From: Hyaloraphidium curvatum
Lineage: Eukaryota; Monoblepharomycota; Hyaloraphidiomycetes; Hyaloraphidiales; Hyaloraphidiaceae
Reading direction: 5' to 3'
Assembly: GCA_025558095.1 (NCBI GenBank)
Contig: JAIVFI010000007.1
Span: 310,001-374,000 of the forward strand
Length of the DNA: 64,000 nucleotides
Below are positions 1 through 64,000 of the stretch, piece after piece (position 1 is the stretch's first letter; each line of letters opens with the position of its first letter). The position numbers and the translations under genes were made by a program. Below the pieces are notes generated by a model. That model was not told the origin of the DNA, searched no databases, and worked only from the letters and a program-made list of their open reading frames with translations.

Positions 1-406
1 CTTGACTTTTGCCTCCTTCTCCTCCTTCGGCTTCTTCTCATCCTTGGACCCAACGTCGTCCTTCCATTTCCGCACAATGTCCTTGCACCGCTCCGATATG
101 GCCTCGTCCACGTCCGGGTTCTTCCGGAGCTTGTTCACAAAGGCCCCGATTTCCGTTTTCTGCGGCCCGGGGAGGCATTCGTGAACCGCGACGCGCTCTC
201 CGACCGCTGATCCGGACCTTGAGCAGATCGGCCGTGGCCTTGACCTCGGCCAGCCTGTCCAGGCAATCCTTGACAAGCTACAGAAGGCACGTCCCGTCAG
301 GCCGCGTGCGTCGGCCAGCCTCGGATCCTCCCACGTTCAGCTCCCCCGGGATGGCTTTCTCGATGTCCCGCTTGATCTGCTCGATGTCCTCCGGCGACAA
401 TGCCAT
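1..406 (-). CDS. TFIIS N-terminal (LW) domain protein, probably elongation factor TFIIS; 3' end outside the window
   Basis: Exons on the minus strand are 406-335, 277-218 and 159-1, separated by GT-AG introns of 57 nt (278-334) and 58 nt (160-217). Splicing joins MALSPEDIEQIKRDI, then KDCLDRLAEVKATADLLK, then KTEIGAFVNKLRKNPDVDE and a WKDDV segment. This is the helical-bundle TFIIS N-domain, recognisable by the LLKKTxIGxxVNKLRK core and the following xxKWK. The sequence then turns Lys/Glu-rich, like the linker of TFIIS, and leaves the window before any central domain or zinc ribbon. TFIIS stimulates transcript cleavage by backtracked RNA polymerase II, but the same N-domain occurs in elongin A, Med26 and IWS1, so naming it TFIIS is inference. 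Its ATG is 78 bp from the NAF1 ATG on the other strand. Confidence 0.75.
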
Positions 407-484
407 CGTGGACGCGTTCGGGAGGGCGGGAATGAAGGCAGCGGTCGGCGATCGGGGTCAACATCAAGACAACACATCCTCGCG

Positions 485-2500
485 ATGGACATTCTGCCCG
501 AAGGAGATGCTGGAGGGGCCAATGACAGCGTGCGGGAGGAGCAGATTGTTCCCATGGATGCCGCAGCGGAGGACATTGCCGCGCTCGAGGTGCACGATGA
601 ACAGATGGGAGGCCTAGAAGGGGCAGTTGGAGCACCGTTGCAACCCGGCCCACTTGAAGGCTCTTCGGACGAGAAGGCGGAGATAGCACGGTCTGAAGAG
701 GGACACGTGGAGGTCAGCACCTCGGTTGAAGCCCCGATGGAAGCTGCTGCCGCGGGAACGGACGAGTTTGTCATCTCTTCTTCTACCCGAGTGGTCCTCG
801 GCGCAGATGGTCTTGGCGGCGACGCTGGGGCCGAAGAAGGGTTCGTTTCGATAGCCGAGGACGACGAGGCGCCTGCTCCGTTGTTCGCTATCGACACGAC
901 GAAGGAGGAGACAAATCTAGCTCTGTCGTACCGCAAAGCTTCCGAGGAGGACGATCTTGTCGTGCAGCCTGAGCGACAGGGAACAGCCGACGTGGCGGAA
1001 GAGCCGCCAGCGTCTCCCTCGAGGAGTTCCAGCAGCGACTCTAGCTCAGAGTCGGAGTCTGAATCGGCGGGAGGAGGCGAGCCCGAGACGATGCCGGATT
1101 CAGACTACGATTCGCAAGCGGAAAGCAGCGACGATGACGAACTGCTCCCGTCCATCCGCATGACTCTCGAGGAGCGGGAAAAGCTGCTGGTTGCCATGGA
1201 GTCTATGGAAGAGGACGACGATGGCAGCGGCAAGCCCGTTGTCGGAGTTCCGTTCACAAAGAACGAGCTGCTGGTCGGTTTCAATCAACGTTATCGGGCT
1301 CCTTCTGTGCCTAACCGTTTGCTTCCTAGGATCTGCCGCCGGTGGAGCCTCTTCCGATCAAGGAGGTGCCGCCAGACATGTCTCTGGAAGAGATCGGCGC
1401 CGTCCACTCGATCGTCAAGGAGGTCGTGATAGTTGAAGCAAAAGTGTCCGGGGATTACCAAGTTCTGGACATGGACAGCGTGCTCTGCTTCGAAGACCGC
1501 GAGATCCTCGGGAAGGTTAGCCAGGCCCCAGCTTTTGCTCCGATCGAGTTTACATTCTCGACGTACCCAGGTTTTCGACACTTTTGGCCCCGTTGCGCGT
1601 CCCATGTACATGATTCGCTTCAACAGCGTCGAAGATGTCGACCTGGAGAAGGTGGTGGTCGGGAAGCCCGTGTTCTACGCCGCCGACATGGCGCATTTCG
1701 TCTTCACCAAGGCTCTGAAGGCCCAGAAGGGGTCGGACGCTTCCAACAAGTTCGACGAGGAGCCCGACGAGGACGAGCGCGAGTTTTCGGACGACGAGGA
1801 GGAGGCGGAGTACCGGAGGCAGCAGAAGGCAAAGAAGCGCGGCGGCAGCGCGGGCTCGCACCTGCAAAGGGACGATCAAAGACCCGCCGTGGAGGACGAT
1901 GCCGAGGGCATGCTTTCGCGGGGTGATCGTGGCGGGCGAGGCAGAGGTCGCGGCGGCAGGGGACGTGGATTCAACCCCGACCGAGGAGGGCGCCCGATCG
2001 CGCAGCCGAGGTCGCGCTTGGGCAACGGCTACCATCAGGGAGGGCAGGCGCAACCTGCTTACTACGGAGAGCAAGCTCATTCGGCGGGCCAGAGCTCCTG
2101 GCCGCAGCAGGGCGGTTGGCAGCAGGGACAGCAGAGCTACGGCGGGTCGCAGTACCCCAACCACCAGGAGGCGAATCCGGGTAGCGCGCTGCAGAACATT
2201 CTCTCCGCTGCCATGTTTCCTCAGCCCGGCCAAAGCTACCAGGGCTACGGGGGACAAGGGTCGGGCTACCAGCAACCATACTATGGACAGCAGTACTCCG
2301 GCGGCAATGGTGGATACTACGACCAGGCTTCTCAGTACGGCCAGCAGGGATATGGCGGCGAAGGCCAGTTCTACGGACCCGCGACTGGGCAGCAGAACCC
2401 ATTCATGTACGGAATGGAGGGTTATGGCCAGGGCGGGCAAGGCGGCGGCGGGGGTTCGTACCGCGGCGGGTATCGTGGAAGAGGGCGCGGTGGAACCTGA
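485..2500 (+). CDS. NAF1: H/ACA snoRNP assembly factor NAF1
   Basis: Exons are 485-1273, 1330-1515 and 1571-2500, giving about 634 aa; introns of 56 and 55 nt are GT-AG. The first 260 residues are acidic and Ser-rich. The Gar1/Naf1 core begins at the exon 2 start (DLPPVEPLPIKEVPP) and continues through GAVHSIVKEVVIVEAK, the VLDMDSVLCFEDREILGK strand pair and VFDTFGPVARPMYMIRF, the conserved Naf1 signature. After an acidic stretch and a basic patch comes an RGG/GRG-rich segment and then a long Gly/Gln/Tyr tail rich in GQ and YGG units, resembling low-complexity RNA-binding tails. In yeast and humans NAF1 chaperones Cbf5/dyskerin onto nascent H/ACA RNAs before GAR1 replaces it. The long GQY tail is unusually extended. 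Confidence 0.88.
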
Positions 2501-2634
2501 TAGGTTGGATCGTGATGAATGGATGACGCCTCAGAGGTCGCTGCACAGGGCGAGGGGAAAGGGGGGGAGAGGGAGTTCCACCCATCAACCCAAATCTCCG
2601 GTGACGCGTCGCCGGCGGCCCTCGTGCTGCCGAC

Positions 2635-5359
<2,725 letters not shown>

Positions 5360-5500
5360 TACGAGCGTAATGCACTGCAAACGTCAATGGATTGAAAAAG
5401 CAGATCTCCAGCTTGGGTATCGCAGGTCCAACATGGTAATGCTCTACACGATAGGAGCATCTGGCAGCCTTTCAATGGCATACTGCAGAACGCAAGTCAG

Positions 5501-6284
5501 TCACGAGGGAATCCGCTTACGAGCGAGCGAACCCACCCTGTGTCCCGCTATCGTCATGATCGGTATGCCCGGAAGCTTGCGTATCCGCCGCTTCAGGTCC
5601 TTGTCGCACGTCGCGACAATGTAGCATTTGTGCTGGGTGACGCGGTTCACGAGGCAATCATCGGCGTAGGTGCCCTTGTGGCTACACGGGAGCCGTTCGA
5701 AGCGGGGATCCCTGGCCATTTGCAGTGCGATCCGGTACTTGGGCCCGAGCTTCTCAAGTTCGGCTATTACGCACTCCGTGACACACGGTGTGCCTGGGGC
5801 GCTTGGATCAGCAACGACGACGTGCCTTGTGAACGAGTCGAACCTCACATTTGGCGAAAAGACAATCCAACATGGCCTTGTGCGGGTCCAGCTTGTTGGA
5901 AATCGAAAAATTGAGAAAATTGGTATCCACGAGAACCTGATACGGCGGCCCGAGCGCCGAGTTGTAGCGGAAGAACATAGAAGATGCCACTTGGGGCCTG
6001 TAGCGGGAACATGCCGACCGCGGGCGGTTCCAGGGGGCGACACTCCGTCAGGGCCGCTCGATACTCCTTCCAAAGGCCGAGCAACACGCACACATGTCGC
6101 ACGGCAGCCTCCTTCTCCTTCTTCTCCTTGTCATCCAGCTTCTTTTGGTTGGCCTTCAGACGGGCGTCGTTGGGGTTCAGCATGCGCTTGACCTCCGCAA
6201 ACTTCCGAGTCTTCTTCGCCTTGCCCTGTCGCTGGAGTTCAAGAGGCCGTCCAGGTCCAGACGGGCCAGCAAATCGCCCACCAT
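5501..6284 (-). CDS. FCF1: rRNA-processing PIN-domain protein FCF1 (UTP24)
   Basis: Exons on the minus strand are 6284-6282 (the ATG alone), 6225-6092, 5997-5849 and 5793-5501, about 192 aa, matching the roughly 190-aa FCF1 family. The joined N-terminus reads [19 protein letters not shown], exactly the family start, which is why the lone ATG exon is accepted. Next come [12 protein letters not shown], the PIN motif [10 protein letters not shown], the acidic [12 protein letters not shown] and the C-terminal [25 protein letters not shown] and [17 protein letters not shown]1 is the PIN endonuclease of the small-subunit processome that cuts pre-rRNA at A1/A2. The start lies 91 bp from the MAPR gene start, a probable shared promoter. 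Confidence 0.93.
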
Positions 6285-6375
6285 GTTGGCGCCTGTGTGA
6301 CCTTTGGTTGTTGGTGGCGGCAAGCCCTTGTCTTTCGACGGAAACGTTTCCGCGGGATCGGCGTGTCCCCCAACG

Positions 6376-7122
6376 ATGGCCGAGACCGATGGAGCCACGG
6401 CGGCCTCGCCATCGCTTTTGGATCAGCTCTTGTACTCTCCCGTGAAGTGAGCACGTCTTTGGAGCTTTGGCTGGCCGCAGTGGAACAACCCGCTCACCTT
6501 CACTCGCTCCAAGCTGGGTCCTCTGCCTGATCCTCGCGTACCTCCTCTACCACACCTTCCTCGCCCCGAAGAGACCACCGCCGCGCGTTTACGTCCGGCC
6601 GGAGCCCCTTCCGAAGAAGGAGTACACGCCGAAGGAGCTTGCCGAGTTCGACGGGAAGGAGGGGAAGCGGATCCTAATGGCGGTCAGCGGAAACATCTAC
6701 GATGTCACCCTTGGGCGCAACTTCTACGGCCCTGGTGCGGTTGTTGCACGCCGACGTGCTTTACTTGGTGCTGACACGGATCGGGCACAGAGGGACCGTA
6801 CGGCAACTTCGCCGGGCGGGACGCATCCCGCGGCCTCGCCAAGGGATCCTTTGACAGCGACCTTGTGCGGGATCCGTTCACCACGGAAGGGCTGGACGAT
6901 CTGTCGGACCTTACCGCCGACGAGGTCGAGGCGTTGCGGGAATGGGAAGGCCATTTTCATTACAAATATCATCATGCAGGGGTAAGGAGAAGTGTCGGTG
7001 CCTCCTGATTCTACTCGTCTCATCGTCCGTTGCTGCAGTGGCTCGTGGCCAGTGAGGCGGACAAGGGCAAAGTGCCGCGCGAGACAGACGGACAAAAGGA
7101 GGCGTCGGCAAAGTCGGATTAA
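6376..7122 (+). CDS. membrane-associated progesterone receptor component (Dap1/PGRMC-like haem protein)
   Basis: Exons 6376-6446, 6514-6734, 6791-6981 and 7039-7122 give about 188 aa. After a short lumenal N-terminus ([19 protein letters not shown]) there is one membrane segment ([16 protein letters not shown]). The cytochrome-b5-like MAPR domain follows, with [46 protein letters not shown] and the C-terminal [15 protein letters not shown]. The Tyr pair that ligates haem in PGRMC1 falls in the YDVT and [14 protein letters not shown] stretches. Fungal Dap1 and animal PGRMC1 bind haem and support P450 enzymes of sterol synthesis at the ER; this role is inferred from family. The stop lies 22 bp from the stop of the convergent TPR gene. 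Confidence 0.9.
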
Positions 7123-7144
7123 ATCCTTTGTAGCTTCAGTTACA

Positions 7145-8233
7145 TCACGGTCCTCCGCTCGTAACGTCCCCCTCCTTGGCCCACGTTGACCGGTATCGCT
7201 CAGGAATGCGGGCCAGAAGCGAGCCATCCGGAGTCGGCGCAAGCTCCTTCAGCAGTTCGACCAGATCACTTGCATCGGGCACCAACGGCTCCTCCTCCGA
7301 AATCGCCAGACGTTCCACGAGGGCCTCGACGGCGTCCGACTCGCGTTGGAGCGCGCGCAAGGCAAACGCCTGCCGAATGAAGCCCTTGGCCCACTGCGGA
7401 TTGAGAACAACAGCCTTGTCCGCGTCCTGGAGGGCCTCGTTGAGCCGCTTCGGGAACTTGACGTAGCATGCAGAGCGGTTCGAGAAGAAAACGGCCTTTT
7501 CGGCGGCCACGGCATCCTGATCGGGAAAGACTTTGAGGTCCTTCAGCACCGCCAACGCCTTCGTGTAGTGCTTGATGGCTTCGATATAGTCCTTCTTTTT
7601 GAAGGCCTCGTTACCCTTTGCCTTGAGATCCGCGCACTCGGTCCGTGCCCTAGCCTCGTCCTGGACGGGCTCCTTGTCCGACCCCGCCTCCTCCTCCTCG
7701 CCGACCGCGTCTTCGCGCCTTTCAAGCTCCCTGTCAATCCGCATCTCGTCCAACCATGCCGCGATCTCGCCAAAGACCGGCTGGAGGCGCCAGGCGAAGA
7801 AGATGGTTCCGGGGATCCGCGCGTCGCCCGCGCCAGGCATCGGGAAGCACATGGCCCTCTTGAGCGCCAGCACAACGTCCTTTGAGGTCGGCGGACCTTC
7901 CAAGGCCGAAGAGGTCAGAAGCTGGCACGTCGAAGTGTCTAACACGTTGACCACGGCCATCTTTGCCGCTTTCGAAGCGTCGGCCCACGACACGATCCAA
8001 ACTTCGCTGTCTGCACGTTTGAGGGTGGGCAACATCTCATCGAGCCGGGCATCCTGCTTCCGCTTCTGGTCTTCAAAATCGGCAAAGCCAGTCTTGAACT
8101 CGGCGCTCGACGCGATGAGGGCATTGATCCGGTCAAAGTCGTCCAGCGGCACATCGTCCGCAATATTGAACCGCCGTAGGAGAGCGCGGAGCATCTCATC
8201 GTTCTCCACTTTGTCCGGAAGATGGAGGTCCAT
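7145..8233 (-). CDS. TPR co-chaperone-like protein with an unidentified N-terminal domain
   Basis: Single exon, 362 aa. Three TPRs span about residues 200-305. All five carboxylate-clamp residues used by Hop, CNS1 and TTC4 to hold the EEVD tail of Hsp90/Hsp70 can be matched: Lys204 and Asn208 (LKAKGNEAF), Asn252 (SNRSACY), and Lys283 and Arg287 (WAKGFIRQAF). The roughly 190-residue N-terminal half is helical and acidic at its end and is not one I recognise. It contains WIVSWADASKAAKMAVVNVLD, which could be a small alpha/beta fold. A role in chaperone docking follows from the clamp; the client or cargo is unknown. Its ORF is intronless, unlike most neighbours. Confidence 0.8.
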   Translation of the reverse strand: MDLHLPDKVENDEMLRALLRRFNIADDVPLDDFDRINALIASSAEFKTGFADFEDQKRKQDARLDEMLPTLKRADSEVWIVSWADASKAAKMAVVNVLDTSTCQLLTSSALEGPPTSKDVVLALKRAMCFPMPGAGDARIPGTIFFAWRLQPVFGEIAAWLDEMRIDRELERREDAVGEEEEAGSDKEPVQDEARARTECADLKAKGNEAFKKKDYIEAIKHYTKALAVLKDLKVFPDQDAVAAEKAVFFSNRSACYVKFPKRLNEALQDADKAVVLNPQWAKGFIRQAFALRALQRESDAVEALVERLAISEEEPLVPDASDLVELLKELAPTPDGSLLARIPERYRSTWAKEGDVTSGGP

Positions 8234-9064
8234 ATTCTCAGCAAGGAGAGTGAAGAGAGGACGATGAACGAAGAAAGAGCGGAACAGTGACCGGGAGCGA
8301 GCAGGGAGGGGTCGATAGCCTCGGGTTCAGAGGACAGGAGCAGTTGGTTGGGAGCGGCGCGCTGCTTCCCGCCAGCGGCGTCCACGCCCCTCCCTCGAAT
8401 CCTGAACTCGGCACCTCGCAGCCCATGCTCGCAGAGTCGGGCCTAGACTATTTGACACAAAGAAGAAACGAAGCAAACTGCCTGGGCCCGTTGGGGCTGC
8501 GTGCGGCGCAGTTGCACGGCCTTGTTGCCGCCATCCCTCTTCATCGCCGCTTCTCCGTCGCCGCCATCACCTTCTTTTGCAAGTCTGTGATTGGGATCGA
8601 TGGTTGGGAATGGGATCGAGATCGAGATCGTGTGCTCACCTGGGGTCAATAGGGCAGGAGACCTCGGTGCCGTCTGGTCCCCGGCGCGGGGCAGACTCCA
8701 TCGCGGATTGTCACCTTTACTGTTTGGCACTCGCGATCCGCCTCACCCGGTTGGGGTTCGATCTCTAGCGGTGTGCATGTGGCTTGGCTGGCCACGTGGA
8801 CGACAGTCGAAACCGTATTCCTCGGTGTGTGACCCTTCGTCCGATTCGACACCTTGCCCGCGATCCGAGCCTCCGAGAACGATGTAGCCACTGCCCTCGC
8901 TTTCGATTTAGCTTCCGATTACTGTGCGGCAGACATCCGGGAGTTGGAGTTGCGGGGGGCTGGAGCGCTGTCCTTGCGCACCTTCCGCTGCCGCTCCCGA
9001 AGGACTCCCCCACAACTCCGCAAAACGGCCACCGGGTCCCAATACCAGGAAGCAAGCCGGCACC
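8234..9064. other. intergenic region between divergent TPR and ENA-type genes
   Basis: These 831 bp separate the two start codons and should hold both promoters. Open frames here are short, overlap on opposite strands and carry no recognisable motif. The only visible structure is a short GATCGA-like run near 8605-8630 and a GGTTCGA string near 8755 that does not belong to a foldable tRNA. Confidence 0.5.
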
Positions 9065-12000
9065 ATGGTGTCGGCGGCGGAGAAGAAGCGGCTCGCGGCC
9101 GTCGAGCGCCAGCGCGCGGCGGCGGCCGGGGTGCCCGCTCCGGTGTGGACTCTGCCGGGGGCCGACGTTGCGGGCTTCTGGAACTCGGGTGGGTTCGTCC
9201 GCGGCCTCGGGGCGGCCGCCGCTTCTAACCGCTCCCGCCCGCGGCACAGACATCGCAAAGGGCCTGGAGCACGCGGAGGCAGAGAAGCGCACGGAGCAGT
9301 GGGGGCACAATGAGCTGTTCGGAGACTCCGGCCCCTCGCTCCTCAAGATACTTGTCGGGAACATTGTCAACGCGATGAATCTCGTCCTCACCATCGCCAT
9401 GATCTTCAGTTTTGTGGTCAAGGACTACGTTGGTCTCCCCTTTGACCCCGGCCGCGTCCACGCGCTGATCTACGCTCCCTTGCCCAGCCCGTGGCCGTCT
9501 CGCTCATCATCGTGATGGTCATCAACTCCGCCGTCGGCTTCTATCAGGAGTACCGGGGCGAAAAGACAATGGAAGCGCTCAAGAGCATGTCGTCGCCGAC
9601 GGCTCGCGTCATGCGGCACCGCGAGGTCGACTCCATCCCGACGAGCCACGTCGTCCCCGGCGACATCGTATACCTTGAGGAGGGGGTAGGTGGCGCATCA
9701 CCAGAGTCGCATGCCGAATCGCTGACAGCCCGATGTCCAGGACATCTGCCCGGCTGACCTCAGGGTGCTCAGCGCCGTCAACCTCGAGATGGACGAAGCT
9801 CTCCTGACGGGCGAGTCCCTGCCCACCTCGAAGCGCGACGACCCGATTTCCGACCTAGAGTTGGGCGTCGGGGATCGCAAGAACATGTACTTTCTCGTCT
9901 TCGAGCGCGTGCAGAGGCCACCCTGACTTCCGCGACCTCTCCAGGTGCTTCATGAACACCATCGTGACCAAGGGCCGGGGACACGGCGTCGTTGTGGCCA
10001 CAGGCCTCTGCACCGAGATCGGCAAGATCGCGCAGAGCCTGACCCAGAGCCCCAAGGATGCCGGACCTCCGCCAGGCATGTCGCGGGCCGTCTGGTGGAT
10101 CTACGGCGTCCTCGGTTGGCGGAACAAGACTCCGCTGCAGGTGAGCCATAGCTACGTGCGTGGACCGGCGGCTTCGTGATGCATGCTCTCCAGGTCACCA
10201 TGGACAAGCTGATGTACGCGCTCCTGCTCGTCGCCATTATCCTCGGCCTCGTCGTCTTCGCCGTCAACGGCATGACCTTTTCCAGCGCGCTCCTCCTCTA
10301 CGCCGTGTCTGTCGGCGTCGCCATCCTTCCCGAGGGCCTCCCTGCGGTCGTTACGGTGACGATGTCCGTCGGCGTGGCGCGGATGGCCAAGCAGAAAGCA
10401 ATCGTGCGGCGGCTGAACGCCCTCGAGGCGCTGGGCCAGGTGACCAACATCTGCTCGGACAAGACGGGCACGCTTACCGAGGGCAAGATGGTGGTGACGC
10501 AGTACTGGGTCGGAGGCAAGGACCACTCGGTCGCCGGCAAGGGGCTGGTGCCGGAGGGCGAGATCATTCGCGAGGGGTCGGTGCAGACCAAGGAGGCGAT
10601 CAAGGAAGATGGGGCGCAGTGTGAGTCCCGGTGTGTCTTCTAGGCGCCGGCGGACGCCTGATGCACTTTTCAATCCCACAGACAAGCTCATGGTCGTCTG
10701 CAAGAAGTGCACCACCTGCGACCTTTTTGTCGACGACGAAACGGGTGCATGGAAGTCAACCGGGGACCCCACCGAGGTCGCCTTGGAGGTGTTAGCCCGC
10801 AAGGGCCTGGCGGAGGACGACGCCTTCGTCAAATCGCTGGAGTTCGTGGCGGAGCAGCCCTTCGACCCCACAATCAAGCGGATGACAGTCGTTTATCTTG
10901 ATCGCGCGAACAAGACGCTCCATTTCCTGTGCAAGGGGGCGCTCGAGAGGGTGCTCGAGGTCAGCAAGTCGTACCTCGACGTGGGCGCCGTCGAGAAGCC
11001 CGTTGATTCGAGTGAGTGGAGACCGCCGTCGGACAGCTGGCATGCGATAACGCGCCATGCCCTCGCTTCTGCTTTGTCGCAGGCTTCGGAGCTACTGCCG
11101 AGAACAAGATGCTGGAGATGGCCGGCGATGCCATGCGCGTGCTGGGCTTCGCTTACCGCACCGAGCGCGTTCCCGACGACGCGAACCTGTCCGATCTCGA
11201 GGATTTTGCCGCAGCGTCGGGAATGCAGGATCGCGAGAAGATGGAGAGGGACTTCGTGTTTCTCGGCGTGGTGGGAATGTACGACCCGCCGCGCAAGGAG
11301 ACTCGACCCGCGGTGCTCATCTGCCGCGATGCCGGCATTACCGTGCACATGGTGAGAGATTGCTTATGATCGCAAGGGGAGCCCGACCAGGATCGCGTCT
11401 TACCAGCAACGCTTCCAACCCCAGGCTACGGGCGATCATCCCAAGACCGCCGAGGCGATCGCCAAGCAGGTCGACATCATCGTTCCGGACGAGAAGAACC
11501 TCGTGCTCCCCGCGAGCAGGTTCGACAAGATGGATGACGCCGAGGTGGATGCGCTGCCTGCGCTCCCGAGCGTTCTCGCGCGGTGCTCCCCGCAAACCAA
11601 GGTCAAGATGGTGCAGGCACTCCACAGGCGCAACAAGTTCGTCGCCATGGTGGGTAGATTTTCGATTGGTCTACGTTCGGCCGCCTCACGTAGATTTGGC
11701 CAGACGGGTGATGGATCCAACGACGCCCCGGCAATCAAGATGTCGGATGTGGGCATTGCTATGGGCTTGGGCGGATCCGAGGTCACCAAGCAGGTCGCAG
11801 CCATCGTCTTGACTGACGGTAGGACGACGGTCCTGTAGCATGTCGCGCTCTGGCCGTGCTCATAGTGTCGCCTCGATCTAGACAACTTCGAGACGATCGT
11901 GAACGCCGTCGCCGAGGGCCGCCGGATCTTCGTCAACATCTCCAAATTCATCGTCCACCTCCTCTCGGGCAACGCGTCCGAGGTGTTGGCCCTCGTGTGC

Positions 12001-12985
12001 GGGCTCGCTTTCAAGGATCGCTTCGGCTACGCCATTTTCCCCATGTCGCCGATCCAGATTCTTTGGCTCAACATGGTCACCTCGAGCCCGATCGCGCTGG
12101 CCTTGGGTCAGGAGAGTGCGGACAAGGACATCATGCTGCGGCCCCCGCGGCAGAAGAACGAGGGTCTCTTCAGCAAGGAAGTGATGTGGGACACGTTCTA
12201 CTGTAGGTCTTCTGCCGATCGAACGCATGCGAGTGCTGGCTCATGCCCCGGCCTGCAGATGGGTTCATCATGGGCACCATGTCGCTCGGGGCCTTTATCG
12301 GGGTCCTGTATGCCGGCATCAACCCGAGCGACGTTGGAGACTGCAACCACGGCCTCACTGAAGACACGTGCATCCCCGTCTTCAAGGCACGCGGCACGGC
12401 CTTCACCATGCTCACGTTCTTCCTCCTCATCCATGGTTTCAACTGCCGCGATGTGCGCAAATCACTCTTTGTGGCCTTGCCTGCATCCAATCTAATAGCT
12501 TCTTCCTCGCCCCTAGGCCCGCCGCTCCATGTTCCGCATGCGGCTCCTGGAGAACAAGCTTCTCTTCTGGATCATTCTCGCTGCTGGAATCGCCACCATC
12601 GCTTCGATCTACATCCCGTTCGTCAACACTGCGTAGGGCCAGCAATTGCTTGCCGGTTTCGATGCGCTGACTCCACGTACTTCGCAGCGTCTTCATGCAG
12701 TACCCGATCACCTGGGAATGGGGCGTCATTGTCGGCGCTCAGTTCATCTTCTTCGCCCTCGCCGAGCTGTACAAGCTATGGAAACGCAAGGCAAAGTACT
12801 GGAACAGCCCTACCGACACGCCGACGGGGGTGCACCTTGGCGAAGGGGACGAGCCAACCCGCGAAGTCGAGGATGAAGGCTACGTGCAGTACAAGCTTCG
12901 CGAGGAGTCGTCGTCGAGCGTGGGAATGGAGATGCAGGAGGCCGGGCTGACCAAACTCGCCACGGCTGCCCCTGGTAACGCCTGA
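9065..12985 (+). CDS. type IID (ENA-like) P-type cation ATPase
   Basis: Fourteen exons: 9065-9188, 9250-9428, 9488-9685, 9741-9886, 9945-10140, 10194-10620, 10682-11011, 11083-11351, 11425-11649, 11704-11818, 11882-12202, 12259-12470, 12517-12632 and 12688-12985, about 1051 aa, close to ENA1. Landmarks are TGES at residues 190-193, the phosphorylated Asp370 in [14 protein letters not shown], and [18 protein letters not shown]. The N-terminal cation-ATPase motif ([21 protein letters not shown]), [19 protein letters not shown], the [14 protein letters not shown] run and the [19 protein letters not shown]-terminus match fungal IID pumps rather than SERCA. ENA pumps export Na+ and K+ at the plasma membrane; some relatives act in other membranes. 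Every intron is 46-73 nt, which makes the model well constrained by frame. Confidence 0.88.
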
Positions 12986-13110
12986 CAGGCCTAGACGACT
13001 TGGTCTTGGAACTCTTCTGAGCTCTGAACACGTGAGATCCTGCACCTGCTTTCAACACTAGATGCTTTCAACATTAGACTTCCAAACAAACGACCCGATT
13101 CACTTGAAAA

Positions 13111-13561
13111 CTACTCGGCTATGCAGTAGTACTTCCTTGTCGTCTCTAGCACGTCCCATCGTCCACTCCAGCCTTTGGGCAGCACGAAGCAGTCTCCCTT
13201 CCCAAACTCTGGGCAGATCACAGGCGATCGAGGTCAGGTATAGCTCCACTTCATCTAGCACACGGGGAGGCATCGCACCTTGCTCCCCGACGCCGTCCGT
13301 AGTGATCCTCACGCGCCCTTCCAGCAGGTATACACACTCCGTGTCCTGTCGGTTCTTGATGTGCCAACCCCCGGGCTGGCACTCCCAAATCCCCGCCTTC
13401 ACGCCATCCTGTCCGGCGTGAATCGGAATCGCAGAGGTCTGCGGGTTTCCCGTGTCGTATCCGGGACGCAGGCCGGTGGGAGGCAGCGGGCCTGCTACCG
13501 CGGATGCGGGGAGGGAGGAGAGCAGGATTGGGGAGCTGCCGGCGGAAGCTGCCGGGGACAT
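13111..13561 (-). CDS. small cupin protein (EutQ/DUF861-like cupin_3)
   Basis: Exons 13561-13279 and 13208-13111 on the minus strand, with a 70-nt intron, give 126 aa. A single conserved beta-barrel cupin is visible: IWECQPGGWHIKNRQDTE, CVYLLEGRVRITTDG, then FGKGDCFVLPKGWSGRWDVLE and a TRKYYCIAE end. The GGW, LLEGRVRIT and GDxFVLPKGWxGxWDV pattern is typical of the cupin_3 group found in bacteria, plants and fungi, usually 110-130 aa. The first 45 residues are Ala/Ser/Pro-rich and could be a transit peptide or disordered. The substrate is unknown. Confidence 0.8.
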
Positions 13562-13754
13562 GGCTGGGGAGCTCGAGACAGGAGCGTTGGCGACGACGAA
13601 TGGTTTGGAGCACGCGCTAGAGACACGTGGTGTTGGGAGACAGCGGGGACCTCGCTCCCGCCTACACTTCTCTCGCTCCCACCACGTTCCTTCGTTCGCA
13701 CCACGTTCACACTACCCTTGCCTTGCTCTTCCCGGCACCACCACACAACCCAGC

Positions 13755-15809
13755 TCACTCCCCGTCCACCTCCTTGCCGGCCCTGGGCTCGAACAGATCC
13801 TTGTTGATGTTGTCCGTGATGACGATGCGGGCAAAGAATCCTTCCAGATCCTTGCCGGCCTCCTCGGCCTTGGCCCGCTTCGCTCCCACGGCGAGCGTCT
13901 CGGGATCCACGTCCACACCCGACGCCGCCAGGAGGGCAAAGAACTGCTTCGCTGCCTTGATCCCGCTAATGGGATAATGCGCCGCGAAAGCGGCCACGTA
14001 TCGCGCCGCGACCAGCGCGTCCCCGTGCGCGCCGGGGACCTCGTCCCCGGCGCTGGCGAACACCGCGGCGGCCAGCGCGCCGATCTTGATCGAGGCCGTG
14101 AAGACGTTCTGGTGCACGCTCCCCAGCTTGGGATCCGCGCGGAGCTGCGCCTCCATCAGGCGCGCCGCGGCGACGCCCCGGTCCAGGACCTTCCCGAGCT
14201 GGGCCGAAAAGAAGAAGCCCGCGGGGATCTGCTTGGGCACCGTTTGGATCCAGCACACGATCGGCATCGAGTGCAGAGTGATCATGGAGCTGACCACGGC
14301 ATGGGCGAAGCGAAGGTCGCCGAGCAGCTCCTGCGCTCGGGCAAAGAGCGGGGTGGGGTCGCCGGCGGAGAGGGCGGGACCAATGTCCTCGGGCATGCCG
14401 AGGTAGCACTCTCCAACCAGATCCACAACGAGATCCGCGTCGGCACGGAGTTTAGCTGCCTCGGGCGAGTCAAGAGCGGGGTCCGCGGAGGCGAGTACGG
14501 CGAGGTCCAAGTTGAGCGCGGCGGCACGTTTGCGGATCTCCACCACCATCGAAGTAAACGTCGTTACGAGATTGACGAGCACCAGGCGGGATGATCGGAA
14601 GCGGAAGATGGATGAGACGAGGGAGCGAACCGTCTGCCGGCACCGTTCGGGGTCGCCCTCCTTTTCGAGCAGGAAGGGCGCGGGATCGAAGAGGTGCCGT
14701 GCAGGGCGGTTCGGCGCCGTCGTGAGCAGCGGAAAGGCGCCGGACAGGGGGATGAGAAAGTAGATGTCGTGGAAAGGCACAGGGCGCGGCCGGTGCCCCA
14801 GCTCGAGGTACTCGAGGTCGGAGCTCTGAGCGAGCTGGTACGCGGCCATTGCCCCGTGCACCTGTCCCGCCACGCGGATCACCATTTCCCAATAGATGAG
14901 GTCCGACGGGGTCCGTGGCTGGACGTCGATGCCTGCGTTACTCCTCTGCGGGTCCACGATGCGCAGAATGGCCTTTGCGGCCGTGTTGAGCACCCTCACG
15001 GCGTCGGAGGCGCGCATGCAGCCGACGTAGAAGCGCGAGAGCAAATTGCATGCCTGCGCGATTTCCAGGTCCGTAAGGCCGTTCTGGGCCGGGGATGCCA
15101 GGAGGAGATCCGCCCGGGCGGCGTAGGCGGCGCCCAGGTTCCAGCGGTCCAGCGGAGTGATGCCCAGGTGATCGGCGGTCATGATGCCGTTGGAGGCCAT
15201 GGCGCACAGAAGGGCAGAGGGACGTGCGGGGCCGTAGACCGCGGCCCCGAGGCCCGGGACGTCGGCGGAATCGACGAAGGCGGCCTCGAACGTTTCGCGG
15301 TGCACGAGGCCGTTGACAAAGTTCACGTTGGTGTAGTAGCTCTCGATGCACGCGAACACCAGCACCGGGTCGCGCAAGAGGTCGGCGGTGTCGTGGGAAT
15401 CGCTCCCCGCCCCCGAATCGGCCGTCGAAGGCGGTGTCTCGGCAAGGATGCGTGCCTGCTCTTCCGCGAGCGGGGAGCCGGGGTTCCAGGCGGGCGATAC
15501 CGGGCTCAAGCCGATTGGGCTGGCCGTGAGCGGCGAAGTGCGGCTCGCCGAGAGTGGCGCGTCGCTGCCGGCGCCGGCCGGGGCGCCAGTCGCCACACTC
15601 GGCGGAGCGGGCCTCGAGGCGCCCTTTGCGGCGCCCGCCGGCCTGCTTTTGGCGGGCCCCGCGCGGAACGGCGCCTGCGGTGTGCACGCGCGTTTGAGCC
15701 GCGCGCACCGGAGGCACGGGCCATCGAGGTCGCCCGGCGCGTACTCGCATCTCTTGTGGCCGTCGCTGCACGTGACGCACGCCGGACGCGCCGCCGGACG
15801 GCCCGACAT
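13755..15809 (-). CDS. Zn(II)2Cys6 fungal transcription factor
   Basis: Single exon of 684 aa. The N-terminal binuclear cluster has six cysteines at 11, 14, 21, 32, 35 and 42 (CVTCSDGHKRC then CLRCARLKRAC), the Gal4-type pattern. A disordered Ala/Ser/Pro linker (residues 45-130) follows. A helical regulatory region resembling the fungal middle-homology domain runs from about 140 to 640, with VFACIESYYTNVNFVNGLVHRE near its start. Such proteins bind CGG-type sites and often control a neighbouring metabolic gene. Here the SDR gene starts 167 bp away on the opposite strand, so the two may share a promoter. There are no introns in 2 kb, unlike surrounding housekeeping genes. Confidence 0.85.
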   Translation of the reverse strand: MSGRPAARPACVTCSDGHKRCEYAPGDLDGPCLRCARLKRACTPQAPFRAGPAKSRPAGAAKGASRPAPPSVATGAPAGAGSDAPLSASRTSPLTASPIGLSPVSPAWNPGSPLAEEQARILAETPPSTADSGAGSDSHDTADLLRDPVLVFACIESYYTNVNFVNGLVHRETFEAAFVDSADVPGLGAAVYGPARPSALLCAMASNGIMTADHLGITPLDRWNLGAAYAARADLLLASPAQNGLTDLEIAQACNLLSRFYVGCMRASDAVRVLNTAAKAILRIVDPQRSNAGIDVQPRTPSDLIYWEMVIRVAGQVHGAMAAYQLAQSSDLEYLELGHRPRPVPFHDIYFLIPLSGAFPLLTTAPNRPARHLFDPAPFLLEKEGDPERCRQTVRSLVSSIFRFRSSRLVLVNLVTTFTSMVVEIRKRAAALNLDLAVLASADPALDSPEAAKLRADADLVVDLVGECYLGMPEDIGPALSAGDPTPLFARAQELLGDLRFAHAVVSSMITLHSMPIVCWIQTVPKQIPAGFFFSAQLGKVLDRGVAAARLMEAQLRADPKLGSVHQNVFTASIKIGALAAAVFASAGDEVPGAHGDALVAARYVAAFAAHYPISGIKAAKQFFALLAASGVDVDPETLAVGAKRAKAEEAGKDLEGFFARIVITDNINKDLFEPRAGKEVDGE

Positions 15810-15976
15810 TGTGGAGACGGCGACGACCCGGGGCGGCGAAAATTTGGCTGGGCCTCCGCCCCGTCACCTCCAAACACCCAAACACGCCGCGCTCAGGCGG
15901 ATCAGAACTGGCTCAGGACGCGGAGAAAGCCCAGCCCTTTGCCCGTTGCCCACTCGCTCGGCCTGAACGCGTTTGA

Positions 15977-16735
15977 ATGCTCGCGAACAAGGTCGCGATC
16001 GTCACGGGCGCGACTCGAGGCATCGGAGAGGCCATCGCCCTGGAGTTTGCCCGGCGCGGTGCGAAGCTGCTACTGACGGGCCGGAGCGAGGTACAGGGGG
16101 GCGCGGTACGCGATGCCTGCAGAAGTTTGGGCGCCGAGGCCACCTTCTTGGCGGTGGACGTTGCTTCGGCCGGAGCCGCGGAGCGCATCGTGGACGCGGC
16201 AACGGCGACCTTTGGACGGATCGACGTGCTCGTCAACAACGCAGGGATTCTGTTCCATGGCGACTGTGTGGAGTGCACGGACGACGAGTGGGATCAGACG
16301 TTGGCCGTCAACGTGACGGCCGTCTTCCGCCTGTCGAGGGCCGTGGTTCGCGCGTTGCGGAAGCAGGGAGACGGCGGGTCGATCGTCAACATCGCCTCGG
16401 ACTGGGCCCTCGTCGCAGGCCAGCGTGCCGTTGCCTACGCGGTCTCGAAAGGGGCGATCGCCCAGCTGACGCGCTCGATGGCCATCGACCATGCCAAGGA
16501 GGGCATTCGCGTGAATGCCTGTTGCCCCGGCGACACGGACACTCCCATGCTGGACGCCTCGATGCCGGCCGGCGATCGGGCGGCGGGTGTGGCCGCGCTC
16601 GGTGCCGCGATCCCGCTGGGGAGGGTCGCGAGGCCCGAGGAGGTAGCCAAGGCCGTCGCCTTCCTCGCGTCCGACGACGCGAGCTTCATCACCGGCGTCA
16701 TGTTGCCCGTGGACGGCGGGAACAGCGCGCAATGA
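15977..16735 (+). CDS. short-chain dehydrogenase/reductase (classical SDR)
   Basis: Single exon of 252 aa. The Rossmann start is VAIVTGATRGIGEAI (TGxxxGIG at residues 10-17). It is followed by NNAG at 87-90, Asn112 in VNVTAV, Ser141 in IVNIASDWAL, and the catalytic Tyr154 and Lys158 in YAVSK, so the SDR tetrad is intact. Residue Arg36 after beta-2 (LLTGRSE) suggests NADP(H) preference. The closing FLASDDASFITGVMLPVDGG is typical of the FabG-like group. The substrate cannot be read from sequence. No introns, a bacterial-like architecture, and placement between a Zn2Cys6 regulator and a PhyH oxygenase suggest an accessory metabolic gene. Confidence 0.92.
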   Translation: MLANKVAIVTGATRGIGEAIALEFARRGAKLLLTGRSEVQGGAVRDACRSLGAEATFLAVDVASAGAAERIVDAATATFGRIDVLVNNAGILFHGDCVECTDDEWDQTLAVNVTAVFRLSRAVVRALRKQGDGGSIVNIASDWALVAGQRAVAYAVSKGAIAQLTRSMAIDHAKEGIRVNACCPGDTDTPMLDASMPAGDRAAGVAALGAAIPLGRVARPEEVAKAVAFLASDDASFITGVMLPVDGGNSAQ

Positions 16736-16774
16736 AACGAATTGAAGGCACGATCATCCACTTTCACGCCCTTG

Positions 16775-17782
16775 CTACAATTTCGGTTCGGTCCGGCCCA
16801 AAGGATGCAGTCCACCCGTGCTTGCGTCAATGCGCTTCAGAGGGTGCTCGCCGTTGGCAAAGCCGATAAACGGAGGGTGAATGGAGTAGCCGAGTAGGCT
16901 CTTGAGCTTGTTGGGCATCATCAGCACCTCGGCAAACGGAACCAGCAGGAACTGGTTCTCCTGGGGCCGCAAGTAGGGCTCCAGGTATTGCGCCGTGATG
17001 GCCAGCCGCGGTTTGTCAGAAGTGTTCTTGCCGCCGCCGTGCCAGAGAGTGCTCAGAAAGATCACACCGCTCCCACGCTTCATGACCACGGGAATGATCC
17101 GGTCCTTGGTCGCGTCCGGTATGCGGTCCTGTCCCCAAACGTGTGATCCAGGGACCACGACGGTAGCTCCGTTTGTGGCGGTAAAGTCGTCAATCGCGTA
17201 GATGACAGCGACCGAGAAGGGCTGCCGGGGCCTGGGCACCCGGATGAACGAGTCATCCGTGTGGAGGTTCTGCTGCTCTTCGCCCGGCAGGATCTTGATG
17301 GCCTGGTACGCCGTCAGGAGGTAGTTGGGCTGGAGGACCCGGTCCAGAAGCTCCATCATGATGGGATTGGCAGCCAGGCCGTCGAAAGCGCGGCTCTTGC
17401 CCAGTAGCCCGTAGACGCGCTGCGTCGTGAGCCCTTCAAACGCGTTCCGGCCAAGGGAGTGGCCGTCGAGCAGCGGGGCGAGCCCGGCTTCCAGGCCTCT
17501 GAGCTCGGCCTCCGACAGCATGTCCTCGACGATCACGTAGCCGTCACGGAACAGCGAGGTGAGGCGGGACTTGAGCGGCTCCTTGAGCGCGGCGTCCGCC
17601 TCCAGCTTCCTTATGTGTTCCGCGAACGAGTACTCGCCCGAGCCACTTCCGGGGGCCGAGTGCTGCGGCGTGGTCGAGGGGTCCTTCGATTCGACCGCGC
17701 CGCCGCCAACGAGCGGGCGCCGCATATTCATTGACTTGTGGATATCCGCCGAATCGAACCTATCGTCCCACTTCTTCGACAT
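16775..17782 (-). CDS. PhyH-type Fe(II)/2-oxoglutarate dioxygenase
   Basis: Single exon of 335 aa. The double-stranded beta-helix ligands are visible: His174 and Asp176 in QQNLHTDDSFIR, distal His248 in STLWHGGGKN, and the 2-oxoglutarate-binding Arg259 in KPRLAITAQY. The PGSHVWGQDR loop and GATVVVPGSH are typical of phytanoyl-CoA dioxygenase family members that act on small molecules. The first 55 residues are polar and probably disordered. It converges on the SDR gene, with 39 bp between stops. Substrate unknown; a joint role with the SDR is inference. Confidence 0.9.
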   Translation of the reverse strand: MSKKWDDRFDSADIHKSMNMRRPLVGGGAVESKDPSTTPQHSAPGSGSGEYSFAEHIRKLEADAALKEPLKSRLTSLFRDGYVIVEDMLSEAELRGLEAGLAPLLDGHSLGRNAFEGLTTQRVYGLLGKSRAFDGLAANPIMMELLDRVLQPNYLLTAYQAIKILPGEEQQNLHTDDSFIRVPRPRQPFSVAVIYAIDDFTATNGATVVVPGSHVWGQDRIPDATKDRIIPVVMKRGSGVIFLSTLWHGGGKNTSDKPRLAITAQYLEPYLRPQENQFLLVPFAEVLMMPNKLKSLLGYSIHPPFIGFANGEHPLKRIDASTGGLHPLGRTEPKL

Positions 17783-19574
17783 CGCGGCAGGGAGACAAGT
17801 TGTCTTCGCGGCTGCAGTCGCACTACACTCCGTGTTCTTAGTGTGGCTAGCGGAGTCTAGCCGCCCGCGCGCCTACAACTGACCTAGGCGAACAGCGCAC
17901 CCGGGAGCTTTAGCCGACCCTCGACGCTGCCGATTTGTTTGCAAGCCTTCCGGAAGCGAGGGCAACATGTGGCGCGTGCGGCGGCCGGCGTGGGATGGCA
18001 TTCCGTTTGTACAAACACCGATTGTTCTCTTGAATTCCGCGTGAAACATGCAGGCATGAATCGGAAACGGCGCGGCCGTGGACCACCTGCGCATCGCCGT
18101 AGACCATTTGGGGTATCCGTGAACCGTTCGCGCAGTCGCAAACCTCCTCGCTGCGGCCGTCTCACATGCAATGCAAGAAGCGTTGTGGAAGTTGGTGGAG
18201 AGACTGCAACACAACTGTGCCCGTGATGTTCCTTGTCGTCGCAGGCACCGTCGGGGAGGCCACCGGGCAGCTGCGGAATAGGCTACGGTCCCTGCGACCC
18301 ACTCTTGCGACAATCGTGACCAAAAGAGTCTAGAATGCGGATGGTATGATGTTTACATCGCATGCTGGAGGTGGTATCCTGAAGCATCTCTTTCTGAGCC
18401 GCTTGCGGATTTTTCCTGCCCGCTTCGGGCATCATCCGGAAGATACGACGCAAGGACCCTGCTTATCTGTACTGACTCTTTGCCATACGTGCTCCAGGCG
18501 TCACAAGGATGCGAATCGAAGGTGCGGCAGTCGGTCGTTGACCTGCTATAGCTTGAAGTTGGCGTCCACAGGTCAGATCGGAACGGGACGACGCGACTCG
18601 GGCCACGGGGGTTGTGAAGACAGTATGACCGAAATTTGGGCTCATGCTAGTTTCTCCAGATGCATTGGCCCGGCCGTACATGAAGAGATCGGAAACCGGC
18701 GACTTCTGATGTTTGATTTTGACTTTGCCGACCGCCTCCACGCACACGCTCACGAAGCACCTCAACCTGCAAACGCATCCCCGTTGAAATGGCACTTAGA
18801 CGGTGCCAAAGGCATCTTGGAAGGCGATGCCGACGGCGCGGCTCCTTTTTGCGCCCGATCACCGCCGATACGACGGCAGAAGCTCCGCGGTACTGTTGAA
18901 CCATGGAACTTCCTTTCCGCGACCTGCCACGGCGGGCATCCTGCAGAAAGGTGCCCAAGCTCCCGGTATGCCGCGATGAAAAACGATTGCAAGAGGATTT
19001 CGGCCGTTCAGGGGCCAATCCTGAGGATCCCGCACCGCATCGGTTGCCTGCTTGACCGTTTCGCCTCGCCGAAACACTTGAAGCAACGGAGGTCCTGTGG
19101 TCGCGGCTATCCTCCTCTCGAGCTCAAAGAACAAAATTGCTTTGCCCGCGGGGATCTGGAGCCGCGCTGGCATCCGCCGGCGCGAGGACAATGCGGCGAA
19201 GGTCTGGCGGGAATCCCCTCACAGCTGGCAGCCGAATCGAAAGAAGAGCGGAATCGAGCGCGCGTTCCTTGGCGTTCAATCTCCCAGCCTCTACGTCTCG
19301 GTGCAGGGAGTTTTCGCGGGGACGCGGGAGTCCGATCCCGCTCGCCGGTCCGAGCGTGGCGGACCCCCGGTCACGGGCTGGTGTACCCCTGGCAACTAGG
19401 GAGAGCAGGGAGGGCAAGACTAGCGGCGGGCGGTTGTGGAGCTGTTGCACGGCACTTTGCGCGCCGTCGCACCGGTTTGGAGCTGTAAGGGCCTGCGCGT
19501 CACATCACCCGCGCTGGGTTTGATTTGTGCTCGGACTACGCAATCATCACCGACGTCACGATACTGCAACAACA
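17783..19574. other. 1.8-kb gene-poor region upstream of the Fanzor gene
   Basis: I found no convincing gene. The longest open frame (18346-19488, plus strand) has no recognisable domain and reads like unselected sequence, with scattered Cys, His and Trp and no periodicity. Base composition is visibly less GC-rich than in adjacent genes, especially at 18000-18800. The PhyH promoter must lie at the left end and the Fanzor promoter at the right. The rest may be the left arm of a mobile element, but I see no terminal inverted repeat by eye. Confidence 0.5.
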
Positions 19575-22500
19575 ATGCCACCGCGGAAGCGAGCGGACGC
19601 CGCCACGCCGGCGGGTGGCAACAGCAGTGCGGCGGCGCCCCGAGCAGCCAGAGGGCGCGGACGCGGCCGGGGACGCGGCGGCGGCGCGGCCGACGACGCC
19701 GCGCAGGGTGCCCCCCAAGCCGCGGCGGAAGCAACTCCCGATGCGGCGGGCATCGGAAATCATCCAGAGATCTCAGCAGGCGCCCGCGGGGGTCGCGGTG
19801 GCTGGGCTGCCCGTCGTGGCGCGACCCGGGGCCGCGTCGCCCAGCAAGGAGCTCCGGCACCGATGCCCGCCATCGCCGCATCGCCTCCTGCACGGCAGAC
19901 CACACGGGGTCGAAGGGGTCGTGGACAGAGTATGCGTTGGTCTGCAAACTCTGGCTTTCCTCTGCTCATTTTGTCCCAGATCTGGCGTCTCGTCGCGGAG
20001 CAGCTCCGGAGGGCGCAAGTCCGTCGGACAGAGCGACGATGCCGGCGAGTAACATGGAGTCGCGTTGCATTGGCACCCCGATCTGATTTCGAGCCGCAGG
20101 ACGGACGGGTTCTGGACGAAGAGATGGGGGAAGCTTTCGACGGACTGAACGGTGGCGACTCGGACCAGGTGCGTTTGAAGTTCTCCTTTCTTTCGCATTT
20201 TCTCACGTTCTTCGTCCGCAGATGATGGATGACGAGCAAGGAGGCTTCGCCGGAGGTCGGTCGAGAAGGAAGAGGGAGCCGAGTGACGACGTGCCTCTGG
20301 TGAAGTGGCCTGCACTGCAAGCCCGCGAATCATCCCTGACATCTGCTTCCTCTGCGCAGCAAACCCCTCCCGGTCGACGGCATGCCCCGGGATTACCTGT
20401 TCCGGCTCATCTCGGGCAACCTCCGACCCGTGGCGCCATCGGGCCCCCGCCCGGCCTTCCAATCCCCCCCCACCTGCAGCCCCAAGGCGCTGCTTCCCCG
20501 CCGCAAGGCCTTGCGCAGCCTGCAGGTCCGCCGCCCGCTGCCCCTGCCGCGCAGCCGCCGCCCGCTGCCCCTGCCGCGCAGCCGCCGCCCGCCGCTCAAC
20601 AGCCTGCAGTTCCGGTGAAGCCGTGCCCGTCGTGCGGTCGCACGGATCACCAGCGGAGCAACAGCTTGTTGTGCCCCAATCACAAGCCGTCGGCGCGTGC
20701 AGCCGGCAAGAAGGAGACGTTGGAGAAGGCCAAGGCCGGGGGCGTTGAGAACGTCAAGACCGTGATGAGCACGATCAAGACCTCCATGGAGTCACTCTGC
20801 GCCGACCTTTCTCTGATCCCCGTCTTCCGTTCCCTTGCCGACGAATTCACCAAGTGTGGCGCGGCCGCGTGCTGGCTGTTGGAGAACGCGGTCACCCTCT
20901 GGCTCGATTGGGACAAGAGGCTTCCCGCGCTCGACCAGACGCTGCTGTTCCGCATCCTGATGCTCGTCGTCACGGGCGAGCTCCGCGTGATCCGCTCGCC
21001 CTCACTGGCGGCCCAGTTGCCCTTCCTCGTGCACTCGATCAGGATCTGGCTCGGCAACCAGCGGGCGGAGGCGTCGATCGTTAAGAACCCGGCCGTCAAG
21101 GAGCTGCTGATTGCGACGGACGAGGAGCACGCAGACGCCTACGAGGACGGCCTCAGGTTCTCGTATCCCGTCTTCTACGCGGCCCCGGTCAACGAGGCCG
21201 AGGATGGAGAGAATCTGCCCTACCGGATGGTCCCTAGCTTCTTTTCGGGAGAGTGCGCGCAGATCTTCAACTCCTCGTACAAACAGTACGAGAACAACAT
21301 CGACCTGTACCTCAAGGGCGCGTGCAACCGCAACTTCAAGACCGCTTTCGAGCAGGACTTTGCGCTACTGCAGTGGCAGACTGTGACGGAGCTTCCGAGG
21401 CTTCCCGCGCCCGCACAGCAGCCGGAGGCCCAGCAGGGGCAGGAGGACCCGGGGAACGCGCAGGGACAGGCCGCGCAGGGACAACCGGCGCAGGCGGAAG
21501 GAGGCGCTCCGGCGGCGGGCGCTGACCTCGACCTGGACGACGATGAAGTGGGGGAAGACGGGCATGGACAACCGGTCGCGCTGCCGAAGACGAGGCTCAC
21601 AGCCCTCCGCGACAGCTGCTACACCGCAGCCCACTCGCGCCGCAAGGAGCTTCGGATCTACTCGTTCGGCGGGAACGAAGGAGCGGGAGATGGAGGCAAT
21701 AGGTTCATCACCGAAGCCCGCATGAACGCCGCCATCCAGGCCAACCAGCCGATCGAGTACCAGTACAAGACGCCAGGAATGCGGCGTGGACGGCGATTCC
21801 TGCTGCCCGTGCCCCTGATCCGAGAGATTCTCCAACTCGTCGCCCTCTACAGGTCCCTCTATGTCGCGAAAGAGGGAGAGTACAAGCTCTGGTTCGAAGA
21901 GATGCTCACGGACATTCTGCCGACCGTCCAAAAGCAGTTCCGGAACGATAGGAAGGGGGAGGTGGAGAAGCTGATGCGCCACATTACGGGGACCTACAAT
22001 CAAGCGCACCAGATCGAGAACTCGGTCCAGATCGGCATCGCGGGCTCTCCTCAACTGCTGACGGTCGCCCGCCTCCGGAACCTCGTCAACGCGAACGGCG
22101 CCTGCATGTGGGAGTTCCGATCGATGGGCGGCATTACGCAGATGGCCTTGGATCCGGCGCGGACGGCTCGGCTCCTAGCATTCATCCTTGATGCTATCCG
22201 GAGGCACATGCAGATCGTCCATAACGGGATGGACGGCGCGCCTGATGACTGGAACCGCCTTCTGCGGTTCATTCGGCGGACGAACGACATGATCGCGGCC
22301 TCTTTTGTGCCTCGGCCGCCGCCCGATCCGCGGCCGGCGAACTGGAACGATCCGGAGCCGCCCACCTCGCCGATCCTCCCCCTGTACTCGACAACCCCCA
22401 AGCACATCGACATTGCTGGCGACCAGTGCATCGGGGAGCTGCTGAAGCGGTGGAAGCGGCTGTTTCCGCAGCGGTACCGCGACTTCGAGGTCACCTTCTT

Positions 22501-23939
22501 CCACGGCAACTTTGTCAACCAGCGAACCTCGCCGCATCTGAGGGAAGCGTGGCCGAGGCTGTTCAAAATCAACGACCTCATTTCTGACGGCGACAAGAGC
22601 AAGTACAAGAACGTGCCTCGATCCTTTGCCTTCTCGATCGCGAGCGACAGCGTGGCCGTCTCGGTAAAGTTCGAGAAGATTGTGCCGAAGGTCGTCTACG
22701 ACGCGAGCCAGGTCCGGGCCGCCGACGGGATGGGCGACGAGGACGAGGACGTCGCGAGACGGGCAAGGGCCGCCGAGGCGAACCGCAAGATGACCGTCGA
22801 CGCGCTCAAGGAAGCCGAGGTGCTCTACCAGCGACGGGACGCGGGCGAGATTGAGGTCCGCGAGATTGGTGCCGATCCCGGCGTTAGCGCCATATTGACC
22901 TGTGCGTCGGAGACGGGCGGTGTCCATTCGGACGGGACTCCCGAGTACAGTTTCTTTTCAATCTCTCCGAAGCGCTGGATGTCGGAGATCGGCGTCACGC
23001 AGCGCAACGCAAACAGGAACTGGCAGGCCAGCCAGGACCTGCCGACGCAGCAGCCGCCGGGCGACCTGACTTCGCTGTACGATCCCGCCGGGCGCTCGAT
23101 GGCAGACATCTACAACGGGATCGGATCGAAGCGGCAGACGGACTACCAGCGCGTGCGCGAGCGGGCCGAGTACCGGCTGGAGCACCTCGACGAGATGGTC
23201 GAGTTCGAGTGGAAGTTTGCCCGGCACAAGCTGGAGAACTACCGCGGGGCGCAGATCGGCGTGATCCGGATGGTGGACGAGCTGCTGGCCATGAAGGTCT
23301 CCGGGACGCCGAAGCTCGCCCTGACGAGGACGCAGCGCAAGAACCGGAAGCGCAAAGAGCAGCGGAAGCGGAAGGAGCGGCGGGAGCGCATGGCCGACGA
23401 GCACGGCCCGGGACCGCCCAAGAAGCCCGTGCACTTCATCATCTCGTTGGGCTCGACCAAGACGGGATCGATGAAGTACATCAAGGGGCACGTGCGAGCT
23501 TCTCTCCGCCGGTTCGTGAACGAATTCGAGAGGAGGGACAACGTGCTCCCGATCTTGGTCAACGAGTTCCGCACTTCCAAGACCCACCACAAGTGCGGGA
23601 CGGTGATGCTCGACACGCGCCGGTGCCTCGACAACCGCAGCCAGCGCAAGCGCCGACGGCAGCCCACCCCCTTCCACCCACCGATGTCGATACCGACGTT
23701 CAAACCGTGGTACGTGTCGGACGCGCTCCTGCTTCTTCCCTTGCCGTATCCTGATCCCTCTTGCTCGTCGCAGGGGTGACAGGTGGTGCTACCACGGGCC
23801 TTGCAACCTGGCGTGCGTGGGTCGAGACCAGAATGCTGCCATCAACATGCTCCGCATCTTCGAGCATGCCATGGCGCGCTGGCTACAGAACCACACCTAC
23901 GACCCAAACGACAGGCCTGCTGGCCTCGAGCGCCCGTGA
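19575..23939 (+). CDS. Fanzor-like RNA-guided nuclease (eukaryotic TnpB/OrfB relative), very large
   Basis: The model uses exons 19575-20168, 20222-23709 and 23774-23939, about 1415 aa. From the N-terminus it has RG-rich low complexity, a Pro/Ala/Gln linker, a zinc-knuckle-like CPSCGRTDHQRSNSLLC, a long helical region and an acidic insert. A FAFSIASDSVAVSVKFEK segment comes next. The C-terminus shows a split RuvC fold: IGADPGVSAILT (Asp codon 22874), FIISLGSTKTGSMKYIKGH, VNEFRTSKTHHKCG (Glu codon 23564) with RRC, then the ribbon half WCYHGPCNLACVGRDQNAAINML (Asp codon 23826). The DPG, xNEFRTSKTxxxCG and RDxNAAxNxL order is the Fanzor signature with the relocated glutamate. Fanzors use an RNA overlapping their 3' end to guide DNA cleavage and are mobile-element borne. 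The 5' exon is less certain than the rest. One intron-like segment (19930-19979) would break the frame if removed. Confidence 0.8.
20528..20581 (+). repeat. 27-bp tandem repeat, two perfect copies, within the Fanzor gene
   Basis: Two identical 27-bp units (20528-20554 and 20555-20581) encode a repeated PPAAPAAQP-type nonapeptide. A truncated third unit begins at 20582. It lies in the Pro/Ala-rich linker ahead of the zinc-knuckle motif and looks like a recent replication-slippage expansion. Confidence 0.85.
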
Positions 23940-24172
23940 CCCTCGAGCACCACCACCCGCCGACCTTTCGGTCCCCTTCCACACCTTAAAGTTCGCCCAG
24001 CTGCCTCTGCCCCGAAGGAGGAAAGGGGAAAGAGGGAGTTGCTGGGCAACAATTAGGCGCGGCTCGATACCCATACCCTATCTATGCCCGGTCTCGAGAG
24101 TTTTTCTCTAGATTCCGATGTATACCCCGCCGCGCACTATTGGACACCACTCCCGGCTATACCGTTGGCAAT
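23940..24172 (+). other. Fanzor 3' flank: candidate guide-RNA/element-end region and Trs33 promoter
   Basis: Only 233 bp separate the Fanzor stop from the Trs33 start. A small hairpin is visible at 24038-24050 (GTTGC, TGG loop, GCAAC). A second, weak one (AGAG, T5 loop, CTCT) lies at about 24098-24110. A purine-rich tract precedes the first. In characterised Fanzors the guide RNA overlaps the 3' end of the gene and its flank, so this is the place to look. That assignment is inference from family behaviour, not from a conserved motif. Confidence 0.35.
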
Positions 24173-25075
24173 ATGTCCGCGACGCCGATCGCGTCTCCGG
24201 CGTCTGCGCCGCAGTACAACACGGTGACGCTGACGCCGACGGACCCGGGGCAGCGGTTCGTCGCGGACGCGGTGCTCGAGCTGCTGCTCGCCGAGTGCGT
24301 CGACGCGTTCCACCGCGACGTCGCCGCCGCCGCGCAGCTCGGAACGGACATCGCAGGCGGCGTCGCGCAGCTGAGCCTCGCAGGGGCGAACGGCGCGGGC
24401 GGGAGGCGCGCGCCGCGGTCCGGGGCGCCGGTGCGAAGCGCGGAGGACCTGGACGAGCTGACGGAGAACGAGCGGGAGCAGGCCTACTACAAGCTGGAGA
24501 ACATGGGCTACCGGGTCGGCATGGCGTTCGTGGAGAGGTGGAGACGCGTCGGGCGCGCTGCCGGCGCGATCGGGACGCCGACGCCCGTCCTCCCCGCCCA
24601 GGGCGACGCGGGACCGGCCGCGGTTCATCGACACGCTCGACGTCGTCAAGTTCATCTGCAAGGAGTTCTGGACGTCCGTGTTCCGGAAGCAGGTCGACAA
24701 TTTGAAGACGAACCACAAGGGCGTCTACGTGCTCACGGACAACCAGTTCCGGTGGTTCATGCGGATGTCGACCGACGGCGGCATGGCCGAGACCATCAGG
24801 AAATCCTTCCCCGTGGGATCTGCTGACTCATTTTGGGTGCGATGAACGCGCCTGATCGGGCCCATTGTAGCACCTCGCCTTCCCCTGCGGCCTCATCCGG
24901 GGCGCCCTCGCCAACCTCGGCATCCCGAGCGTGGTCCTCGCAGAGGTCACGGCATTACCGGCATGTGGGTTGATTGTGGTGGTGCGGCATTGTCGCGCCT
25001 GACGGTGCCGTGCCTCCAGGTACCTTCCAGATCAAGGTGACGGAGAAACCGGCCAGCGTCGTGCGGCCCCAATGA
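24173..25075 (+). CDS. TRS33: TRAPP complex subunit Trs33 (TRAPPC6)
   Basis: Exons 24173-24537, 24602-24812, 24871-24964 and 25020-25075 give about 241 aa. The core is unmistakable: YYKLENMGYRVGMAFVER, RPRFIDTLDVVKFICKEFW, VFRKQVDNLKTNHKGVYVL, HLAFPCGLIRGALANLGIP and the closing LPACTFQIKVTEKP. It is a Bet3-like longin-type subunit of the TRAPP Rab-exchange complex, acting in ER-Golgi and intra-Golgi traffic. An upstream in-frame ATG at 24140 would add 11 residues; 24173 is preferred because it begins at a more ordinary MSATP start and leaves room for a promoter. Confidence 0.93.
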
Positions 25076-25195
25076 TACCCAGCGCCGCGGACGCTCTCTT
25101 CAGCTATGGACACGGTTGTTGCGTGCACTATTTCAGGGTAGTAGAAGAGGATATCACACCGAAAAGACCGCCGCCCCTCGAGCCAACCGCCGCCC

Positions 25196-27663
25196 TCAAG
25201 GCTCCAGCTCCCCGGCCTTGAACGTCCACACGGCCCCCGAGTTCTTTGCCAGCTCCTTCATGATCTTCTGGTACGCCGCCGGCGGCGGCGCCGACAGCGA
25301 TTTGGCCACCACCTCCCCCGTCACCTCGGCCTTGCGGACCGCGCCGCCCGCGGCGCGGCGGAAGAGGTCCACGACGATGTCGCGGTACGGGTCCACGGCG
25401 GCGTCGTTGGTCCGGCGGAGCACGTACGCGCCGCGGACCTCGACGGCGAGCTCGTCGAGGACGGAGCGGAGGAAGAGGTCCGTGACGTGGGAGGGGCGCA
25501 GTTCGTTGCCCTCGGCTTCTGCAAAACGGGGACCGGTGAGATCAAGCCATGAACACCAGCGAAGGGGGAAACCCACGGGTATCGCCCGCCCGCGCCCACA
25601 GCAGGCTCTTGATCACCTCGAACCGCAGCACGCCGTGCCTGAGGAGGGCCCGCCGCACCAGGTCGCGCGCCTGCTCGTTGGCCGTCGTCCCCGTGGGAGG
25701 GTAGTCGCTCGCCGGCACCGGGTTCTGGGGGTATTCCGTGACGTCGGCCGGCTTGGCGACCGGCGCCGGCGCGGCCGCGGGCGCCGCGGGTGCTTTGCCC
25801 TTGCCCTTGGCGGCAGCCGCCGCGGGGGGCTTGGGCCCCTGCACGCCCGGCGCCGGAGCCGCCGCGGGCGCGGGTGCGGCCTTGGGGGCGGGCGGCGTCG
25901 GCCCCACCGCAGGCACGGGGACCTGCAGCGGCACCGCCAGCGGCTTGGCCCCCTCCCCCACCGAGTTCTGCCTCCTCGGCGCCCCCGGTCCCGCCGCCCC
26001 CGCCGCCTTCTTGGCCGGCTTGCTGTGCAGCTCCCTCTCCGCGTGCGCCAGCTCCTTCTCGAACGCGATCGCCAGCTTCGCTGCCAGCACCGCCTGCTCC
26101 CTCGCGAACCCCTCGTCCCTCCCCGTCCTGAGCTCCCACCCCTCGCCGGGCACCAGCACCGCGATCTCCTGCAGCATCGCCGTGGCCATGGCCAGCGGGA
26201 GGTGCGTGCGCTCGACGAGCTGCGCCCGCGAGACGCGGTCGCCGTCCATGAACATCTTGAGGAGAACCTGGCGCGCGGCGGCGGGGCGGTCGCGGTACAC
26301 GACGGCTGAGCGGACGACCCAGCAGCCCTGCACGAGGGTGGCGACCTTGGGAAGCTCCTCGAGGATGCGGTCGTCCGAGTAGTAGGAGGGAACGAGGGTG
26401 CGGAGGGTGGAGAAACGGATTATGTTGGCTGTGGGCAAGCAAATCTACGCGTCAGCTCCGCGCGCCGCCGCAGAAGTCGATGCGACCCACCGTTGACCAT
26501 GAGGCACTTGAGCTGCTCCGGCAGCGGCAGGGTGTGTATGTCGGCCAACGACAGCCCCTTGAGGATCTGGTACTCCTCTTTACCGTCGCTGTTGACCTTG
26601 GACAGGCTCGCGGACGAAGACCGCGGGGCCACCTCGTCCAGGTACGTCCGAGCCGTGGTGGCGACGTCGGCCTCGGGTGCGTCGGCCTCGGAGACGAACA
26701 GGCCCGCCGAGGCGGCGGCGGACTCGTACGAGCCCTCGTCGTGGATGGCCAGCGGGATCCAGGCCTCCTCCTCGGCCTGCTTGCGCATGAGCGCCTCGGC
26801 GGAGCGGCGCGCGTTCTCCTCGCGGTTCTCGTTGACCTCGGTCTTGCGCAGCGACATCTGGAAAAGCCAGCGGGTGAGTCGGCAGCCACCGGCAACGTGC
26901 AGGAGCAGCGCACCTGAACCAGGCGGCCGCCGCCCTGCCCCGCCTGGTCCTCGCCCGGTGCCGGCGCGCCGTCGGGCTTTGCGGCGCCCCTCTCCTTGGG
27001 CTTGTTGAGGTAGGCCAGGTTCGGGCGCAGCTGCACCGCGGCGTGGATCGGGGTCAGGTGCAGGGCGCCGCCGCGAACGGCGCCGACCATGTAGGTGGCC
27101 GAGGCGGGCACGGGCGCCGAGGAGTAGACCTGCGCGTCCAGCAGCTTCTTCCCCTTGCCCTTTGCCGCGTCGGTTGCGCCCTCGGCCAGCTCCTCGCCGC
27201 GGTGTGCGTCGTAGCGCGAGCTGTTTGTGTCGAGCGGCACGGCGACCTCGAGCATGCCGGCGCGCGGCTTGATGCGGCCCGAGCGCGGCGGCAGCGCGGC
27301 GGGGAACGGGCCGGCGCGCAGCGGGAACTGCAGCAGGTACAGCCTGCCGGCGCCGCCCATCGCCTGGTTGAAGAACACGTCGAGCTCCTCGACGACCTCG
27401 TCGTCGTCGGCCGGGTCCTCGCCGGGGTCCCCGCCCTCGCCGTCCCCCTCCCCGTCGCCCTCCCCGCCGTCGCTCTCGGCGTCGGCCATCGCCACGTCAT
27501 CGTCGACGACGTGGGCTGCCTCCTCGGCGTGCGCGAACGCGGCCTCGTCGCGCAACCTGTTCTCCTCGTAGCGGTCCATGCGGTCGCCGTCGGCGGGCAC
27601 GGCCTCCTCCGCCGCGTCATCGTCGTCGCTGCTCTCCACGACGCGCCGCCGCCGCGGTGGCAT
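25196..27663 (-). CDS. DNA-directed RNA polymerase III subunit RPC5 (Rpc37-like)
   Basis: Minus-strand exons 27663-26914, 26857-26491, 26428-25577 and 25518-25196 give about 763 aa; introns are 56-62 nt. An acidic N-terminus is followed by the Sin/RPC5 N-domain. This has VVEELDVFFNQ, RLYLLQFPLRAGPFPA, EVAVPLDTNSSRYD, YSSAPVPASATYMVGAVRGGALHLTPI and then the LRPNLAYL end. The second half has HTLPLPEQLKCLMVNANIIRFSTLRTLVP and winged-helix-like segments (KVATLVQGCWVVRSAVVY), as in animal RPC5, which is longer than yeast Rpc37. RPC5 with RPC4 forms the Pol III initiation/termination subcomplex. A Pro/Ala low-complexity linker occupies about residues 520-610. The start is 121 bp from the coronin start. 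Confidence 0.88.
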
Positions 27664-27784
27664 CCTTCCGCGGAACCGAGAGCTAGGGGGAGCTAGACGC
27701 GTTGATGACTTGTTTGCCCGCGCCCGCCCTTCACCCCGACCCCGGCCGGCCCCAGCGCTCCATTGCGGTCAGCCGGCCACTAAA

Positions 27785-30684
27785 ATGTTTAAGGACGCAT
27801 CGAAATACCGCAACTCGGTGTTCTCGGCCGCGCGGCCCGAGGACCGCTACGTGTTCGACCGCGCCGCCGCGGCCCACGGCGGCGACGCGTTCCCCGGCAT
27901 AGACGCCAACGCGTCGATCTTCGCCTTCAAATCCGCGTCGCACGGTAACGTCGGCATCGGCCAGCTCGCGCACCGCGGCAAGCCCGCGCCCTTCTCGGAC
28001 GTGGCCGTCGGCGTCAACCCGACCGCCCTCGCGCTCTCGCCGTTCTTCGCCGCCGAGCCCGGGCTGCTGGCCGCCGGCGGCGACAATGGCGCCGTCGCGC
28101 TGGTCTCGCTGGACGTGGACGGCAGCAAACCGAGCGTGGCCGCGGCGAGCACCGTGACGCTGTCGGGCCACGCCAAGCGCGTCGAGTTCGTGGGCTTCCA
28201 CCCCGTGGCCAGCGGGATCGTCACCTCGGCCGCCGGCGCCGAGCTCTTCCTCTGGGACGCCGAAAAAGCGGAACCGCGCTCCAAAATGGCCGACCTCAAG
28301 GACGTCACCTGGTCCTTCTCCTACTCGGCCGACGGCCGCATCCTCGCCGCCTCGTCCAAGGACGGCCTCCTCCGCCTCCTCGACGCGCAGAACGGCGGCG
28401 CCCCCACCTCTTCCGCCCCGGCCTCGACCGGCCCCAAAGCCTGGCGCGCGACCTGGCTCACGGGCCTCTCGGGGCCGTACGTGCTCACCACCGCCTTTTC
28501 GCCCTCGCGCTCCCGCGAGATGCGCCTCTGGGACGCCCGCGCGCTTGCCAAACCCGTCTCGAGTAAGCCTGTCGACTCGGATCCCGCGGTGCTCATCCCC
28601 GTGTACGACCACGACACCAACATCGTCGCCACGGCGTCGCGGGGCAGCCCTGTGCTGAAATGGTACGAGGCAAAGACGTCGGGCATGGTCGACGGCGCGA
28701 CCACCTACGGCGGCCGCGACCCGCTCGGCGGGCTGTGCGCGGTGCCCAAGCCCGCGCTGGATGTGATGGCCTGCGAGGTGGTCCGCCTGCTCGCGCCGTC
28801 GGCGTCCGGAGACGCCGTGGTGCCCATCTCGGCGCGGGTGCCGCGGAGATCGTACCTGGATTTCCAGGCGGAGCTGTTCCCGGATTCCTTTGGGGGCAGG
28901 CCGGCGCTCGCGGCGGGGGGCTTCTGGGCGGGTGAGGCGGCGGAGGTCGCGTTGGTGAGCCTGGATCCCAAGAAGCCGTCGGACGTTTTCGGGCTTCCGG
29001 CGCCGGAGGCCAAGTCGGCCGCCGCACCCGCTGCTCCCGCGCCGGCCGCCCCGGTCGCCGGGGAGTCGAAGCCCGCGGAGGCGTCGGCACCCGTGGACAG
29101 CGCACCCGTGGCTGCGTCCTCCTCCCCGGCCGACACTGCTCCGGAAAGCACGGCCGCTGCGGCTCCTTCCGAGGAACCGACCAAGGAGACACCCGCTCCC
29201 GCACCAAAGGGCACGCCGCCGAGGAGCACGTACAGTGCGCCGCTCGCGCCGGTCAAGACCTCCGCCTTCCGCTTCCTGGTCAGCACCGGCCACGCCCTCT
29301 TCGACAACCTGAAAAGCCTCTCGATCGTCATTCCCAACGAATCCGATGCCGTCGCCGCCACCCTGTCGATCATCTGCTTCCCGCTCGGCGGCCCCGGCGG
29401 CCGCATCGGTGTGGTCCCCACCGCATCGGCCGGCAAGCCCAACGCAGCCACCCGCCTCCCCGCGCAAATCCCGGCTTTGCTCAACCACGGCGACGTTTAT
29501 GACTTTGCCGCGGACCCGTTCGATCCCCTGCGGCTGGCCGCCGGGTGCGACGACGGCAAGGTCCGCGTGTGGAATGTCGATCCCGCCATGCAGGCCGACC
29601 GCGACGCCGCCTCGGCCGACTCCGTGCTGGCCGGCCACGCGAGCAGGGTCAACGTCGTGCGGTTCCACCCCCGCGCGCGGGACGTGCTGCTCACCGCCTC
29701 GACGGACAGGACGCTGCGGCTGTGGGACCTGGCGGCGGGGAAGGAGCTGCTCAAGGCGGACATGCCCGACGGCGCGCTGGCGGCGGCGTTTTCGCCCGAC
29801 GGGACCAAGATCGCGGTGCTCGGGCGCGACAAGCGCCTCCGCGTGCTGGACGCGCGGACGGGCGCCGAGAAGGCAGGGTGGCCGTCGCACGAGGGGATCA
29901 AGGGCGCTCGGGCGGTCTGGCTCTCCGATTCGAGGCTGGCGAGCGTGGGGTTCGGCAAGGCCGCCCGCCGCGAGATCAACGTGTACGACCTGGGCAAGCC
30001 CGAGTCGGAGCCCAGGGCGACGCAGGTGGACATCAACCCGGGGATCTTGTCGCCGTTCTGGGACGAGGATCTGGGGCTGCTGTTCCTCGCCGGCAGGGGG
30101 GACCGGAACGTGTCGGTGTGGTCGGTCGGGGAGGAGGGTGAGGCGACGCTGCTCACGCGGTACGAGAGCGGGGGCGTCACCCAAGGGTTGGCATTCTTCC
30201 CCAAGACGGCCGTGGACGTTACCAAGGTCGAGGTTGCAAAGTGAGGCGCTTCTTGGGCAGCGTTTCTTTCGATCGCTCACTCCCATTCCTCAGGTGCTGG
30301 CGCCTGACGTCGCAGAACATAGAGCTCGTGAGCTTCACGCTCCCGCGCTCGCGGACCGACGTCTTCCAGGACAACCTGTACCCGCCCACGCGCGACGTGT
30401 CCAAGCCGGCCGTCGAGTCTGCCTCGACGTGGTTCGGCGGCGAGGACGGCGAGACGGCTCGGGTAAGCCTCAAGCCCGCGGACATGGCGGCGCTCTCGGA
30501 GCGCGCCGAGGACCCGGCGCCCAAGGCGGCCGCCTCGGGGCACAGCCAGAGGGAGATGATCGGCCAGGACTCGGAGAAGGCGTTCGTCAATACGCTGCTC
30601 AAGGCGGCCCGGGCGCACGAGGACCTCGAGGAGGGCAGCTGGGAGGACAAGAAGGAGGGCGTGGATCCCGACGAGTGGGATTGA
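27785..30684 (+). CDS. tandem coronin (coronin-7/POD-1 type)
   Basis: Two exons, 27785-30240 and 30294-30684, about 948 aa. It contains two coronin beta-propellers in one chain. The first starts with the coronin signature SKYRNSVFSAARPEDRYV and has WD-like repeats to about residue 390. A Pro/Ala linker follows (about 400-480), then a second unit with DVYDF-like repeats ending in VWSVGEEGE. Downstream are the coronin extension LTSQNIELVSFTLPRSRTDVFQDNLYPPTR and a short acidic end DPDEWD, the Trp-containing acidic tail that binds Arp2/3 in coronin-7 relatives. Animal coronin-7 works in Golgi traffic and POD-1 in actin/microtubule crosslinking. The exon 1/2 intron is 53 nt. A 68-bp duplication overlaps the stop codon. 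Confidence 0.9.
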
Positions 30685-30798
30685 AATTAGCGTATCTATG
30701 TCTTGAAATGGGAATCGCATTACCGACACAGGATCCCGACGAGTGGGATTGAAATTAGCGTATCTATGTCTTGAAATGGGAATCGCATTACCGACACA
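30663..30798 (+). repeat. perfect 68-bp tandem duplication across the coronin stop codon
   Basis: Units 30663-30730 and 30731-30798 are identical by direct reading. The first copy carries the last codons and the stop of the coronin gene; the second lies in its 3' untranslated region, so the protein is unchanged. Perfect identity implies a recent event or an assembly artefact. Confidence 0.9.
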
Positions 30799-30841
30799 GT
30801 ATTTGACTTGGTATCGTGACGCAGGCGCAACCGGAGGACCG

Positions 30842-31835
30842 TCACTCCTCCTCCCCGGGAATAGGCTCCCCTTCGTCCCCGAAATCCCGCTCCTTCACTT
30901 CCTCGTCCTCCCCGAACTGCAGCGCGTGGTCAATCTGGTAAAGCACGGCCTCGATCGAATCCTCGTCCTTGATGTTCAAGGGCATGAACGAGACCATGCT
31001 AAACTCCTCGACAAGGCGTACGACGGCCTCGTTAAGCTTGTGGAACTTTGGCCGCGATTGGGACTGCGCATCGTCCAGCAGCACCGACGGATCCGGGTCC
31101 AGATATCTGGCAGGCCGCGCGGTCCGTTGGCCACCGTCCATAAACCGACCTAGGCTCGCCCACCTATCCATATCCTCGCTCTTGGCCCGCTTCCCAAGGA
31201 GGTCCATTTTGCTCAGCACGTTGACGTGCGGGATCTCCAGCTGAAGCATCGCCGACATTGCGCTCAGCACCCCCGAAAAGAACTTTGACGGGTCGTCGAT
31301 GTACTGGCTGTCGATCAGGTAGACGCCGCAGACCGAATACCCGAGCCGCTGCAGGCCCGTGACGACCTGCTTCATGACCGGGAAATGGGTGTAGACCTCG
31401 ATCTGCCCCGGGCAGTCGATGACAAGGTAATCGTCGCCGTACTCGGCGAGCTCCTCCTCCAACCAGTCCATGTTGTTGACCAGGAACTCCATGCAGTAGA
31501 TGAGGCCCCCGTTGGGCCCCAGGCCGAGCTCCTCCATCACGTCGTCCAGGCTGATGAGCTCCCGCACGTCTTGACGCGTCGGGCACGTCAGTCCCGGCTC
31601 ACACGGCAGACTGGGCTACCAGCCCACCAATAGACGGTTGGTACTCGAAGTTTTCCGCGGCCGGGTCCAGGTTCACGAGGTGCATCGGCCTCCCAATGGC
31701 CTCGGCATGGCTCATGATCGTCTGGCAGAAGGTGGACTGAAAACGGCCGGTTCAAGGCCGGAAATAGACCGTTGCCATGGAGATCGCCACCTTTCCCGTC
31801 CCCGCGGGGCCCATGACCAGCTGACAGGCCTTCAT
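30842..31835 (-). CDS. GPN3: GPN-loop GTPase 3
   Basis: Minus-strand exons 31835-31791, 31736-31628, 31569-31164 and 31106-30842 give 274 aa. The P-loop GPAGTGKSTF is split by the first intron. The GPN signature is in GLGPNGGLIYC. Switch motifs are NLDPAAENFEY and DCPGQIEVYTHFPVM, and the base-recognition motif is VNVLSKMDLL. The C-terminal EFSMVSFMPLNIKDEDSIEAVLYQIDHALQFGED matches GPN3 rather than GPN1 or GPN2. GPN GTPases assemble and import RNA polymerase II and III. The start is 261 bp from the importin-9 start on the opposite strand. Confidence 0.93.
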
Positions 31836-32096
31836 CTTTCGCCGGGAAAGAGGTTGTTGGGCTTTGATCCCTTCGTGGGGGGACGTGTGTGGAAGAGGGC
31901 GAGCCCACGGCACAACACGCGCGGCGGACCGTTCTCAGAGTGATCCGAACGCGTCGAGAAAAGGGGGAAACGGTTCCGGAGTTTCTGCGGGAGGGAGAGC
32001 TCGGCCGTCTGGGGAGGACGCGGCCCTTCTTCTTCGGGACCCCAGTTGCCCCCTTTCCCCTCTCGGCCTTGCCCCTGTGAATGAAATACGGCCAAG

Positions 32097-35000
32097 ATGA
32101 TGGGAGCAGGATATGACCAGGCTGTTTTTGAGGCGCTCTCGGGATGCCTCGACCCGGCGCCCAACGTGCGAATGGCGGCGGAGCTCCAAATCAAGCACCT
32201 GATGGCGAGCGACGGTGGGACACCCGACGGGACTGGCGGGAGAGCAACCGAAGGCTCATTCCGGAACAAAGACTTTGCCGTGGTGCTCGTACAGATTGCG
32301 CTGGCGCAGAATGCTCCGTGGGCACAGCGGCAGCTAGCCGCGGTCACGCTGAAGAACCTCACGGACCGGCACTGGTCGCCGAACAACGACAAATTCGAGC
32401 CACCGGAGATTTCGGAAGCGGTTGGATCTGGTCGTAAGCTCCTGGGGCACAAACTCACCTGGTTCCCAGACAAAGACGATCGTGAAGGACAACATCCTGA
32501 TGGGCTTGGCTGACCCGTTGCCGAAAATGCGGGCAGCTATGGTGGGCGTTGGCGGCCATGCCTCTATGCCTGCAGTGCTGGAACAACATCTACTCCATAC
32601 AGGCCCAGGTGGTCTCGAAGATCGCTCACACGGACTGGCCCGAGACATGGCCGTCGCTCCTCGACAACCTCGTCGCCAACCTGCGGAGCGACGACCCGAA
32701 CCGGGTCCACGGAACCATGCGCGTGCTTGTCGAGTTCATGAAGTCGGACATCACGGACCAGCAGTTCCCTCACGTCCATCCGGTTCTGTTCCCGGAGCTC
32801 TACCGGATCCTTTGCACAGAGAACGTGGGTCGCAGTTCCAAATCTCGAAGACACAAACCTAACTCCCTCCAGACCTACTCGCCACAAACACGAGGTCGGG
32901 CGGTCGCCATCTTCCGTCTGTCGGTCGACATGCTCGACCAGGTCAAGCTGGAGTTTCCGGACGCGCCGAAGCTGTTCCTCAAGCCGCTGCTACCCACGTG
33001 GATGGAAGCTTTCCAGAAGATCCTCACGACCAGCAGCGCGGACTCTGGCGTCGGCGAGGTCGGGCTTCGAATTGAGATACTCAAGGTTCGTTGGCAAATT
33101 CTCAAGTTGCAGGACAGCATCTTGACACTCTCTACTTGCAGGCGCTCACGACTCTGGTCAACACCTTCCTCAAACTGTGTGGCCCGTATCTTCAGCAGTG
33201 TCTTGCGATCGCGGGCCAGAACCTGCGCTTGATCCTCCCGCGTTACGTTGCCGAGGTGGTCAATGCTCCGGAAGACGGAGACGACGACGCACTCGGGGAC
33301 CGCGATTCGGACGGGGAAGTGATTCGTGTCGAGACGTTGCTCTACCAGTACTTTGAGTTCCTGGGAGCCATGGGCCAGAGTCGTCAGACCCGGAAGCTGT
33401 TTTCGGCTGGCGGCTTTCTTCCCGATCTCGTGAAGATGCTCATCGGCTACGCCATGCTTACCAACGAGCAGGTGAGTGCAACAGCTCTCTTCGTGAGGCT
33501 GTGGGATGACTTTTTTTTGCAGGCCGAGGCCTGGGGCTCGGACGTGAACCAGTACGTCCTCGACGAGGACGACGAAACGTACAGCTTCAACGTCAGAATC
33601 GCCGCGAGTGAGCTGCTCGCGAACCTCGGCGAAGCTTTCGGGGTCGATCTGCTGAACGGACTCATCGCGGGAACGCATGCGCTCATGGGGGATGCGAACG
33701 ACCTCCGGTCGAGAGCTGACCCGACGTGGTGGAAGCCCCGCGAAGCCTCTTTGCTCTCGATCGGCAAGCTCGCCGACGAGCTCATGGAGGCCATGCAGCA
33801 AAACCAGGTTCAGTTTGACATCGCGGGGCTTTTCAGCCATGTCGTGCTCGACAGCATGAAGGCTTCCGGTGGGAATCGAGCTGAACCGGCTTGCCATTTG
33901 ATCTGATCCATTTCCCTCGGCAGATTGCCCTTTCCTGCAGGGTCGAGCCATCTGGTTTGCGTCCCGCTTCTCTTCCGTACTGCCGGCCGAGCTGGCTCAG
34001 CAGTACGTCGCCGCTGCCGCGTCTGCTGCTTCGCAAAGCGACTCTGTTCCGGTTCGAATCTGCGGCGTCAAGGCGATCCAAGCCTTCTCGCTCTCCATGG
34101 ACTCCGCTGCTCTCCAACCGTACCAGCAGCAGATGCTCGACGGGCTGCTTGCGTTGATGCCCAACGCGAGCGAGGAGATCGCCGTCCTCGTATTGGAGAC
34201 ACTGCCCTCGGTCCTCAAAATTGACGCACGGACCACGGCTGCCTACTATGCACGAATCACGGATCTTACCCTAGAGCTGTGGAGCCGTTACCACGGAGGT
34301 TAGCGGAGCTTTTTGCGTGATGTTGCTGCGCTGATCGTTGCGTTCCTCCAGATCATCTGTTCTCGTCCATCGTGGACGACGTCTTCGAGGTGCTCGCTTC
34401 GAACGAGCTTTGCGCGCCGCAGATGCAGGATAAGGCCATCCCATTACTGCTCCAAGCCATTTCGGTGACCTACGATCCCTCGACCACGGCTTCCCTAATC
34501 TCTGGCGCGATGGACATCCTGGGAACGCTTATCAAGGGATCGCAGCAATCTCTGGCGGACGGGCAGGCATTCGCCATCTACAACGTCCTCTTCCCCCTTC
34601 TCCTTGAGACGTCGGATCCCAACATCTTGCAATCAGGGCAGGTCTGCTTGCGGTGGATCGTGCAGTGCGACATTGAGAAGCTGTTGAAATGGTAGGGTCT
34701 CCAGCGGTCGTCATTTGCATGCCTTCTCAACGTGGCGTGCAGGACTGACGGCAAGGGGGTCAGTGGAATGCACAACCTGATGCTCTTCATGTCAAAGCTC
34801 TTGGCCAGCGACAACAACGAGTCGGCCTCGGCATTCATCGGCGATCTGATCACCAAAGTGATCGAGAAGGCCGGACCGCACCTGCAACCCGTGCTGCCGG
34901 ACCTGCTCACGGCGGTCGCGCGCCGGTTGGAAGCAGCACAGACCTCGACCTTCGTACAGAGCCTGTCTCAGGTCTTCCTTCAGCTCCTGCAAACGCAGGC

Positions 35001-35902
35001 GGAGACCGTCGTCTCTTTCCTGAGCGGATTGACCATCAATGGGAAGAACGGGCTCGAGATCTTCCTCCGCGCGTGGTGCGAGAACTACCAGTACTTCCAG
35101 GGTTACTACGTGCTGAAGCTCAAGTGGGTGCCCCACCTGTCGAAAGGCGCGCAAGCTCACAGTCTATGCAGCGCCATCTCGATGACCAAGCTCTTCCTTC
35201 TGAACAATCCGCTCGCGTCGGCCGTCACCGTCAAGGGCGACATCGTCGAGCAGCCCGCTGCCTCGGGCAAGATCAAGACAAGGTCCCAGTCGCGCAAGAA
35301 CCCCGAGCAGTACACTGCGATCCCGTTCCCGGCAAAGGCGATCAAGCTGCTGCTTTGGGACTTCAAGACCAATCTGGAAAACGCAGTGACGACAGCTTCC
35401 CCCGCGCAAAATGAGCCGGAAAGCGACGTTCTCGAAGAAGAAGACGGTTCGAGCGAGGTAGGAACCTGTCCGCTGCTCGCTGGAACTTGCACGCTGACTG
35501 CGATCTGCAAACAGGCGGGAGATTGGGAAGATGTGGACGAAGAGTCCGGGCTGGCTACCCCGGACGAGTTCACATACCTCTCGGGTGAGTTGCGCCCACT
35601 CGCAGCACTGTGCACTTTCTCAAGCGCTCGATCGGCAGAGCTTGCGGATGAGGGAGCTGCGGACTGGAAGGAAGAGGAGAGCCTGGATCCGGACCTCAGA
35701 AACGATCCGATCTACCATACCAACATGAAGGTGAGCGTCCTCGCGATTGGCACGTTGCCCCGGCTCACGTTTCGCGCAGGAATATCTTGTACAGTTCTTC
35801 AAGTCGTGCCAGGCGCAGGACCTGAATCACTTTTCGACTATATCCAGCCAATACCTGACCGATCAAGAGCGCAAAGTGCTCCATTTCGTTCTGTCGCAAT
35901 AA
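32097..35902 (+). CDS. importin-9 / Kap114 karyopherin
   Basis: Twelve exons: 32097-32420, 32470-32541, 32603-32824, 32873-33085, 33142-33471, 33523-33868, 33924-34298, 34352-34691, 34743-35457, 35515-35584, 35639-35730 and 35780-35902, about 1073 aa. The importin-beta N-domain pattern WAQRQLAAVTLKNLTDRHW is followed by HTDWPETWPSLLDNL, RVHGTMRVLVEF and WGSDVNQYVLDEDDETYSFNVR. The segment CPFLQGRAIWFASRF and the C-terminal DPIYHTNMKEYLVQFFKSC with LTDQERKVL fit IPO9/Kap114 specifically. It carries histones H2A-H2B and TBP into the nucleus. An acidic insert lies near the C-terminus, as in Kap114. The first donor (GTTGGA at 32421) is weaker than the others, so the exon 1/2 join is the least certain. 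Confidence 0.9.
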
Positions 35903-36091
35903 TGTATCCTCCCGAATTCCATTTCTGATTCCCATAAGGCTCATTCGGTCGGCAGTCGAGTTATTCGCTCCGGCCGCCAGGAGTGGCGCCTGTCCGCGCG
36001 CACCCATCAGTGAGCGAAGTGACTGAAGTGTCTCAAAGTGGTCGGGCTGCCGCTCCACGTTTCATGCCCGGTGCTCTAGGAAGGCTGGGAC

Positions 36092-36830
36092 ATGAGCAGT
36101 AATGGCGATGGCGTCAACGGTCAGACAGACTCGCCTCTCGTGACCGGACAGTGAGTGCTCGGGGACCTCGTTGTGGACTGAACTCACCGCAACGCGCCTG
36201 CGCCATCGACTGGACATCAGATGGGTCCGTCTTTCGCTGGAAACGCCCGATGTTGCGGTGGAGGGCCAGATTTTCGCCTACGATGAGACGACCAACTGCG
36301 TGGTCCTCCAATCTCCCGCGGCCGCGCGGGACGCGCCGAATGGACAGTCGGGCAGGCAGGGCGTTCGCCTTGGGAAGTTTGACTTCCACTTCCTCAAGAT
36401 TTCGGCGGTGAAGGATGTCGTTCCTATTTCTCCTCCGGCCGGAGGGCCGGCAGCTTCGCCCGCCTCGCCCTCCTCTGCCGCGGACCCTGCTTCGGAGCTG
36501 GTTCCGGTGGGCAACCTCAACATCGACAAGGTTATCCAAAGAGAGAACGCTGCTGTTCGTTTGGAGAGGGAGAGGCTCGCCCGCATCGGTGTGGGCGTCA
36601 CCAAGGAAGCCCAGCACATATTCGACGCCCTGGCGAAAACTATGCCTTGTGCCTGGAGCGGCGAGATCATTGTGGTCTTGGAGCAGGTGGCCGTAGCGCC
36701 CCCTTACGGCGTGGATCACGTGCGCCCCATCAAGGGGGCGGAAGCGTCGAAGAACACTCTGGAGCGCGTGAAGCTCGTCCTGACCAAGGAGAAGAGCCGG
36801 CTCGGACTGGGAGAGGCAACGAAAGGATGA
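36092..36830 (+). CDS. LSM12: LSM12 homologue (Lsm plus anticodon-binding-like domain)
   Basis: Exons 36092-36150 and 36221-36830 give 222 aa. An Lsm-like barrel (QWVRLSLETPDVAVEGQIF, NCVVLQSP, FHFLKISAVKDV) is followed by a Pro/Ala linker. The LSM12 AD domain comes next: LNIDKVIQRENAAV, RIGVGVTKEAQHIFDALAKTMPC, EIIVVLEQVAVAPPYGVDHV and RVKLVLTKEK. LSM12 binds RNA-associated proteins such as ataxin-2/Pbp1 and, in animals, is a nicotinic-acid-adenine-dinucleotide receptor. The role here is inferred from family. Confidence 0.88.
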
Positions 36831-36987
36831 GCAGGGACGTGTACTCGAGGGCAATGCTAGCGGGTACACAAAAGACACGACATCTCCGTCGACAGGCTTC
36901 CAGGGCCACGTTTGACACAATCCGGTGCTGTCCGTTCTCCCCACAAAACCCTGTCCAAGACAACTCAATCGCTACCATCCTAGAACC

Positions 36988-37885
36988 TCAGACGCTCTGC
37001 ATTGTGATGACCCTTTGCAAGTTTTGGAACTCCATCTGGAGGTTCGTCAAGTGCTGGGCGACTTGTTCGCCCTCGTTTTTCGCGGCTTGCAAAGCTGCTG
37101 CGTACTTCTGGAGCTCCATTCGTTCGTAGTCCACAGCTGACGCAAGTCAGCGACGCCTTTGTTGCACGCCGGGCGACACCCACTGTAAATGTGCGGTCTC
37201 ATCGGCGAGGTGGGTACGGGATCCGGAAGCTCCAATGCCCGCTTCATGACGTCCGTAGGTTCCTGAAACACCTGAAAAAGGGGTACTATGTCGGCCAAAG
37301 TCGATGGATCCCATAGAGAACCCACAATCTCGTCGTACTTTTCCGAAATGACCTCCCTCAGACCGCGCAGCTCCGTGTCGTCCGTGTTGTACAGCTTCAG
37401 ATGGTGGGACAACGTGACCGGCTTCTCCTGAGGGTCCGCAAAGTAGACCTTCATGATGATTTCGAACTCGCCCCAGCCGGATTCGATGACCTCGAACGGG
37501 TACTGTTCCACCGTCCTGACATGGTTCTCAAAAGACTCGTGCAGTTTGAACTGCACCCGCTTCACCCAGTTCGAGCAGTCGTCGCTGGGATTCGGCGACG
37601 CAACGATACCATTCGGGGTCACGGTGTGGCCGCAGCCCCGAACGAAGATGCTCCATTTGTGCGTGTGTCCATTCTCCGGGTTCTTTTCCGGCAGGGGTAT
37701 CGCGTGGGATCCGTAGATTATGCCCTTGACGATTTGGCAGTTCTGTCGAAGAGAAGGCAGAGCCGCCGCCGATGCGGAGGGGAGTGGGAGCGACACCGAC
37801 CGCCAGAACGCAACGGAGTCTGTCAGGCGGAGGCAGAAGGCATAGAAAGCGTGTCAGATAGTACCTTTACGCGCTGCACCGTCAT
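36988..37885 (-). CDS. YAF9: YEATS-domain protein YAF9 (GAS41)
   Basis: Minus-strand exons 37885-37865 (21 nt), 37742-37184 and 37136-36988 give 242 aa. Splicing gives MTVQRVKNCQIVKGIIYGS, the conserved YAF9 start. The YEATS fold follows: HTHKWSIFVRG, VKRVQFKLHESFENHVRTVEQYPFEV, ESGWGEFEIIMKVYF and LSHHLKLY. The last exon encodes a coiled coil (YERMELQKYAAALQAAKNEGEQ). YAF9 is shared by the SWR1 and NuA4 chromatin complexes and reads acylated histone H3. A loop of about 20 residues (TVTPNGIVASPNPSDDCSN) inside the YEATS domain is longer than I expect for yeast. The first intron (122 nt) is unusually long for this locus. Confidence 0.92.
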
Positions 37886-38186
37886 ATTGAGGTCGTTGCT
37901 GGCCGAGACCGAGTGCGTGGATCACCCCGCCCCCGCCGCCGATCGCGCGCGGCCGACGAGGAGTCAAAGGTAAGGCAGCAGATCTTCCGAAGTATTCCAA
38001 CAATCTATAGACCTGAAAACGAATGATTCAGCCAGCGAGCCCGCTGTGTGCCCCCGAACGATCGACGTGCCCGACGCCTCCCCACAACAGCTCCTGGAAG
38101 GGAGGCCACGACGTCGATTCAGGCAGAGCCAACCAGTTCCGCCTCAAGAGAGGGCTAGCTCTTATTCGAATCAATCTCGAAATCAA
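37886..38186. other. 301-bp spacer between SCPx thiolase and YAF9
   Basis: Both genes run on the minus strand, so the spacer holds the thiolase 3' untranslated region and the YAF9 promoter. I see no additional gene. Confidence 0.5.
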
Positions 38187-40133
38187 CTACAGCTTGTACT
38201 GCATGACCTGTTCAGGCCCAAAGAGGTGCTCATTTATGTCCAGCCGGCCAGCCTTCTTGCTCGCAACCTTGTCGACGTCCGCCATGGTGATACCGCGAGC
38301 TTCGACGGCTGCCGACGGAACCACGTCAGTGCGGACCAGCGACTGCAACGTCGAGGGATTCTTACCAGGGTTGTATCCCAAGTTCTTTTCGTAAGTCGGG
38401 GGGGCTGGCCCGGTTTTGCCGAATGCGCGCTTGTAGACTGCGAACGCTGTCAGCTTGCGATCTTCGGGGAACAAAAACGCAACGTACCTCCGCAAACAGT
38501 CGCACCACCCAGACCCACGTTGTGCTGGAACGCAACCCTGCAGTTCGCGACCTGTCGCGGACCACACCAACCGCGCAATTGCCAAACAAGCTCCGTGGCC
38601 TGGGCGAGACCCGTGGCACCGAGTGGATGTCCCTTGGAGATGAGGCCGCCCGATCCGTTGATTACGGTGACGCGGTCCGGGTTGAGTCCCTTGGGCCTAG
38701 TTGCGTCGTTGTGCCCCGCGCCGCTCTTGACCCAATCGCCCGCCTTGCCGGGCTCCGAGATGCCGAGGGCGTCGATCGTGATGATCTCGTTGGAGGAGAA
38801 GCAATCATGCAGCTCGACAACGTCAATGTCCTTCGGCGTGATGCCCGCGAGCTTGTACGCCTCGGCAGCGGCTTTCCGCGTCATGTCGGCGCCGGTGATC
38901 TCGATCAGGCTCTTGGGGTGGCCCTCCTTGGCAAAGTGCCTCGCAGAGTCGGTGGCCATGCTGGCCACCAATGAGGATCGGATTGCGCAGACCTGAACAA
39001 CCATTCAGCACTCACGTTTGGGCCACGATCTCGATTGCCTGGTCCTGGAGTCCGCGTCTCTTGACGAAGTCCTCCGATGCAAGAATAGCGCACGCGGACC
39101 CGTTGCTGGTCGGCGAACAGTGGAGCAGAGTTAGCTTCTTGAAGATCGGGCGGGCCTTCTGGACTTCTTCGATCGTAGATGTGTGCTTAAACTGACTGTA
39201 TGGATTCAGCGAGCTGCAGAACGGATCAGGTGCCATCGTAGGAGCCACCGGATCAGCCGATCGCACCTATGTGAGTGATTCTTGCTAGCAACCCAGTCCA
39301 TGGACACCGGATCTTGATTATTCTCATTGCAATACGCCTCGCCCGCATTGCCGAACATTTGCGGGTTGCCGGGTACTCTTTGCAACGGGGCGAGTTCGTC
39401 CATGATCTTCATCGTCACGTCGATGGGCGAAGTCCGCTCGGGAAAGTGCGAGCCCGGCAGGGGTCCAGGCTTCATCTTCTCAAAGCCGATCGCGAGGGCG
39501 CAGTCGTACAGGCCGCTCTCAATCGCCTGGCGGGCAAGGTACAGGGCGCTCGAACCCGTGGCGCAGTTGTTATTCACGTTCATGATTGGGATCTGTCGGC
39601 GACAGTCAGCAGACCTATCCGCACAGAGAAGCCAGCAACAAACAGACCTGGGTGAGGCCAAGCTGGTACAGAGCCCTCTGGCCATACGTGCTGTCCCCAT
39701 AAACGTATCCTGAATGGGTCCGGGGTCAGTTGCTTGTGGTCTCATTGCGGGAATGGGGACCGACCGGCCGCGGCCGTCTCCACGTCATCGTAGTTGATGC
39801 CGGCGTCAAGCAGAGCCTTTGTAGCCGCTTCCAAAGCGTATTCGCAGTAATCTTTGTTTGGGTTCACTCCCGGCTTGTCGAATGTGGTCCTGCGGAGATC
39901 CCGTGTCAGTCAATGAGCTGAAGGCGACCTCCCCGCGTCCGACTCGCGGGCGGACGTGCTCGCGGCGATGCTGGCCACAATGTCGGCACAACGCACATGC
40001 CAACCCCGATGAAATAAACCTGAGCAACAACCGCCCGGCATGCGCAGGGAGTGGGAGCGGCGCCGCCGCCGCAACAGGGTCACGAGTCCGTGGGAGACGC
40101 GGGAATACAGTAGGGCGTGTCAACGGCCCGCAT
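38187..40133 (-). CDS. SCPx-type peroxisomal thiolase
   Basis: Minus-strand exons 40133-40125, 40019-39997, 39889-39765, 39709-39648, 39592-39267, 39213-39016, 38960-38488 and 38437-38187 give about 488 aa. It reads VYFIGVGMTTFDKPG, GYVYGDSTYGQRALYQLGLTQ, then the nucleophile Cys in NVNNNCATGSSALYLARQ. ELHDCFSSNE, GGLISKGHPLGATG and QHNVGLGGATV follow. This is the SCP2-thiolase subclass that cleaves branched 3-oxoacyl-CoA in peroxisomes. The tail of about 80 residues ends in MQYKL, only loosely like a PTS1. It does not look like a full SCP2 lipid-transfer domain. The 9-nt first exon (MRA) is the least certain part: it is inferred because no ATG is in frame upstream of VYFIG without splicing. 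Confidence 0.88.
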
Positions 40134-40352
40134 TCCACTGCCGGGCGCCAAACCCACGGGACGCCCTTTCTTCATCTTTCTTCTTCACCGCGAAGGATGG
40201 ATTTTCGTGGGGAGAGGGGGACGGGTTCGCGGTAGCCCGTGGCAAGTTTGAGTGCCGCCAATTTCGCACCGATCACAGGGCGGTGGCAAGGCGCTTCGGG
40301 CCAGGAGAGCGCAATAGCATATGCCAAACCAACAGATCCAATATCTAGGCAT

Positions 40353-42014
40353 CTACAAGCCACGCAGCGGGATCTCCGCCGCCGGGATCGCCAGGATCTC
40401 CCTCAAGCTGTCCTCGATGATTCGGGCCGCCTCCCGGATCTCGGGCTCGGTGATGCAGAGCGGCGGTGCCTGGGCTATTCGTCAGCAGCGCAGAATGTAG
40501 AGCCGACTGCCAATCCTCACCAGCCGGATGATGTGCCCATGGGTCGGCTTTGCCAGCAAGCCGTTCCTCGCCATCAGCAGGCACACGTCCCACGCCGTCT
40601 TGCCCTCCCGCTTCATCTCGTCGCATTGGTCGTCGATCTCGATCGCGTTGAGGAGCCCGCGCCCGCGCACGATCTTGAGGATCGGGGACTGGATCCGCTG
40701 GAGCAGGGAGCGGAAGAGCTTGCCCATGGCCTCGGCGTTCTCGGCCATCTTCTCGTCGCGCAGAACCTCGAGGGCCGTGATCGCCACCGCGCAGCCCAAC
40801 GGGTTGCCGCCTGCCAGGCTTGAGATCAGCACGGCGCGATCGGAGCACGCCTCAGCTTTGGACGTACCGTAGGTGGAACCGTGCTCGCCGGGCTTGATGG
40901 TCAGCATGATCTCCTTGGAAGCCAGGACCGCGGAGACGGGGTAGACGCCGCCCGACAGGGCCTTCCCAAGAATGAGAATGTCGGGCTTGACGCCCTCGTG
41001 GTCCACGGCGAGAAGCTTCCCTGTCCTTGCCAGGCCGGTCTGGATTTCATCTGTTTGGATAGCGGTGAGCCGACGGAAAGCAGAAGCGTCGCAGAAAAGC
41101 CAACCAGCAATCAGCAGAACGTTGTGCTTCTTGCACAGCTCCGCCGCGGCCTTGAGGTAGCCCTCGGGCGGGATCTGGATCCCCGCCTCGCCCTGGATGG
41201 GCTCGACCAGGAATGCCGCCACGTCCTTCCCATGCGCCTCGAGCGCCGCCTCCAGGTCCGCAATCTCCCCGTACCGGATCTGCTGCTTCGTCACGGGGCA
41301 GGTGGGCCCGACGTGGGGCATGTACGGGCCAAAGTGGTTGTACGAGTCCGGGTCGGTCGACATGGAGATGATGGCCAGGGTGCGGCCGTGGAAGTTGTTG
41401 GTGGCCGAGAGCACCATGGCGCGCTCCGCCGCGACGCCCTTCTTGACGTAGGCCCACCGGCGCGCGACCTTCATCGCCGTCTCCACCGCCTCGGCGCCCG
41501 AGTTCATGGGGAGCACCATCTGGAGCCGGTCAGCGCCTGCCGACACGGGCAGCCGAAGGCAATCGCACCTCGTAGCCGAAGTAATCCGTGACAAACTTGG
41601 CGTAGGTGCCAAAGACCGAGTTGTGGAAGGCACGGGAGGACAGGGCGAGCTTCCCGGCCTGCTCGGCCAGAGTGGCGACGATCCTCGGGTGGGAGTGCCC
41701 CTGGTTCACGGCAGAGTAGGCCGAGAGGAAGTCTGGCGTCCGTCGGAACGTCCATCGGCGCGGAATCGCTGTTGAGCGGCGCCGCTACGAGCCGGAGGCA
41801 GGCGGTCCTCACCCATGTACTTCTTGCCCTCCACGTCCCACACCCAGATGCCCTGTCCCTTGGTGAGGACAACCGGTAGCGGGTGGTAGTTGTGCGCCGA
41901 GTGCTCGTGCTCCATGTGCATAAGGTCCGCAGATGTGAGACCGCCCCCGTTGGCGTGGGAGCCGTTTGCCGAGCCGTTTGCGGCGTGGCTCGCGGAATCG
42001 ATTGCGCCGGGCAT
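40353..42014 (-). CDS. ornithine aminotransferase
   Basis: Minus-strand exons 42014-41813, 41732-41569, 41519-41105, 41050-40868, 40810-40521 and 40469-40353 give 456 aa. Class-III PLP features include [73 protein letters not shown], the PLP lysine in [17 protein letters not shown], and [14 protein letters not shown]. These fit OAT/CAR2 rather than acetylornithine aminotransferase. OAT converts ornithine and 2-oxoglutarate to glutamate semialdehyde, feeding proline synthesis or arginine catabolism. The first 50 residues are Ala/Gly/His-rich and not a clear mitochondrial peptide. Fungal OAT is usually cytosolic. Confidence 0.94.
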
Positions 42015-42391
42015 TCTTCCACTATCGATGGCGCGCGAAAAGAGTCGGAGGGGCGGCCACAGCGGACGACGGCGAAGACTGTGTTTATTGGTCGGGCCCA
42101 GCGGAACTTGCGGGCATCAGAATACAGTAAAGAAAGCCAAAGCTTGTCGGCTCCGCCACTCCACCGACCTGCTTGCTCTCTTCCGGGCTACCAGAGCGTT
42201 CCTCGCTATTGTTTGCCCATCGTAGATCGGGATGGCACAATTGCTGGGCATCAGGTCTCCCCGCGGGGGCGTGAGAAGCCGTCGATCGATCACTGGAGAG
42301 AAACAGGAGTGCCGGCGCCGGAAACTCCTACCTCATATCTCTACTGAGCTAGATGGATTTATCATCTTCGCCTTGCTAGCTTCCGTTTCTC
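42015..42391. other. 377-bp divergent promoter region, OAT and RhoGEF
   Basis: The two starts face away from each other. The region is AT-richer than the flanking genes and contains no supported ORF. Confidence 0.5.
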
Positions 42392-44498
42392 ATGGGGACC
42401 GTGATCGGCGGCCGCTGCTCGCCTCCGAGCTTCCTTCTCTCGTCGTCAGAAAATGACCGCCCTCGCAGCGCGATGACGGGTACCGAGGATCTTCCGGCGC
42501 CGCCGGTGCCGCCTCCGCGGACGCGGTCGCAGCGGGCGCCGTCGACGGCGTCGCGCGCGTCGAGTGCGTCGCTCGCGGTGTCGGCCGAGGAGGGAAGCCC
42601 CGACGCCGAGCAGCCGCCGGCGCTCGTCGACCGCATCGCGTCGCTGCGGCAGCGGCTCGGCCTGCGCGATGCGCCGGAAACCCGCGCGCCGCCGCTCGAA
42701 GTGTCGCCGGCGAGGAGCGCGGGCAGCGTCGGCACGTCGCTCGCGACCGAGACCGAATCCGACGACGACGACGCGCTGAGCTTCGACGGCGAGAGCGAGA
42801 AGTCGTCGACGCTGGGCCCGGCGCCGGACATGGGCCACGGCGCGCTGGCCAGCGTGCCAGAGGACCCCGCGGACGCGGACGCCCCCGCGGGGGCGCCGGG
42901 TAGCCGCGGCTCGGACGGCGGCTCGCTCCCACGGACACGGCCGCCACATCCGCACCCGGCAATCACCGTAAAGACGGACGTGGCGGTGGAGCTGGCCCCC
43001 TCGAGCCAGGACTCGGCCAACCGGTCGTCGAATCCGTCGGATTTGGCCCCCACTGGTATCTCCTCGTCCGCCCCCTCGGACCCCGTGGCAACGCCCACGA
43101 CACATTCCTCCCCGCTGGCTCCCGCGATCTCGCCCGCGATGCTGGCCTGGCAGCAGATTCTGGCGACCGAGGCCGGCGCCGAGCTCGCCGACCTGGTGCC
43201 GCGGCTGTCGGTGGACCCCCTGACGAGCAGCTTCCCCGTGTTTCCGATGATCCCGCACTTTTTGGACTCGCTGGTGGGCAGCCTGCCCCACGACGCCTGG
43301 GACTTGGTCGACGGGCCCGGCGACGGCCTGGGCGGCAGCGCGGAGGAGGGCGACCCGCTCGCGAAGCTCCGCGACAGCAAAATCCGCCGGGACCACGTCA
43401 TGAAGGAGATTTACGAGACGGAAGTCTCGTACCTGGGGAAGCTTCAGATCATGGACCGCGTCTTCCGCGCCCAGCTGCGGCGGATCCTCGGCGAGGCGGG
43501 CGAGCCCTCGATCCGCCGAATCTTTGGCGGGCTGGACGAGCTGCTCGCGATCCACACCGAGTTCAGGTCGCGGCTGCGCTCGCTCTGCCTGTCCTGGACG
43601 GACGAATCGGGCGTCGGCGACCTGTTCCGGGAGTTCAAGCCCAAGCTCACGCAGGGGTACGCCGTGTACATCGACAACTTCCAGAGCTGCCGCGACGAGA
43701 TGAACAACCTGGACCGGACAAACTCGGAGTATCGGCAGTTCACCAAGGATTGCATGACCAGTCCCGAAACGGAGAAGACGAACCTGGCCGAGTTTCTGCT
43801 CTATCCCGTGCAGCGCACCACCCGGTACACTCTTCTCCTCAAGGGTGAGCCCCTTGTCGGCTGTACAGTCGTGTATTGTTTCTCACGCGCCCGCAGAAAT
43901 GGTCAAGAGCACCCCGAAGACCCACCCTGACTACGCTTCCGTGCTGGCGGCGCAGAAGGACATGGAGGAGTGGACCAACCGGGTCAACGAGCTGAAGCGC
44001 CTGGAGGAGGAGCGCACGGCCATGTTCCAGGCCTTTTCGCAGACCGAGAACTGCCCGGCGAGCCTCATCAACTTCAACCGGCGCCTCGTGTTCCAGGCGG
44101 ACGCCACGGACGGCAAGACGGGCAAGCCGCTGCACGTCTTCCTCTTCTCGGACCTCATCATGGTGGCCAAGCCGATCCAGAAGGGCGGCATCTGGTTCCT
44201 CGCGGCCGCGGGGCCGGCCGCCGAGGGGGACAAGCTGTACAAGTTTGTCCGCTGGCTCGACTTCCGGGACTTTGCCGTCGCAGACGACACGCTGACGAAG
44301 AGCAACCGGGCGCAGATCCGGCTGCTGCTGCGGTACCGCCGCGCCGACAATCCGATGAGCGTGACGACGTTCCCGGGGGCGGAGGAGAAGCCGGCACAGG
44401 CCAACGAGACGCTGGCGTACACTTTCGGCACGGACGAGGAGAGGGACAAGTTCGTGGCGGCGCTGCAGTCGGAGATGAAGCGGGGGAAGAAGATCTAG
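42392..44498 (+). CDS. DH-PH domain RhoGEF
   Basis: Exons 42392-43844 and 43897-44498 (52-nt intron) give about 684 aa from the first ATG; an in-frame ATG at 42473 is also plausible. Residues 1-330 are disordered, rich in Pro, Ser, Ala and Asp. The DH domain starts near KIRRDHVMKEIYETEVSYLGKLQIM. It continues through IRRIFGGLDELLAIHTEF and ends with FLLYPVQRTTRYTLLLKEMVKSTP, the conserved helix contacting Rho GTPases. The PH domain follows (RRLVFQADATD, LHVFLFSDLIMVAKP, GDKLYKFVRWLDFRDF, AYTFGTDEERDKFVAAL). It should activate a Rho/Rac/Cdc42-type GTPase; the target is not readable. Confidence 0.9.
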
Positions 44499-44728
44499 GA
44501 AGATCTTGGGGGTGGTTAGCTCGAGCACGGTGTATCTGGCATGGAAACCAGGGTTGTTCCGATCGGATCGGAAGTTGGTGGAGCCTCTGGGGCGGAGTCT
44601 ACTGCTGCGGACAAACACAGCGCTGAGGCACCATCGCGAAGGCCTCACTTGGAGCCCAGGGACCTTGCCGGCCTCCATCGGTCTAGAAGCGCGCCGCTGC
44701 GCATCGTAGAACCGCAGCCTTCGGGAGA

Positions 44729-46019
44729 ATGGACCCCGCCAAGAAGCGGCAGGAGGAGGTCCAGGTCAAGAAGCTGCAGGCACTGATCTCGTCGGACCCC
44801 GCCAACGCCCTCTGCGCCGACTGCGGCGCGAAAGGCACGCGATGGGGCTCCACGAACCTGGGCGCGCTGCTCTGCATTCGCTGCGGGGGCCTGCACAGGA
44901 AGCTCGGTACACATGTCCGTCTCTCCCGCGTTCGGGCCCGCTCTCTGCCGACAAGGCCTCACTCTCCCCTCGCCGCACGCAGATATCGCGCATCAAGAGC
45001 CTCTCTTTGGATATCTGGGCGCCCGAAATCCTGGAGAGCTTCCTGGCCATCGGCGGCAACCCCGCCGTGAACTCCAAGTACCTACCCCGGCCGGACCTCG
45101 TGGGGCCGCCGCCGACAAACGACGACATGCTGATGGAGCAGTACATCCGGGACAAATACGAGCGGAAGCGGTTCATGGGTCCCGGAGGGAGGGCGCAGAA
45201 TGAGGCCGCCGCGGAGCGCGTGAGGGAGCCTTCGCCGAAGCCGCCGCCCAAGCCCGCGGGGCCGTCGCAGCAGGAACTAAAGGACAAGTACAGGACGCAC
45301 CTCGCCAAGCTGGCGAACATGGGTTTCACCGACGAAAAGCTGAACCTGCAGCTCCTTGCAAAGTACTCGGGATCCATCAACGACACCGTCGACTACCTCC
45401 TCAGCCATGCGACGAACGGAATGCACTCTAACGGGATAGCGGAGCCGGGACGCTTCGACGAGGGCAGGGCGCCCGATCCTCTGGGTCCGCCCCCGACCCA
45501 GCAGCGCAACCGGAGTCAGCCCGCACCGAAGGCACCTGCCGCTGCTTCGAAGGACATCGACGACATCTTTGGCGACTTCGTGTCATCGTCTCCCCAGCCG
45601 CTTTGGCAGGAAGTCGTCTCTGTGCCGAGCGCTGCCCCGCCTGCCCCTGCCCCGGTTTCCGCCCCCGTTCCGGATCCCCGTACGAACGCAAAGGCCCAGA
45701 TCTTGTCGCTCTACAATGTGCCGCAGCCCAGGCCGGCGATGATGATGCAGCCGATGCCCACGCAGCAGCAGGCTCAGGGGCAAAACCCGTTCGCGGTTGC
45801 ACCGGCAGGGATGGGAGGCATGGGCGGGACGCAGCAGGCCAACGCTTGGCATCCCCAGCATGTGGATCCCACGACTGCATGGTAAGCACACGCGTCATTT
45901 GCGAGTCCTCGTCACTGACGTTCGTGCCAAACAGGCCCCAGCAACAGCAGCAAGTGCAGAGAGATCCGTTCGATTTCGGTTCCGCCACGAATGGACAGAA
46001 CGGCAACCCTTTCTTCTGA
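44729..46019 (+). CDS. ArfGAP-UBA protein
   Basis: Exons 44729-44914, 44983-45881 and 45935-46019 give 389 aa. The ArfGAP zinc finger is CADCGAKGTRWGSTNLGALLC followed by IRCGG (C-x2-C-x16-C-x2-C), with HRKLGTHISRIKSLSLDIW. Next are NPAVNSKYLPRP and YIRDKYERKRFM. A UBA domain (LAKLANMGFTDEKLNLQLLAKY, NDTVDYLLSH) lies near residue 190. The C-terminal part is Pro/Gln/Met-rich and ends in NGNPFF. The layout matches fungal ArfGAP-UBA proteins of the Ucp3/Gts1 kind. Arf GTP hydrolysis at Golgi or endosomes is inferred. Confidence 0.88.
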
Positions 46020-46072
46020 ATCATGGTCATCTTTCTTTTCAAGAATAGCCGATACCAATTGTAGGCAACCAA

Positions 46073-48289
46073 TTACTCCTTTGATTTCTTCTTCCCAAAT
46101 GGCAGCCAGCCGAAAGCTCCGCCAGAAGAATGGTCCGCAGAGTCCTCGCCGTTTCGTCGGCCTTTCTTTTTCCCAGCAGCGTCGTGGAGAGACGCCGCGC
46201 TCGGCGAAACACCGGCGCCACCGGAAACAGGCGTTTGAGGCATCACCGGAGACACCGCAGGCTGGGCAGCGACCACTTTTTCGAGCGGCGCCAAGGCCGA
46301 CCCGTTCGCCACGGGAGCCACTGCTTGCGGAGCAGATGGAACTTCGGCAGCCAAAGAAGTCCGACCAACGATCGGCGTGGCAGTCGCCAATGCGGGGTTT
46401 GTCGAGGTGCCGTCCGTCGACGGGCCGCGCACAGCAGCCTCGTTGGGAGAGACGCGGCCGCCGTGCGTGTCCTTCTGGGGCGTCCCGCTTCCCATGGCCT
46501 TCAGCATGGCGGAGCTGTCAAAATCGGCGGCCGAGTAGAAGAAAATGTACCCGCTCCCGGACTGGTTGATGTCGCCAAAGTACCGCTGCAGATAAGCCTC
46601 ATCCACGGGCTTCAAGAGAGTCAGATCCGACTGAGTCTCCACCGAGTTCTGCAAAACCTACCTCGACCGTGTCATCGTCGAAAAGAACCCACTGATCGTG
46701 GGTCTTGATGAGCGTCACGTAGTGGCCATGGTAAGGTCCGCTGCCGATGTGCACGATGATCGCAAAAAGGTTGTAGAGTCGGTCGGGGTTCTCGGCATCA
46801 TCCGACTGTGAACGCAATCGCGGGTGAGCTTGGCCATCACCCATGGACCACGCCTGCTTACCGTGTTAAAAACCCGCAGCTCCAGCGGAAAGACGACTCG
46901 ATACGCCAGCTTCGTGTACCGCTGCAGCTTCTCTTGGTACTTGAAGCGTTTGAGGTGGATGGCCAAGATGTTGGGGAGCTTCTTGATCTTCATCCTGGAA
47001 GAAGCGCCGCCTTTAGCAGGCACTTGTGGCAACAAGCGCCGCTTTCACCTCTTTTCTGCTTCCTGCAATGAACAGCACTTGTCGCAAAAAAACTTGTTCT
47101 TCGAGCACAGGGTCTCAGAGGTTGAAAAGTTGCGCAGGCAAGCGCTGAGCGAGGCGTGCTGTTCGACGTCGATGGAAAGATCGAGGAACGGCTCGTCGCG
47201 GGAGGAGACCGTCTCGCAGGTCAGACACCGCGTCTCGTTCACAAGCTGCCCCTCAAACAGCTTGTGGATCCACGTGTTGTTCGCGTCGTCTTTGCCCGGC
47301 TTGCCACCGTCCTCGTGGTCGCCCCCAGCGTGATCTAAAAGCCTCAATGAGAAAGAAGCCGAGCTAGGGGATCGCCAGGAGAGTCTACCAGCGGACTGGT
47401 GGCCACCAATGCCGTTCATGGCACTCTGTTGCAGTCTCCGGACCTCCTTCTGCTGCTTCGTGAGCGTCTCGCCAATGGTGTTCAGCGTATAGTTGAAAAA
47501 CTCGTGCGCGTCCTGGTGCATGTTGCTCCGGAATTGCTCTGCCCATGAAATGGCGTCAGGCGGGCTGGACCAAGGGGCGGCCCAGAAGTGACCGACCGCT
47601 CTCCTTCCGCAGCTTCGCGACGAACTGCTGCGGCCCCATGACGCCGGTTCGCTTCTTCTGGGAAGCGATCTTCAGGAACAGGTCCTTGAGCGTGGCCAGC
47701 AGCGTCTCCTCCGCGTCCAGATACTCCAGGAGCTCCTTCTCGCTCCGCGCCTCCTGTGCCGATTTGATGGACGGCCCTGCCGGAACAGCGGGGGCGTCCT
47801 TTCGCTTGTCGCGCTTAAAATCGAAAGCCATGGCTTTGCTCCCCCCCGCTACGTTGGCCGGGTTCGCGGTCGCCGGCGAAGGTAGGGCCGCCCGCGCGGC
47901 CGCCGACCCCAGCATGAGCGGCGTGTACTCGGTCACGCAATCCCGGAACGGCTGGCAGTAGTAGAGCGCCTGCAGAACCGAGTTGCAATAGCTGCGGGTC
48001 GTTAGCACACCGGTCATGGCTCCGGCGGCATCCTGGAGGCCTCACCAAGTGTTGCCATACTAGATCCGTGCCATCGGGGTCGTTCAGGCACACGCGAACG
48101 ACAGGAGGGCCGAGAGACCCACGTTCTCAAATCCGTAGAAGCGTTCCTCGCCCGTCTGGTTCAACCACTCGTTCGCAGCATCGGAGCCCTTCTTGTCCGT
48201 GCCCTGGAGGCCCCGTTGAGCTCCACGCCAGCTCACCACACAGAGGTCGGGAATCGTACCGAAATGCCGATCCATTTGAGGAAAGACAT
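46073..48289 (-). CDS. USP12/USP46-type deubiquitinase (Ubp9/Ubp13, CreB group)
   Basis: Minus-strand exons 48289-48260, 48203-48123, 48059-48046 (14 nt), 47991-47597, 47538-47407, 47334-47049, 46994-46862, 46805-46662 and 46609-46073 give 583 aa. It starts [15 protein letters not shown]. The Cys box is [17 protein letters not shown], with the catalytic Cys codon split by an intron. Further blocks are [19 protein letters not shown], two CxxC pairs (CLTCET and CDKCCS), [10 protein letters not shown] and the His box [11 protein letters not shown] with [10 protein letters not shown]. This order identifies the USP12/46 subgroup, which needs WD-repeat partners such as UAF1/CreC. The 150-residue C-terminal tail is disordered, Ala/Pro/Ser-rich, ending in a Lys-rich motif. 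Confidence 0.9.
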
Positions 48290-49311
48290 CGTCTACGTGC
48301 CGCCGAGCCCCGATGCGGGGGGATCCGGGTTCTGGCGCCCGCCGCGGTGGAGCTGATTGTGCGGACCCGCGCCGATGGCAGACACCGCAAATACCACCAG
48401 CTCTCCACTCTGTTTCCCTCGCTGGGTCGATTACGGAAAATGGCAGCACCACGGCCGGACAATTTCGGAATGGCCTTGTGCGTTCGGCGCGGAGCGTGCA
48501 ATGACATGTGTTAACTGCTGTCTCCCGGGTCGTTGGGCTCCATTGACCGCTGGCTCCCTTATGACTCGAATGCAGCGCCGGAATGGTGCTGGCAGGAGGC
48601 ATTTCGGCCTATCTTAGGGCTGGCAGCACGATCTCCCTGGTGCGGAGCTCCGTTGTGCCAATCCACTGGAGGACAAGCTAATGGCCTCTCACTAGGTTGC
48701 CTCCACCGTCTTCGGCCTCCTTTTAGCTTGGGGAGCTCGGCAGAACGACCCCAAGGTCATGATAGCTGTCAGTGGCCTCTTGTTGGCGGTCATGAGCGGT
48801 CGTTTTGCCAAGACGGGCAAATTCATGCCCGCGGGACTTGTTTCAGTTCTCGGTGAGTGACTGCATGGCGTCAGTTTGACGCTTTCGTGAACTTGCCATC
48901 CAGCTCTGGTGTCTATGATGAGATACGGCTCGGTTATTCGGAACGCCAAGTAATGGTGTGTGTGAACAAGCTGGCGGTCATCAAGGTGCCGGGAGGTGTC
49001 GGACTAGCTTCGATCGTGGATGTGAACTCTGAATGAAGAAGGAACGACGAGTAGAGCCCGTCTAAGTGTCTCTTTCGGGGTCCTAGCAAGTGTGGGGCGG
49101 TGCTGAATCTGCCAGCACATCACGAGTTCGCTGCAAACTTCGAAAAGCTTCCGGCGACCCACCGGTCTGCATTCAGGGCTCTGCGCGCCTCGCAACACGG
49201 GCATCCCCAAACTGACACTTTTTTCACCGTCCAGGCGCCGTTCTCGAGGCGACGTGTCGGAACCGAGGCCGCTGCAACCGTTTTCAACCGGGAACGGGAC
49301 GCGACCACAGA
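48290..49311. other. 1-kb intergenic region between divergent USP and calnexin genes
   Basis: No domain-bearing frame is visible; short ORFs overlap on both strands. It is less GC-rich at 48600-49100 and should hold two promoters. No tRNA fold or repeat was found by eye. Confidence 0.5.
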
Positions 49312-51795
49312 ATGGCGCCGCGAAGCCGCCGCGCGCTGCTCTGGCTCGTCTTGGGCCTTGCCCTCCTTTTGGCTTTCGCCGCCGTCGCCCGGGCGCAGGA
49401 AGGTGGGCTGGATTGGCGAGCGGGCGCGACGTCGGGTCGGCTGGCCCAGGCGCGGCCCGCGCAACTGAACCGTCGCTGACGCGAGCGTACCTGCCATGCG
49501 CCTCATCTCTGTCCATCAACGCCCCTTTTGTGCCTTTGCTGGCCCGCGCGCCGTCGCTCACGACGACTCGCGCCGACCTCCTGTTCACCCACTGCGAATC
49601 ATGATCCCGCGCAACCTGCATTGCCAAACAACCGCGACACGGTCGGCTCTCTACCTTCAGACGACGACGCAGCTCTTGAGGACGACGACGCCGATATCAG
49701 CCCTCCCCCGGAGCCCGTGGACCCTGAACCGTCCACCCCGCCCGCGCCGAAGAAGGAGCGGAAAATCGTGCCCTTCAAGGTGAGCACACATTCCACGCGA
49801 CCACTGGCGTTGGGCATGTTGTGCCTAGCGCACTCGATTCGTCCTTTTCTCGATCTTGGTCGCTAACTTTGACTTCCCCCCTTGCAGCCGTCGTCCATTG
49901 TCGCTCCCTTCCTTGAGCAGTTTGACTCGAACTGGGCTTCCCGCTGGATCGTTTCTGAGGCCAAGAAGGTTGTCGATGGTGCGTATCAGAGTCATTGGGG
50001 GTTTTGCAGCTTCTGCGCTGAAGGATCACTGACCCGTGCCTGCACTCCGCAGGCATCACGGACGAGGACCTCCTGCGCTACCGCGGCCAATGGGCCGTCG
50101 AGGAGCCCACGGTCTACAAGGGTTTCGAGGGCGACGTTGGCCTGGTTGCCAAGACCGCCGCTGCCCACCACGCCATCGCCGTCAAACTCCCGGCTCCCAT
50201 CGACCCCACCGGCAAGCCCCTCGTGGCCCAGTACGAAGTGAAGCTGCAGGACGGCCTCGAGTGCGGCGGCGCCTACATCAAGCTCCTCAAGGACACCCCC
50301 GAGTTTGACGCCAAGAAGTTCGAGGACAAGTTCCCCTACGTGATCAGTGAGTCTGGTCCGACCCGGGCGGCGATGAGGATCTGATCGTGGCGCGCAGTGT
50401 TTGGCCCCGACAAGTGCGGCACCACCAACAAGGTCCACTTCATCTTCAAGCACAAGAACCCCAAGACCGGCGTGTACGAGGAGAAGCACCTCAAGAACCC
50501 GCCTGCTGCCCGCTCTGACAAGACCTCGACCCTTTACACGCTCATCGTGAACCCCGACAACACCTTCGAGATCCTCATCAACAACGAGAGCGCAACCAAA
50601 GGCAGCCTCCTCGAGGACTTTACCCCCGCGGTCAACCCGCCGAAGGAGATTGACGACCCCGAGGACAAGAAGCCCGCCGACTGGGTGGACGAGGCCGAGT
50701 GGGTTCCGGCGTGCGGATGAGGCGGGTGCGGGTAGCTCACCGGTCGATTCGCGCAGGATCCCCGACCCGGAGGCCAAGAAGCCCGACGACTGGGACGAGG
50801 ACGCGCCCGAGTACATCCCCGACGAGGACGCCAAGAAGCCCGACGACTGGCTGGACAACGAGCCCGAGCAGATCCCCGACCCCGACGCCGTCAAGCCCGA
50901 GGACTGGGACGAGGAGGAGGACGGCGAATGGGTTCCCCCGACCATCGGTTGGTCCCACGGAGCGCTTCAAAGATGCCGTTCTGACGCGCGCTTGCAGCCA
51001 ACCCCAAATGCGAGACCGGCAACTGCGGCGAGTGGAAGCGCCCCAACAAGAAGAACCCCGCGTACAAGGGCAAGTGGAAGGCCCCCAAGATCCCCAACCC
51101 CGCGTACAAGGGCGTCTGGGCCCCCAGGAAGATCGCCAACCCCGACTTCTTCGAGGACCTGCACCCGGCCAACTTCGAGCCCATTGGCGCCGTCGGCATC
51201 GAGATCTGGACCATGCAGAAGGACAGTGGGTGTTGGCCGTGGAGCGGGCGGGTCGGGCAATAGCTGACCATTCCATTTCCTTCAGTCCTGTTCGACAACT
51301 TCTACCTCGGCCACTCCATTGAGGACGCCAAGAAGTTCGCCGACGAGACCTGGAAGGCCAAGGTCGACCTCGAGAAGGTCGAGGCCGACGCCGACGTCCC
51401 CGTTGAGGTGGGGTTTGCGTGCGGTTCCCAAAGGCGTCACTGACTTGCGCGCGCAGACCAAGGAGAAGAAGACCGACTTTTCGTCCTCGGACGACGAGGG
51501 TTTCGTCGCCAACCTCCGCCGCGAGTTCAGCACCTTCTACACCGCAGCCAAGGCCGACCCGATCAAGGCCGTCAAGAAGTACCCGCTCCACACCCTGGCC
51601 CTGGCCATCGTTTCGGTCCTCCTCCTGAGCACCGTCGGCTCGCTGTTCGGTGGGTCGGCCCCCGCGCCGGCGCCCAAGATCGCCAAGACCATCGCCAAGG
51701 AGGAGAAGGAGACCCCCGCCGAGGAGGTCGCTGCGAAGGCCGAGGAGAGCCCGGCCGCCAAGAAGCGCTCCGCCAAGGCGAAGGCGGACGAGTAG
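49312..51795 (+). CDS. calnexin
   Basis: Nine exons: 49312-49402, 49661-49779, 49888-49978, 50053-50346, 50398-50698, 50757-50947, 50998-51225, 51286-51407 and 51457-51795, 591 aa. Exon 1 encodes a signal peptide ([20 protein letters not shown] ahead of RAQE). The lectin domain has [28 protein letters not shown], the [17 protein letters not shown] disulphide region and HLKNPP. The P-arm has [12 protein letters not shown]-type and [16 protein letters not shown]-type repeats. One membrane helix ([20 protein letters not shown]) precedes a Lys/Glu/Ala cytosolic tail. Calnexin retains monoglucosylated glycoproteins in the ER. Intron 1 is 258 nt, the longest I placed in the window, and separates the signal peptide from the mature protein. 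Confidence 0.95.
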
Positions 51796-52152
51796 ATGTA
51801 TTGGGTATGCCGCTGGCGGAAGGGCGGCGTGCAAAAAGCTTGACACACTGACTAGAGAACCGTGGCTCAACTGACTTGCCGCGTGCGGCGTGGGAGGCTG
51901 TCCGACTTGCCGCGTGCGGCTTGCGAGGCTGTCCGAGATCGGGCGAGCTACGGCGCGGTTTTCGGCCGCGGAAGCCGCGCCATATCTGCATGCAATAAAT
52001 AAGCATCCGTTGCCAGCGTCGCTGGCTCTCGATCGCGAGGAACAGCGGCCTTGGTGCGTGATGCGGCGGAGTTGGGTTTGGCGCAGCGACAGCGCCCGCA
52101 GCGCGACCGATCCAGCAGCACTTCCACTTCCGGAAACACCAACTCCGCCGCC
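51796..52152. other. intergenic region with an imperfect 31-bp tandem repeat
   Basis: No gene is visible. Two 31-bp copies (51873-51903 and 51904-51934) differ at two positions. Each contains GCCGCGTGCGGC, a near-palindrome that could form a hairpin. It lies between the calnexin stop and the SKT5-like start. Confidence 0.75.
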
Positions 52153-54685
52153 ATGGCCACGGCGGATCCGGGGGCGCCGCCACTTGCGCCGCGACGCGGG
52201 CCGCGCCCGCTGCCGCCGACGTTCCGCACGACGCCGTCGCTCTCGTACGGCGACATCGCCGCGAGCTCGTCGGGCACCGCTGCCGACGTGTCCGCGACGC
52301 CGACGCCGGTGCTCGCCGCGGCAGGTGCGTTGCCGGCGGCCGTCCCGCAGAAGGCGGCTCACCGGCTGTCGCAGGCGCAGCGTACGCCCCGCAGCGGCCC
52401 TCCGTCGACACGGCGTACTTCCGCAGCCCATCGGCGCCCTCGCTGCCGTCCGTCGTCACGCCAGACTACAGGGACCTCGTCAAGCCCGCCGGCGGCGCCT
52501 CGCTGGGCTCCACGCCGCGGTCGGTGGCGCAGACGCCGGCCGGCTACGCGGGCTCGGCCCAGCCGACGCCCGTGTGGTCGCCCGCGCCCGCCGATCCCCG
52601 CTCGCTGACCATGGTGGATGCCGGGAACATCCGCGACGAGTTCAACAAGCGCAGGGCTGCCGCAGACAGGCCGCAGTCGGAGGTGTACGGGCCGGGCACC
52701 TACGGACGGCGCCCGGAATCGGACGAGGATCTGGCGCGCAGGCTGCAGGAGCAGGAGCGCCGGGCGGCGGGCATGCAATATGCCTCCAATCCGTCGCTGC
52801 CGGTGTCGATGTCGTCGTCGATCCAGCCAACAGTGGGCGGTCCTAGCGGCCCTCGGTCAACCCGCACTGACACCGCTTCCCGCAGCCCGTCTCGAACCAG
52901 CCGAGCGGCGCGTTTATACCCCCGCGGGTGTCCTCGCGGACGGCTTTGGAGCGCATGCAGCAGGACATCCTGCGCAAAGCGGACAGTTTTGCCGACCCGC
53001 GCACGGCGCAGTCGTCGCCGAACCTCTCGGTGCAGGGCGAGGCGGACCGCGCGCGGCCGCCGCCCGTGGACCGGACCTCGTCGGCGCAATCATTCAGCTC
53101 CGTAAACTCGGACTCGTCGGTTTCCGTCGCCGGCCTCAATACTCTGGCGGCGACAGAGCTCGCCCGCCGCCCCACCTTTGCCCCTCCAAAGCCCAAGCCG
53201 CCCCGGATCATCACCCAGATCAACAACCAGCAGTTCTACGAGCCGGAGCCGGCGTACCAGCGGCAGGCACCCCCGCCGCGGGCGGCCGTGCCCGTGGTCC
53301 CCGTCGCCGTGCCGGTCGTGGTGGTGCAGCAGGAGGTGCTGCACCGGCCGCCGCCCGGGCCGAACGCGGCCCCGCCGAATCCGGAGCCCGCGCAGACCGT
53401 GGCGGCTGCGAAAGGGCAAAGACTCGACTGGAAACAGACACTGGACCTCTACCGGGCAAACGCCAAGAAGACGGATAACCCCAAGATCCAGGTGAGTACT
53501 CGCGCGTGCCTGATCGGTGCCTGTGATTGACACTGCTTCTGCCTTCCAGCTCGAGTTTGCCAAGTTCCTGATCGAGACGGCCCAAGCATTGGCCGGCGAG
53601 ACGCCCGCCGACCGCCAGGAAAAGGATGTGCTGCTGGACGAGGGCTTCCGCTGGCTCAAGAAGCTAGCCACGAGTGCCTATCCCGAGGCACAGTACTTCC
53701 TCGGCACGCAGTACGCGCAGGACGGCGAGTACGACAAGGGCTTCGCGCTCTGGTTGCAGGCCAGCAAGCACAACCACCCCGGCGCGTGCTACGAGGCCGG
53801 CCGGTGCTACGAGCTGGGCCTGGGCACCAAGAAGGACTCGCGGCGCGCGCAGCAGTTCTACCTCAAGTCGGCGTCAGCGGGCTACGTGCCCGCCATGTAC
53901 CGGCTCGGCGTGGCCTCGCTCAACGGCGAGTGCGGGTTCCGCAAGGACGCCAAGGAGGCGGTCAAGTGGCTCAAGCGAGGGAGCGCGGCGGGCGACGCGC
54001 AGAGCAGCTACACGCTTTCGGGCATCTACGAGACGGGGGCGCCGCCGTCCATCTACGCGGACGAGTCGTACGCAAAGAGCCTGCTGGAGGAGGCCGCGGA
54101 AAAGGGGTGGGCGCCGGCGCAGGCCAAGCTCGCGGTGTGCTACGAGTACGGCAAGGTGGGTTCTCACCCTTCGTGGACCGGTTCGATTGAGGCTGATGGC
54201 GCGCCGGTTTGCAGCTGACGTGCGAGGTTGCTCCGGCGCAAGCCATCCGCTGGGCAAAGCTCGGCGCCGAGCAGGGTCACCCCGAGGCCCAATTCACCCT
54301 GGCCGGCTGGTATCTGACGGGCGCGGACGGCGTGCTGGCGCAGAGCAACCGGGACGCGCTGTGGTGGGCGCTCAAGGCCGCGGAGCAGGGGCTCCCCAAG
54401 GCCGAGTACGCCGTGGGATAGTGGGTCTTTCACGCTCGGCGCTTCACCGCCTTCTAAATTAATCATTCCTTCCGTGTCTAAAGCTTCTACGAGACTGGTA
54501 TCGGCGCCCCTCCCGAGCTCACCCTGGCCACCCAGTGGTACCAGACCGCCGCCGCCCACGGCGAGAAGCGCGCCGTGCAGCGCCTCAGCGGCCAGAACCC
54601 CGCCCCGCTCCTCCGCTCCGACACGGTGACCCAGGCCGTCAAGGCGGTGCGAAAACAGAACGACTCCGATTGCTCGCTCATGTAA
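52153..54685 (+). CDS. SKT5/CHS4-like Sel1-repeat chitin synthase activator
   Basis: Exons 52153-52324, 52375-52832, 52886-53491, 53550-54155, 54215-54420 and 54484-54685 give 749 aa. The first 430 residues are disordered, Pro/Ser/Ala-rich. Sel1 repeats then run from about residue 430 to 700: YFLGTQYAQDGEYDKGFALW, ACYEAGRCYELGLGTKKD, AMYRLGVASLNGE, YTLSGIYETG, AQFTLAGWYLTGADG and GYFYETGIGAPPE. The C-terminus ends CSLM, a CAAX box for prenylation as in yeast Skt5. Skt5/Chs4 recruits and activates chitin synthase III at the membrane. Assignment rests on the Sel1 array combined with the CAAX end. Confidence 0.87.
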
Positions 54686-54710
54686 GGCGCCGGCGCACGT
54701 CGTCGGCTCG

Positions 54711-56396
54711 CTACGAGCGGTAATCCTGTGGCGGAGTCGGAATTAGTCTGAGCTTTGTCCTTCTTATACCCCCCCATCTTGTAAAGCGGGTAATTATCCG
54801 GCGGAACGGATACTCACGGCGTTGATGTGCACGTACTCGGTCGAAAAGTCGCACTGGCAGACCAGCCGTCATCCAGATGTTCGGAAGCTCGACCGAGCAT
54901 GCCACCCACCGTGTACATCTTGGCCTCCTCGCTCCCGAGGCCCAGCGAGATCCGGACGACAATGTCCTCGCCCTTCAGAATGCTGCTGGCCACGTCCTCG
55001 TTGGTGTCGAACGGCGCGCCGTCCTTGAAGATGTGCAGGTCGATCTTGCCGTCGCCGGACACGAAGCGCATCGAGACCTTGGTGGGGTCCAGCGGCACGC
55101 CCGAGTAGCCCACGGCGCACATGATGCGGCCCCAGTTGGCGTCCTGGCCGTAGAACGCCGTCTTGACGAGGCTGGAGGTTGCGACAGACGACGCGATCCT
55201 CTTTGCCTCGGCGAAAGAGCGGGCTCCCTGTGGCCGGTGACAATCGTCAACGCAATTTTACAGAGGAGCGTTATGGAGTCACCTCAACGTGGACGGTGAT
55301 AAACTTGGTGGCACCCTCGCCGTCCCTCACGACGAGCTGGGCAAGGTCCTCGGAGAACTCCTTGAGGTTCTGGCGGAAGACCTTGTAGTCTTCCGAGTTC
55401 TTGTCCGTGATCGGAGTGCCCTTGGAACCGCCGTTGGCCAGCACCATGAAGGTGTCGTTCGTGCTCATGTCACCGTCGACGCTGATGGCGTTGAAGCTCC
55501 AGTCCGCCGCGTACCGCACCGCCTCATCGAGCAGGGGCTTGGAAACGAGCGCGTCCGTGTACACAGTGGACAGCATGGTCGCCATGTTGGGGTGGATCAT
55601 GCCGGCGCCCTTGCACATGCCGGCGAAGCGGACCTTGGTCCCCGACGGCAGCGCAATCTCGCGCGTCCGGAGCTTGGGGAACGTGTCCGTCGTCATGATA
55701 GCCTTGGCCGCGTCCAGCCAGGACTCGTGCGCGGAAGAGAGGGCGGGGACGAGCTTGGCGATCCCGGCGTTGATCTTGTCCATCGGCAGGTGCTGCCCAA
55801 TCACGCCCGTCGACATCACGCAGGTCGGGCCCACATCCGAAGCGCCCAGCGTCTTTTTGGCAAGCGCAGTCACAGCTTCCGAGGTGGCACGCGCGTCCTC
55901 CATGCCCTTGTCGCCGGTGCTGTCGGTGGCGGGGAGAGATAAGAACAGGGCCTCAAAAACTCCGAAGCCGCATCCCCTGGCGCATTCCGGTGCCACGGCC
56001 AGCAGATCGGTAGGAGTGACACTTTGAGACATACCAAGCATTTGCGTTGCCCGCGTTCGTCACGACGCCAAAGACCATGTCGCCGCGGGTCGCCAGAATC
56101 TCCTTGTCGAGCGTAACCGCCGCGGCCTGGAACTGGTTCGTCGTGAAGACGCCCGATGCCACGCAGGGCAACGACGGGTCCGTGACGACGAGCGCCATGT
56201 CCTTCATGCCCTGTTTCTTCTTGATTCCGGCCGCCAGACCCGCCGCACGGAACCCCACGGGGTAAGTCCCCGACGACGGCACCAGGTGCTTGAATCGCGG
56301 GTTGATCTCCCCCGCAGCTGCAGCATATCCTCGAAGCTGCATGCACCCGAGGGAGCGGCGCAGAGCGATGGCCGGGATCATCATCGCGAGAGGCAT
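54711..56396 (-). CDS. mitochondrial ornithine acetyltransferase (bifunctional ArgJ)
   Basis: Minus-strand exons 56396-56035, 55919-55283, 55227-54910, 54853-54818 and 54725-54711 (15 nt) give 455 aa. The N-terminus (IPAIALRRSLGCMQLRGYAAAA) looks like a mitochondrial peptide. It is followed by PVGFRAAGLAAGIKKKQGMKD, TNAGNANACTGDKGMEDA, TGVIGQHLPMDKI, and the autocleavage site GMIHPNMATMLSTVYTDA, where Thr is the new N-terminal nucleophile. SVDGDMSTNDTFMVLANG, KTAFYGQDANWGRI and the end HINADYRS complete it. ArgJ transfers acetyl from N-acetylornithine to glutamate, recycling acetyl groups in arginine synthesis. The 15-nt last exon restores the family C-terminus. The start is 64 bp from the next divergent start. 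Confidence 0.94.
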
Positions 56397-56460
56397 TGTT
56401 GTGGCGCGGGTCTGATGGCGCGTCAGGAGTTGCCGGCGCACGCGACGCGACAAAAACAGA

Positions 56461-57885
56461 ATGGCTACAAACGGGCCCGGGCTTGGCGCGGCCGGCAAGG
56501 AGATCCGCGTGCTGTGTCTGGATCCGCTGCCCGAGACGTCGCTCGCCGTCTTCCGGGCGCACAACTACCGAATCGACTTTGCTGAACCGGACCTCTCCGA
56601 GGCGGCACTATGCCGCGCCGTGGAGGACTGCAACATCCTGTGCATAAGAGACAAGCGTCCCGAGGTGCATGTGACGGACGAGGTCATTCGGTCGGCGCAC
56701 CGGCTGCTCGCCATCGGCGTCTTTAGCCAGTGGGTCGGCCCCAAGCTCTGCGGAAAGCGCCGTCCCTGACACGTGCTGTCCGGTCGGAATGAAATCCAGG
56801 TACACCAACTCCGTGGACCTGGCCACCGCGCAGTCGATGGGCATTCCCGTCTTTTCGTCGCCCTACGGACATTCGCAGGCGGTTGCGGAGCTCTGCATCT
56901 GCTTCATCGTCCTCCTGGCGCGGCAGGTCGGCGACCGCTCGATGGAGGTTCACAGAGGAGAGTGGAACAAGGTCTCGGCTGACTGCTATGAGATCAGGGG
57001 TAAAACTCTCGGCGTTTTGGGGTACGGGCACGTGGGAGTGGCCCTGGGGATCCTTGCGGAGGTAAGCGCGCCGTGGCGTGCGTGCCAGTGTTCGGACCTG
57101 ACGTCCCCCGTCGCAGTCTGTCGGCATGAAGGTGATCTTCTACGACATTCTGACGGTGCTTCCCCACGGCCGCAACGAGCCGGTTGCGAGTTTGGATGAT
57201 CTCGTCGCTCAGAGCGATTTTCTCTCGATCCACGTTACCGCCGGCCCGGAGAACAAGCACCTCATCGGGAAGGAGCAGATTGCCAAAATGAAGAAGGGCT
57301 CCTACATCATCAACGCCGGATATGCCGGTGCGCTGGATCTGGATGCCGTCGCGGCGGCCGTCAAGTCGAAGCACCTCGGAGGCGTCGCCGTCGACGTCTT
57401 CCCGAACCCGCCCGAGGCACCCAACTCTCCCTTCACCAGCCCTTTGATGGGACTTAGGAACGTCATTATGACGCCCAACATCGGTGGGTGCCTTTTCTTG
57501 ATGAATTGGCCGACGAGCTAATGGGCAACCAGGCGACGGGACTGCTCAGGCGGTGGAGCGGGTTGGCGAGGAGGTATCGCACGCGCTGGTCCGCTTCGTG
57601 ACGGAGGGCAGCACCGTGGGGAGCGTCAACTTCCCCAGCATCAACGCCTGGCCGATCCGGCCAAACTGCCGGCGGATCACAAACGTCCACCAGAACGTTC
57701 GGGGCGTGCTCCGGGAGATCGACGCCATCCTCTCGGCGTACAACGTCGGGAAGCAGGTGCTCGAAACGATGCCCAAGATCGGGTACCTCATCGCGGACAT
57801 TGAGACCGAGGGCAAACAGGTCACGACCGAGATCGTCTCGCAAATGGCCCTGTTGTCGAGCACGATCCGGACACGGATCCTCTAG
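56461..57885 (+). CDS. D-3-phosphoglycerate dehydrogenase-like protein with altered active site
   Basis: Exons 56461-56729, 56800-57061, 57117-57483 and 57533-57885 give 416 aa. The layout is SerA/SER3: a substrate-binding half (RLLAIGVFSQYTNSVDLATA, GIPVFSSPYGHSQAVAEL), the NAD fold with LGVLGYGHVGVALG, and a C-terminal ACT domain (SVNFPSINAW, VHQNVRGVLREIDAIL). However, the usual catalytic Arg segment (NASRG in SerA) reads NAGYAG. The usual catalytic His segment (TPHIGG) reads TPNIGD. Loss of both Arg and His suggests it may not catalyse 3-phosphoglycerate oxidation. It could be a regulatory pseudoenzyme, a divergent hydroxyacid dehydrogenase, or have shifted chemistry. Confidence 0.85.
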
Positions 57886-57935
57886 GGCCGGACGAGCCGA
57901 GCATAGGATGTAGATACCCCGAGCAACCACGCCCG

Positions 57936-58931
57936 TCATGGGGCCTTCTTCTTTATTGCCTTCCGGGGCCTCGCCTCTTCTGCATTTGCCGCACCCTTCG
58001 CCCGCCCCTCCCGTTCCGGACCAGTGTTCCCGCCCTTGACTCTTAAACTGGCCTCCCACTCGTCCCTCCTGGACTTGTAGATGAGCATTGCCGCCCTCGC
58101 GTCCTCAATCGACGAGTGCTCTCCACCCTGAATCTCCAGACCGAGTATCCCCTTGGCCAGCTTGCGCAGGCCGGGTGTCCTCCCCTTCCCAAACTCCTTG
58201 CGGAAGGGACGGTACTGCGCGGTGTCCCGCACCATCCGATGCGGATGCGACAGCAGCAGCACGTCAAAGTCGTTGGCCAGGGCGTGGCCCACCACGATCC
58301 GGTCCTTCAGGATCGCGGCCACCTCCTCCTGCGCCTGGCGCAGGGGTATCGCGTCCCGGAGATGGAACTTGCGGATCCCGCTGACGTGCGTCCGAAAGTC
58401 CTGCACGAATTCCACGGGGCGGACGTAGCGGTCCAGCACCACCTGCCCGTGGAAGTTGACGATGCTGACCCTGGCGAGGACGGACCGCTCGCCGTCGTCG
58501 CCCACGCCGACCATTTCGCAGTCCATCGCGACGTACTTGCCGATTCTTGAGCGAAACGAGGTTCAGGAACGGCGCGAAAGGGCAGCGATCGCCGAAACCC
58601 ACTTGTTCAGGCTGACTTCCGAGACCGGGTTCGCGGCGGCTCCGTCGGCCGCGACTTCGGCCCGCTTCTCCTCCGGCGGAAGGCCGTAGGCAGCCCGGAT
58701 ATCCTCCTCATTCACATCATCGAACCAAAGATCGTCCAGCTTTGGCTGCTTGGCAGCCGGCGCGGCCGGTTCCTCGGCCTTGCGCTTCTTTGTCGGAGGG
58801 CCGCCATTCGGCACAGGGGCCCCTTTCGGGCCCGCATGACCGCTGCCGTCCTTGGCATGGTCTTTCCGCTTCCTGGGAGGCGCAGAGCTCTTCAGCTGCG
58901 CCGCGAGGGCCTTCCAGTTGCTGGAGGCCAT
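57936..58931 (-). CDS. REX4: RNA exonuclease 4 (REX4)
   Basis: Minus-strand exons 58931-58603 and 58545-57936 (57-nt intron) give 312 aa. A Lys/Pro-rich N-terminus is followed by LDDLWFDDV. The DEDDh fold has Exo [30 protein letters not shown], Exo [16 protein letters not shown] and Exo [19 protein letters not shown], so the catalytic Asp, Glu, Asp, His and Asp are present. REX4 is a nucleolar 3'-5' exonuclease linked to pre-rRNA ITS1 processing. The tail is Lys/Arg-rich. Its start is 71 bp from the VOC gene start. Confidence 0.93.
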
Positions 58932-59002
58932 GCTTGTTGACTTTCGGCGTCGCCCGCGGTCACCGCTTCAACTGATCGCCCTGTTTCGTCCCGCTGCGTG
59001 CC

Positions 59003-59818
59003 ATGGCTCCCTCGCTCCTCTCCCGCGCGCCCTCGCTCCTGCGGCCGTCTACCGCATCGCTCGTTTCCCGGCGCTTCGCCGGCTCGTCGACGCGCGTGGG
59101 TCGCGATGTGGCGGCGGGACTGCGGAACCCGCTGACGGGACGCGCCGTGTGCCGCAGCCCTTCCGGTGCCTCGGTCTGCAGCAGATTGCCATCGGCGGGC
59201 TCGACAAGGGCGCCTTGAAGGCGCTCTGGGTCGACAGCTTCGGGCTGAAGCAGCGGGGTCGGTCCTCCGGCGGCGCCACGCGGTCATGACTCACGGGTGC
59301 GCCCTCGGAACCTCTCGCGACCTTGTGGGCAGGCACCTACAAGAGCGAGAAGGAGAATGTGGACGAGGACATCCTGGAGATGGGCGCTGGCCCGCTGGCG
59401 GTGGAGCTCGACATCATGCAGCCGCTGAACCCGGACAAGGCCCCCAAGGTGGAACCTGCCCGATCGGTGGATTGGCTGGATATCACCTAACCGAGCATTG
59501 AAGGTCCACGTGCCCCCGCTCAACCACATCGGCGTCTGGGTGGACAACATCGAGGCCGCGGTGGAGCACCTGACGAAGGAGGGCTTCCGCTTCACGCCCG
59601 GCGGGATCCGGCTGGGCGCGGCCGGTTACAAGGTCACTTTCATTCACCCCAAGGTGGGCCGACCGCTGTCCTCGTGCTGACCGGCACACGTTGACACTTT
59701 GGCCGGGTGCTTGCAGGGGAACGATGCCACGCCCAAGTCCGGAGAGGGCGTCCTCATCGAGCTGGTGCAGGCACCTCCGGAGGTGATCGCCGAGTTCGAT
59801 CGGCTCGAGAAGGCTTAG
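59003..59818 (+). CDS. VOC-superfamily (glyoxalase-like) protein, probably mitochondrial
   Basis: Exons 59003-59095, 59158-59257, 59333-59448, 59504-59653 and 59717-59818 give 186 aa. The first 31 residues are Arg/Ser/Ala-rich with no acidic residue, a likely mitochondrial presequence. Two VOC half-modules follow: [17 protein letters not shown] with ALWVDSFGL, and [21 protein letters not shown] with [11 protein letters not shown] and a closing [10 protein letters not shown]. His in LNHIG and Glu in IELVQ are candidate metal ligands. The family includes lactoylglutathione lyases and methylmalonyl-CoA epimerases, and I cannot separate these by eye. Confidence 0.8.
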
Positions 59819-59904
59819 AATAGACGCCCGTTCCGCGTGATTGCCGCCGTCGTCGCCGGAGACTGGCGCGGGACAGCGGTACCCCACAACAACAGCGCCG
59901 GACG

Positions 59905-62158
59905 ATGGACCACGATGCGTTCGAGGAGCTGGTCAACGCCGTGGTGGCGGTCTTCCCGACGCAGCCTCGCATGAAGATTGAGGCCGATTTGGAGGTCACG
60001 GGAGACGCAAACGCGACCGTCGAGCGCATCCTGTCGGGCGAGTTCCTCGCGGGCTCCCGGCTCGACCCGGACAGGCCGGCGAAGCGCTCCGCCGGGCGCC
60101 GCGCGGCGGACAGCGATGACGGCGGCAGCGACGATGCGCGCTTTCCGCCGCTGCCAAAGAGCCCGCGGCCGTCGCGGTCCTCGGCGGGCCGCGCACGCAA
60201 GTCGTACGCGCTGAGCAGCAGCGACGCCTCGGACGACGGCGGCCTCGTGGACCCGCGGCATTTGGCGACGCAGTAGGTCGTCGCCTCGTGTCGGGGGAGC
60301 TCCCCACTGACCGGCCGGCCTAGGAACCACGCACCCCAGCGCAGGAAATCTCCAAGGACTCGGCCACTGCCGCCGCCACCTGCACCGCAAAGCAACAGAT
60401 TGACCGTGCCTGCCCCGTCGGACCCGAATTTGCGCCACGCGGACTCGGCCAGCTCGGACTTGGAGATCATGGACCACACGTCGGCTTCGCAGGCACGGCC
60501 GAAACCAAAGGCCGCGTCTGCGCCGGCCGACGTGTACTGCCTGGACAGCGATTCCGATGCCGACTTGCGGCCCGCGGTCGCAAAGACTGCTTTGCCGGGG
60601 CTTTCGTCGCTCCGCGGGGCATCCTCGTCGTCGCCGCGGCGGGGTTTCGATTTTCGCCTGGACTGCCCGCTGTCGAGCGACGACAGCCCGGAAAGGGCAA
60701 AGCCAACGCGGAAGAAGAAGGCGGGCGAATCCAACGCGGCGGCGAAGCCGCGGAAAAAGGCGGCGCCGAAGAAGGCTGCGGACGAGTACGACAGCGAGGC
60801 CGGGAGCGGCTCTCCGGTCGCCAAGGAGAAAGCAAAACGACGGCCAAAGGATCCTGAAAAGGCTGCGGCCCAGGAAGCGGAGAAGGCGCGGAAGGCCGCG
60901 GAAAGGGAGCGGAAAAAGGCCGAGAAGGAGGAGAAGCAGCGGGAGGAAAAGGTACCTGTGTCGCCAGTTGCGACGGTTCGCCCTGACAGTGGTGGTACAG
61001 GCTCACAAGGAGGAACAGAAGAGATTGCGCGAAGTGAACCGGGTCATGGGCAAGAAGGAGGCGACAAAGGACATGATCGTGGATGTGGACGTGGGCATCG
61101 TCAACCGCCCGGGAGGCGGCGCTCTCCTGGAGAACTTGCGCAAGCAGGACTGCCAGGTCAGCGTGCAACCGCACCCGGTTTCGGACACGATCCTCTGGCG
61201 GAGGCGAACGCGGGCCCTGTGGAACCCTGACGACGGTAACTGGGTCCCGTTGGGGGAGGAACGCATCATACCGGAGAGCTTCCTGGTCAAGCTCATGACC
61301 GGCGACGAGCTCGCGCGTCGAATCGGGAACCGGACGATGGTCTCGCACCTGGCCGAGATACGGACCACGTTCCCCGGCAGGGACATTGCGGTCCTCGTCA
61401 CCGGCTTGAGGGACTACCTGCGCCGGAAGCGCAACAACCTGTCGGCCAGCTTCCAGGACCAGGTCAGGCAGCAAGCGTACGGCTCCGCCGGCCCCCCGGC
61501 CTCGCGCGCTCCGCGGGCAGCCACGGTCGTCGTCGGCGGGGAGGTCGTGCAGATGCAGGACCTGCCGGATGCGGCCGAAGTGAGCCAGGAGCTGATGAGG
61601 CTGCAGATGATGGAAAAGGTCCGGGTCATCGAGTGCGAGGACAGCGAGGAGACGATCGACTTCATGATCGGGCTGACCACGGAGATCGCAATGATTCCGC
61701 ACAAGTGTGTGCTTGGGAAGTTCTCGTTGCTGCATGAGCTCACCTTCCTTCGCTTCCTGCAGGGCGCTTCGCGAGAATCTCCTCGACTTCTGCCCGGACG
61801 GGAAGCTGCGCAAGACAGGCACTGACGAAGGAGACACTTGGCTCTGGATGCTTCGCCAGATCCACATGGTGGAGGACTCAAGTGCATCCGCCATTGTGCA
61901 GCAGTATCCGACGATCAACTCGCTCTACACGGCCTACAAGCGTTGCGCGACCATGGCGCAGGCGGAGGGTTTGCTGCAGGACATTGTGGTAATTTGCTCT
62001 CGGTCACGTCGATGTGATCGCATCTCAATGTTCTTCCCGGACCACAGGTGCAGAGGCACGGAAAGTCTGGCGAGACGAATCGCAGGCTCGGACCCGCGCT
62101 CTCGAAAAGGATCCACACGGTTCTCATGGGCGAGGATCCCGAGGAGAGCTGCCGTTGA
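59905..62158 (+). CDS. EME1: Holliday-junction endonuclease subunit EME1 with N-terminal CUE-like domain
   Basis: Exons 59905-60272, 60324-60951, 61001-61704, 61763-61988 and 62048-62158 give 678 aa. Residues 5-47 resemble a CUE domain (FEELVNAVVAVFP, GDANATVERILSGEF). A long Ser/Asp and Lys-rich linker ends in a Lys/Glu coiled coil (KAAAQEAEKARKAAERERKK). The ERCC4-like Eme1 core follows: KDMIVDVDVGIVN, VSDTILWRRRTRALWNPDDG, ERIIPESFLVKLMTGDELA and AVLVTGLRDYLRRKRN. DTWLWMLRQIHMVEDSSASAIVQQYPTINSLYTAYK is the HhH part. The ERKxxxD nuclease motif is absent, as expected for the non-catalytic partner of Mus81. The complex cuts recombination intermediates. Without the first intron the gene would appear as two ORFs. 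Confidence 0.85.
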
Positions 62159-62207
62159 TCTTCATCTGTGGCATTCTACACTGTGTCATGGATACCATGT
62201 GTTTCCC

Positions 62208-63578
62208 TCAATCCCACTGCTGACTTCCTTGCTGAATGAGCTCGAGCAGGTCCTCGTCCGGGATGTCGTCCATGGCGTCCTCGGCTTCATCGTCGGATTC
62301 GTGTTCCGTCGAGCGAAGAAGCGCCGACGGTAGCTTGAGGGACGAGCCGCGGCGCCCGCACTCAAAGTCAAAGCAGCGCCAGTTCAACAGCCCCGTGTGC
62401 AAGTTGACAAAGCAGTACGTCCCGTTGCTCCTGTGCTCGCGACCAATGACGCCGCAGTACCGGTTCCCGTCAACCGCGTACGTGATCGTTGCAGATCCTG
62501 GGAACCACACCACAGACTTTATGCGCCCCTTCCTCCCCGGTCTATCCGCGAGTTGCCGTGCCACCCATGCATCAATGTCGGGGAAGGGCGATCGCACACT
62601 TTCGTACTCTGCCGAGGGCGAGTGGTCGCCGCGGTGAACAGCACGGCTTGTGTCTCTGATGGAGCGGTAATCCAGCAAACGCAGCGAATGGGAAAAGTCG
62701 ACGTGCGATGCCAAGGAATCGAGAAAGAAGCTCGGCTCCTTCTCGTGTCTGACTGGAAACCGATTGTCCTTTGCCAAGGCAAAGAAAGTGGCCTTTCCGA
62801 CCTTGGAGGACCCCACGAGCCTCAGATTGCGATTTCGACTGTAGACGCTCTGGTCCACAAACAACGCCTCTTTGCCCTTCTCATCCACCACCAGCGGCGA
62901 GTACAATGACGCTTCGGCGGCAGGCATCGCGCGAGCTAGAGCTTCCAGGTCCGCGCACACGTCGCGGACCAATTGGCCAACAACGGCATTGTTCCTGAAC
63001 GCAGCGTTTGGCAGGTGAAAAATGAGATGCCTGGAGAACTTTGAAGGGGTCGAGGAGTCGAGAGAAAGAACAGAGTCCTCGCCCGCCACGATCCCAAAGA
63101 CGCTTCGGATCCGGGCCAGGGTGACGGAGACGAGGGATCGCACCATCGCGGGTCCGTCGCGCAAGAAATTGATGTCGAGCGAGAACTCGCAGTCAAAATA
63201 GAGCCGACACGGCGTTGCCTCGCGGATGATCTCGTAGAAGTGTCGCTGCCCATCGGGCATTGCGCGGTAGGCCAGCCAGAAGTCATCCTTGCGGCAGACC
63301 AGGTAACGCCGCTTTCCGGGGTTGCTTCGCTCCTCGAACGCCCAGACCGCGAGTCCCTGGATCCGACGCCCGTCGGCGTAGCGGAATGCGGGCTCCTGCC
63401 TCGAAAACACCTTCCAAATGAAAAGCCCGTCGTCCCGGGTAGCTCGGGCTCGGGCGTTGGCCGCACGCAGCCCGTTGAGTTTGGCTGTCCACCGCGAGGA
63501 GGGGGAAGTTGAACCGCCGTAGAATGAGGATGTAGGAACGGCAGGGACTTCGATGACCGCGTCGTCGTCGGGCTCCAT
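62208..63578 (-). CDS. PRIMPOL: PrimPol (primase-polymerase, CCDC111 family)
   Basis: Single exon of 456 aa. AEP motifs are motif I RLYFDCEFSLD (Asp129, Glu131), motif II SSTPSKFSRHLIFH (His184) and motif III FVDQSVYSRNRNLRL (Asp242). The N-terminus has FSRQEPAFRYADGR, DDFWLAYRAMPDGQRHFYEI. A UL52-type zinc finger with Cys/His ligands spans YCGVIGREH, TYCFVNLHTGLLNWRCFDFEC. The acidic end (DDEAEDAMDDIPDEDLLELI) resembles the RPA-binding motif of human PrimPol. PrimPol reprimes stalled forks in nucleus and mitochondria. It is absent from many Dikarya. Its stop lies 49 bp from the EME1 stop, converging. Confidence 0.93.
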   Translation of the reverse strand: MEPDDDAVIEVPAVPTSSFYGGSTSPSSRWTAKLNGLRAANARARATRDDGLFIWKVFSRQEPAFRYADGRRIQGLAVWAFEERSNPGKRRYLVCRKDDFWLAYRAMPDGQRHFYEIIREATPCRLYFDCEFSLDINFLRDGPAMVRSLVSVTLARIRSVFGIVAGEDSVLSLDSSTPSKFSRHLIFHLPNAAFRNNAVVGQLVRDVCADLEALARAMPAAEASLYSPLVVDEKGKEALFVDQSVYSRNRNLRLVGSSKVGKATFFALAKDNRFPVRHEKEPSFFLDSLASHVDFSHSLRLLDYRSIRDTSRAVHRGDHSPSAEYESVRSPFPDIDAWVARQLADRPGRKGRIKSVVWFPGSATITYAVDGNRYCGVIGREHRSNGTYCFVNLHTGLLNWRCFDFECGRRGSSLKLPSALLRSTEHESDDEAEDAMDDIPDEDLLELIQQGSQQWD

Positions 63579-63685
63579 AATTCACATCGGGCCTCTTATG
63601 GGCTGCCGCGCCGTCCATTCGCGCCCGACGAAACTAGAATTCACGGCGGTTGATTGTGGACGCGACGCCGCCGGGAGTCGATCTT

Positions 63686-64000
63686 CTAAACATCAAACAG
63701 GAGTATCTTCTTCTGCGGCGACTCTCCTCTCGCCAAAACAGGGGCCTCAGGATCATTACCGTCTTTGTCTTTGTTTCGGAAGTCCTTCTCCGTTCGCGAG
63801 TCATCCCGCCCCCGAGATGAGCTAGCGGGATCATGGGACCGTGAATCGTCCCCTCCACCCTTTGCTTTGCTCTGTAGCCGGCGTCCTTGGGAGTCCATGC
63901 TTTCACGGGGATCATAGCCGATCTTACGGATCAGCTTCTCGCTGAAGGCCGCCGTCGGTGCGGAAGCAAAGTCTTCCTGTTTGACATCTGGTGATGTTGG
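63686..64000 (-). CDS. unidentified protein, C-terminal part only
   Basis: A minus-strand frame enters from beyond the window and stops at 63686. The visible 104 codons read TSPDVKQEDFASAPTAAF, EKLIRKIGYDPRESMD, then a long polar tail rich in Asp, Ser, Arg and Lys ending ILLFDV. The KLIRKIGYDP motif looks like a conserved short linear element near a C-terminus. I do not recognise the family and no function is proposed. Confidence 0.55.
   Translation of the reverse strand, partial: PTSPDVKQEDFASAPTAAFSEKLIRKIGYDPRESMDSQGRRLQSKAKGGGDDSRSHDPASSSRGRDDSRTEKDFRNKDKDGNDPEAPVLARGESPQKKILLFDV

Follow-up and report, generated by a model that had tools for sequence, protein, structure and literature searches.

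Fanzors, which correspond in eukaryotes to TnpB and Cas12, are under development as genome editors. The SPu-1 element of Spizellomyces punctatus, as described in PMC3627910 and PMC10432273, is ~2.1 kb long and encodes the 633-aa SpuFz1 in one ORF. The three acids of SpuFz1 are D383, E541 and D606 (PMC11423790). Fanzor1 proteins are mostly 600-700 aa in length, and PpFz1 of Parasitella is a Fanzor1 enlarged by an FRI insertion of ~100 aa in its RuvC part (PMC11423790); some Fanzor1 proteins reach ~800 aa (PMC10711439). Fanzors have been defined by a DPG motif together with a glutamate six residues upstream of the zinc finger (PMC10711439), and PMC3627910 gives the Fanzor motif as D-x(125-275), then [TS][TS]-x-x ahead of the ribbon and RD past it.

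Here, we analyse a locus in a 64,000-nucleotide stretch of the Hyaloraphidium curvatum genome (hereafter the window), the protein product of which is best read as a new Fanzor-lineage nuclease of unusually large size, its N-terminal zinc-knuckle region being conserved. Searches of the literature for Hyaloraphidium and Fanzor, or for Fanzor and zinc knuckle, found no paper.

A TA-flanked transposon and its copies

The gene is carried by a transposon, the ends and copies of which are defined by copy comparison:

17839..17840, no strand: left TA target-site duplication (copy comparison, flanks)
17841..24136, + strand: entire transposon, 6296 bp (alignment boundaries against C21 and C15; terminal repeats)
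17841..17865, + strand: left terminal inverted repeat, damaged here but complete in C21 and family 2
18143..19574, + strand: 5' region without coding signal; substitutions about even across the three phases
23940..24136, + strand: candidate omega-RNA scaffold, non-coding and strongly conserved, with a closing stem at the element terminus
24057..24135, + strand: terminal stem (24057-24063 / 24129-24135) and inner hairpin, from predicted folds and a pairing test
24107..24136, + strand: right terminal inverted repeat (copy comparison)
24137..24138, no strand: right TA target-site duplication (copy comparison, flanks)

The window family comprises three copies (the window copy, C21 and C15) and one fragment, and a second family in the genome, family 2, has four copies. 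TA is found at each mappable end of all seven elements, the right flanks of the seven insertions are all distinct, and T precedes TA in five of the six mapped left flanks (19% T background assumed). The SPu-1-type layout, with inverted repeats and TA duplication but no transposase, is clear in family 2; its left end is partly eroded in the window copy, where the inverted repeat lacks a piece of ~10 nt relative to C21. A Helitron, with its hairpin near the 3' end and CTA terminus, was considered and dropped because inverted repeats and TA duplications are present at both ends.

The element contains no recognisable transposase. Pfam searches of three upstream ORFs gave nothing above the cut-off, and a search with the family 2 end pattern returned seven matches, all of them family 2 ends, with no separate partner element. 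A transposase within the 5' region was also rejected because this region has neither a codon-phase signal nor a Pfam match; a large part of it is common to family 2 and to a different element type at C5/C3, the shared DNA being 75-89% identical.

In the comparisons with the other copies of the family, the 3' part differs at 1/194 and 2/194 positions (three gap positions each), as against 96/1429 and 110/1424 for the 5' region, and family 2 copies differ here at 1-2/174 positions per pair. The terminal stem is predicted in both families. An Rfam search over 17500-24500, with E up to 1, produced no match.

Gene structure and the putative RuvC triad

The gene model is made up of the following parts:

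19575..20168, + strand: exon 1, the N-terminus, Arg/Gly-rich and low-complexity
20169..20221, + strand: intron 1 (53 nt), gene model
20222..23709, + strand: exon 2, with Pro/Ala/Gln-rich linker, zinc knuckle, N-terminal domain, RuvC-I and RuvC-II
20300..20359, + strand: candidate additional in-frame intron (60 nt) with splice-like ends; frame-breaking indels of C21 and C15 lie inside
23710..23773, + strand: intron 2 (64 nt), at the position of a family 2 intron of 60-61 nt
23774..23939, + strand: exon 3, with second ligand pair C1366-x4-C1371, RuvC-III and stop

The joined exons translate to exactly 1415 aa and end at 23939, in agreement with the spliced protein of ~1415 aa proposed by the earlier note. 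The splice ahead of RuvC-III is supported by P0001, a public protein of 698 aa that covers the C-terminal part of the C21 copy only, in which the same residues are joined, and by the homologue P0004, which matches exon 3 with 45% identity (E 1.9e-9); no public protein model of the window copy itself was found. Deletions of 2 nt in C21 and 1 nt in C15 fall within 20300-20359, so this stretch is likely a further in-frame intron, and hence the window protein may be 1395 aa rather than 1415 aa in length. The gene is under purifying selection: relative to C15, 9 of 14 differences in exon 1 (p 0.017) and 64 of 116 in exon 2 (p = 1.1e-6) occupy the third codon position.

Five motifs are pertinent to the assignment of the protein:

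20624..20686, + strand: zinc-knuckle-like motif CPSCGRTDHQRSNSLLCPNHK; P0002-P0004 have matching motifs
22874..22876, + strand: putative RuvC-I aspartate D1083 in ADPG, invariant across homologue alignments
23564..23566, + strand: putative RuvC-II glutamate E1313 at the alternative position, in the EFRTS motif ahead of the zinc ligands
23585..23596, + strand: first zinc-ligand pair H1320-x2-C1323; C-x2-C in three of four family 2 copies
23826..23828, + strand: putative RuvC-III aspartate D1379 in GRDQNAA (gene model, copy alignment)

The three acid codons named by the earlier note (22874, 23564 and 23826) indeed correspond to D1083, E1313 and D1379 when derived from exon coordinates. The motifs DPG, EFRTS and RDQNAA follow one another in this order, and the ribbon does not have four cysteines in this copy, the first ligand being H1320. 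Histidine is able to ligate zinc. This order is not a product of chance, because the strict motif DPG-x(120-280)-E-x2-[TS][TS]-x2-[CH]-x2-C arose only once when the window protein was shuffled 20,000 times at constant composition; the longer motif, including the last D, arose in 2 of 20,000.

D1083 is separated from the TS by 232 residues and lies 230 from the glutamate, and this spacing, with TSKT ahead of the ribbon and RDQNAA after it, fits the Fanzor motif of PMC3627910. RuvC-I reads DPG, and not D-hydrophobic-G, in the window protein and in each aligned relative. The glutamate stands six residues ahead of the zinc ligand, as expected of the alternative glutamate (Ealt), with E1313-x6-H1320 in the window copy and E-x6-C in family 2 and P0003. 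All aligned homologue rows retain DPG, E-x2-TS and this spacing, and those that reach far enough all have C-x4-C-x7-D. The ribbon is H-x2-C ... C-x4-C in the window copy, C21, C15 and P0004, and hence not letter-strict C4, and C-x2-C ... C-x4-C in three of the four family 2 copies. Alignments show a putative D-E-D triad in the Fanzor arrangement conserved among homologues, and nuclease activity of the window protein is plausible.

The window family and family 2 share 33-36% identity over the C-terminal part, and two more homologues, one of 941 aa and one of 1079 aa, give alignments to family 2 that cover 94-100%. Six further loci (C31:259624, C2:359432, C1:1445235, C7:694007, C2:417438 and C34:485566), with frames of 666-1230 aa, match P0004 at E 0.08-0.7 and were not recovered in the search with P0003. 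A protein search with residues 650-1415 gave no match, probably owing to its length window and word limit. Pattern searches of viral and GTDB contigs yielded 113 and 67 stretches, among which tblastn found no relative, and DNA patterns for the EFRTS motif gave zero matches in viral contigs, then one near a contig end that was set aside.

The alignments likewise reveal an N-terminal region with a zinc-knuckle-like motif common to the window protein and its homologues. A profile search matched this knuckle to zf-CCHC_6 (E 0.0027) in one of five members. Upstream of it, ~330 of the 1415 residues are low-complexity and missing in homologue models.

Profile and fold comparisons

Direct profile searches stayed below curated cut-offs. 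PF07282 (Cas12f1-like TNB) scored 15.1 bits with the whole protein and 17.8 bits with the C-terminal piece (gathering cut-off 26.3), and matched all six C-terminal members below that cut-off (best E 0.0011); none of its 18 matches in the genome search falls among the seven studied copies. Pfam, NCBIfam and PHROGs, searched with the single protein and with alignments, gave solely weak or sub-threshold TnpB/transposase-type matches among other weak ones, and PDB sequence searches found no Fanzor chain. Since the two public H. curvatum proteins that were found, P0001 and P0002, are annotated solely as hypothetical and the profiles remain under their cut-offs, this family is easily missed. With hhalign, the RuvC-II/zinc stretch could be matched over 41 columns to C2:397554, an ORF elsewhere in this genome that is PF07282-positive, with a probability of 77.6% and a score of 42.5, where the best controls reached 22.5 among 200 shuffles and 22.4 among 41 window ORFs cut at 400 aa.

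The predicted fold models are of low confidence (pLDDT 42-44). In VIA-align comparisons of two models, the Fanzor rows had weak Z values and did not rise above unrelated rows, but were consistent in register. Four of six of these weak SpuFz rows stop at SpuFz residue 540, one residue short of both glutamates, another ends one residue earlier in the same register, and the fifth strand in the predicted low-confidence model stops just short of E596. On these models, and PMC11423790, we infer that E1313 is in register with SpuFz E541. The assignment to a Fanzor-type nuclease is partly supported, namely by DPG, Ealt, the TA-duplicating transposon and the hhalign link.

The best explanation overall, and in our judgement a probable one, is a Fanzor-lineage (TnpB-derived) RuvC nuclease of ~1000-1400 aa on a TA-duplicating H. 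curvatum transposon. We infer that the protein is RNA-guided. The conserved ~195 nt past the stop codon would be transcribed as an omega-RNA, the 3' end of which would extend beyond the element terminus, so that flanking DNA past the right TA becomes the guide. The nuclease would then cut the matching empty site, with TTA in front as adjacent motif, and repair from a filled copy would restore the element, itself perhaps mobilised in trans by a TA-specific transposase. As for the large N-terminal region, which runs to about residue 650, its probable role is to bind nucleic acid or a partner and to extend the recognition lobe.

More tentatively, and with less than even odds, the H. curvatum families and the two relatives from other contigs could form a separate deep Fanzor branch, "giant Fanzors", in which a conserved N-terminal zinc-knuckle module of ~500 aa was added to the RuvC effector, the protein handling the transposon (or its RNA) as well as RNA-guided cutting. 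This genome may hold further families of that kind, given the six further loci that match P0004.

It is unlikely that the locus is a domesticated or decaying Fanzor remnant, presently inactive, the conservation of which reflects recent spread alone. C21 carries frame-breaking deletions, C20 of family 2 has lost one zinc-ligand Cys, and the window copy has a damaged left end and a histidine as its first ligand. Against this, the window copy is open throughout, C15 is open over the matched region, differences are in excess at third positions, and the triad features are kept across homologous lineages of 30-40% identity. We regard it as quite unlikely that the RuvC protein acts as a TnpB-derived transposase for the element that encodes it, operating with no RNA guide, its zinc-knuckle region binding the inverted ends and its RuvC core cutting at TA. 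The knuckle is indeed DNA-binding-like, and neither the upstream ORFs nor the family 2 ends disclose another transposase gene; however, such a role leaves the conserved 3' end unexplained, TnpB was dispensable for transposition in the three systems cited in PMC3627910, and the single-ORF Spizellomyces Fanzor element is reported there to have inverted ends and TA duplications as well. Chance resemblance to Fanzors of DPG, EFRTS and RDQNAA in a large transposon protein that is unrelated to them would accord with sub-threshold profile scores and weak structure matches, but is very improbable given the shuffle result, the same residues being invariant across four lineages and a profile match far over its controls.

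Comparison with described Fanzors

If the Fanzor-lineage reading is true, such a lineage, with its additional conserved domain at the N-terminus, would illustrate the way in which these enzymes acquire modules, and would offer a testable case of whether the module determines guide length, target motif or transposition coupling.

Within the same genome, the ORF at C2:397554 is Fanzor-like, with a 691-aa frame, a PF07282 score above the cut-off (36.5 bits) and the same E-x6-CxxC ... RD arrangement; it differs in its four-cysteine ribbon and in the absence of DPG from its 399 readable aa. Like PpFz1 (PMC11423790), the window protein appears to be an enlarged Fanzor-type protein, but its extra length is mostly N-terminal, and it far exceeds the 600-800 aa that PMC11423790 and PMC10711439 give for Fanzor1.

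SpuFz1 gave no direct sequence match to the window protein in PDB searches. PMC3627910 and PMC10432273 describe SPu-1 as an element of a fungal host with inverted ends, putative TA duplications, the nuclease as sole gene, and a conserved non-coding stretch from stop codon to right end, and DPG, the alternative glutamate and RD of SpuFz1 all recur in the window protein. In contrast to SPu-1, the window element measures 6.3 kb and has two or three introns, and its product, at 1395-1415 aa against 633 aa, is far larger than the Spizellomyces Fanzor, just as the earlier note had stated. Furthermore, the window protein is distinguished from SpuFz1 by its zinc knuckle, its large N-terminal domain, a histidine as first ligand, C-x4-C, and the 230 residues that separate D from E.

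Gene model, element ends and coding constraint

Splicing of the window sequence reproduced exactly the gene model of the earlier note (three exons, 1415 aa, stop at 23939), and the exon coordinates place the three catalytic acids at the codons it had named: D1083 at 22874, E1313 at 23564 and D1379 at 23826.

17841-24136, plus strand: window element, TA on either side, ends from comparing family 1 copies with family 2
19575-20168, plus strand: exon 1 of the nuclease gene
20222-23709, plus strand: exon 2
23774-23939, plus strand: exon 3, all three spliced to 1415 aa

The two introns begin with GT and end with AG. P0001, the public protein of copy C21 (698 aa, confined to the C-terminal part), uses the second splice, and the homologue P0004 matches exon 3 (45% identity, E 1.9e-9). 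Deletions of 2 nt in C21 and 1 nt in C15 make an extra in-frame 60-nt intron likely at 20300-20359, where they fall; the window protein would then be 1395 aa. When the protein was shuffled 20,000 times at constant composition, the strict motif DPG-x(120-280)-E-x2-[TS][TS]-x2-[CH]-x2-C appeared in one shuffle, and a loose form including the final D in two.

The window (C7:310001-374000) belongs to the 31.9-Mb genome of H. curvatum, a fungus of the Monoblepharomycota, in which a search found three family 1 copies (window, C21, C15) and a 178-bp fragment. Over ~6 kb, C21 and C15 share 94.7-95.1% identity with the window copy, rising to 97-98% in 881 bp of coding sequence. All three share the right end, beyond which the DNA differs in each, while the left end is partly eroded in the window copy and replaced in C15. 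The related family 2 elements (C18, C20, C12, C2) have 26-bp ends including TA, in inverted orientation (left TAGTCCGCTGCCAGTTAGAAATCGGA, right TAGTCCGCTTCCAACTACAAATCGGA); a pattern from these ends (up to 3 mismatches) hit seven places, all ends of the four family 2 elements, with none for the reversed control, and does not reach family 1 ends. T precedes TA in 5 of 6 mappable left flanks (p 0.001, with the T background taken as 19%).

Third codon positions hold 64 of 116 exon 2 differences between the window copy and C15 (p 1.1e-6), 52 of 105 with C21 (p 4e-4) and, in exon 1, 9 of 14 with C15 (p 0.017); the same codon-phase count gave no such signal in the 5' region. The reading frame is open in the window copy; in C21 the N-terminal half has degenerated.

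The element sits in a short intergenic region flanked by divergent ORFs. A minus-strand ORF (16775-17782), by eye presumably a phytanoyl-CoA dioxygenase-like protein, starts 56 bp away, and a plus-strand TRAPP-subunit-like ORF (PF04051, E 0.0042, below cut-off, unspliced) follows closely downstream. The insertion splits this region (17783-17838 and 24139-24175), which would measure less than 100 bp if empty.

Homologues and other loci

Over the C-terminal part, family 2 is 35-36% identical to the window family (33-34% for the three copies in a separate alignment), with the intron before RuvC-III at the same position. The search that returned P0002, a 'hypothetical protein' fitting copy C12, also gave P0003 (941 aa; 39% identity, 94% of query) and P0004 (1079 aa; 34%, 100%); their contigs measure 3.8 and 3.7 kb and are probably of metagenomic origin. 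Invariant columns of a five-sequence alignment include D-P-G, G-x2-K-x-G-S-M, E-x2-T-S-K and a Cys after it; the last Asp, judged there only in the rows reaching it (P0001, P0004), is always RD in the seven spliced copies. The E-x6 spacing up to the first zinc ligand is conserved. This ligand is Cys in P0003 and in each of the four family 2 copies; P0004 and the three copies of family 1 have His instead. In C20, Phe takes the place of the second Cys.

Six other loci, whose open frames are 666-1230 aa long, match residues 772-835 of P0004 (E 0.08-0.7): C31:259624, C2:359432, C1:1445235, C7:694007, C2:417438 and C34:485566. None of the six was matched by a genome search with P0003; they are possibly another giant nuclease family. 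Eighteen PF07282 matches mark other Fanzor-like loci, among them ten with 199-aa frames that score the same or almost the same, and one (C14:724943) whose frame is 972 aa long. A different multi-copy element (loci L037 on C5 and L039 on C3) is 85-89% identical to the window element over ~0.8-1.1 kb of its 5' region but codes for a different large protein, whose start is Arg/Gly-rich; two frames tested had no Pfam match. Upstream ORFs occur in two family 2 elements, of 656 aa (L020:899-2869) and 496 aa (L023:911-2401). They show several hydrophobic stretches by eye, a weak third-position excess in some pairs and no Pfam match over cut-off.

The 3' part and probable RNA guidance

Known Fanzors bind an RNA that comes from the element 3' end and the adjoining flank, and they cleave DNA to which this flank corresponds; the Spizellomyces Fanzor RNA spans a conserved stretch from stop codon to right end (PMC10432273). 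Past the stop, the 197 nt of the window copy align with C15 and with C21 over 194 positions, with 3 gap positions each; they differ at 1 of the 194 from C15 and at 2 from C21. The corresponding counts are 96/1429 and 110/1424 for the 5' region, and 60/1909 and 54/1909 for the coding C-half. The family 2 3' part shows 1-2 differences in 174 per pair, but in this family exon 3 is just as conserved (0-2/163) and the left 0.8 kb almost as much (1.7-2.0%). The predicted folds of both families end, ahead of the terminus, in pairs that close a stem.

24057-24063 with 24129-24135, window copy: predicted terminal stem (RNA fold prediction)

Of 300 shuffles per family, 299 pair less well at the terminus than family 1 itself, but only 267 less well than family 2; overall fold z-scores are unremarkable. 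From family and layout, we infer that the window nuclease would be RNA-guided.

The N-terminal region and protein size

The five-sequence alignment places counterparts of a zinc-knuckle-like motif near the N-terminus in P0002, P0003, P0004 and the window protein, whose N-terminal stretch is 37-38% identical to P0003 and P0004 (E 3.1e-25 and 1.2e-18). Ahead of the motif, ~330 residues are of low complexity and have no counterpart in the homologue models, from which a separate first exon may be missing. A literature search, mainly of open-access papers, found no paper on Hyaloraphidium and Fanzor jointly, nor on Fanzor and zinc knuckle jointly, which is not proof of novelty. The homologue models measure 941-1079 aa. 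According to the sources cited here, Fanzor1 proteins are mostly 600-700 aa (PMC11423790), some up to about 800 aa (PMC10711439); the window protein has 1395-1415 aa.
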